DNA of 34,237 nt from a virus. Both the position numbers and the translations under genes were made by a program. The notes below the pieces were generated by a model. That model searched no databases and was not told the DNA's origin. It worked only from the letters and a program-made list of their open reading frames with translations. Shown here piece after piece: positions 1-34,237 of the stretch (position 1 is its first letter; each line of letters opens with the position of its first letter). The stretch is from the IMG/VR virus record IMGVR_UViG_3300048130_000159, positions 1 to 34,237 of that record, one strand, 5' to 3'.

Positions 1-127
1 TCCTTATCTCCACATTTTGGTTGTTAATCTCGTAATGAACCTTAATGACCCCAGCCTTTTTTAGTGCCTTGATCCATACACTTATGGTGGGTTTATAAAC
101 TCCATACAAATCTGCAAAATATGCGTT
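1..127. repeat. Terminal redundancy, left copy
   Basis: Bases 1-127 are identical to bases 34111-34237. The length of 127 is a common assembler k-mer size. The initiator reading frame continues in phase when the two ends are joined. I read this as the overlap of a circular assembly graph and not as a biological long terminal repeat. Confidence 0.95.
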
Positions 128-259
128 ACTTGCAAAGCAATATCCTTCCTTTCTTGATAGCGCATCTATCTCTGTGTAAAGTACCTTTTGGCTACTGTTT
201 AAGTCTGGGTGGTATCGTACCTCAGCTGGTAACACCCCATAGTACGTTGGTTTGTCCAT
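1..259 (-). CDS. Replication initiator, helix-turn-helix type (5' part; continues at 34110)
   Basis: This is the N-terminal part of a 130-residue protein whose gene crosses the ends of the window. It starts at the ATG at 259 (MDKPTYYGVLPAEVRY) and is open at base 1. When the redundant ends are collapsed the frame runs on without interruption to the stop at 33977. Residues about 10-75 look like the winged-helix N-terminal domain of phage replisome organisers and O-like initiators: a LNSSQKVLYTEI helix, a stretch resembling YCFASNAYFADLYGVYKPTISVWIK as a helix-turn-helix, then a wing. Function is inferred from this fold plus the iterons inside the gene. It diverges from the rightward operon at 344. 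A general transcription regulator is the alternative. Confidence 0.75.
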   Translation of the reverse strand, partial: MDKPTYYGVLPAEVRYHPDLNSSQKVLYTEIDALSRKEGYCFASNAYFADLYGVYKPTISVWIKALKKAGVIKVHYEINNQNVEIR

Positions 260-280
260 AGCGTAAAAATTTAGTATGTT
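252..280 (+). promoter_or_regulatory. Candidate promoter for the rightward early operon
   Basis: TTGTCC at 252-257, a 17-nt spacer, then TATGTT at 275-280. The predicted start is near 287, about 57 nt before the first rightward ATG. It overlaps the start of the divergent initiator gene. The hexamers are imperfect, so this is weaker than the other candidates with the same 17-nt geometry. Confidence 0.4.
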
Positions 281-343
281 CTCATTTAATTGACTGGGAA
301 CATAACCAAAAATTCCTACACATAAAAATCCTCAGTTATTTTG

Positions 344-601
344 ATGTTTGACGAAAATACAGACGATCCCTATCCTAAATACAGAATCTACGCCCAGAAA
401 TCTGGCGTAGCTACGGTGTACTCCATGCACGAAACGGTGTATGATTTTGATATGATCCCTTTGGAATACTCTAAAGTACCAGTATCAATCATATCCTTAG
501 ACCCATCAGATATGATAGAGGAAATAGAACATATGCTCTACGCATTTGAACATCCCATAATATCAATAGAAAACTTTCCTGAACCCTATGAAAATTTATA
601 G
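344..601 (+). CDS. Small acidic protein of unknown function
   Basis: 85 residues from the ATG at 344. A TTG one codon earlier is in frame, but the ATG is the better start. The protein is rich in Asp and Glu (for example DENTDDPYPKY and DPSDMIEEIEHML), with no recognisable motif or membrane segment. It is the first gene of the rightward arm and overlaps the following nuclease gene by 14 nt, which suggests translational coupling and a role in the recombination/replication module. I do not recognise the family. Confidence 0.7.
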   Translation: MFDENTDDPYPKYRIYAQKSGVATVYSMHETVYDFDMIPLEYSKVPVSIISLDPSDMIEEIEHMLYAFEHPIISIENFPEPYENL

Positions 602-1430
602 CGACCTATCCAACGCAGATTACCACTCTATGAGTGAACACGTATCTAGTAGCTTTGTCAAAGCCGTAGCGAAACATTCTATCCAAAGGGCTATGAAAAA
701 ATTTGATCCGACTCCTGCCCTGATCTTTGGGGATGCCATGCACACTTATTTCGAGGATAGACTTGCGTTCGTGCGTAGGTTCGTGGTGTTCGATGACGCA
801 GAAATTGTAGATCAAATCATTAAGCGTAGACCAGAAATCTCTGTGCCTTCCATGACCAAAGAGTACAAATCCTTTAAGTCTGAGTTTGAACAGAGCTTGA
901 ATGAGGGTCAAACGGTTATCACCCAACACGAGATGGACTCCATAGAGTATATGTACCGATCTGCGGTGGATAACACAGGGCTTCAGTCTATCTATCAAGA
1001 CCACGCACACGATGATATATGGGATGAGTATTCTTTCCTGACAGAAGAACCCGATCATCATGGGCTTTTATACAGAGTACGACCAGATCGTTTGTTAGTA
1101 AAAAATGATGAACCTCAGGTGATTATAGACTGGAAATCTTGTAGAGATGCCTCTGAGAAGGCATTTAGATTAGACTTCTGGAAATTTAGATACGACCTAC
1201 AAGCAGCATTTTATTGTAGTCTATTGGAAGTTCCAATGGACCAGTTCTTTTATGTTGCAATAGAAAAAGAGTTTCCATATAATAGTGCTGTATTCTCTAT
1301 TGATGAGGATACCCAAATGAGAGCCATGCGAGAACTAGAACTAATAAAAGAGCGTATTGGCGAATGGAAAGAGAACCCTAGCCCCGAAACAAGTGGACTA
1401 GCTAATGCAAACAAAATCACATACCTATGA
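588..1430 (+). CDS. RecE-like PD-(D/E)XK exonuclease
   Basis: 280 residues. The pattern fits phage exonuclease VIII/RecE-type nucleases of the PD-(D/E)XK fold: FGDAMH with His near residue 52, RPDRL with the first acidic metal ligand at D167, IIDWKS with D181 and K183 as the (D/E)xK pair, and YDLQAAFY as the QxxxY helix near 203-209. The family resects double-stranded DNA to leave single strands for annealing. The gene overlaps the next one by 4 nt (ATGA), the usual arrangement of an exonuclease with its annealing partner. Assignment to the nuclease superfamily is firm; the exact exonuclease activity is inferred. Confidence 0.85.
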   Translation: MKIYSDLSNADYHSMSEHVSSSFVKAVAKHSIQRAMKKFDPTPALIFGDAMHTYFEDRLAFVRRFVVFDDAEIVDQIIKRRPEISVPSMTKEYKSFKSEFEQSLNEGQTVITQHEMDSIEYMYRSAVDNTGLQSIYQDHAHDDIWDEYSFLTEEPDHHGLLYRVRPDRLLVKNDEPQVIIDWKSCRDASEKAFRLDFWKFRYDLQAAFYCSLLEVPMDQFFYVAIEKEFPYNSAVFSIDEDTQMRAMRELELIKERIGEWKENPSPETSGLANANKITYL

Positions 1431-1858
1431 GTACAGAAAAGAACGTACTAAGAGAACTTGCGGACAGATACAGTCTAACTGGCAAGGATTTTTTTAAGCA
1501 CCCTTCTCAGGGCTTCATCATCATTACACGTACTGGTGTTGAAAAAATTATGGCGCACGACAAAATCAATGTAACGTATCACGTTGTTCCTGAGCTAAGC
1601 GAAAATCAGGAGAACTGTTGTATTAAAGCCGTAGCCACTAAGGTGGATGCTAACGGTGAAATATTTACCGTAGAATCTTTCGGTACGGCTAATCATTATA
1701 ATTGTAGTGTAAAGACTTCTCGTAATGGCAAGACCCTTCCACACTACCCTGTGGAAACCGCTGAAAAACGAGCAAAGGCACGAGCCGTACTGCAAATCAC
1801 AGGGTTTTACTCAGAGGGTGTATTCTCTGAAGATGAGTCTGATGATTTCAAGAGATAA
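1427..1858 (+). CDS. Probable single-strand annealing protein, recombinase partner
   Basis: 143 residues, translationally coupled to the RecE-like exonuclease by a 4-nt overlap. A compact beta-rich N-terminal region (FIIITRTGVEKIMAHDKINV) is followed by a conserved-looking helix (PVETAEKRAKARAVLQITGF) and an acidic tail (SEDESDDF). The basic, alanine-rich helix resembles the one found in Erf/Rad52-like phage annealing proteins, and the position next to the exonuclease is where such a gene is expected. No single signature proves the family, so the call rests on context plus this resemblance. A non-annealing DNA-binding accessory protein is the alternative. Confidence 0.5.
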   Translation: MSTEKNVLRELADRYSLTGKDFFKHPSQGFIIITRTGVEKIMAHDKINVTYHVVPELSENQENCCIKAVATKVDANGEIFTVESFGTANHYNCSVKTSRNGKTLPHYPVETAEKRAKARAVLQITGFYSEGVFSEDESDDFKR

Positions 1859-1859
1859 T

Positions 1860-1885
1860 AAACTTTCAATACAAAGTGAAAGTTT
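1860..1885 (+). other. Perfect inverted repeat (hairpin) between genes
   Basis: AAACTTTCA at 1860-1868 pairs with TGAAAGTTT at 1877-1885 across an 8-nt loop, immediately after the stop of the annealing-protein gene. There is no following T-run, so it is not a standard intrinsic terminator. It may be an RNA-stability or processing hairpin, or an operator. Confidence 0.6.
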
Positions 1886-1933
1886 CAATCATTATCACCC
1901 TCATCATCATTTCGTTGGTGGTGGGGGTATCTC

Positions 1934-2368
1934 ATGCTTATGAGCGCCAAAGCAAAAGGTCGTAGAACCATAACCAAAGCCATCGAGTTCTTTAAGGACA
2001 AGGGTATGATTGTGGACGAGGTAGAACTGGGCGGTAGATTCCGTAAGTCTAAAGACCTTTTTTCAGGGCTATGCACCAAGTGTTGGAAGCATGACTGTGA
2101 ACACATTTTAGAAGATACCTTTGATGGTTTTGATCTTGTAGCTATGGATGGAGCCAATGTTTGGCTCATACAAGTAAAGACCAATAAACCACCCACACAA
2201 AAATCATACATTCGTTTTGCGAAACGATTTGCTAGTAAGTATATTCGTGTCCTTGCGATGACGTGGTATGACCGAAAGGGGTGGGTACTGCACACGTTTA
2301 ACAAGAACGGAACAGTAACCAAAAACGATTTAAGACGAAAACCTAATGAGAAGAAAAATGACACCTAA
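1934..2368 (+). CDS. PD-(D/E)XK nuclease, Holliday-junction-resolvase-like
   Basis: 144 residues from the ATG at 1934; an ATG two codons later is equally possible. The core TFDGFDLVAMDG...WLIQVKTNK places acidic residues at D64/D67 and the Q-V-K catalytic strand at 80-82, the pattern of small resolvase-type and VRR-like PD-(D/E)XK nucleases. Between the first helix and the catalytic strand is CTKCWKHDCEH (residues 47-57), with three Cys and two His in zinc-ligand spacing, which is unusual for the fold. It lies in the recombination/replication cluster and overlaps the next gene. It probably processes branched DNA; substrate unknown. Confidence 0.65.
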   Translation: MLMSAKAKGRRTITKAIEFFKDKGMIVDEVELGGRFRKSKDLFSGLCTKCWKHDCEHILEDTFDGFDLVAMDGANVWLIQVKTNKPPTQKSYIRFAKRFASKYIRVLAMTWYDRKGWVLHTFNKNGTVTKNDLRRKPNEKKNDT

Positions 2369-2585
2369 TGAAAAAGTAATACTACAACTACTAAAACAAA
2401 AGGATCGGATCACATATGCTGAAATAGAACCAAAGATGCATATGGACGGACACGATAAATATTGGACTACGTTTTCGACTATTTGCAGTCTAATTCAGGC
2501 AGGAATCATGACCTCAGAGAATAAACACCCTGCTCTATACAGTCTTACTGCATACGGAAGAAGTAAGCTTATTGAAGTGCTATGA
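2358..2585 (+). CDS. Small winged-helix DNA-binding protein
   Basis: 75 residues from the ATG at 2358, giving an 11-nt overlap with the upstream nuclease. The upstream in-frame ATG at 2346 would add four basic residues. NEKVILQLLKQKDRITYAEIEP followed by a second helix (WTTFSTICSLIQAGIM) and a short wing (ALYSLTAYGRSKL) is the profile of a winged helix-turn-helix domain. Its stop overlaps the helicase start by 4 nt (ATGA), suggesting a role with the helicase, perhaps as loader or origin accessory factor. No specific family recognised. Confidence 0.6.
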   Translation: MTPNEKVILQLLKQKDRITYAEIEPKMHMDGHDKYWTTFSTICSLIQAGIMTSENKHPALYSLTAYGRSKLIEVL

Positions 2586-3832
2586 TACGCAATGACCTGA
2601 TGCACCTTGAGGAGGTGTTGATTGGTACGCTCATATCTAAAAGAGAATATAGAGAACTAATATTCAATACGTTAGATGCAACGTACTTCAATTATTTACG
2701 ACCAATTTATTTAGAGGCTTGCAAGCAACACGTCGATGGTGTAGCCTTCAATGAGGATACCCTCGTTGCAAAGATGGAAGGTATGAACGTGGGTGAGTTC
2801 TATGAACTTATGATGATGCACGTAGCTTCAGAGCAAGAAACAAGAGCGTATCTTAGAACGCTGAAGGACACGACTGACAAAAACAATCTAAGATTTGCTA
2901 TTAAGAACATTAATGATATAGCTCAAAGTCCAACCACGACTATGGATGATCTCCTGATGGAGATTGATAAACTCAACGAGACAGTGGATGACACCTCGCA
3001 GAAAATTGCGTTGACTCCATCAGAAATCCTTGAGCGTGAGATGAACGAGCCTAAAAAAGAGAAACTTGTTACAGGCGTACACAAACTCGATGAGGTTTTG
3101 TACAGTGACGTTGGATTGCACAGGGGCGACATTAATATTGTGTTAGCTGACTCTGGTCATGGCAAGACCCAATGGTCAACGTTTGTGGCTAGTAAACTTG
3201 CTCAACAGGGCTATCAAGGTCTGTGGTTTCAGATGGAGGATTATGACGTGAACACCGCTAAACAGCTTGGACTCATGGCAGGTTATCAGGCTGATAACGT
3301 CCGAATCATTGACTCTGTAGATGACATAGACGAAATCAAACGATTGTGCAGGGTTAATAAGTTAGATTACGGTCTTGACTTTGTGGTTATAGACTACATC
3401 CAAGAGGTGTACGCTCAAGGTAAGTTTGATAGCAGAACCCTTGAGATTCAGCACGTAACAAGAATTATGAAAGAAATAGCTAAACAACTCAATGTGTTGG
3501 TCATTGTACCTAGTCAAGTGACGATCAACTCCATGAACCGATCAGGTTGGAGCCTTGTACCCAAATACAAAGACGCGCAATGGGCGCAAGCTATAAAGAA
3601 CGTAGCCCACTGTATGACCTCAGTGTTTAGACCTAATATGATACAGGGTCTAGTCACAAGGGGTCATGAGGGCTATCTAGCCGTAAAAGGACTGAAAGAT
3701 GGTGAAACTCACGACTATCAATCGGTCTTTGTAAAGCTAGTAAAAACAAGAAGAGGTCAGCTGTCTCACAACTATCTTCATATGGTCCATAATGGCGATA
3801 TGGGGTTAGAGGTGGCTAAGTCAAAAATTTGA
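2582..3832 (+). CDS. dnaB: DnaB-type replicative helicase
   Basis: 416 residues. The N-terminal region (residues 5-95, HLEEVLIGTLI...YFNYLRPIYLEACKQH) fits the DnaB N-terminal domain. The RecA-like motor follows: Walker A in LADSGHGKT (188-196), Walker B in FVVIDYIQ (267-274), PSQV near 310-313 and KTRRGQ near the C-terminus, in the position of the arginine-rich DnaB hairpin. Somewhat shorter than bacterial DnaB, as is usual in phages. It should unwind the phage fork. It ends the first rightward transcription unit, and its stop codon overlaps the -35 element of the ssb promoter. Confidence 0.9.
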   Translation: MIRNDLMHLEEVLIGTLISKREYRELIFNTLDATYFNYLRPIYLEACKQHVDGVAFNEDTLVAKMEGMNVGEFYELMMMHVASEQETRAYLRTLKDTTDKNNLRFAIKNINDIAQSPTTTMDDLLMEIDKLNETVDDTSQKIALTPSEILEREMNEPKKEKLVTGVHKLDEVLYSDVGLHRGDINIVLADSGHGKTQWSTFVASKLAQQGYQGLWFQMEDYDVNTAKQLGLMAGYQADNVRIIDSVDDIDEIKRLCRVNKLDYGLDFVVIDYIQEVYAQGKFDSRTLEIQHVTRIMKEIAKQLNVLVIVPSQVTINSMNRSGWSLVPKYKDAQWAQAIKNVAHCMTSVFRPNMIQGLVTRGHEGYLAVKGLKDGETHDYQSVFVKLVKTRRGQLSHNYLHMVHNGDMGLEVAKSKI

Positions 3833-3857
3833 CTTTACTCAGGTGGTCTCATATATT
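3829..3857 (+). promoter_or_regulatory. Promoter for ssb
   Basis: TTGACT at 3829-3834, exactly 17 nt, then TATATT at 3852-3857. The predicted start is near 3864, 29 nt before the ATG. The -35 overlaps the TGA of the helicase gene, so ssb has its own promoter at the junction. Confidence 0.65.
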
Positions 3858-3892
3858 CTCATACAGTAACATTTAAAACAAACAAAAGAAAA

Positions 3893-4186
3893 ATGGCGAC
3901 AATAATTAATGCGTCTATAGACGTAACAAAAATCCCAAAAGAAGCGTTAATCAAAGGTAAGAAAGGCACGTATGCCAACGTTACCGTATTCATTAACGAT
4001 GAAACTAGGTACGGCAATAATGCGAGTATTGCTATGAGTATGTCCAAGGAAGAGCGAGAAGCAGGACAAGAAAAAGTTTGGCTTGGTAACGGCAAAGTGG
4101 TCTTTACCAACGGTGAAGTAACCGTAGCAGAGCGAGAAGATGGTCCTGCTGCGACTAAAGAAACAGAAGAGGCGTTGCCCTTCTGA
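3893..4186 (+). CDS. ssb: Single-stranded DNA-binding protein
   Basis: 97 residues. It is beta-rich (TYANVTVFINDETRYGNNASI, then KVWLGNGKVVFTNGEV) and ends in a disordered acidic tail TKETEEALPF. The final acidic-L-P-F tip is the hallmark of SSB proteins, where it docks helicase, recombination and replication partners. The protein is shorter than bacterial SSB but matches a widespread phage SSB-like family. It follows the helicase with its own promoter and is followed by an intrinsic terminator, allowing independent high expression. OB-fold assignment is inferred from these features. Confidence 0.75.
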   Translation: MATIINASIDVTKIPKEALIKGKKGTYANVTVFINDETRYGNNASIAMSMSKEEREAGQEKVWLGNGKVVFTNGEVTVAEREDGPAATKETEEALPF

Positions 4187-4261
4187 ACACAGGGCGATGA
4201 AATTGCTAAGTTATTATATCAAAAACTTATGTAATAGTATTTTCATTAGTTCTCATACATG

Positions 4262-4292
4262 GACAGAGGGTTTGAAAGCCCCTGTCTTTTTT
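4262..4292 (+). terminator. Intrinsic terminator after ssb
   Basis: GACAG(A)GGG pairs with CCCCTGTC, with one bulged A and a TTTGAAAG-type loop, followed directly by six T. It ends ssb transcription. Confidence 0.8.
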
Positions 4293-4306
4293 CAGGACAA
4301 TCCTGA
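4292..4306. other. Perfect palindrome TCAGGA-CAA-TCCTGA
   Basis: A 6-bp inverted repeat with a 3-nt centre directly after the T-run of the first terminator. Size and symmetry suit an operator half-site pair, or a second small hairpin that helps termination. No second copy seen in the window. Confidence 0.5.
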
Positions 4307-4364
4307 TACACCATGAAACATAACATTAATTTGTTAGTTTCTTTTTAGTCTAGGATGAACAAAG

Positions 4365-4394
4365 AGGGGGGCAACTGCAAGCCTCCCTTTTTTT
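4365..4394 (+). terminator. Second intrinsic terminator upstream of the lysis genes
   Basis: GGGGGGC pairs with GCCTCCC (one G-U) across an 8-nt loop and is followed by seven T. With the terminator at 4262-4292 it isolates the lysis genes from ssb transcription. The 58 nt between them hold no recognisable gene. Confidence 0.75.
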
Positions 4395-4401
4395 ATTGGT
4401 A

Positions 4402-4430
4402 TTGATATTACGATTGTAAGTGCCTAGATT
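4402..4430 (+). promoter_or_regulatory. Promoter for the lysis genes
   Basis: TTGATA at 4402-4407, 17 nt, then TAGATT at 4425-4430 continuing as TAGATTTT, which also fits the Bacteroidota TAnnTTT element. The predicted start is near 4437, leaving a leader of about 19 nt before the endolysin ATG. Confidence 0.65.
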
Positions 4431-4455
4431 TTAGTTTTTAACCAACAAAACTAGT

Positions 4456-4872
4456 ATGTACTACGATTATTTTAGCATTAAAGAATTTTTGGTTGATAGG
4501 GTCATGACCAATGTTCCGATCCATGTGGTGGACAAGATAGAGAAGTATCATAAGCCCATAATTAACAGGGTACGGCACAAGATAGGTCAACCCATACAAG
4601 TATCCCAGAACTCAGGGTATCGTTCCTTAGAATGGGAATTGTCGCATGGTAGAAGTGGAACATCAGAACACACCTTTACTGGTCTTGGGGCAGTGGATTA
4701 TACGTGCGCTAATATAGAGCTATTATTAGAAGAGCTTAGAGCGTCTGACTACAAACGCATATGTTACTATCCAGATCAAAAATTTATACACTGCGACCAT
4801 AAAGGCGACAGATACCACGAATTTGAAGTAGACGAGGACGGAAAATGGCAATACAAAGGCGAAAGAAAATAA
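4456..4872 (+). CDS. Endolysin, peptidase M15 family
   Basis: 138 residues. The M15 zinc peptidase motifs are present: NSGYRS (52-57), TSEHTFTGLGAVDYTC with the SxHxxGxAxD-like ligands H72 and D81, and KFIHCDHKG with H112. The family cleaves D-Ala or L-Ala-D-Glu-type bonds in peptidoglycan stem peptides. There is no signal peptide, so it should need a holin for export, and a holin-like gene overlaps its 3' end by 28 nt. It is a single compact catalytic domain with no wall-binding domain. A virion-associated role is less likely given the position in the early/middle arm. Confidence 0.85.
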   Translation: MYYDYFSIKEFLVDRVMTNVPIHVVDKIEKYHKPIINRVRHKIGQPIQVSQNSGYRSLEWELSHGRSGTSEHTFTGLGAVDYTCANIELLLEELRASDYKRICYYPDQKFIHCDHKGDRYHEFEVDEDGKWQYKGERK

Positions 4873-5240
4873 AACCTATTACCATAGACAACCGCACCGT
4901 TCCTGAGCCTAAACTCAAGAAGGTAAAGGTGGTTGCCCTACCAAAGATTGAACGGTCTCGTAAAAAGGTATTGAGTAGAGCCAAAATCATTGGTATCATG
5001 GACTTCACAGTATACTTAATTAACAAAAGAGCCGTAACTATGACTTGGACTTGGTTAAAATCCCGATTAAAAGAACCCTCCACTTATCAAGGTGTAACCG
5101 CCATAGCTGGTGCTATTGGTGTGACCGTACAACCTGATATGTACGAATCTATCGCAGCATTGATGTTGGCTATCATTGGCGTGATCCAGACTATCAAGAA
5201 AGAAAAGAAAGATGATAATTTGCACAATGAAAACCCTTAA
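4845..5240 (+). CDS. Holin-like membrane protein with long basic N-terminus
   Basis: 131 residues. The last 66 residues (from the ATG at 5040, MTWTWLKSRLKEPSTYQG) have the layout of small phage holins: an amphipathic start, a hydrophobic segment (VTAIAGAIGVTV), a second (IAALMLAIIGVIQTI) and a charged Lys/Glu tail. The first 65 residues are very basic (RRKKIK, KLKKVKV, RSRKKVLSRAK) and overlap the endolysin gene by 28 nt. The internal ATG at 5040 could give a short form, as in dual-start holins. The holin role is inferred from membrane profile and position. Confidence 0.65.
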   Translation: MAIQRRKKIKPITIDNRTVPEPKLKKVKVVALPKIERSRKKVLSRAKIIGIMDFTVYLINKRAVTMTWTWLKSRLKEPSTYQGVTAIAGAIGVTVQPDMYESIAALMLAIIGVIQTIKKEKKDDNLHNENP

Positions 5241-5258
5241 ATCTGCACAATAAAAACC

Positions 5259-5287
5259 TTGACTAATTGATTAAGGTTAGTTAGATT
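5259..5287 (+). promoter_or_regulatory. Promoter for leader RNA and dnaA-domain gene
   Basis: TTGACT at 5259-5264, 17 nt, then TAGATT at 5282-5287 (continuing TAGATTTA). The predicted start is near 5294. A DnaA box begins on the last base of the -10 element. Confidence 0.65.
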
Positions 5288-5295
5288 TATTCACA
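5287..5295 (+). promoter_or_regulatory. DnaA box overlapping a transcription start
   Basis: TTATTCACA matches the DnaA-box consensus TTATNCACA. It lies between the -10 element and the predicted +1 of the promoter at 5259-5287, upstream of a gene encoding a DnaA domain IV protein. Binding there should block initiation. One such match is expected by chance in a genome of this size, so the position is the main evidence. Confidence 0.5.
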
Positions 5296-5388
5296 GTCTT
5301 TTAGATGGGGTTTCAGTGAAGCGCTACCTCATCTTAAGCGAGCATCAACCCCCCAGTGCTAGACTGCTTAGTGGGGGGTATTTTTTTC
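5294..5388 (+). ncRNA. Structured leader RNA or small RNA
   Basis: About 95 nt of non-coding transcript is predicted between the promoter at 5259-5287 and the T-run at 5381-5387. Hairpin 1 pairs AGATGGGGT (5303-5311) with ACCTCATCT (5326-5334), one G-U pair, capped by AGTG/CGCT (5315-5318 and 5322-5325). Hairpin 2 is the terminator. The TGGGGT in hairpin 1 could instead pair with the CCCC of the terminator's left arm, so antitermination is possible. The next gene begins 26 nt after the T-run with no promoter of its own visible. It is either an attenuator leader or a free small RNA. Confidence 0.45.
5348..5387 (+). terminator. Intrinsic terminator or attenuator before the dnaA-domain gene
   Basis: ACCCCCCA (5348-5355) pairs perfectly with TGGGGGGT (5372-5379) and is followed, after one A, by seven T. 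The apical region is 16 nt. Confidence 0.85.
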
Positions 5389-5413
5389 TACAATAACTAA
5401 TGAGAACAAAACA

Positions 5414-5749
5414 ATGATAGCAAAACATATTATCGAATGTATATGTAATGAGCTAGGATTAACAAAAAAACTGTTATATTCTAAAAGCAGAAAACCTATT
5501 GTGATAGATGGAAAGCAAACTGTGGCATTTGCCCTAAATTATTTAGGATTTACGCAAAAAAATATAGCAGAAGTCATAGGATATGCAGATCACACTACGG
5601 TGAATCATCTTTTGAATAATAAGAAGCGAAATCGCTCCAAAAATCGACTTATAGCGATTAAGACAGTGGAGGCATACTTACCTATAGCTTTGTATGAGGT
5701 AGGGCTTCTAAGACAGAAATACGAAGCCGTTTTTGATGAGGAAGGTTAA
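5414..5749 (+). CDS. Stand-alone DnaA domain IV-like DNA-binding protein
   Basis: 111 residues. Residues 15-65 follow the bacterial DnaA C-terminal domain: LYSKSRKPIV, then a KQTVAFALNYLGFTQKNIAEVIG helix pair, then YADHTTVNH (57-65), the counterpart of the RDHTTVxH signature that reads the DnaA box. There is no AAA+ ATPase, so it cannot act as a full initiator. It could bind DnaA boxes as an accessory factor, a repressor or a decoy against host DnaA. The genome has perfect TTATNCACA boxes at its own promoter and in the promoter beside the putative origin. Family assignment is fairly secure; role is inferred. Confidence 0.8.
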   Translation: MIAKHIIECICNELGLTKKLLYSKSRKPIVIDGKQTVAFALNYLGFTQKNIAEVIGYADHTTVNHLLNNKKRNRSKNRLIAIKTVEAYLPIALYEVGLLRQKYEAVFDEEG

Positions 5750-5753
5750 TTTT

Positions 5754-5963
5754 ATGGAAATTTTAGTATTTATCTCTTTGGCTACTACTTTTTTCTTTGT
5801 GGGTTGGACTATGGGTCGATCCACTGTCGTTTCAGAGGATAATAGTAGGACAAAAGCTGAGGAACATTTTAAGAATGGATATATCAAAGGATATATGGAT
5901 GCCTCAGAAATAGAAAGAGGGAAGCAGTACTATGACGACTTCCCTCAAATGGGTATTAACTAA
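5754..5963 (+). CDS. Small membrane-anchored protein
   Basis: 69 residues from the ATG at 5754, 4 nt after the upstream stop; an in-frame ATG at 5736 would add 6 residues. AGGAAGG upstream is one of the few SD-like sequences here and favours 5754. Residues 2-22 (EILVFISLATTFFFVGWTMG) form one membrane segment, followed by a charged cytoplasmic or periplasmic tail. It is the last gene of the rightward arm. It might be a spanin-like, antiholin or exclusion protein; nothing decides between these. Confidence 0.6.
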   Translation: MEILVFISLATTFFFVGWTMGRSTVVSEDNSRTKAEEHFKNGYIKGYMDASEIERGKQYYDDFPQMGIN

Positions 5964-5979
5964 TAGTAACTTATAAGTA

Positions 5980-6013
5980 TACCCGACCCAGTATAATCTA
6001 CCAGAGTCGGGTA
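5980..6013. terminator. Bidirectional terminator between convergent arms
   Basis: TACCCGAC (5980-5987) pairs with GTCGGGTA (6006-6013) around an 18-nt loop between the ends of the rightward and leftward gene sets. The flanks are AT-rich, with GTTTTA on the plus side, though neither has a long T-run. Confidence 0.6.
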
Positions 6014-6037
6014 CGTTTTATATCAGCTAGGGTATAA

Positions 6038-6139
6038 TTATTTTTTAGCCTCTTTCTTGCTCGCAACCATTCGGTTGTTCTTGGCGTTTGGCTTTTTCTT
6101 TTTATTGTCAGACTTCTTCGGCTTGTTGTTCTGGTACAT
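6038..6139 (-). CDS. Lysine-rich 33-residue peptide
   Basis: ATG at 6139 to TAA at 6038. About 14 of 33 residues are Lys and none of the rest is acidic except one Asp and one Glu (NKPKKSDNKKKKPNAK). It overlaps the end of the coiled-coil gene by 32 nt in another frame and is the last reading frame before the bidirectional terminator. The absence of stops and the extreme composition suggest a real small nucleic-acid- or capsid-associated peptide, but a gene this short cannot be proven by eye. Confidence 0.4.
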   Translation of the reverse strand: MYQNNKPKKSDNKKKKPNAKNNRMVASKKEAKK

Positions 6140-6263
6140 CTTCGCCCTCTTCGTTTTGTTGTTTGATTGTGTCTTCGTATCCTTTGATAAGGAAATTAAG
6201 TTCACTGATTTGAGTGCCTAAAGCATCTCGTTGTTGTACTAGTTGTTGGAGTCGTTCTTCCAT
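6108..6263 (-). CDS. Small coiled-coil protein
   Basis: 51 residues, ATG at 6263. MEERLQQLVQQRDALGTQIS then ELNFLIKGYEDTIKQQ is a heptad-like amphipathic helix, followed by a Gln/Glu-rich tail. It has its own candidate promoter at 6301-6329 and a leader of about 31 nt. It lies just after the fibre accessory genes; a tail-fibre chaperone or small scaffold is possible. Family not recognised. Confidence 0.6.
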   Translation of the reverse strand: MEERLQQLVQQRDALGTQISELNFLIKGYEDTIKQQNEEGEDVPEQQAEEV

Positions 6264-6300
6264 TATGAATTATGTTTAATTAACGTTATAACATTATACC

Positions 6301-6329
6301 AATGTACAAATTTCATGCCCATTGGTCAA
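6301..6329 (-). promoter_or_regulatory. Promoter for the small coiled-coil gene
   Basis: On the minus strand, TTGACC (6324-6329), 17 nt, then TACATT (6301-6306), with the predicted start near 6294. Copies of the palindrome GTTATAAC lie at 6285-6292 and 6344-6351, flanking the promoter. Confidence 0.5.
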
Positions 6330-6350
6330 CATGATGACGTAAGGTTATAA

Positions 6351-6605
6351 CTATTCGTCAGCAGGCTCTTCTGGCATAGGCTCTTCTGCCTCTACAGCAG
6401 GTAACCCTGACCAAAAGGCGTTAATCGCTGACTGGTAATGATCTGGTAGATCCGTAATCGTGGCATCCCTTTGGAAGTATTGCTTCTCTCTTGCGGTTGC
6501 TACTTCTACTTCGTTATCGTCAACAAATACCTTGCTGACTCGTACTGATACTGACCCACTAGGATCAATACTTACTGTTTCGTATTCGGTGGTTATATGG
6601 CTCAT
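6351..6605 (-). CDS. Fibre-associated small protein, paralogue 2
   Basis: 84 residues from the ATG at 6605, which overlaps the upstream stop by ATGA; the longer in-frame version is not needed. Its middle (ITDLPDHYQSAINAFWSG) matches the upstream gene (ITDLPQNVQDTINAYWTQ), so the two arose by duplication. It is acidic at the C-terminus (EEPMPEEPADE). The position right after the giant fibre gene suggests a fibre assembly or attachment role. Family otherwise unknown. Confidence 0.6.
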   Translation of the reverse strand: MSHITTEYETVSIDPSGSVSVRVSKVFVDDNEVEVATAREKQYFQRDATITDLPDHYQSAINAFWSGLPAVEAEEPMPEEPADE

Positions 6606-6856
6606 TGTGATTCTTCGTTTAGTTGTTGTTGTAAATCGTTCCACGCATCTATAACGTCTTGAGTCCAGTATGCGTTTATGGTGTCCTGCACGTTCTGTGG
6701 CAGGTCTGTAATGTCTTGGTTAGGAACCCTAACCTCTCTGTGATGTCCTTCAGATAAAACGTTTCCATCTTCAGTAATCTTGGTAGTCTTTCTTAACTGA
6801 ACCTTGCCAACTTCTGTAATTTCTATTTTTGTGTATCTTTCTGTTTTTTCTAGCAT
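6602..6856 (-). CDS. Fibre-associated small protein, paralogue 1
   Basis: 84 residues, ATG at 6856, directly after the fibre stop. A beta-rich first half (TKIEITEVGKVQLRKTTKI) and a helical second half carry the shared ITDLP...INAYW motif. It is paralogous to the following gene and the two are translationally coupled. Location suggests a fibre chaperone or tail-tip component; no named family recognised. Confidence 0.6.
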   Translation of the reverse strand: MLEKTERYTKIEITEVGKVQLRKTTKITEDGNVLSEGHHREVRVPNQDITDLPQNVQDTINAYWTQDVIDAWNDLQQQLNEESQ

Positions 6857-6857
6857 A

Positions 6858-9800
6858 TTAATCTGTTCTATATGTTAATTGAAATACAATATCGTTGCTG
6901 TTTGCCCCACTTCCTGTGTCTGATGGTTGTATGTTTGAACTGTTTGAAGTAGTGGTTGAATTATAATATAAAAATATAAGTTCAGAACCGTTTAATGACA
7001 TTTTCTGCGGCTCTTCACCACCCCAAGCATTTGCATATCCAATAGATCCTGCGTATTGAATAGGTCCGCTTAGTACATCTGTAACCGTAAAAGGAACACC
7101 TGAAATATATACCGACCCTGAAGAGCTAGACCATACAAGAGTGTCTGTTCTCATACGAGCCCATAAGTGAACTACGTTACCAACTTTAATGTACCTGCCA
7201 AACGTTACTGGGTCGTATGAACTACTTGTGACTGTTGCTGAAGATGATGCGTATACTGGTGTCCAAGAACCTTCTTCGTAGTCATCTAGTGTATTAGCAT
7301 CAGTAGTGTCACTACCAAACATAATGCCACTTGCTCGCACTTTGTTTTCTACGTCTAAAGAAAGGTTAGTAGTTGTAATTGAATTGACACCAACGCCAAG
7401 CGTAACACCTGAACCATTAAAGTAGAAATGGTTTTGACTACCTCTGTAAAATAAATGATTTGTACTACTAGTGTCTTGAAACGTTATTCCTGTAAAAGAA
7501 TCTCCGCTTTGCACCTTCATGGGAGCATCAGCTGTAGGATGATAGACGTGCAAGCTAATTCCACTACTTGGGTCTATACCAATACCAACAGCATCATTAC
7601 CGCCATTCACTTTGATCATATTGGCGTTTCCGTTAGACTCTACTCTAAAATCATAATCATTTGACCCATCGTTAATAATAATACCTACATTTGATACCTC
7701 TATTCTTTCAGCGCCACCCGTAACGACACGCCATTGGTCACTGCTATGGAATTGCATATAGCAGTTAGTATCACCTGAATGTATTATTTGGTTAGGAACA
7801 GTAAGGTTTCCTGTCAGTGTTCCACCTGCTAGTGGCAAATATGATGTACTATTAAAAGCGTTTGAGCCTAGTGTTCTAACTCTGACACTTTGAGCTTGGT
7901 CAAACGTAAGAACAGTAGTATCACTTGTGTTACTAACAAGGTTATTAAGTGTAAGGTTATTTGCTGTAATAGTACCTTCTACGTCTAGCTCAGTAGCTGG
8001 ACTAGTAGTACCAATACCTACGTTATCATTAGTGTCAATAGTTAAAGCTGTAGTAGAAGCTGTATTATTATATATACTAAACTTATCATCAGTTCTTGTA
8101 TTTACAAACCATGATTGCGCATCATTTACCAAGTCTAGTTGAGCAGCTCCATTGGCTCCTGTATTTTTTACCTTCAGTACTACACCAGCTCCTGCTGATG
8201 AATCTTCTACATGCAATTTAGCGCTTGGCGAAGTAGCACCAATACCTACGTTACCATCTGTATATGTAGTGGTAGTACTGTCTCCTAATACTATCTTATC
8301 AGGGTCAGTGCCTTCACTCATTTGAATAACCCTTCTACCACCAGCATCTATACGAACATCGTCATTTCTAAGTCTAATAAAAGTATTGGTATCTCCGTTG
8401 TGGTAAATATACTCATCTACTCCTATATCTCCTGCGACATCAAGTTTATAATCAGGACTATTAGTACCAATACCCACGTTACCGTCATTATAAAACAAAT
8501 TGTTTACAGAACGTTGCCAATGAAAGTCTGCACCCATATTATGAAACGTTCCATCATTGTCACTACACAAATAACTTTCAGTTAGTATTCTTATTGGATA
8601 AGAAGTTGAATGATTCGTGTATGCTACAAGGGTTCCAGAACTTTCAGCCAGTAATGGGTGATTGCTTGTATTGCCACTTATGTTTACCGCCCTAACTTCC
8701 CACGATGTAGTATCGGGATTATAATTTACAATATATGTAGCGCCACTATTTGTGCCTGTACCTGAGGTTGTGAGTCTAACCTTGTACATATATGCACTAC
8801 TTATTGCTGTATTATTGTCACGCCACTCTACTGTAATTCCATTAGAAACGCCTGCGCCACTTGTTGACTCATATTGACTATACCAAAACCAAGCTCCTTG
8901 TATAGACATATCTCCATCTACATGAAGTAATGAATTAGGGGTGGTAGTGCCAATTCCTACTTTGCCGCCATTTGGATTTATTGCAGTATTCGAATAACTA
9001 CCACCTGTAAAGGTTTCAATTATTCCCCTAGTGCCATCGTGATTAAATCTTAATAAAGTATTTGTGCTTGACCAAACGTCTAACACTCCTGCCACTTGCA
9101 GTTTAGTTCCGTTTTGAGCAGTAGTAGTACCAATTAATACGTTGCTATTAGTAATAGCAATATCATCTTCAAAACTTATACGCACATTACCGTCAAGCCC
9201 ATAAAGGTCTCTAGTTGTGCTAGTCATTCCTAAAACATTAGTCCCATCAGCTTCTCTTAATATATCTGTTCTTATGCGAGTAGCATATAAAGTTCTCCAT
9301 CTATTTGCAGTTCCACCTAAAAACTCAGTGTCATCAGCGTTAGGTATTATATCTGCTGAAGTAAGCTGACCTGTAAGCGTACCACCTGTAATTGGTAAAA
9401 AGTCAGAGGCAGTAGGTATCGTATCACTATTAAAGGCGTTTGAACCAAGTGTTCTGTATGTAACGTTTCTGCCTTGATCCCACATCAAAGCTACAGTATT
9501 CGTTGCTCCCTCAGATATGCCATCTAAATTAAGGGTGTCTACAAACGTAGTAGAAGGTATCTCTTGAACCTCAAGATTATTAAACTCTACAGTTCCGTCA
9601 TAAACGATGTATCCTACACCACCCTCTGTAAATGTGGTGTCGTTAATGGTATCGTTGATAATTTGGTTACCATCAATATCTACTCGTATCTTTTGACCAA
9701 TAACTTGTACGGTAACTCTGTGCCAGTTGCCATCATCTATGTCTACACCTGAAATAGCAGTTCCACCGACACCACCTATAAGATAAGATTGACTAACATT

Positions 9801-12800
9801 AGTCTGTCTTTTTTGAACCCTTACCGTATTTGTACTTCGTATAATTACATTGTAACCATCTTCTGATGGTGAGTTTTGACCATGATAAACCAACCCAAGA
9901 TGAGTGGAATTACTAGTTTTAAATGAAAAGGTAGCTATGAAGTTTTGGTGTTCACCGTATGGAGTAACAGCCGCATAAGCACTAGCGCTTTTAACAAACT
10001 TAACTGTTTTATCGTCTATCCAAGTTGCTGTGTAACTAGAACCTGAACTTCTCCAACTAGCGTTACCGCCAGTATTTGTAAAAGAACCATCAATGTTTAG
10101 GTCATTTGATATATCTACATCGCCACCAGAGCTTATGGTTAAATAGTCAACATCATTCTTGCTAAACTGTACTGCGGTAGCATCAAAGCTAATGTTTGCC
10201 CACGTTTTACCATCAGTACCGAAGTACATATTTTTATTATTATCACCAGTTGGTCGGATATATGATGATGCTCTATTAAACTGAATGCCATATCCTCTCA
10301 TTTCTGTATAGGCATTATCGCTATGATAAACTCTTACACTTCTGTCAGTAGAGTTATTTCCAACTGTTAAATCACCAGTAAGCGTGCCACCTGACAACTG
10401 CAAGTATCTATCATCATGCGTATGACTGTTATTAGTTACCTGTGCAGATATGGTTATGTCTGCTGAACCGTCAAAGAAAGCTGAACCTGTAAGGTCACCG
10501 CCAAGTGTTATTTCTCTTGCAGTTGTTAACGTGTCTGCATTAGGGTGATAGCCATCGTGAAACACTTTGTTCAAAGAACTAAGCGTAGTGCCACCTGCGT
10601 AAATCTCGCCTAACACGCTAAAAGAAAGTGTTCCTGTACTTGGAAACTGTGTATTACTTGGGGAAGCATCTAAAACAAGACCGTATCCATTTGCGCTTAG
10701 TTCGCTATCAAATTCATTATGATAAAGAGATACGCCTTGATTATTCCCCGTATCAAAATTAATTCTTGGATAACTACCCGTTGCGGTATTTGTTTCTACT
10801 AAAGTAAGCGTAGGGTTATCTTTACTTATAGTAATGTTGCCCGTAGTCGTATCGCTTGCATTACTTCTTAAATACTTAGGATCAGTCTGCGTGGTTATGT
10901 CAAATGACGTAAGAAACGCAGTGCTATTAAACGCATTTGAACCAAGTGTTCTACGTTTTAAGACACCATCACTATTCTGAAACAAAGCGTTAAGATTCTC
11001 AGCAGTCGTAGTACCCTGAGCCAATAAGGTCACTACACCTTCGTGACTTATTTTAAGGATATTTTCACCTGATGGAACCGTACCGTCATCGTTAAGGTTA
11101 CGGATAAAGAAGTCACCACCGCTTAACAATATCTCTTTATTTTCATCAGTAGTATCCGACTCTTTTAGCTGAAACTTAGGTGCGCTTGTGCTAATGGCAG
11201 TTACAGACTGAACGGTTAATGACCCAGTAAGAGTGCCACCGCTTAATTCTAAGTATCTAGCATCACCTTCTGTCTGTGTTAAAAATTCAGACGGTACTGC
11301 CGTAAGATAACCAGCGTTGGCATGGTTGCCCCAACCATATGCTGTGTCCCAGTTACTTTTATTGTATCCTGAAATAGACGTAGTACCACTAAAGAAGTTA
11401 CCAACCTCTGTTTCTGTATAGTATCTACCATCGTGATTATGAGACCAGCTTACGCTTGTAATATTGGGGATACTTGAGCCTGTGTTGTAATCAGCACTAA
11501 ATGTAAACGCTGACGTATCAAAGGACACGCTTGCTATATAATCGTTTGTGTCAGTAACTTGGTTGAGCGTAGTAGAACCCACAGTTAAAACGTGACCGTT
11601 ACTATCAAAAGTAAGAGATTGTATTACGGTAGTACCACTATTAGTTTGGTTTGTTGCGTTACCGCCTATAGTTGGATGAGCAGTTAAATACCCTTCTGTA
11701 GAGTGGTCACCCCAACCGTAAGCAGTATCCCAGTTACTAGAGTTGTCTGTAACAATATCGTAAGTACCTGCACCAGTACGCTTCATCAAACCATTGCTAC
11801 TAAAATCATCATCTGATATTAGAGGGAGGTTAGATAATAGAATTTTTTTAGTGTTATTAAGTCCATCTAATATAGCAACACTATCAGCGCTTGCATCAGC
11901 CGATGTTGCTAATGTAAGATTTTGTAAAGCTAAGTTTAAGGTTACATCTCCACCACTCTCGCTACTACTTAACCCTGAAGTATTGCTAGTAGATATAGTA
12001 TCTATAGCCCCAGCAGGTAACGAGCTATTTATAGTTACATTAGCCCCGTCAATCTCTAAAGTCACATTATCACCTGCCTCAAGCGTTAAGGCATCGCCAC
12101 TGCTAATATCCTGACTTGTAAGACCAACCGTTACTGTCCAGTGGTCGTAGTTATCTGCATGAGCAAGTACAGCAGCTTCGGTAACTGTTGTTAGATACGT
12201 ACTAGTATCTTCTGTGCCATCTGCCTTTAGAAAGCCACCGCTATTGCTTTGTTTAATAAAGGAAGACGCAACCAAAGATGAATCAGCATTCCATCTGTCA
12301 TTGGCTTCATCCCAAAAGAATGATTTGTTGGTGAGGTCACCCCTTTCTACTTCTATACCAGCATTTTCTGTTGGGTTGTTACCAGTAAAATTACTGTTTA
12401 AAGTAATAATGTTATCAGCAAGGTTGATCGTCTCAGTATTTACGGTAGTAGTCGTACCACTAACAGTAAGATTCCCACTAATAATAAGGTTGTGAGATAT
12501 GGTTCCGCCTGTTAAAGGGAGGTGACCCACTTGACTATATGTATAAGCCGCATCCCAATTAGAACTACTATCTGTAATAGTTGCATATACGCCATCACTA
12601 GTACGTTTCATTAGACCGTTACTACCAAAGTCAGCATCCTTTAGGAAAGTAGAATCATCATTGAAACTAGTAAGACCAATCGAACTAAGCGCAGTAGCAA
12701 CCGCCTGATTGTTGCTATCCCCTAAAAATATCTTGTTTTGATCTAGGTTAGGTACAGCGTTTGTACGACCTGCACCCATAATGTAAATTTGACCACTACT

Positions 12801-13382
12801 GGCATGAACTCGTATAACCTTAGCAATCTTCTGAAGTAGATCACTCTCTCCAGTTGGTGGTGTAGCTGTAAGCGTACCTGAATCACTTATGTATAATTCG
12901 TCACCTACTGTGAAAGAACTTGTGTCTATACCTATAAGTTTACCATGCGTAACAATGTCTCCCTCAGCACTAGCGTTTACATCAGCCGCTAAGATACCTA
13001 TACATGGCATTTTTGCGCTGTCATCTGCGTCTGCAACCCCAATAGTAAACTGTTGACCCTGACTACCAGAAATATATACTGGTGTTCCTTTTGTTAACGT
13101 GCCGCTTGTAGCATTTTTTCCTTGCACGTGAATAGCACCAGTTAAATCACCGCTAAATTTAGTGGCATCTACTTCTCCAACTATGGTAACATCAGCAGTA
13201 ACAGATGTTGGTATGTTACTAAAGTCAGCTCTTAGGAGTTCGTGACCAGTAGGGGCTAATCCTGAATCGTCATGGACAAGTAGGGTGTATTTTTCAATAT
13301 CTACTGTTATCTCTGCTTCAGCCCCAATAAAGCCTACGTGCTGTGCGGTTGTACCTCTTCTACGTTTTACTTCTGTTGCCAT
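6858..13382 (-). CDS. Giant tail fibre / receptor-binding protein
   Basis: 2174 residues, about 19% of the genome. The N-terminus (KRRRGTTAQHVGFIGAEAE...VHDDSG) is the head domain common to phage fibres that attach to the tail. The shaft holds repeated modules: LxxxGGTLTGxLTV-like units near residues 289, 716, 996, 1332 and 1852; TLGSNAFNS three times; NWDTAYGWG units; and GNVGIGTxSP units typical of trimeric fibres. Residues about 1100-1275 resemble a LamG/concanavalin-like lectin domain. The C-terminus (EGSWTPVY...FGRYIKVGNVVHLWARM) is a receptor-tip-like beta domain. No S74 chaperone motif is evident. It should bind the host surface and set host range. Confidence 0.85.
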   Translation of the reverse strand: MATEVKRRRGTTAQHVGFIGAEAEITVDIEKYTLLVHDDSGLAPTGHELLRADFSNIPTSVTADVTIVGEVDATKFSGDLTGAIHVQGKNATSGTLTKGTPVYISGSQGQQFTIGVADADDSAKMPCIGILAADVNASAEGDIVTHGKLIGIDTSSFTVGDELYISDSGTLTATPPTGESDLLQKIAKVIRVHASSGQIYIMGAGRTNAVPNLDQNKIFLGDSNNQAVATALSSIGLTSFNDDSTFLKDADFGSNGLMKRTSDGVYATITDSSSNWDAAYTYSQVGHLPLTGGTISHNLIISGNLTVSGTTTTVNTETINLADNIITLNSNFTGNNPTENAGIEVERGDLTNKSFFWDEANDRWNADSSLVASSFIKQSNSGGFLKADGTEDTSTYLTTVTEAAVLAHADNYDHWTVTVGLTSQDISSGDALTLEAGDNVTLEIDGANVTINSSLPAGAIDTISTSNTSGLSSSESGGDVTLNLALQNLTLATSADASADSVAILDGLNNTKKILLSNLPLISDDDFSSNGLMKRTGAGTYDIVTDNSSNWDTAYGWGDHSTEGYLTAHPTIGGNATNQTNSGTTVIQSLTFDSNGHVLTVGSTTLNQVTDTNDYIASVSFDTSAFTFSADYNTGSSIPNITSVSWSHNHDGRYYTETEVGNFFSGTTSISGYNKSNWDTAYGWGNHANAGYLTAVPSEFLTQTEGDARYLELSGGTLTGSLTVQSVTAISTSAPKFQLKESDTTDENKEILLSGGDFFIRNLNDDGTVPSGENILKISHEGVVTLLAQGTTTAENLNALFQNSDGVLKRRTLGSNAFNSTAFLTSFDITTQTDPKYLRSNASDTTTGNITISKDNPTLTLVETNTATGSYPRINFDTGNNQGVSLYHNEFDSELSANGYGLVLDASPSNTQFPSTGTLSFSVLGEIYAGGTTLSSLNKVFHDGYHPNADTLTTAREITLGGDLTGSAFFDGSADITISAQVTNNSHTHDDRYLQLSGGTLTGDLTVGNNSTDRSVRVYHSDNAYTEMRGYGIQFNRASSYIRPTGDNNKNMYFGTDGKTWANISFDATAVQFSKNDVDYLTISSGGDVDISNDLNIDGSFTNTGGNASWRSSGSSYTATWIDDKTVKFVKSASAYAAVTPYGEHQNFIATFSFKTSNSTHLGLVYHGQNSPSEDGYNVIIRSTNTVRVQKRQTNVSQSYLIGGVGGTAISGVDIDDGNWHRVTVQVIGQKIRVDIDGNQIINDTINDTTFTEGGVGYIVYDGTVEFNNLEVQEIPSTTFVDTLNLDGISEGATNTVALMWDQGRNVTYRTLGSNAFNSDTIPTASDFLPITGGTLTGQLTSADIIPNADDTEFLGGTANRWRTLYATRIRTDILREADGTNVLGMTSTTRDLYGLDGNVRISFEDDIAITNSNVLIGTTTAQNGTKLQVAGVLDVWSSTNTLLRFNHDGTRGIIETFTGGSYSNTAINPNGGKVGIGTTTPNSLLHVDGDMSIQGAWFWYSQYESTSGAGVSNGITVEWRDNNTAISSAYMYKVRLTTSGTGTNSGATYIVNYNPDTTSWEVRAVNISGNTSNHPLLAESSGTLVAYTNHSTSYPIRILTESYLCSDNDGTFHNMGADFHWQRSVNNLFYNDGNVGIGTNSPDYKLDVAGDIGVDEYIYHNGDTNTFIRLRNDDVRIDAGGRRVIQMSEGTDPDKIVLGDSTTTTYTDGNVGIGATSPSAKLHVEDSSAGAGVVLKVKNTGANGAAQLDLVNDAQSWFVNTRTDDKFSIYNNTASTTALTIDTNDNVGIGTTSPATELDVEGTITANNLTLNNLVSNTSDTTVLTFDQAQSVRVRTLGSNAFNSTSYLPLAGGTLTGNLTVPNQIIHSGDTNCYMQFHSSDQWRVVTGGAERIEVSNVGIIINDGSNDYDFRVESNGNANMIKVNGGNDAVGIGIDPSSGISLHVYHPTADAPMKVQSGDSFTGITFQDTSSTNHLFYRGSQNHFYFNGSGVTLGVGVNSITTTNLSLDVENKVRASGIMFGSDTTDANTLDDYEEGSWTPVYASSSATVTSSSYDPVTFGRYIKVGNVVHLWARMRTDTLVWSSSSGSVYISGVPFTVTDVLSGPIQYAGSIGYANAWGGEEPQKMSLNGSELIFLYYNSTTTSNSSNIQPSDTGSGANSNDIVFQLTYRTD

Positions 13383-13387
13383 ATTTA

Positions 13388-13888
13388 TTAACTAGGTGAT
13401 TGTAATTCTTCTGGTATGCTAGTGATAATTCCTTTACCTATTAATTTTATACTAGCTGATTCTCGTGCTATTTGATTGGTATATACAGTTTTTAAAGAGG
13501 AAGAATCTAGGATCATTTCCCTCCAGTCTTCACTTCCATAAAGACTTTTAAAAGATATTTCAACATGGTCATCACCATTTGTAGTAAAAGCAGTAACTAG
13601 AGTATTCAAGAATGCCCTAACAGTACTACTTGCTTGAACGCCTCCATTAGGATGATGGACAACCGTTGATGATAGCAATTTCTGAAAGTCTAGGGTTACG
13701 CTCAATCTAAACCCTCTAAAATTATGTCGTAACGTTCCGTCTATAGCCTCATCGAAAGCAGACCCATAGTTGACCTGACCAAGTTCAGAGATAAGGTTAT
13801 TAATAGTAAATATATACAACCAGTCACCAGTTCCAAAGTTTTGCCTTCTGATTCTAAATTCTGTTAATGGATTAGGTAATGTTGCCAT
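13388..13888 (-). CDS. Distal tail / baseplate protein, paralogue B
   Basis: 166 residues, lying between the fibre gene and its paralogue, overlapping the latter by 17 nt. It shares the signature FDEAIDGTLRHNFRGFR with the upstream protein (FDKAIDGTLRGNFRDFR). Its C-terminal IARESASIKLIGKG recalls the tail-tube paralogues (YIKLIGKGVD), hinting that all are beta-sandwich tail proteins. It probably connects tail tip and fibre. No catalytic motif. Confidence 0.6.
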   Translation of the reverse strand: MATLPNPLTEFRIRRQNFGTGDWLYIFTINNLISELGQVNYGSAFDEAIDGTLRHNFRGFRLSVTLDFQKLLSSTVVHHPNGGVQASSTVRAFLNTLVTAFTTNGDDHVEISFKSLYGSEDWREMILDSSSLKTVYTNQIARESASIKLIGKGIITSIPEELQSPS

Positions 13889-14387
13889 AATCTAATTGAG
13901 TTGTAACAGTTTGGTATATAAACCCATAATCACGTTCGTCATTTTCTGAGCTTTCATTTATAAAACGAAAATCCTCAAATTCCAACGTAATTTCAAGACC
14001 TATATCAAAAGCTGTAAAGTTAATCTTTGGGACAAACAAGCCATGTTGATTTGCGTATTGAACACGACTCGCAAAGCCATCGTCTAAAACTACCCTAATT
14101 ACGTTATCAGTATCAATACCGATATAAATAAACTCTGCACCGTTGAGTAGGTCTGTGGCTATGTTATTGCAAATGGATCTGTACGTATCAGGAGTCGTAC
14201 ATAAATTGTAGGTAAGCCCTATTTTTTTTCTGAAGTCCCTGAAATTGCCACGTAACGTTCCGTCTATGGCTTTATCGAATGGTACGTTAAAAAACTCCAG
14301 TTCGTCACTCTCAGAGTAATTCTGGATGGTTAGCGTCTGTGTACCGCCTGCATCTGTAATAACTACTATGTTGCTAACCTTAGCCAT
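13872..14387 (-). CDS. Distal tail / baseplate protein, paralogue A
   Basis: 171 residues; its start overlaps the stop of the 460-residue tail gene (TAATG). It is beta-rich and carries FDKAIDGTLRGNFRDFRKK near residues 37-55, shared with the following gene. It is located after tape measure and distal tail proteins and before the fibre, where tail-tip components usually sit. Exact structural role unknown. Confidence 0.6.
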   Translation of the reverse strand: MAKVSNIVVITDAGGTQTLTIQNYSESDELEFFNVPFDKAIDGTLRGNFRDFRKKIGLTYNLCTTPDTYRSICNNIATDLLNGAEFIYIGIDTDNVIRVVLDDGFASRVQYANQHGLFVPKINFTAFDIGLEITLEFEDFRFINESSENDERDYGFIYQTVTTQLDYGNIT

Positions 14388-15769
14388 TACTGTAGCTGAT
14401 TTATACTATATCCCTCAACCTTTATTTTATTGTTTTTCAGGTCATACTCAAGCATGGAGGGTCTTATTTTGTTATTACCTTTTATCGATCCTGAGTCTGC
14501 TAATACAAACTCAGACGAGTTTTCGTTTAACTCAATATACTCATAAGGCTTTAATTTTTCAGTCCCTAGTATGGTCATTGAAAACTTTATAGACCCAGTA
14601 TTTCCTGTTATCGTACTATCTGGAGTGCCAAGAAGTGCTTTGTAGGCTTTATACATTTTATCGCCTAAATCTAATTCCGCATCTGATTCGCTGTAAGCAC
14701 CCTGTGGGTCTGTAACTATTACTGGACTCTGATCGCCATCTAATTGCTGTGAGTTCACGAAAAGACCAACGTTAATATCTATCTTTTTAGTAGCGCTAAC
14801 ATCCTGACTAAAACTTAAAGGTTGATCTATAGTCGATGCTAATATCTTTATTATACTTATGTTGTTATTCTGAAACTTTATCTTTAACTCTTCTAAATCA
14901 CTAGCATCTAGCTGAGACCTATAAGATGTGTTGGCACTATCTCTTCTTACATAGAAGTTTTTACCAAACAATGAGCCTATAATAGCACACTCTACAATAC
15001 CCACCCTCAAAACAGCACTTCTAGCCTCTTCGAATGTTGTTGCTTTAAACTTATTACCAGTTCCTATAATAGACTGAGGTAGAGTTAAACTATTTTCATT
15101 CTGAACAAACATATGAAAATATTTGTAATCTGTTTCTGTTGGATCAGCAAAGTTAGCGTCATTAGCAACGTTAGTAAACGCTGATTCTACAACATTAGTA
15201 GAGGTGTTTGCGCTTATTGTATTTAAGTAATTTTTAAGTAAGTCTCTAAAAGTTATACCGCTATAATTATATATTGTTCCGTCATTGTAACTTAGACTAA
15301 TTATATCTCCAGAAGGAACGTTATACGCAGTTACCTGATTAGAAAATTTAAATACACTAAAACATTTAACAGAAAACATTCTTTTAATTTCGTCATAAGA
15401 AACATCTGTTTTTAAACACAGAAAAACATCTTTATTGTTTCCGTCATAAGTTATTTCTACCTGTATCAAGTCTGTTACTTGCAACTTACTAAGCATAGAC
15501 CCAAAAGAGCTGCCATCTCCAAAAGTAGAGAACATAGAAAAATTAAACTCCGCACAATTGTATACAAAATCGTTTAGCTCTTTAGCATCTTCTTGAGTAT
15601 CAAGGTCTAGCTTTATATTACCTATGTCAGCCAACGTTCCAGTCAAACTTTGACTTGACGGAGAAGAACTTCTATCAACAAATTTCATAACAAGTTGAAA
15701 AGACTTGTTACCACTCAGTGTTGCTGTGGAGGTTACGGTTATAACATTTCCTGTTGGTAATACAGCCAT
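14387..15769 (-). CDS. Distal tail / baseplate hub protein
   Basis: 460 residues, immediately downstream of the tape measure gene (1-nt gap). The composition is beta-rich, Asn/Ser-rich, without membrane segments. Segments such as IQVEITYDGNNKDVFLCLKTDVSYDEIKRMFSV, read here in part, resemble the tail-hub style of a tube-derived protein with a long insertion. By gene order (tape measure, this gene, small tip proteins, fibre) it is the likely distal tail or hub protein. There is no lysozyme or peptidase motif. Confidence 0.55.
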   Translation of the reverse strand: MAVLPTGNVITVTSTATLSGNKSFQLVMKFVDRSSSPSSQSLTGTLADIGNIKLDLDTQEDAKELNDFVYNCAEFNFSMFSTFGDGSSFGSMLSKLQVTDLIQVEITYDGNNKDVFLCLKTDVSYDEIKRMFSVKCFSVFKFSNQVTAYNVPSGDIISLSYNDGTIYNYSGITFRDLLKNYLNTISANTSTNVVESAFTNVANDANFADPTETDYKYFHMFVQNENSLTLPQSIIGTGNKFKATTFEEARSAVLRVGIVECAIIGSLFGKNFYVRRDSANTSYRSQLDASDLEELKIKFQNNNISIIKILASTIDQPLSFSQDVSATKKIDINVGLFVNSQQLDGDQSPVIVTDPQGAYSESDAELDLGDKMYKAYKALLGTPDSTITGNTGSIKFSMTILGTEKLKPYEYIELNENSSEFVLADSGSIKGNNKIRPSMLEYDLKNNKIKVEGYSINQLQ

Positions 15770-15770
15770 A

Positions 15771-18101
15771 TTATCCGCCTAAACCTGAAACTGCGCCTGC
15801 ACGTCTATCATTATTACCGTTACTAGCAACACTAGCAACAGTTCTATCATCAAACGTGTTTACAACCTTTAAATTTATTTGCTGATCTCTGTTACTAGGA
15901 GAGAACAATGGAGACCCCATGCTTGATTGCCTAATTTCAGAAGAGCTAAATAAACCCCCACCTGAACGACTACCGCCTCCTCCACTACCCCCACCTGAAC
16001 GACTACCGCCTCCTCCGCCACCACCGCTTGCATTTGTTTTTCTAATGGCTGCTACACGAGCAAGACCTTGAGCTACAGCAATAGCAGCAGCGGCAGCTCC
16101 ACGAGCAGGAGAATCAACACTAGCTAATGGCTTAAACTGAGATTCAAATGCTTTTTGTGCTGTTAAATATGTAGAAATTAACGTTTCACCTATGGCTATC
16201 TTTTTATTTTCACCAAAGAGACCTTGAAGAAGGGCAGAGGCTGCCTGAACTCCTTGAACAGCCATGTCTTGTGCTTGTCGTTTTTGCTGAGCCGCTAACC
16301 TCTCTGCGTTTACTTCGCTTTGTAATATTTTTTTATCAAAATTAGCCTTAGCTACTCTTTGGGCAGAGTCTCTTTCAATATCACTCAATGTTTTATCAGC
16401 CTCTATTGCATCAAGTTCTGCTTTGTATTGTTGATCTGCAATTTTTTGCTCTATCTCAAAAGCATTAGCCGCTCCACGAGCTTTAAATAATTCTAAATTT
16501 AATTCAGCTTGTTGTGCTTTTAGAACAGATGCCGCATTATCTCTTATTTGTTTAAGTTGCTCTTGTGTTTCTTTCTCTAATTCTAATTCTTGTTTTGCAG
16601 CGTGTTCTTTTAGGTCTAAACCTTCTTGAATATTTATTTTTTCTTGCTCTAATCTGGCTTTGTCTGCTTCTTGCTCTAATAAAAACCTTTCTTGATCTTC
16701 AGTTAATTTTAACTCTTTTATTTCTCTCTCTTTTTCCGCTAAGTCTTGAGTAACCTTAAACCTTTCTAAGTCAGATTCTAAACTTATTTTTTTAGCTGCA
16801 TCTGTTTCTTTTATTATTCCTAATTCTTTCTCTAAAACATTTAAATCAACAGTTGCTTCTCGTGACTTTTCATCAAACTCAGCTTTTTGTCTAGCTACTT
16901 CTAATTCATCTTTTCTTTTTTGTATTACATCTTTTAATACTTCATTTACCTGCTCTTGAGCTTTTGCTTGACCAATTTGCTCTATTAAAGTAGCTGATGC
17001 CGCCTCTAATATAGCTCTTTCATTGGCTGTTCTTTTTTTTCCCTCTTCATTAATATTAAATAGCTCTTTACTTACTTCTTGATTAGCCGTAGTCAAGGCA
17101 TCTGTTGATGCTACAGAAAAATCAATAGTTGATTTAAAATCATCAAACGCACCAAATCTATCAGCACTTTTAAGAGTTTCCTCGTTAAAACCAAGCAAAC
17201 TTAGTGAAACATTATTAAGAGCTTTTTCAAGACTTTCTATTTTTACTTCAGGCTCCTCAAAAGAATCACCAAACTCACCAATCGCTGACTTGGCTGCGTC
17301 ACCAAAAAGATCAAGCCCCTCTTTTGCATCCCTTGCTTTTTTGTCTGTTTTTGTAAGAAAACTAGTAAGGAGTGTTACAGCAATATTTAATCCAAGTATA
17401 ATACCTCCAGTGCCAAATATCTGCCTGCCCAATGTTTTAAATGCCGCTTTAGCACCACCTGTCTTCTCAGTGAGCAAACCGAACATTTCAGCGTTAAAAG
17501 CTATGTTGTTACCAATAGCTCTAAATCCTTGAGCTGCGCCTTGACTAAACTGAGAAGCATCCTGAGCTAAATCACCAAATCCAAATAATGTCTGATTGGC
17601 TATAGAGAAAGATTTGTCACCGCCTCTAACGGCTTTTGTTGTCTTTTTTTGCTGGTTTTCATAATTTTCTAATGCTTCTGTAGCATTATTTATAGCTATA
17701 GTAGATTGCTTAAATTCATTAGACAACTTTTCTTTAGCAACCATAGATTTTCCGTCAGCAAATGCTCCTTCTTTTATGGCATTAGTTTCCTGTTCATGAG
17801 CGTTGGTTAAATTTCTAAGATTTCTAAGTTCATCCTTGTCTAAAGTCCCCTTCAGTTTACCTAACGATAACAAAGCATTTATCTGAGAACGTCTACTTTT
17901 AGATGATTGTATGCGCTGTTTATCTGTTTTGTTTAATTCAGTTTCGCTTTTCTTTAGTTTACTTAGTTGCTTTTCTAGTTTTTCTACCTTGTCTGTTAAG
18001 GCAGACACCTCTGCTGTAGTACTAGCATCAATAACGTCTTTTAACCCAGATAACTGTGACTTGTCTATTTTAAATTCTACATTATATATTAGATTTGGCA
18101 T
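15771..18101 (-). CDS. Tape measure protein
   Basis: 776 residues, the second longest gene and directly after the tail assembly chaperone pair, as in siphoviruses. It has long Lys/Glu/Gln-rich coiled coils (about 20-160 and 370-620), a hydrophobic segment (GIILGLNIAVTLLTSFL, about 234-250), an alanine-rich helix, then a glycine/serine stretch (GGGGGGGSRSGGGSGGGG, near 705) and a short C-terminal domain. At about 0.15 nm per residue, family knowledge would predict a tail near 115 nm. It sets tail length and may help DNA ejection. No peptidase motif. Confidence 0.85.
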   Translation of the reverse strand: MPNLIYNVEFKIDKSQLSGLKDVIDASTTAEVSALTDKVEKLEKQLSKLKKSETELNKTDKQRIQSSKSRRSQINALLSLGKLKGTLDKDELRNLRNLTNAHEQETNAIKEGAFADGKSMVAKEKLSNEFKQSTIAINNATEALENYENQQKKTTKAVRGGDKSFSIANQTLFGFGDLAQDASQFSQGAAQGFRAIGNNIAFNAEMFGLLTEKTGGAKAAFKTLGRQIFGTGGIILGLNIAVTLLTSFLTKTDKKARDAKEGLDLFGDAAKSAIGEFGDSFEEPEVKIESLEKALNNVSLSLLGFNEETLKSADRFGAFDDFKSTIDFSVASTDALTTANQEVSKELFNINEEGKKRTANERAILEAASATLIEQIGQAKAQEQVNEVLKDVIQKRKDELEVARQKAEFDEKSREATVDLNVLEKELGIIKETDAAKKISLESDLERFKVTQDLAEKEREIKELKLTEDQERFLLEQEADKARLEQEKINIQEGLDLKEHAAKQELELEKETQEQLKQIRDNAASVLKAQQAELNLELFKARGAANAFEIEQKIADQQYKAELDAIEADKTLSDIERDSAQRVAKANFDKKILQSEVNAERLAAQQKRQAQDMAVQGVQAASALLQGLFGENKKIAIGETLISTYLTAQKAFESQFKPLASVDSPARGAAAAAIAVAQGLARVAAIRKTNASGGGGGGGSRSGGGSGGGGSRSGGGLFSSSEIRQSSMGSPLFSPSNRDQQINLKVVNTFDDRTVASVASNGNNDRRAGAVSGLGG
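15955..16016 (-). repeat. Tandem 33-bp repeat inside the tape measure gene
   Basis: A 29-nt word beginning CCCCCACCTGAACGACTACC occurs at 15955-15983 and 15988-16016. The 33-nt offset keeps frame and encodes two GGGGSRSGGG-like units. It looks like a recent slippage duplication in a flexible linker. Confidence 0.85.
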
Positions 18102-18110
18102 GGTAATGTA

Positions 18111-18353
18111 TTAGTCTTTAGGTCTATGATATGCCTCACGAGCCATCATACACTTTGTTATCTGTTCAACCGAACATTCGGCTTCAAGCTCCTGCGCTCG
18201 CAGTGGATCAAAGTCAGCGAGAACGTAACAATAATATGTGTACGCTCCGCCAACTTCAACCACGAGGTCATTAGGTGCGAGCAAGTCTAATGACTCTAAA
18301 GTACTCCGACTCCATTGGTAGGTACTTGTCGCCTGTTCGTAAAAAAATCCCAC
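18111..18353 (-). CDS. Tail assembly chaperone, frameshift extension (gpT-like)
   Basis: This frame overlaps the upstream chaperone gene and has only a GTG near its beginning. It is best read as the -1 extension reached at the T TTT TTT slip site at 18341-18347. The fused protein would be 119 residues of the first frame plus 76 residues from here, 195 in all. The segment is acidic with a Cys/Met-rich C-terminus (EQITKCMMAREAYHRPKD). Between the tube proteins and the tape measure, this matches the G/GT arrangement of long-tailed phages. Independent translation from the GTG is the alternative. Confidence 0.65.
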   Translation of the reverse strand: MGFFYEQATSTYQWSRSTLESLDLLAPNDLVVEVGGAYTYYCYVLADFDPLRAQELEAECSVEQITKCMMAREAYHRPKD

Positions 18354-18697
18354 GCTTCCTCAAGCGTTCCTAACTCTAATTCGTCAGACTTCCAAGTTTT
18401 ACTATCAATAGGTTTATCTAATTTCAAGCAGTGATCTGCCGTATATTTACAGTATTTAGCTCGAAACTCTTCATCTAAACGCCAAGCGTTTATCGCATCA
18501 AAATCTGCCATTTCATAATCTTCAACAGCAATATTATCGTCTGTTATCTTTTTATGAGTTTTAGGATGATTTTGTTTGTACCAGTCAAGAAGCATTTGTC
18601 TACGCTCTTCGACTATCTTATCAAAACGAATAGGGGTCGGCTTGACCTCAAACCGAACCCCCATAAATTCGCCAGTTACTTTTGTAATTCTTCCCAT
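18296..18697 (-). CDS. Tail assembly chaperone (gpG-like)
   Basis: 133 residues, helical and charged, with no membrane segment. It lies exactly between the tail-tube genes and the tape measure gene, where chaperones that coat the tape measure protein are encoded. Its last codons run through GAT TTT TTT ACG, a canonical -1 slippery heptamer, and the downstream frame stays open for another 76 codons. Sequence homology to known gpG is not visible, which is normal for this fast-evolving group. Confidence 0.7.
   Translation of the reverse strand: MGRITKVTGEFMGVRFEVKPTPIRFDKIVEERRQMLLDWYKQNHPKTHKKITDDNIAVEDYEMADFDAINAWRLDEEFRAKYCKYTADHCLKLDKPIDSKTWKSDELELGTLEEAWDFFTNRRQVPTNGVGVL
18341..18347 (-). 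other. Programmed -1 frameshift slip site
   Basis: On the minus strand the codons are GAT TTT TTT ACG. T TTT TTT is a standard slippery heptamer. After a -1 slip the next codon is TAC, entering the gpT-like frame. Confidence 0.7.
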
Positions 18698-18720
18698 AAA
18701 TTGCTCGCTTTATTTTAGGG

Positions 18721-19626
18721 TTATGTGTTGAACTCTACGAATGTATATGTTGAATCTAATTCAAGAGTTGGTTTATTAAATTTTATATCGTCATTATTAC
18801 CTATCTGAACAACAAGTTTTATATAAGCTGTATTAGCTGGTAACGTATTACTTATCTTTATAACAGTGTCGCTAGATATAGAGTTAGTAATATCCGCCTG
18901 TGTTTTGCCTGCTGTTATAACGTTTCCAGCGTTATCATATGGATGCACAGCTATTTCAGCGTCAGTAGATGCTATTGTAGTATCTGTAAAATTAACATGA
19001 AACGTTACAGTTTTACCTACAAAAGGAAAATGTATGTCTCTCGTTAATTGTATAACCCCACCTGCAGCAGACTGGTTAAAGTTCTGCGCATCATCAGTGT
19101 CATCCCACTCAGTTAAATCAGCCGCATCTCCAGAATTAGTCCACCCAGCAGCTAAATTGGTTTCGCCTATTTCTTGCCACTTATAAAGAGATAACCCATT
19201 AGTTGAATAAGATATTTTAGCGTTGTGTTTACCTGTAGATGAATCGTATCCGCCAGCAGACTCTCTAGGGCTGCTTATCCTGAAAGACAATCTGTTTTCA
19301 AAGCCTCTAACCATAGTTATGGTTCCTTCAGCTTGAAGTATAGATCCATCAACACCATATCCAGTGAAGAATAGTTCTGTTTGATTGTCAACCCAAGTTC
19401 TTAATTGAGTCTGTTGAGCTGTTGACGAGTACAATCCAGATATAAGGACATTATAGACCTTACTATGAATTAACTCCCGCTCGTTTTCTATAAGAACCGT
19501 ATTTGGTTCAATAGTTATTACCTGCCTAGAAGCGTCTAATGCACCATCTTGCACAACGCTAAACGTCTGTGTTTCAGATAGTGTAGATGTGTTTATTAAG
19601 GCTAATTTAGTTAGTTGTGTGGACAT
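18721..19626 (-). CDS. Tail-tube paralogue with C-terminal carbohydrate-binding-like domain
   Basis: 301 residues. The first ~120 follow the two upstream tube proteins (VITIEPNTVLIENERELIH then VYNVLISGLYSST and VRGFENRLSFRI, matching VAVENNREI/RIVIRT/GHEDFSNGRRETV). Residues about 130-301 are an added beta-sandwich-like domain (TVTFHVNFTDTTIASTD, TAYIKLVVQIG) resembling carbohydrate-binding modules. Such extra domains on tube proteins decorate the tail surface and can bind host glycans. It is the third of three tandem copies and probably a minor tube or decoration subunit. Confidence 0.6.
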   Translation of the reverse strand: MSTQLTKLALINTSTLSETQTFSVVQDGALDASRQVITIEPNTVLIENERELIHSKVYNVLISGLYSSTAQQTQLRTWVDNQTELFFTGYGVDGSILQAEGTITMVRGFENRLSFRISSPRESAGGYDSSTGKHNAKISYSTNGLSLYKWQEIGETNLAAGWTNSGDAADLTEWDDTDDAQNFNQSAAGGVIQLTRDIHFPFVGKTVTFHVNFTDTTIASTDAEIAVHPYDNAGNVITAGKTQADITNSISSDTVIKISNTLPANTAYIKLVVQIGNNDDIKFNKPTLELDSTYTFVEFNT

Positions 19627-19645
19627 TGTTATTTACTCCTATTTA

Positions 19646-20134
19646 TTAAGCCGTTCCAGCTGCAGAGAATAACACCTTTCTACTGTCTACATCTTGAAGT
19701 TGTGCTACTAGTACAGTTTCTAATCTTCCATTTTCAAACGATTGATAACCCTGTATAAATGTTAAATTAGTACCACTGGTACCACCTAAAGTAATGTCTA
19801 CACCCTTACCAATTAGTTTGATATACGCTTCTTTTACGTCTTCACCGCCACAAGATATATACTCATGTATATGCTCAGTTACAGCAGCTATCTTACCAGA
19901 CCCAGCATCTAATATTTTAAAGTTAGCAGTAGTACCTTCACTAGTATGAGTATTAAGAGTTCTGATAACTACACGACCAGTGTAAGCATCAAAAAGCTCT
20001 CGCTCGTTTTCAACAACAACTGTTTCAGGCGTCATAGAAACCTCTAACCCTTCTACGGTTATATTTTCTATGGTTCCTCTTTTGTTATCATTTTTATCGT
20101 AAACTTCAGCTTTTTTAAATAGTAATCTTGACAT
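19646..20134 (-). CDS. Tail-tube protein, paralogue 2
   Basis: 162 residues. ENITVEGLEVSMTPETVVVE and AYTGRVVIRT align with the upstream gene's NITVEGLEISNEPATVAVE and SFTGRIVIRT, and the C-termini share (E/D)xFxNGRxETVL. It is small, beta-rich and single-domain, located between the tail terminator candidate and the chaperone genes. That is the expected place and size for the tail-tube subunit of a siphovirus. Which copy forms the main tube cannot be told from sequence. Confidence 0.65.
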   Translation of the reverse strand: MSRLLFKKAEVYDKNDNKRGTIENITVEGLEVSMTPETVVVENERELFDAYTGRVVIRTLNTHTSEGTTANFKILDAGSGKIAAVTEHIHEYISCGGEDVKEAYIKLIGKGVDITLGGTSGTNLTFIQGYQSFENGRLETVLVAQLQDVDSRKVLFSAAGTA

Positions 20135-20153
20135 AATGGCTACTCCTTATATT

Positions 20154-20600
20154 TTAAGCGTCACCAACAACGAGTGAACTTAGGTTGGATATTGCAGCAG
20201 CTTGAGCTGTTAATACAGTTTCTCTTCTGCCGTTACTAAAATCTTCGTGACCCATAATGTAAACAACATCAGTTGTTATGTCATGTGTTCCTGTAGCTCC
20301 ATGAAGTTTTAGTTTTGCTTCTGTTGGAAGAACTCCATCTGGGGATACACTAGCGTGACTTAGTATAGCTGTTTGAACTCCTGTGGCTGCTACCTGTTTA
20401 AAGTTTATGTCAGTAGTCCTAATAACAATACGACCTGTAAAAGATTCGTTTATTTCTCTGTTATTTTCTACTGCTACTGTAGCTGGCTCATTACTTATTT
20501 CTAAACCCTCCACAGTTATGTTTCTAATGAATGTGCCTCCATTAACAGCGCTACCGCTACTATCGAGGATTTCAGCATGAGTAAATATTAGTTTTGCCAT
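20154..20600 (-). CDS. Tail-tube protein, paralogue 1
   Basis: 148 residues, first of three tandem related genes. The shared core is NITVEGLEISNEPATVAVEN, SFTGRIVIRT and EDFSNGRRETVLTAQ. It is a beta-rich single domain with no membrane segment. Position after the connector genes and before the chaperone pair supports a major tail protein role. Duplication of the tube gene may produce a mixed tube or specialised end rings. Confidence 0.65.
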   Translation of the reverse strand: MAKLIFTHAEILDSSGSAVNGGTFIRNITVEGLEISNEPATVAVENNREINESFTGRIVIRTTDINFKQVAATGVQTAILSHASVSPDGVLPTEAKLKLHGATGTHDITTDVVYIMGHEDFSNGRRETVLTAQAAAISNLSSLVVGDA

Positions 20601-20604
20601 TATT

Positions 20605-21063
20605 TTATTGTCTTATTTTAATTATACTTTCAAAGTTTACATTCGTTGATAGGTAACCATCGTCTTCATCTATCGTGTTCACACCAGTCATTGTTAGGGT
20701 TTCTACATCAGAGTTTATGGAATCACCACCTGTTGTATCCGCCCAGTCAATTAACTGATCTGTAATTTCTAACATTCTGTCATAAGCAACGTCTTTTCCG
20801 CTATGAGAATCTGATTGCTCAACGTACACAGTGACCTCAAAGTTTTGAACTAAATCAATAGGTTTTTCGTCTTCTACCCTGTCTATAGACGTTCCGCTTA
20901 ACAACCTAAAGATGGCTACTTCTTTTTTGATGTCACCTCTTTTCCTAATATCGAAATTGTTTCCACTGAATTTCAATACCTTTTCAATAGTGGTTCTACT
21001 GTCTGTACTAGAGTACGAGCTAAAACTAGTGGTATATGCTGTAAGTATTGCGTTTCTATCCAA
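20605..21063 (-). CDS. Probable tail terminator / minor tail protein
   Basis: 152 residues from a TTG at 21063. In this frame a stop lies two codons upstream and no ATG follows until far inside, so TTG is the only reasonable start; it overlaps the upstream stop by 8 nt. EVTVYVEQSDSHSGKDVAYDRMLEITDQLIDWA resembles in part the helix-plus-strand layout of tail terminator (gpU-like) proteins. Gene order (after the head-tail connector, before the tube) supports that call. Confidence 0.5.
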   Translation of the reverse strand: MDRNAILTAYTTSFSSYSSTDSRTTIEKVLKFSGNNFDIRKRGDIKKEVAIFRLLSGTSIDRVEDEKPIDLVQNFEVTVYVEQSDSHSGKDVAYDRMLEITDQLIDWADTTGGDSINSDVETLTMTGVNTIDEDDGYLSTNVNFESIIKIRQ

Positions 21064-21532
21064 TTCTAGTCACCGTTGCTTCAGCCTTTAGCGTTCTTGG
21101 TTTATTTAACGTATTAGATATTTGTGTTTCTACAAAATCTATAATACTTTTTTGCTCTGAGCTTTTACTATCCTTTTCTATAGGATAAAGTCTGTGACCA
21201 TCTCGTTTGTTTTCATGACTATTCATGTAACTATAAACCTCACCACTGTCATAGCCAAAGTCTATTGTATTTTCACCTTGCTCAAAATAAAAAGATTGTT
21301 TAGCGTTTCCTGACCATACAAAATCTCTAAAAGGTCTTACTCCTTTATTGACCTTTCTGTTTCTATATTTTCTATTTAGTACTTGACGACTACTTCCATC
21401 TGGTTGTGTTCCTTGACTTGAAATTTTCCATATATGCTCTTTGTATTCCCTACCTATATCAGTCAGTACTTGTCTAGGAACACTTAATATAGTGTCCTCT
21501 AAATCCTTTTTTATAGCTTCGCCTAAAGTCAT
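21056..21532 (-). CDS. Head-tail joining / virion morphogenesis protein
   Basis: 158 residues. SSQGTQPDGSSRQVLNRKYRNRK, FVWSGNAKQSFYF and YMNSHENKRDGHRLYPIEKDS follow the pattern of the HK97 gp10 / Mu gpG-like virion morphogenesis families, in which a Lys/Arg segment, a short 'sG.l..s' motif and a 'H..G...R..fp' motif recur. These proteins complete the connector or tail end. It lies between the adaptor candidate and the tail terminator candidate. Confidence 0.5.
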   Translation of the reverse strand: MTLGEAIKKDLEDTILSVPRQVLTDIGREYKEHIWKISSQGTQPDGSSRQVLNRKYRNRKVNKGVRPFRDFVWSGNAKQSFYFEQGENTIDFGYDSGEVYSYMNSHENKRDGHRLYPIEKDSKSSEQKSIIDFVETQISNTLNKPRTLKAEATVTRIG

Positions 21533-21533
21533 A

Positions 21534-21989
21534 TCAATACAAGCTCATAAATCTAACTCTAGGAGTTGTCTTGGGTTTAGCAAGTAAACCACTAAGTCTC
21601 CTAATGTTAGCTGTTAAGTATTGATTGTACATTGCGTAGTACTTTCTAGCTTTTTCGTAAGAGTAGCTTTCTCTGTGAGTTGCGTCTTGAGCAAACCACA
21701 ACTCTAAAAACTTGTATGTTAATAAATCAACGAGGAGTTCCTCCGAATCTGCAGCGTGTATAGCATCTAGTAGAGCTGTTTCTGTGCTATACGTAGTGTC
21801 GTTGATATACTCTCTAAGATTCTCAAGAATATCCGTTTTAAGGAGCTTAATTGCCTTACCTAGTATGAGATTATCCTTCTCAGAGAGATTGAGCGTTGTA
21901 GACCCTGTAGTGACGTTTACACCCTTAAAGGTTAGCTCTTCTAGTGCATCAATATTGTTTCTAGTAAGGGTTAAGTCGCTAAACGCCAT
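21534..21989 (-). CDS. Putative head-tail adaptor
   Basis: 151 residues, mostly helical, two genes after the capsid gene. ELLVDLLTYKFLELWFAQDATHRESYSYEKARKYY reads as a helical bundle typical of connector (gp6/gp15-like) adaptors. Assigned by length, helicity and order; no diagnostic motif. Confidence 0.45.
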   Translation of the reverse strand: MAFSDLTLTRNNIDALEELTFKGVNVTTGSTTLNLSEKDNLILGKAIKLLKTDILENLREYINDTTYSTETALLDAIHAADSEELLVDLLTYKFLELWFAQDATHRESYSYEKARKYYAMYNQYLTANIRRLSGLLAKPKTTPRVRFMSLY

Positions 21990-21995
21990 AATATC

Positions 21996-22202
21996 TTATT
22001 TGTTTCGTTGGTCTTGTTCGTGTTTTATCCTGTGCCATTCACCGTACCACTTTGTCATCATGTAGCCGAGCGTAACCAAACCAATAAGTAGAGAGACACC
22101 AGCAGAAACTTGATTAAGTGTTAGGCTAGAAAGCATGCCTACGGCTCCTATCATTGCTTTGTGGTCCATTATCTCATCTATGTTTATCATTTTGCTTTCC
22201 AT
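21996..22202 (-). CDS. Small membrane protein in the capsid region
   Basis: 68 residues with an amphipathic start, one or two hydrophobic segments (AMIGAVGMLSSLTL and VSAGVSLLIGLVTLGYMM) and a basic, charged tail (KWYGEWHRIKHEQDQRNK). It follows the terminator after the capsid gene. The layout is holin-like, but the gene is in the structural operon, so a second holin, antiholin or membrane-targeting factor are all possible. Confidence 0.55.
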   Translation of the reverse strand: MESKMINIDEIMDHKAMIGAVGMLSSLTLNQVSAGVSLLIGLVTLGYMMTKWYGEWHRIKHEQDQRNK

Positions 22203-22207
22203 GGCTT

Positions 22208-22249
22208 AAAAAAGGGGGAGCCGTTGTCAAAAATGACAACATTTCCCCC
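22208..22249 (-). terminator. Terminator after the major capsid gene
   Basis: On the minus strand GGGGG, then GTTGTCA paired with TGACAAC around a TTTT-type loop, then CCCCC and six T. Two nested stems make it strong. It should leave capsid mRNA in excess over the downstream connector and tail genes. Confidence 0.85.
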
Positions 22250-22271
22250 AATTTTGTTGTTAGCGTGTAGC

Positions 22272-23465
22272 TTACGCTTTAGCTACGTTACCACGAATGT
22301 ATCGTCCACCTAGATCTGGTCTGAATACTTTAGCTCCGTAAAGAACTTCGATAAGTATGTCAGCACCTGACTTGGTTTCTTCTACAGTCAATGTGTAGTT
22401 CACATTGTTAGTAGGCTCGAATCCAGCAGCTCTACGAACGCCTGAACCTGAACCGCTATCTACTGAAGGCATTACAGCAGTTACTAAGGCAAGGGCAGAA
22501 GGATCGTAGAAGAACTGCTCACGACCAGTGTCACCAGAAGCAATATCAACTGGGTTGATAGTAGCGTTGTTAGCAACAGCAGAACGTAACTCTTCTTTTA
22601 GAGTCAATACAGTTCCTGTTTGAGACTGAACAGTGTAGAAGTCATCAGCACCTTTAGCAGAACCGAAAGTAACGATGTCACCCTCAGCTAGAGACACAGT
22701 TGCAGCACCACCAGAACCATCATCAATGGTTAACTCAGTTTGTCCTACAGCTTCGTCAGCAGCTAATACAGCGTCGGTTACAGTAGCAGCAGTGTGGCTA
22801 GAACCTTCGTTGTCGATGAAGAAGTCAAAACCATAAGCACGACCCATAGCTCCACCTAATTGGATACCTGAGTCTCCACGAGTGTTAGCTTGTTGGAATA
22901 GGCTTAGTGTAGTTAAATCTTTCTCAGCGAAAGGATCAATAACCATCATCATATTGTCAGTGATGAACTTACGAGAAGCCATAATTCTTCGGGCTTCAGC
23001 AAGGTCATTAGCACTTAACACAGTAGAGTCAGTGTTATTGTCAGCGAAAGCTACTTCAAAGGCTTTACGAGCCTCAACCTTAATGTCGCTATTGATTTGG
23101 TCAATAAGCTGGTGTAGTCTTGGCACAAAGTGTTGTTGTACTAAGTCAGGAAGCGCAAACTTTTGGTCAGCTTTGTCGATGCTGAATCCAGAGTAGTAGT
23201 GCTTGTTGATTACTAGTTGCTCTTCGTTAGCATCAGGGGTTCCTAGAGAATAAGACCCTGAGTAAGAAGAAGGAGAGCCAGTAGGCTTTACTGCACGAGT
23301 AATACTTACAGTCTTGTTACGAGCTGCAACTAGACCTTCGATTGATGCGCCAGCTACGTTAGTAACGGCTTTGGATACCATTGGTCGGTCTGGATATTGG
23401 TTAGCTAGTGCAACCTCAACAAACGCCTCTGGTTCGTAAATGGAAAAATTACTATTAATTGCCAT
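22272..23465 (-). CDS. Major capsid protein (HK97 fold, P22-coat-like)
   Basis: 397 residues, after scaffold and portal. The N-terminal arm leads to GASIEGLVAARNKTVSITR, a long spine-helix region (QQHFVPRLHQLIDQINSDIKVEARKAF), then ARRIMASRK...MMMVIDPFAEKDL and GRAYGFDFFIDN, the pattern of P22-coat-like HK97-fold capsids. Residues about 245-320 form a Gly/Thr-rich beta insertion (TELTIDDGSGGAATVSLAEGD). A leader of about 100 nt with an AT-rich TATAAT and a downstream terminator suggest separate high-level expression. Confidence 0.85.
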   Translation of the reverse strand: MAINSNFSIYEPEAFVEVALANQYPDRPMVSKAVTNVAGASIEGLVAARNKTVSITRAVKPTGSPSSYSGSYSLGTPDANEEQLVINKHYYSGFSIDKADQKFALPDLVQQHFVPRLHQLIDQINSDIKVEARKAFEVAFADNNTDSTVLSANDLAEARRIMASRKFITDNMMMVIDPFAEKDLTTLSLFQQANTRGDSGIQLGGAMGRAYGFDFFIDNEGSSHTAATVTDAVLAADEAVGQTELTIDDGSGGAATVSLAEGDIVTFGSAKGADDFYTVQSQTGTVLTLKEELRSAVANNATINPVDIASGDTGREQFFYDPSALALVTAVMPSVDSGSGSGVRRAAGFEPTNNVNYTLTVEETKSGADILIEVLYGAKVFRPDLGGRYIRGNVAKA

Positions 23466-23568
23466 GTCTTTATAAAAGTTAAATTAAATGTTGGATTATA
23501 TTTAGCTTTTGGGTCGCTGTGACCAGAACATGACAATTAAGGTTTTGCCTAACCATAATAAGATGGAT

Positions 23569-24303
23569 TTACGCTTGTTCAGCCCAACCGCCTGCGGCTC
23601 TTGAAGCCCCGAAAAGCTCCTCAGCCTTAGCGCGATCTGCTGGATTAGACGAGCGTACAAGTTTCTGAAACTCTGCTCGACTAGGTCTTTCACTAGAAGG
23701 GGTACCACCAGTCGCCCCTCCTGCGCCCACTTTCTTGGGCTTCGCAAATTGTTTAGCAAACTCTACAAGAGAGTTCCCTACCGATTTTCTATTGCCTTGA
23801 GCGTCTAAATCAGGTACACCACCTTTGGTAGCATAAAACTGACCGTTGCTCTCCTCAATTTCATATTCGTTGTAGAACAGTTGTTCTATGTAATCTTTTC
23901 TGAGCGTCAGCTCGTTGTCTTGCTCTAAAGCGCTAAAAGCAGAATTAAACTCAGAACCTATACGGTTCTCCATTTGATTCAGTGCTAATTGCTCTTTGGC
24001 TGTCTCTGCTTGTTCTTGGTATTGTTGCAACAGTTCTCGCAACTGGTCTGCTTCGCCCTTATCCTCTTGCACAGGTTGCATTTTATTTGACAATAAAGAG
24101 AACGCATCATCGAGAGTATTGACATCATTACCTAATATTTCAGAGAATTTACTTATCATGTCTCGTTCGACTTTGCCCTTACCTTCATTGTAAGCGCCCC
24201 TAAAGAACTTGTCTTTATCGAACTCTGGTTGCTGTGTTTGAGAAGTTGTCTCTTCTGTTGTTGACTCAGGAGCGTCAACGGACTCTATGTTTTCTTCACT
24301 CAT
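23569..24303 (-). CDS. Scaffolding protein
   Basis: 244 residues, between portal and capsid genes. An acidic, disordered start (SEENIESVDAPESTTEETTSQ), a central coiled coil (ADQLRELLQQYQEQAETAKEQL) and a basic, Gly-rich end (KPKKVGAGGATGGTPSSERPSR) are characteristic of internal scaffolds that bind coat protein through the C-terminus. No protease motif is present in or near it. Confidence 0.75.
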   Translation of the reverse strand: MSEENIESVDAPESTTEETTSQTQQPEFDKDKFFRGAYNEGKGKVERDMISKFSEILGNDVNTLDDAFSLLSNKMQPVQEDKGEADQLRELLQQYQEQAETAKEQLALNQMENRIGSEFNSAFSALEQDNELTLRKDYIEQLFYNEYEIEESNGQFYATKGGVPDLDAQGNRKSVGNSLVEFAKQFAKPKKVGAGGATGGTPSSERPSRAEFQKLVRSSNPADRAKAEELFGASRAAGGWAEQA

Positions 24304-24319
24304 AATGGTTATAAGTTAA

Positions 24320-25879
24320 TTATTGCTCGCTATTTAAATCAATACCAAGTTCTGCTTGGCGTTGAAGTTCTTCTTGTGGTAATATATCAATAAGATTTTT
24401 AAGATCACCACTAGTTTTCGGAATACCAAAGTTATCGAAATGATCCATAACACTCATTATGTCTTCTTGAGGCATAGAGCGTTTCCTCATGTATTCCGCA
24501 GTCAATTTCTTAAGTAGCGGTAAAGGCAATACGTGATACTGCATACCCTCCGTAATATCTGAGAATATTTCTGCGGCACTAGACAAGTCATAATGCTTCG
24601 AATAGGTAACGTTATAATCCATTGGATCTTCGTCACGAACCTTAGCCATTCTCTTGAGGACTTGCATCTCTACCATCTCCATGTCCATAGCCGTAGAGGC
24701 TAGTAACCCCTGTTCTTCTACGTTATCAAATCTCTTAGCGGATCCAGACACATTACTCTTAACAATGGACTTGTCCCGAACTTGAGCCATAGAAAAAATT
24801 AACGACATCAAGTCACCAAAGATTACATCTCTGAGGTGTTGGAGTCCAGACATATCCGCTTGATACAGCATATTGTTAGGAATGGTCTGGTCATCAGGGA
24901 TGATTATAGCCATACCTACGCCTTCCTTGATAGTACGTGAATCGTACTGGTCATCATCAGCAACACCAGCTAGAGACCGAACGATAGAGTCTGTAAGTAC
25001 AGGAATAGGGTGACCAAACAACTCAGAACCCTTCTTGAGGTCATAAAAGAGTTCTGAGGCTGCAAGGTACATTCCTTTCAGAGAATATCTACGAGGCTTG
25101 CCAACGATAAACGAACTGTTAGCATCGGTCTGACCCTTAAGTAATGTAGCTGGAACCTCACCGAATGGGTTGGGTATTTCTAATGTCTTTTTCTTGAGTC
25201 CGTTCTCTTCGGTGTACACACAAATGTATTCAGGAGTATAAGCGGTCCACTTATGCTTCTTAACGTTTTGTATGTCATAATACATTTGACGAGTTACGAG
25301 TAGGGTCAATACCCCTTGCTTTACCTCGAAGTTCCAAATCTCGTGCGGTCTAACCACAAAGTTGTAAGGAACCACGTTACCATCCGTATCAGTAACAGGG
25401 TTGCCTTCTCCATCCATCATGAGGTCAGTAACTACCGCCCCAAAACCTAACACTTCCTTTACGAATAGAACCTTGTCTCTATAGAACTCAGTAATGGAAC
25501 ACCCCGCATCATCAAAGTTGGATTCTTTATACATCCAAAAGTCTTTGTTTTGAGGGTAACTTCTGTTGACGTTGTTTTCGTCATATATCCTTTGTTGAGC
25601 AGAAAAGAACTTTTGCTCTAAGGGAAACAGTTTCATACGAGCAAGTCTTTCCCTGTATTCATCGTCACTCTCAATCGTAGACTGAGCTATGATATAGGAC
25701 TTGTCAGAAAATACGGTACTGGATATAGCTGTGTATTCATCGTACTCCGCCTGAAACCAACTATTCATGATTTTAGCCCTGTCCAACACCACACTATAGT
25801 ATGGGTGTCGGCTTTCTTTCATTACGATGTCTTCAACGACATCCTTTGGTACAGAGTAGAGTTTAGATGAATCAATCAT
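24320..25879 (-). CDS. Portal protein
   Basis: 519 residues. It lies upstream of the scaffold, and its size fits phage portals. FYRDKVLFVKEVLGFGAVV, RPHEIWNFEVKQGVLTLL and LRDVIFGDLMSLIFSMAQVRDKS follow the wing and stem layout of SPP1-gp6/HK97-type portals, with helical stem and crown at the end (EEELQRQAEL-like C-terminus). It forms the dodecameric DNA channel at one vertex and docks the terminase encoded just upstream. Confidence 0.75.
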   Translation of the reverse strand: MIDSSKLYSVPKDVVEDIVMKESRHPYYSVVLDRAKIMNSWFQAEYDEYTAISSTVFSDKSYIIAQSTIESDDEYRERLARMKLFPLEQKFFSAQQRIYDENNVNRSYPQNKDFWMYKESNFDDAGCSITEFYRDKVLFVKEVLGFGAVVTDLMMDGEGNPVTDTDGNVVPYNFVVRPHEIWNFEVKQGVLTLLVTRQMYYDIQNVKKHKWTAYTPEYICVYTEENGLKKKTLEIPNPFGEVPATLLKGQTDANSSFIVGKPRRYSLKGMYLAASELFYDLKKGSELFGHPIPVLTDSIVRSLAGVADDDQYDSRTIKEGVGMAIIIPDDQTIPNNMLYQADMSGLQHLRDVIFGDLMSLIFSMAQVRDKSIVKSNVSGSAKRFDNVEEQGLLASTAMDMEMVEMQVLKRMAKVRDEDPMDYNVTYSKHYDLSSAAEIFSDITEGMQYHVLPLPLLKKLTAEYMRKRSMPQEDIMSVMDHFDNFGIPKTSGDLKNLIDILPQEELQRQAELGIDLNSEQ

Positions 25880-25881
25880 AA

Positions 25882-26157
25882 TTATTTCATTAAGTCCATT
25901 AACAGATTAACTAACGTTCCTGAACCTAATCCAGCTCCAGTAGCCCACGCAATTATTTTTTGCTTGAACTTTACAAGTTCTTCAATTTGCTTCTCGTTAT
26001 TCTCGACTTTAAATACGAGACCTTCTTTATTGAACTCGTTACCTAACAGTGCTTCTTTCATATCTTGAATGTCTTTGGTTATTAACTCAATGACAGAATG
26101 TAACTGTTTTACTTCAAATTTTAAATCTTTATTGAGCTGTTCTTGCGTAATTGCCAT
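25882..26157 (-). CDS. XhlA/holin-like coiled-coil membrane protein
   Basis: 91 residues from the ATG at 26157, 7 nt after the upstream stop; a longer in-frame form would overlap that gene by over 130 nt and is unlikely. A long coiled coil (LKFEVKQLHSVIELITKDI, VENNEKQIEELVKFKQKI) is followed by a C-terminal hydrophobic segment (IAWATGAGLGSGTLVNLLM). This is the layout of XhlA-type proteins that assist holins. It is separate from the M15/holin lysis pair. Confidence 0.5.
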   Translation of the reverse strand: MAITQEQLNKDLKFEVKQLHSVIELITKDIQDMKEALLGNEFNKEGLVFKVENNEKQIEELVKFKQKIIAWATGAGLGSGTLVNLLMDLMK

Positions 26158-26164
26158 TATTTGA

Positions 26165-26440
26165 TTACCACTTTTTACACGACCAGTAGCGTGCGCTAAA
26201 TTTATCTTTTGCTGTAGAGCAACGATGTCTAGCTCTGAACGACTTCCTGCGAGCAGGTTCGTTCTTACGTATGGGCATATTAGGGTCACCGTAATGGACA
26301 ATTTTTACTTTGTCGCCTTTCTTGGCTAAAACTACAAACTTTTTGTCATCTCTCCAACTGTTGCGAGGTTTGTTGAAGCCAGCAAAGGTATTACCCCTAT
26401 ATTTAATACGACCACTGCTAAGTCTAGTTACTCCTTTCAT
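26165..26440 (-). CDS. DUF6321-like basic phage protein
   Basis: 91 residues from the ATG at 26440. KKFVVLAKKGDKVKIVHYGDPNM followed by ARRKSFRARHRCSTAKDKFSARYWSCKKW (here cited in part) matches my memory of the DUF6321 phage family: a Lys-rich strand pair, then KSFxARH and a C-terminal AxYWxxKxKW. Function unknown; it is common in marine phages near structural genes. Divergent from the DUF5872-like gene across an 87-nt promoter region. Confidence 0.6.
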   Translation of the reverse strand: MKGVTRLSSGRIKYRGNTFAGFNKPRNSWRDDKKFVVLAKKGDKVKIVHYGDPNMPIRKNEPARRKSFRARHRCSTAKDKFSARYWSCKKW

Positions 26441-26453
26441 GGCGACAAAATAC

Positions 26454-26482
26454 TTACTATTTATGTTTTGATTCAATACCAA
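26454..26482 (-). promoter_or_regulatory. Candidate leftward promoter for the DUF6321-like gene
   Basis: On the minus strand TTGGTA (26477-26482), 17 nt, TAGTAA (26454-26459). The start would be only about 7 nt before the ATG, so the mRNA would be nearly leaderless. Weaker than the main promoters. Confidence 0.35.
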
Positions 26483-26495
26483 ATTAAAGTATTGA
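26473..26495. other. Inverted repeat in the divergent intergenic region
   Basis: TCAATAC (26473-26479) and GTATTGA (26489-26495) flank a 9-nt AT-rich centre. It overlaps the leftward -35 candidate and precedes the rightward DUF5872-like gene, so it is placed to be a shared operator. Confidence 0.55.
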
Positions 26496-26527
26496 TTTGT
26501 AGTGATATTTTCTTTTATTTTTGACCT

Positions 26528-26911
26528 ATGGCAAACGAACCAGCAAAACCAGCACTATACAGTCGAGTTAAGGCTGCAGCTAAACGAAAGTTTAAGATAT
26601 TCCCTAGCGCATACGCTTCTGCGTGGATTGTAAAGGAATATAAGAAAAGGGGCGGAACGTATAAGGGCAAAAAGTCTGGTAAGACAGGTGTAGCTCGATG
26701 GATGAAAGAAAAGTGGACTACTCAAGACGGTTCACCTTGTGGATCAGCTAAATTCAAGGGCGTAAAAAAATGCAGACCCACTGTGCGTGTTTCATCCAAA
26801 ACGCCTGTCACTTGGAAAGAACTCAAAGCAAAAGGCAAGGCTTCTGAGGCTGTACGTGAGAAAAAGCGTGTAGGGATGGGTAAACGCACTAAATCTATTA
26901 AAAGAGACTAG
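26528..26911 (+). CDS. DUF5872-like basic protein, lone rightward gene in late arm
   Basis: 127 residues, strongly basic. ALYSRVKAAAKRKFKIFPSA, AWIVKEYKKRGGTYKG, GVARWMKEKW and CGSAKFKGVKKCRPTV match the DUF5872 family as I remember it, found mainly in phages of aquatic bacteria; function unknown. It is transcribed against the late operon and its stop shares the palindromic CTAG with the stop of the terminase nuclease gene. TATTTTTG just before the ATG is a perfect TAnnTTTG element, so a near-leaderless mRNA is possible. It resembles a separately transcribed accessory gene. Confidence 0.65.
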   Translation: MANEPAKPALYSRVKAAAKRKFKIFPSAYASAWIVKEYKKRGGTYKGKKSGKTGVARWMKEKWTTQDGSPCGSAKFKGVKKCRPTVRVSSKTPVTWKELKAKGKASEAVREKKRVGMGKRTKSIKRD

Positions 26912-27693
26912 CGCAGCACGTACATAGGAGCGTTACTACCCTTCTCATTACGCCAAATAGCATAATCTGTCGCATCCGACATATGTCCCCTGTCCCCATT
27001 GTCAATTTTTAGCCCTTTATCATTCACGATAGAGTACATATAGTCTTTTATGACGTGATCACACCTTGTATTGATTAGCAACCTTCGCTCTCCATTGATT
27101 CCAGCGTAAATTACGTTGTTTACCTTGTCCACACGCACTTTTCTTCGTGGATTTTGGATGTCTAACTCGTTTTTATACGAAATTTGGTGTTCATCAAACA
27201 CTTCTCGCACGTAATCCCAGTCATTTTTACCTACACGACCATAATTACCACTTTTTTGGTTAGAAGTGTTGTCTCCAGACAGTAAAACCTTCGAGATGCC
27301 CCATTTTTTCAATAATTCTACCGCTTTGAGGGCTTGTTCGGTAGTTAAAGCCTCTTTGGAGAAGATTTCGTCAAAGACAACATACTGCTTAAGCCCATTA
27401 CGAGCCTTTTTAACTTGGAGCAAAGCCCAACAATGAGGAGACCTGTTGAAATCAGCACAAAGCCAAACAGGACTATCATTATCGTAGTCGATAGCCGTAA
27501 GATTGCCATCAGGGTAGTGATTATAGCCGTCAAAGTGCTTGTAAGCCTTTCTCGTTGGGTCATCTGTTTCCTCGCTCATTTCGTACCCCAATTTATACGA
27601 CAGAAAGTCCATCGCCTCTTCTTGGAGTAGCCGTTGTTTACTGTGATTGGTTTCCCACAAGGGAATATCCCAAGTCTTGTCAGGTTCTCTCAT
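26908..27693 (-). CDS. Terminase large subunit, nuclease half
   Basis: 261 residues. PLWETNHSKQRLLQEEAMDFL is the linker segment that follows the ATPase in intact TerL proteins. PVWLCADFNRSP (D81), YVVFDEIF (D108/E109), LLSGDNTS (D141) and GHMSDATDYAIWR (D240, D243) are the acidic residues of the RNase H-like terminase nuclease, which cuts concatemers during packaging. The ATPase half is a separate gene, with another gene between. The ATG overlaps the upstream stop by 4 nt. The half is complete for its domain. Confidence 0.85.
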   Translation of the reverse strand: MREPDKTWDIPLWETNHSKQRLLQEEAMDFLSYKLGYEMSEETDDPTRKAYKHFDGYNHYPDGNLTAIDYDNDSPVWLCADFNRSPHCWALLQVKKARNGLKQYVVFDEIFSKEALTTEQALKAVELLKKWGISKVLLSGDNTSNQKSGNYGRVGKNDWDYVREVFDEHQISYKNELDIQNPRRKVRVDKVNNVIYAGINGERRLLINTRCDHVIKDYMYSIVNDKGLKIDNGDRGHMSDATDYAIWRNEKGSNAPMYVLR

Positions 27694-28034
27694 ATAGAAA
27701 GTATAGATTTAAACGCACTATCAGAATCAACAAAAAAGATGGGGACACCCATTTCGGCACCCTCCTCTACTATATGTAATGCACCTGATCGGTGCTCGTG
27801 TAATGTTTTAAGGTCGTAAGTGATTATGCCCCATCCATTTTTAATGCAATTATCGAATACAGGATTAAACTTCTTAGAAGAGGCTCCTTTCTGGACTATT
27901 TCCCAATGTTGTTTTACGACTTTAGCGTCAAGCATACGTACAAAAGAGTTAATCTTGTTTTTAACTGAGTTTATTTGTTTCTGGTCAACATCTGTTGTAA
28001 ATCTAGCGTATATAACTACTTTAGGTTGTTCCAT
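27690..28034 (-). CDS. Degenerate serine-recombinase-fold protein within split terminase
   Basis: 114 residues, between the ATPase and nuclease halves of TerL. VVIYARFTTD followed by SVKNKINSFVRML, EIVQKGASSKKFNPVFDNCI, GIITYDLKTLHEH and GVPIFFVD follows the resolvase catalytic domain (YARxSTD, Q.A.L, EGxSG..RP.F, vvyKLDRLxR, GVxlxfv). The catalytic Ser is Thr (T13), and the conserved Asp-Arg of the LDRL motif reads KT, so strand exchange is unlikely. There is no C-terminal DNA-binding domain. It overlaps the ATPase gene by 19 nt and the nuclease gene by 4 nt. It may be a packaging subunit derived from a mobile gene. Confidence 0.6.
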   Translation of the reverse strand: MEQPKVVIYARFTTDVDQKQINSVKNKINSFVRMLDAKVVKQHWEIVQKGASSKKFNPVFDNCIKNGWGIITYDLKTLHEHRSGALHIVEEGAEMGVPIFFVDSDSAFKSILSI

Positions 28035-28876
28035 TCTTCTACTTTGTAGCCTGTCTTATCTTCCTTTACCGATATTTGTAGTACGTTAAAGATGCCCGAC
28101 TTCATGAGCCGACTATTAGCATCATTTGGATGATAAGGCGTACAAACGCTTAAAACAATACCTTTATCGTGAACACGCTTGATCCATGTATTAGACACCT
28201 TGTTCCATACGGTTTCCCTACGAGCAGTAGATATTCTGTCCTCGTCATTACACACATCATCAAGAATCAAGACACCAGCTCGTTGTCCTGTGGTTTGGGT
28301 CAGCACTGCATACGCCTCATAAGTGGGGTTACCAGTACGGTTACGACTTTTTACAATTATGCGTTGGGTCGAGCCTGTATCGGTGCGGTCAAACTCAACA
28401 GGATTGAAGTTGTGTTCCTTACACCAGTATCGGTACATATCACTCATGAATAGCGCACGCAAAGACAATATTCTTTTAGTTGAAATACCACCGTCAGCAG
28501 ATACAATCAAGGTTTCTAGCTCGTGTTTTCTCGTGGTCATGTACGCAGACAAACCAATAGGCACTTGTTGAGACTTACCAGTGTTATAAGGCGCACGAAT
28601 CAAGCCATTCAAACGAGCGTTCTTAGATAACGCCTCTTGTTCCCAGTCATAAATGCCTTGCTGCATTGTTAAATGAATCTGAGCTTGTGTTACTTTACGA
28701 CCATCTTGATCGGCTAAACAATTCTCAATAAATGAGTTCCTAAGTTCTAACGAGTCAGGGGGTGGCTCGTGTCCAACTACATTAACCAATAAATCAGACC
28801 AATTACTTTTTTGGGGCATACGCTCGCTTACATAGGGTGCATTGCGACTTACACTCCCTGTTACCAGAGATGACAC
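28016..28876 (-). CDS. Terminase large subunit, ATPase half
   Basis: 286 residues from a GTG at 28876 (in-frame stop just before it); the ATG at 28819 would give 267 residues. Walker A is APYNTGKS (95-102), Walker B VLILDDV (202-208), and the coupling motif is SVCTPYHPNDANSRL (243-257), all in TerL order. It ends right after the ATPase domain where an intact TerL would run on to its linker and nuclease. The motor should assemble on the portal with the separately made nuclease. It lies downstream of TerS and the PD-(D/E)XK gene. Confidence 0.85.
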   Translation of the reverse strand: MSSLVTGSVSRNAPYVSERMPQKSNWSDLLVNVVGHEPPPDSLELRNSFIENCLADQDGRKVTQAQIHLTMQQGIYDWEQEALSKNARLNGLIRAPYNTGKSQQVPIGLSAYMTTRKHELETLIVSADGGISTKRILSLRALFMSDMYRYWCKEHNFNPVEFDRTDTGSTQRIIVKSRNRTGNPTYEAYAVLTQTTGQRAGVLILDDVCNDEDRISTARRETVWNKVSNTWIKRVHDKGIVLSVCTPYHPNDANSRLMKSGIFNVLQISVKEDKTGYKVEEWNNLK

Positions 28877-28929
28877 CTAAACACTTAAAACGTTCTTTCT
28901 TTCGCCAAAGCCTAGAAAAGAAGTTCAAG

Positions 28930-29436
28930 TTAAACTTTATAGGCATACGCCTCCTCCTTGAGTTCCATCAAGTCCTCCTTCGGTATATACACGAAAATGT
29001 CCTTCCTATTGTTCCTGCCCATTAGCGTGTAAGAAATGTTACTGAACCCATATTTCTTGTGGAGGCTGTTACCTCGTAACACGCCTTTCTTATTGTTTAT
29101 CTTGGGGATCATCTTTTTCTGCACGTACTTATACAACGCCTTATTGTCCACGACTATAAACTCCCCATGAAACTGAAAGGCTATCTTGTCCGCACCAGTG
29201 GGGCTACACCATCCATTTTTACCTTGCACGTTCCTGAACTCCACGAGGATATACCCCTTACTGTGACACGCCTTAATACCCTTAACGTCATAGGTAACAT
29301 CCCCAATACGAGCGTCAATGTGATTGTAGTCATCTTTCTGGGTACCCTTTACCGCACCAGTAATCTTGCAGAATAACTCTTCCGACTTCTGAGCCTCAGC
29401 GTACTGTCTTTGTTGTATTCCTTTAAATGAGTTCAT
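28930..29436 (-). CDS. PD-(D/E)XK endonuclease-like protein beside terminase
   Basis: 168 residues. HIDARIGDVTYDVKG supplies acidic residues and the D-V-K catalytic strand, ILVEFRNVQGKNGW the next strand, and GADKIAFQFHGEFIVVD the core helix and strand, as in a phage PD-(D/E)XK group often found near terminase genes. It overlaps TerS by 14 nt. It might cut DNA at packaging, restrict host DNA or resolve junctions. Third member of this fold in the genome. Confidence 0.6.
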   Translation of the reverse strand: MNSFKGIQQRQYAEAQKSEELFCKITGAVKGTQKDDYNHIDARIGDVTYDVKGIKACHSKGYILVEFRNVQGKNGWCSPTGADKIAFQFHGEFIVVDNKALYKYVQKKMIPKINNKKGVLRGNSLHKKYGFSNISYTLMGRNNRKDIFVYIPKEDLMELKEEAYAYKV

Positions 29437-29980
29437 AATCTACCTCTATCGCCTCCATTCTTTGTGCAAACTCTCTAAGCTGATCCATGTTCAGGAAGTC
29501 TTGAAGAACTTGCAGTGTTTGCTCTCGCATCTTGTTTTTATACTCTATGATGATAGTCGGCTCGTTGCTCAGCTCCTTACGAACGTCATGAAGGTCCTTC
29601 ATTATCTTACTCAGGTCCTTCGGATGAATCGCATCCAAGTCTGGATGATTCTCTAGTAGCGTAGTTATCTTCATGAGCATGAACTCTACTTTTGCCGACA
29701 TCTTTTCCTTGCGCTGTTCCAGCGTACCCAAGTCAGATAACACGCTTCTATACTTATTAAGTTCTAGTATACTACTATGGTCCAGATCAGGCTTATTCTC
29801 CTTCAAGATGATCTCATCATCTATCTTAGACCGCTCCGCTTTCCAGTTGTAAATGGTTTGTCTGGACACCCCCCACTTTTGCGCTACTTTTGACACATTA
29901 CCAATGACAGTTATATCCTTCAGGATTTCAACTTTCTCTTCAGGTGAAAACTCGTGGCTACCAGCCCTTTTCTTTGACAT
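29423..29980 (-). CDS. terS: Terminase small subunit
   Basis: 185 residues from the ATG at 29980; a TTG two codons earlier is less likely. Residues about 12-55 form a helix-turn-helix (EEKVEILKDITVIGNVSKVA, WGVSRQTIYNWK) for the DNA recognition site. A long helical, coiled-coil region follows (EQRKEKMSAKVEFMLMKIT, HDVRKELSN), the oligomerisation part of TerS rings. It lies two genes upstream of the TerL ATPase and close to the C-rich block at 30194-30560, its possible target. Confidence 0.75.
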   Translation of the reverse strand: MSKKRAGSHEFSPEEKVEILKDITVIGNVSKVAQKWGVSRQTIYNWKAERSKIDDEIILKENKPDLDHSSILELNKYRSVLSDLGTLEQRKEKMSAKVEFMLMKITTLLENHPDLDAIHPKDLSKIMKDLHDVRKELSNEPTIIIEYKNKMREQTLQVLQDFLNMDQLREFAQRMEAIEVDYELI

Positions 29981-30128
29981 ACTCAATCACTGATTCTATA
30001 CGGTTATAAATATAATTGGGCAGTTTATCAGACATAGAGGGTATCTCATAAAGACTCTTTATGATTACTTTGATTTCCTCCTGCAACTCTTCTTTGGTTA
30101 GTATCTTTTTCTTTTTGTGCCAGCCCAT
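29958..30128 (-). CDS. Small lysine-rich helical protein, first late gene
   Basis: 56 residues from the ATG at 30128, which lies about 21 nt after the predicted late start site. A longer open frame upstream uses non-ATG starts across the promoter and is not credible. KKKKILTKEELQEEIKVIIK and a YIYNRIESVIEYVKEKG helix make a basic, amphipathic protein. It overlaps terS by 23 nt. Perhaps a packaging accessory; not recognised. Confidence 0.55.
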   Translation of the reverse strand: MGWHKKKKILTKEELQEEIKVIIKSLYEIPSMSDKLPNYIYNRIESVIEYVKEKGW

Positions 30129-30193
30129 TTGACAAAAACTTAGTAAAATTGACAGACTATACTTATAAATGCTGAGAATAGCAAATATTGACA
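30129..30193 (+). repeat. Three TTGACA repeats around the late promoter
   Basis: TTGACA occurs at 30129-30134, 30149-30154 and 30188-30193 (minus strand TGTCAA), two of them as ATTGACA. The offsets are 20 and 39 nt, close to two and four helical turns. Relative to the leftward late promoter they fall near +18, at the start site and just upstream of the -35, as operators would. Confidence 0.45.
30156..30184 (-). promoter_or_regulatory. Late operon promoter
   Basis: On the minus strand TTGCTA (30179-30184), 17 nt, TATAGT (30156-30161); predicted start near 30149. It is the only good promoter upstream of the packaging and structural operon. Confidence 0.55.
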
Positions 30194-30560
30194 CCTTTTG
30201 TGAAAATTTGATTTTGTGCGGAAGGGAGGGTATTCGCAACCCATCTGACTGCCGTTTAATACCCTAGCCCCAGCGCCTCAACTAGCCCCATATTGAGAGC
30301 GTCAGAGAGCGCAAAAATCCCCAGCGCTGAGAGCGAGCCACCAGAGCCAGCGACCCAGCACCAGAGCCACCCAGAAACCCAGACCCAGCGACCCAGCGCG
30401 CCAGCTGGCAAGGCTCAAGAGGTGGGCAAGTGAACCCAGCGCCAGAAATCCACACAGACCGCCCAAATTTGAACGCTAAGAGGTGAACGGCTCAAGGTCT
30501 AGTATCCATACCCTCTAGAGGCTTAAGGGCGTTAAAACGTAATTTTAGGGGTCGAATTCC
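30194..30560. other. Non-coding C-rich block, candidate packaging or regulatory region
   Basis: No gene is visible. The plus strand is unusually C/A/G-rich compared with its neighbours and has no T from 30329 to 30404. CACCAGAGCCA recurs at 30339 and 30359, CCAGCGACCCAGC at 30347 and 30385, and GCCAGCTGGC (30400-30409) is a palindrome. On the minus strand 30370-30394 has four GGG runs with loops of 5, 3 and 5 nt, a G-quadruplex motif. The block lies just upstream of the late promoter and terS, where cos or pac sites often occur. A Rho-loading transcript is another option. Confidence 0.45.
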
Positions 30561-30570
30561 GACTGGATAC

Positions 30571-30602
30571 AAAAAAAAAGCCCCTCACGTATGCAAGGGG
30601 CT
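30571..30602 (-). terminator. Terminator of the leftward regulator operon
   Basis: On the minus strand AGCCCCT (30596-30602) pairs with AGGGGCT (30579-30585) around a 10-nt loop and is followed by nine T. Very strong intrinsic terminator, 27 nt after the last gene. Confidence 0.9.
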
Positions 30603-30605
30603 AGA

Positions 30606-30626
30606 ATCTGTCAATTCTGGACAGAT
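30606..30626. other. Inverted repeat at the end of the small HTH gene
   Basis: ATCTGTC (30606-30612) and GACAGAT (30620-30626) flank 7 nt, between the HTH gene stop and the terminator. Possible extra hairpin or operator. Confidence 0.5.
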
Positions 30627-30628
30627 AT

Positions 30629-30850
30629 TTAAAGCAAGGCGAGGAAGTCGGGGGGCTCTGAGTCCACCCCACCCCACCCAATAAAGGCGTCTTGAATTTC
30701 CATAGCCTCATAATAACTCAAGCGGTCACCCAGCTCAAAAGCTGGAAAGCTGGCGAGCCTTGACACCCTCGAACGGCTTAGGCTGGTAGCCTCTACTAGG
30801 TCGCGCTGAGTGCGTCCGATATCAGCAAGTAAAAACCTTAAAGCGTTCAT
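30629..30850 (-). CDS. Small HTH (XRE-like) regulator
   Basis: 73 residues. MNALRFLLADIGRTQRDLVEATSLSRSRVSRLASF reads as the first four helices of an XRE/Cro domain, with TQRDLVEATSLSRSRVSRLA as the helix-turn-helix. The rest is a short acidic, Pro-rich tail. It is similar in layout to the HTH of the gene at 31870-32214. Last gene before a strong terminator; may control early leftward or late transcription. Confidence 0.65.
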   Translation of the reverse strand: MNALRFLLADIGRTQRDLVEATSLSRSRVSRLASFPAFELGDRLSYYEAMEIQDAFIGWGGVDSEPPDFLALL

Positions 30851-30851
30851 A

Positions 30852-31190
30852 TCAGACCCCCACTAAAAAGCAAGTTCCACCATCCCAGAGAACTGGAACC
30901 CCTAGTACAAACCCGAGCGCGTCAGCGAGGGCTTTACCCTCGTAAGTTAAAGCAAGGTAAAAAGCCTTACCATCCTTAAACTCGTCAAGGTCACACAAAT
31001 CCTCTAGCGCCTCGTGTGGGTCGCTATACTCTGACCAGTCGCAACACATCGCAATGGGGTCGAACTCTATGGGCTCACCTATTGACTCATAGTACTCAAA
31101 TAAGAGCGTAAGCGCCTCACGTGAGAAGTTGGAACGCACCGCCAAAAAATTACTGATGAACATATCGAGATTGTATTGATTGTAAATCAT
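30852..31190 (-). CDS. Conserved acidic phage protein
   Basis: 112 residues. LLFEYYESIGEPIEFDPIAMCCDWSEY resembles a family common in phages and plasmids, where (L/F)EYxE...GExIEFDxIAxCC(D/E)xxEY recurs, often near anti-restriction genes. Function unknown. The remaining part (ALTYEGKALADALGFVLGVPVLWDGGTCFLV) is a small alpha/beta region. Its ATG overlaps the upstream stop (ATGA), and the HTH gene follows after one base. Confidence 0.6.
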   Translation of the reverse strand: MIYNQYNLDMFISNFLAVRSNFSREALTLLFEYYESIGEPIEFDPIAMCCDWSEYSDPHEALEDLCDLDEFKDGKAFYLALTYEGKALADALGFVLGVPVLWDGGTCFLVGV

Positions 31191-31660
31191 GATTGCACCC
31201 CCTCACGTCTGAAACTGATGGCGGTTAAGTCTGTCAAGGTTTGCGCCAGCTGACCCGCTAAAATCGGCTCTACTTTTGACAGCGTATCAAATCCCACTTG
31301 AAGCGATTCGAAAGGGGCAAAAATCGGATTACCCCCAGACTCTGGGCGGTAATCTATGGGTAAGGCGGTCAAGTAATCTTTGTTAGCGTCGTATCTATCC
31401 TCAAGCATCAACCGTACAAACTTTCTACGATTGCTTAAAGTCATGCTATTGTAAAGCTCTACAATGTCAGCGGGTCGAACTTGCTTAGGTAGTTTACGCA
31501 TGAAGTGCGCCCCCAAGTCCTCGCCAAAAAACTCAGCGAACCGCTCGCCCAGTTTCCAACCGTCAAAGCGTAGTGAGAAATCGGTGAATAGGTCTAAAAC
31601 CTCTACAACTGTATTAATATCAATATCTTGAGGTTTGTTGTATTTATCATTAGTACTCAT
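31187..31660 (-). CDS. Unknown early protein
   Basis: 157 residues, first gene of a three-gene leftward operon with ATGA coupling to the next gene. It is mixed helical (VVEVLDLFTDFSLRFDGWKL, MRKLPKQVRPADIVELYNSM, NRRKFVRLMLEDRYDANKDY) without membrane segments or catalytic motifs. Not recognised. Its leader carries a perfect hairpin at 31685-31700, and no promoter with the usual 17-nt geometry was found. Confidence 0.6.
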   Translation of the reverse strand: MSTNDKYNKPQDIDINTVVEVLDLFTDFSLRFDGWKLGERFAEFFGEDLGAHFMRKLPKQVRPADIVELYNSMTLSNRRKFVRLMLEDRYDANKDYLTALPIDYRPESGGNPIFAPFESLQVGFDTLSKVEPILAGQLAQTLTDLTAISFRREGVQS

Positions 31661-31684
31661 AAGTATATATTTTAATTGAATTTA

Positions 31685-31700
31685 GCCCCAGAGCTGGGGC
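31685..31700. other. Perfect hairpin in the leader of the 157-residue gene
   Basis: GCCCCAG-AG-CTGGGGC, a 7-bp GC-rich stem with a 2-base centre, 24 nt upstream of the ATG. As DNA it is a 16-bp palindrome. Candidate operator or mRNA structure. Confidence 0.55.
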
Positions 31701-31770
31701 GGTGCTGATTACCAGCGCCACAATCAAGGTAGGGCAATCTATTCTCAATTCCTAGAACTAAGATAAGCAA

Positions 31771-31801
31771 CCCACCCAGACCCCCCAGACCTACCCCACC
31801 C
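31771..31801 (-). other. G-quadruplex motif
   Basis: The minus strand has five runs of three to six G with loops of 1, 7, 3 and 1 nt. It lies between the terminator at 31804-31834 and the next leftward gene, in an otherwise AT-rich genome. Confidence 0.55.
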
Positions 31802-31803
31802 AT

Positions 31804-31834
31804 AAAAAAACCCTCTAGGGGTTAGCTAGAGGGT
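31804..31834 (-). terminator. Terminator after the HTH/zinc-ribbon gene
   Basis: On the minus strand ACCCTCTA and TAGAGGGT pair around a 9-nt loop and are followed by a run of seven T (31804-31810). Confidence 0.85.
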
Positions 31835-31893
31835 GCGTAAAAATCCTCAATGGGTATGTAGAAATCTTTTTAGGGTGCGTGAAAATCCTCACC
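31831..31893. repeat. Array A of 21-bp tandem repeats
   Basis: Three head-to-tail units start at 31831, 31852 and 31873, each GGGTRYGTRAAAATCY-like with an AT-rich end. The last unit encodes the C-terminal EDFHAP of the zinc-ribbon gene and the middle unit contains its stop. The same repeat forms array B at 32952-33015. Both arrays lie between a gene end and its terminator. Confidence 0.8.
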
Positions 31894-32214
31894 CACGAAC
31901 TCTAAATTGTAGTAATCGGGCGAGCCACACTCAGCGCAAACGTTCTCACTTGAGTAAGTATACCCTCGCTCGCTTTCCTTTATAGTGGCGGTATCCTTAT
32001 CAGTAATGATAGAATTGCACCCCTCGCATAGGTATAGCCCCTCTAAAAATTGCTCTATGGCTCTGAACTCTCTTAGCTTGATAGAGATATCCAATTTAGA
32101 TTGGGTCATATTACATAGATTACTCAAGCGAGCCTCAGAAATCCCAGTGGCTAGAGCCACGCTTTTTTGCGAGTACTCTAGTTCATCAATAGTTGATTTG
32201 AGTTGATTACACAT
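31870..32214 (-). CDS. XRE-type HTH regulator with zinc ribbon
   Basis: 114 residues from the ATG at 32214, which overlaps the upstream stop by 8 nt; the longer frame is unlikely. Residues 1-60 (LKSTIDELEYSQKSVALATG, ISEARLSNLCNMTQ) are an XRE helix-turn-helix. CEGC and CAECG about 35 residues apart form a zinc ribbon in the second half. It ends EDFHAP inside a 21-bp repeat array. The fusion of HTH and ribbon suggests a phage transcription regulator, possibly acting on those repeats. Confidence 0.65.
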   Translation of the reverse strand: MCNQLKSTIDELEYSQKSVALATGISEARLSNLCNMTQSKLDISIKLREFRAIEQFLEGLYLCEGCNSIITDKDTATIKESERGYTYSSENVCAECGSPDYYNLEFVGEDFHAP

Positions 32215-32827
32215 AAAGAACCCCCCCTTGAAACGAGTGAACCGCCTCAACTCTGGCTTGCTCCCAAACTATGGCTTGAGCTTGATACGGTATCAAATTA
32301 AACTCACTGGCTACATCTCTGATGATTTGCTCGCAAGCTCGATAGCGAGCGGTAGTTAGCGACTTGATAGGGCGCTGAAAAAATATCCTCAGCATCCAAC
32401 GGTCAATGGTGACGTGGTCTGGGTCTAGCATCATATTACGGTAAAAAGCGTACGTCTTAAGAGCGGTAGGTTTCACGCTATTGTAGCCCCCCATAATTTC
32501 CCACGCTTTAGCCTTGTTAGCATCATACGTACTCACATTAAAAGACTCAATATCTCTATTATTTTGATAGGCGTTTATGAGGGTATGCGTATCAACTTTG
32601 TTTATTTCCCATTGAACGCTGGGGCTAAGAGCTGATGCAATCTGGGCTACCTTATCAGTTGATATTTTTCTAGTATGGGCTAGATGATTCCAGAGCTGGT
32701 GAGCGTCAGCATACCACATTAAGCCAGCGTCCCATACTGGGGTATATTTAGCTCTAGTTAATAGCGCTCTGGTGCGTTGCTTAGCTTTATTTATTCGATA
32801 GTTTGATAAGGGTTTCTTAGTTCTCAT
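32207..32827 (-). CDS. Phage protein resembling HhH-GPD DNA glycosylases
   Basis: 206 residues. ASALSPSVQWEINKVDTHTLI, VSTYDANKAKAWEIMGG, KTYAFYRNMMLDPDHVTIDRWMLRIF and PYQAQAIVWEQAR match a family of uncharacterised phage proteins I have seen before. VTIDRWMLRI resembles the PVDTHVxRI motif that carries the catalytic Asp of HhH-GPD glycosylases (here D142), and an all-helical architecture is consistent. A clear GxG hairpin is missing. Base excision or modified-base recognition is therefore only a hypothesis. It has its own promoter. Confidence 0.55.
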   Translation of the reverse strand: MRTKKPLSNYRINKAKQRTRALLTRAKYTPVWDAGLMWYADAHQLWNHLAHTRKISTDKVAQIASALSPSVQWEINKVDTHTLINAYQNNRDIESFNVSTYDANKAKAWEIMGGYNSVKPTALKTYAFYRNMMLDPDHVTIDRWMLRIFFQRPIKSLTTARYRACEQIIRDVASEFNLIPYQAQAIVWEQARVEAVHSFQGGVLYV

Positions 32828-32857
32828 GTTCTCATATTTAATTAAGGTTCACCAGTC

Positions 32858-32886
32858 ATAATAAGGCGCTTATCTCAGATATGCAA
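32858..32886 (-). promoter_or_regulatory. Promoter for the glycosylase-like and zinc-ribbon genes
   Basis: On the minus strand TTGCAT (32881-32886), 17 nt, TATTAT (32858-32863); predicted start near 32851, about 24 nt before the ATG. Confidence 0.55.
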
Positions 32887-32903
32887 ACTTAAATAATCAG
32901 ACC

Positions 32904-32954
32904 AAAAAAAAGCCCCCAGCCATAATGTGACTAGGAGCTTTGTTGCTCTGGGGG
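32904..32954 (-). terminator. Terminator of the first leftward early operon
   Basis: On the minus strand CCCCCAG (32948-32954) pairs with CTGGGGG (32913-32919), with an internal GAGC/GCTC stem, then a run of eight T (32904-32911). Confidence 0.75.
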
Positions 32955-33015
32955 TATGTAGAAATCCTTTTAGGGTGTGTAGAAATCCTTTATGGGATGC
33001 CTAAAAATCCTTAAT
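32952..33015. repeat. Array B of 21-bp tandem repeats
   Basis: Units start at 32952, 32973 and 32994 (the last 22 nt). They share GTARAAATCCTTTTA-like cores with array A. The array overlaps the stop of the gene at 33011-33208 and runs into the terminator stem. Confidence 0.8.
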
Positions 33016-33208
33016 GGATCGTGTCCCATACCTTATCATAAAACCACTCAGGGTTAGAATCTTGAACGTATTCAAGCTCATCCTCAGTTAGTTCTCTACC
33101 TTTATATGATGCACCCACTAAGAACGCATCACAAAAATCGGGGTAATCCCTCATGTCTATGCCGTCTATGTCTACATCATCTATAAGACTTAAATCAAAC
33201 TTAATCAT
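33011..33208 (-). CDS. Small acidic early protein
   Basis: 65 residues, overlapping the previous gene by 8 nt. IDMRDYPDFCDAFLVGASYKGRELTEDELEYVQDS then WFYDKVWD (quoted in part) is a conserved-looking phage pattern (RDYPDFCDAxxxxAxxKGRExTxxEL) of unknown role. It is strongly acidic with no membrane segment. As an early protein it could target a host enzyme. Confidence 0.6.
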   Translation of the reverse strand: MIKFDLSLIDDVDIDGIDMRDYPDFCDAFLVGASYKGRELTEDELEYVQDSNPEWFYDKVWDTIH

Positions 33209-33407
33209 TGCTTTGACCTCTTATGCTTAAGAATGATAGCATTTCTTCTACCTCTTCAGATACATGATCCATATATTCATTCTCTTCTTGCTCTACTTGA
33301 TCTAGGTAATCCTCTATTTTCATGGCTAGTCCGTCAGGGATTGATACTATGTATTGCTCTCCGTCAGACCACGTTACAGTCAAGTCATATCCATTTATAG
33401 TTCTCAT
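33201..33407 (-). CDS. Small acidic early protein
   Basis: 68 residues. The ATG at 33407 gives an ATGA overlap with the upstream stop and is preferred over an earlier in-frame start. A beta start (INGYDLTVTWSDGEQYIVSI) is followed by a very acidic helix (EDYLDQVEQEENEYMDHVSE). A DNA-mimic or host-takeover role is conceivable from charge; nothing more specific can be seen. Confidence 0.55.
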   Translation of the reverse strand: MRTINGYDLTVTWSDGEQYIVSIPDGLAMKIEDYLDQVEQEENEYMDHVSEEVEEMLSFLSIRGQSND

Positions 33408-33616
33408 TTTATTCCCTCCCATATCTCGTTAAAACATACCCAATCAATACCTTCGTTTTCATCATCCCCGAATCCCCATTCAGGAATCCCTATAAAATCG
33501 TGATACGCTCTCACTTCCCTTTCGAGGTCTTTTGAGTTCTTACATTTGTTAAGCACATAGCTAATATTATTTTTGCTATGTAACAGTTCCATTACTTTTG
33601 TTGTTTCTTGGTTCAT
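33404..33616 (-). CDS. Small early protein
   Basis: 70 residues. A basic first half (KVMELLHSKNNISYVLNKCK) and an acidic, aromatic second half (IPEWGFGDDENEGIDWVCFN). It is joined by ATGA overlaps to the genes on both sides, so it is part of one translationally coupled early operon. Not recognised. Confidence 0.55.
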   Translation of the reverse strand: MNQETTKVMELLHSKNNISYVLNKCKNSKDLEREVRAYHDFIGIPEWGFGDDENEGIDWVCFNEIWEGIK

Positions 33617-33762
33617 TTTGGTTTCTCCAATAATAGTTCTAATATTAATGATTTGCTCTGTTGAGTATTACCACTTAAGGCTATGTGTAGCACATTGACT
33701 AGATGATCAATGTTCTCTTTCGTCATTTTTCTTACGTAGGTATCTACAATTCGTTTATCCAT
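33613..33762 (-). CDS. Small early protein, 49 residues
   Basis: ATG at 33762, stop at 33613-33615, with an ATGA overlap to the next gene and a 19-nt overlap with the previous one. The sequence (MDKRIVDTYVRKMTKENIDH, then LVNVLHIALSGN) is helical and fills what would otherwise be a gap in a tightly packed operon. Not recognised. Confidence 0.6.
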   Translation of the reverse strand: MDKRIVDTYVRKMTKENIDHLVNVLHIALSGNTQQSKSLILELLLEKPK

Positions 33763-33917
33763 AATATTGCCTCTGTTAAATGTTTCTTTTTTGTTTGCTC
33801 ATCTCTATTACTTAGTATTTCGCTTACTAAGTACTGTATCTCGTCAATGGGACAAGAGCATTCCGACAATATCCATTGAGCGTATTCTTCGCTCATTTTT
33901 TCTGTTATCTTTTCCAT
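33744..33917 (-). CDS. First gene of the leftward early operon
   Basis: 57 residues from the ATG at 33917; a TTG three codons earlier is less likely. Helical with two Cys (WILSECSCPIDEIQYLVSEI, KKKHLTEAILWIN). It follows the promoter at 33952-33980, whose spacer holds a DnaA box, with a leader of about 28 nt. Function unknown. Confidence 0.6.
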   Translation of the reverse strand: MEKITEKMSEEYAQWILSECSCPIDEIQYLVSEILSNRDEQTKKKHLTEAILWINEL

Positions 33918-33951
33918 AGTTCTCAAAGTTTAATTAATGTTCTCTGAATAC

Positions 33952-33980
33952 AATCTATACTTATCCACATTCAATGTCAA
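33952..33980 (-). promoter_or_regulatory. Strong promoter of the leftward early operon
   Basis: On the minus strand TTGACA (33975-33980), 17 nt, TAGATT (33952-33957, continuing TAGATTG). This is the best match to the -35 consensus in the window. Its -35 overlaps the initiator stop codon, and a DnaA box fills its spacer. Confidence 0.75.
33961..33969 (+). promoter_or_regulatory. Perfect DnaA box beside the putative origin
   Basis: TTATCCACA is the strongest form of the consensus DnaA box. It lies 40 nt from the AT-rich 13-mers, 73 nt from the iterons, and in the spacer of the early promoter. Confidence 0.65.
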
Positions 33981-34237
33981 ATGATTTCCCCTAAAATAAT
34001 TTCATCAGTAGTATTATTATATTTAGTATTATTATACTTATGATTTTTCATAAGGGGGGCTTTCGATTTTTCATAAGGGGGGTTATGATTTTTCATAAGG
34101 GGGGTGATCTTCCTTATCTCCACATTTTGGTTGTTAATCTCGTAATGAACCTTAATGACCCCAGCCTTTTTTAGTGCCTTGATCCATACACTTATGGTGG
34201 GTTTATAAACTCCATACAAATCTGCAAAATATGCGTT
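33977..34237 (-). CDS. Replication initiator, helix-turn-helix type (3' part)
   Basis: C-terminal part of the gene that begins at 259; bases 34111-34237 duplicate 1-127. After the winged helix the protein has a low-complexity linker, PLMKNHNPPYEKSKAPLMKN and KYNNTKYNNT, whose DNA contains three iterons and two AT-rich 13-mers. It ends EIILGEII at the TGA at 33977. An origin inside the initiator gene is the lambda O arrangement. The unique gene is 393 nt, 130 residues. Confidence 0.75.
   Translation of the reverse strand, partial: NAYFADLYGVYKPTISVWIKALKKAGVIKVHYEINNQNVEIRKITPLMKNHNPPYEKSKAPLMKNHKYNNTKYNNTTDEIILGEII
34009..34036. repeat. Two AT-rich 13-mers (candidate unwinding element)
   Basis: TAGTATTATTATA occurs at 34009-34021 and 34024-34036. 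They lie between the DnaA box and the iterons, as the DNA-unwinding element does in bacterial origins. Confidence 0.6.
34042..34104. repeat. Three 18-bp iterons (candidate replication origin)
   Basis: GATTTTTCATAAGGGGGG occurs exactly at 34042-34059, 34065-34082 and 34087-34104, with offsets of 23 and 22 nt. The middle copy is read in a different codon phase from the outer two (PPYEKS versus PLMKNH), so conservation is at DNA level. They are probable binding sites for the initiator encoded around them. Confidence 0.8.
34111..34237. repeat. Terminal redundancy, right copy
   Basis: Identical to bases 1-127. Joining at this overlap restores the initiator gene and a circular map of about 34,110 bases. 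Confidence 0.95.

Follow-up and report, generated by a model that had tools for sequence, protein, structure and literature searches.

Bacteriophages are known to encode essential enzymes in two chains, with a mobile gene lying between the two coding parts. Examples of this gene-in-pieces arrangement are mobE and nrdA in Aeh1, mobA and the gene for the topoisomerase large subunit in T4, and seg43 and gene 43 in phage 25 (reviewed in PMC2988022). The nrdA gene split by free-standing homing genes gives rise to a working two-chain enzyme, and a DNA polymerase that is active although split is likewise associated with such homing genes (PMC2988022). The gene for the large terminase, terL, can be divided too: in vibriophage ICP1 (PMC10448857) and in the Jug phages (PMC12363816) the coding region is interrupted or split, with homing-endonuclease genes nearby, and it is rejoined by RNA splicing where this was tested. 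Homing genes of the T5orf172 family lie mostly near terminase genes, and nuclease genes have been found at the boundaries of genetic exchange (PMC10448857). Neither genes divided by homing endonucleases nor divided terL genes are therefore new in themselves.

The locus described here, found in a viral stretch of 34,237 nucleotides (hereafter the window, meaning the whole stretch of DNA that was analysed), shares several features with these systems. As in the genes in pieces, an essential phage enzyme appears as two chains whose genes flank a mobile-type gene, the overlaps between the genes suggest translational coupling, and some members of the family also have a GIY-YIG gene; as in the terL of ICP1 and the Jug phages, the coding region is divided and homing-endonuclease genes occur nearby. 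However, and in spite of these similarities, there are important differences: (i) the fixed middle gene, which we call INS, would encode a dead recombinase-like protein and not a nuclease; (ii) the two halves appear to come from different TerL lineages; (iii) there is neither an intron signature nor spare sequence, unlike in ICP1 and the Jug phages. In the open-access literature we found no description of a terminase ATPase and a terminase nuclease of different lineage that are separately encoded; within the reach of this search, the combination of a lineage chimera and a fixed, dead recombinase-like gene is new. We consider it reasonably likely (probability about 0.6) that the locus encodes a chimeric two-polypeptide large terminase, produced from a translationally coupled three-gene cluster in which INS was fixed at the recombination joint.

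The original prediction, made from the window alone, held that two pieces of TerL are separated by a catalytically dead serine-recombinase-like gene and coupled by overlaps, and our analysis supports this picture. The three minus-strand open reading frames and both overlaps are present as described (Table 1). The first frame had been drawn from 28876 to 28016, but conservation among relatives begins at Met20, which is invariant in their alignment, so translation of the ATPase probably begins at the ATG at 28819 and not at the GTG at 28876.

Table 1. Features of the divided terminase locus (positions in the window)
Feature	Position	Strand	Remarks
Gene 1, predicted ATPase half	28016..28819	(-)	267 aa from the conserved ATG; 286 aa if from the GTG at 28876
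Walker A, APYNTGKS	28571..28594	(-)	invariant in the alignment of relatives
Walker B, LILDD	28256..28270	(-)	invariant in the alignment of relatives
Coupling (C) motif, TPYHP	28127..28141	(-)	invariant in the alignment of relatives
Overlap of 19 nt, ATPase stop / INS start (ATGGAACAACCTAAAGTAG)	28016..28034	(-)	
Gene 2 (INS), serine-recombinase-like, without catalytic residues or DNA-binding domain	27690..28034	(-)	114 aa
Overlap of 4 nt (ATGA), INS stop / nuclease start	27690..27693	(-)	
Gene 3, predicted nuclease half, RNase H-like	26908..27693	(-)	phrog_2/phrog_10250 lineage, by sequence
Asp81 of DFNxxP (motif I)	27451..27453	(-)	invariant; aligns to DFNVSPM of LP.2
Asp240 of HMSDA (last acidic motif)	26974..26976	(-)	invariant; aligns to HMTDA of LP.2

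The arrangement is not confined to the window. Searches of IMG/VR with the nuclease protein, the ATPase protein and an INS profile yielded about 93-101 matching stretches per query, and the proposed search for phages with the same split recovered the same gene order in about 89 contigs, the carriers being uncultured, mostly marine phages. This recurrence rules out the frameshift or sequencing error that had been named as a possible refutation, and any other local artefact: the observed three-gene arrangement is no artefact. ATPase and nuclease are encoded by separate genes, never by one polypeptide, in all loci that carry both halves (89/89), and in each of them INS is intact and occupies the same position; the IMG/VR searches never found INS away from terminase genes. 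The ATPase-INS overlap measures 19 nt in all 67 relatives that lack the GIY-YIG gene, while that between INS and the nuclease gene is 4 nt in most relatives but 14 or 17 nt in a few of them, where the nuclease gene consequently lies in another frame relative to INS. The dN/dS ratio (Nei-Gojobori, 65 genomes) is low throughout, with values of about 0.04 in the ATPase gene, 0.05 in the nuclease gene and 0.17 in INS, so all three genes are under purifying selection and are maintained as proteins.

The junction is also a site of insertion. In 22 of the 89 loci (L020, L025 and L032 among them), although not in the window itself, the ATPase gene and INS are separated by an additional gene of about 130-170 aa. 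This gene belongs to the MUG113/T5orf172 family of GIY-YIG nucleases, its motifs look intact, and most copies carry an N-terminal Cys-pair motif. The close pair L020 and L021 represents a filled and an empty site: in L020 the gene sits exactly at the ATPase-INS overlap, and a short repeat (ATGGAACAA) preserves both neighbours. The relatives thus carry, as genes in pieces do, a free-standing endonuclease gene that occurs sporadically at the split, and the junction is still being invaded by homing-type GIY-YIG genes in about a quarter of them. That INS is a captured mobile-type gene, as originally suggested, fits with its fixation, with the selection acting on it and with the presence of the GIY-YIG gene at the same junction in relatives.

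What kind of protein is INS? In strand and helix order, in a Y-x-R start motif and in a weak profile match it resembles the catalytic domain of serine recombinases such as IS607 TnpA, TP901-1 integrase and Tn3 resolvase. The INS of the window matches the Pfam Resolvase profile (PF00239) with an E value of 3.4e-4 and 21.2 bits, just below the curated cut-off of 23.3 bits, and this profile matches 21 of 27 divergent INS members, the best at 3e-5. Aligned by hhalign to seven phage or transposon serine recombinases (including Cin, Tn3 and A118), INS gave an E value of 3.6e-5 and a probability of 71%, and the only match of its profile to PDB sequences at E below 1 was TP901-1 integrase (E 0.23). 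The AlphaFold model (pLDDT 70) shows the element order b-a-b-a-b-a-b-a, and its top structural neighbours in VIA-align include IS607 TnpA (Z 5.7 and 4.9) as well as the unrelated HypE (4.8). The structure prediction that had been proposed as a check thus did place IS607-type recombinases at the top, but with a best Z of 5.7, which is modest, and with a model of limited confidence. Neither the phage record collection (no credible match) nor BFVD (no significant match) offered another relative. Altogether, profiles and model point to a resemblance to serine recombinases that is weak but consistent.

Unlike these enzymes, INS does not conserve the serine nucleophile, lacks equivalents of Arg68 and Arg71 as well as a DNA-binding domain, and has invariant residues of its own (Tyr9, Gln18, Trp44, Ser53, Tyr73, His79 and Gly84). 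The substitutions originally read from the window are correct: the Ser10 position is Thr13, and Asp67-Arg68 are replaced by Lys76-Thr77. Across 59 distinct copies the Ser10 position is taken by Gly, Thr, Ser or Asn (23, 18, 14 and 4 copies), the Arg68 position is Thr or Ser in every copy and the Arg71 equivalent is absent from all; of the catalytic set Ser10/Arg8/Arg68/Arg71, Arg8 alone is kept (56/59). Since the active-site residues are missing across copies and there is no DNA-binding domain, INS can almost certainly not act as a recombinase in any member of the family, as judged from its sequences.

INS might instead be an unrelated small accessory gene, involved for example in anti-defence or regulation, which occupies a tolerated gap and whose likeness to recombinases is incidental; we take this possibility seriously, but regard it as unlikely. 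It draws on the weakness of the recombinase scores and on the rapid evolution of INS, which is far more divergent than its neighbours (33-95% identity, against 88-99% for the nuclease). It also draws on allele swapping: over the ATPase and nuclease genes the DNA of L009 and that of L066 share mostly 92-100% identity, which falls to 83-87% over the 120 bases immediately preceding INS and to 52-73% inside INS. Because INS is divergent here while the flanks are near-identical, its allele has been replaced between these phages. Against such a reading, INS is intact in every locus and always at the junction, while the adjacent GIY-YIG gene comes and goes, and comparisons by profile, PDB sequence and structure independently rank serine recombinases at or near the top.

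The two halves can each be assigned to a TerL lineage, although the similarity of each to its own lineage is remote (24-28% identity, or detectable by profile only) and the alignments of the halves are shallow. Neither half returned a hit among PDB sequences. Gene 1 has the Walker A, Walker B and C motifs of a terminase ATPase together with a profile match: it matches phrog_38 (E 1e-20), matches to phrog_38 and phrog_4758 were found in 9 of 9 members with nothing else of note, and hhalign aligned it to the Zobellviridae TerL group (probability 93%, E 4e-7) with no match to the group of phrog_2/10250-type TerLs. By its sequence, gene 1 is the predicted packaging ATPase of the phrog_38 (Zobellviridae-type) TerL lineage. 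Its closest relatives, at 24-28% identity, are the TerLs of Vibrio phage 521E56-1 and of Pseudomonas phages IME180 and GP100; these proteins differ in being intact (510-535 aa) and in having a phrog_38/phrog_20726 nuclease without a match to the nuclease half found here.

Gene 3 shows the opposite affinity. Eleven of 13 relatives of the nuclease half match phrog_10250 (best E 3e-8), the only terminase family to appear; in phrog_2-type TerLs, for example those of LP.2, hairong and KBS-S-2A, phrog_10250 makes up the C-terminal module. Against the TerL C-termini of LP.2, hairong, KBS-S-2A and M31CR41-3, hhalign gave a probability of 97.8% (E 8e-13), and against the Zobellviridae group it gave no match. 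Asp81, Asp141 and Asp240 are invariant, and motifs of the DFNxxP, DEI and H-M-[ST]-D-A type are shared with the phrog_2/phrog_10250 TerLs; the signatures DFNxxP, FDEI and HMSDA agree by eye with DFNVSP, FDEI and HMTDA of LP.2, while those of the Zobellviridae TerLs differ (DFAF and HDD[VI]KDA). Gene 3 thus has the conserved acidic residues of an RNase H-like nuclease domain as far as its sequence goes, the fold being weakly modelled (pLDDT 45). The structural neighbours of that model (ribosomal L18-like proteins, integrase cores and one phage terminase) are of low confidence and were not used as proof. We assign gene 3 as the putative nuclease module of the phrog_2/phrog_10250 TerL lineage, preceded at its N-terminus by a short segment that is probably equivalent to the lid of the ATPase. 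The closest TerLs, those of Vibrio phage LP.2, Pseudomonas phage hairong and cyanophage KBS-S-2A, differ in being intact, about 410 aa long, and in having an ATPase without detectable similarity to the ATPase half.

This mismatch bears on a simpler history, in which INS, or an element carrying it, was inserted into an intact ancestral TerL whose two pieces continued to function, like those of Aeh1 nrdA. Such a split has a published precedent (PMC2988022), and it agrees with a junction that falls after the ATPase motifs and ahead of the nuclease and with the location of INS and the GIY-YIG gene exactly at that junction. However, the halves are of different TerL lineages, phrog_38-type and phrog_2/10250-type. 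The two groups of TerL do not detect each other at all by hhalign, eleven assignable intact TerLs were each of one lineage along their entire length, and although intact TerLs exist for each lineage, none of those examined combined a phrog_38 ATPase with a phrog_2/10250 nuclease. The original claim of a TerL split in two therefore stands as to the two pieces, but not as to their common origin, and a single ancestral TerL simply cut by insertion is unsupported. No sister phage with an intact TerL, or without the insert, was found either: profile scans and three degenerate motif scans of viral contigs for an intact-TerL or INS-less sister gave only the clade itself or other proteins, and genome contigs yielded no relatives. 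We thus consider the simple split quite improbable; a variant, in which an intact chimera was formed first and split later, is conceivable, and no outgroup that would order the chimera, the split and the insertion was found. A possible mixed precedent is phrog_979, met with in the TerL of L093 and L234, which has matches to phrog_38-type TerLs at their C-terminus and to phrog_2-type TerLs at their N-terminus; module exchange between TerL lineages may have happened before.

In the chimeric two-chain terminase that we favour, recombination at the junction, most likely promoted by resident mobile nuclease or recombinase genes, would have brought together the ATPase module and a foreign nuclease module as unfused genes, and the packaging motor would form from the two chains in trans. 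INS, being fixed and selected unlike the GIY-YIG gene, would be a domesticated relic of a gene at the joint; it could keep the genes coupled via translation re-initiation, and may serve as a small protein-interaction subunit. A more demanding version, an obligate three-protein motor in which the dead recombinase-like INS replaces the covalent linker and joins the ATPase to the foreign nuclease in trans, is in our judgement very doubtful. The exchange of INS alleles argues against tight co-adaptation with the halves, and suggests that any contact of INS with the chains uses its conserved residues. That a single polypeptide is made after all, via a group I intron, an intein or programmed frameshifting, is most improbable in spite of the terL introns of ICP1 (PMC10448857) and the Jug phages (PMC12363816): the reading frames run into one another, so that no spare sequence is left that could hold a ribozyme, nothing in 26500-29500 matched Rfam up to E 10, INS shares its reading frame with neither half, which rejects an intein or fused product, and the variable INS-nuclease overlap does not conserve the frame relation that programmed frameshifting needs.

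No phage marker is more conserved than TerL, and linkage of ATPase and nuclease is assumed in motor models and in phage taxonomy. If the chimeric two-chain reading is correct, a natural terminase of two chains and two lineages would test the need for covalent linkage in the switch between packaging and cutting. It would also illustrate how chimeric essential enzymes can arise through mobile genes that occupy a joint, and it cautions that trees built on TerL can be misleading.

The window also encodes a portal (phrog_145; 24320-25879, minus strand) and a P22-type coat protein (phrog_283; 22272-23465, minus strand), and because neither has a tblastn match in 50,697 phage records, the phages with this arrangement form an unsampled clade. 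Directly upstream of the ATPase gene lies a gene of 168 aa (28930-29436, minus strand) that is PD-(D/E)XK nuclease-like by eye (TYDVKG...VEFRNVQGKNGW), with no significant Pfam or PHROG match; it is variable in relatives, many of which have other small genes instead. Next to it, 29423-29986 (minus strand) encodes a 187-aa protein with a helix-turn-helix of the transposase/terminase-small-subunit type (PF01527, E 7e-6; phrog_2538, E 6e-4), a probable small terminase by these matches. On the strand opposite to the structural genes, a DUF5872 protein (26528-26911, plus strand; E 4e-25) is convergent with the nuclease gene and overlaps its end by 4 nt. A giant open reading frame of 2174 aa (6858-13382, minus strand) is also present in this 34-kb phage record.
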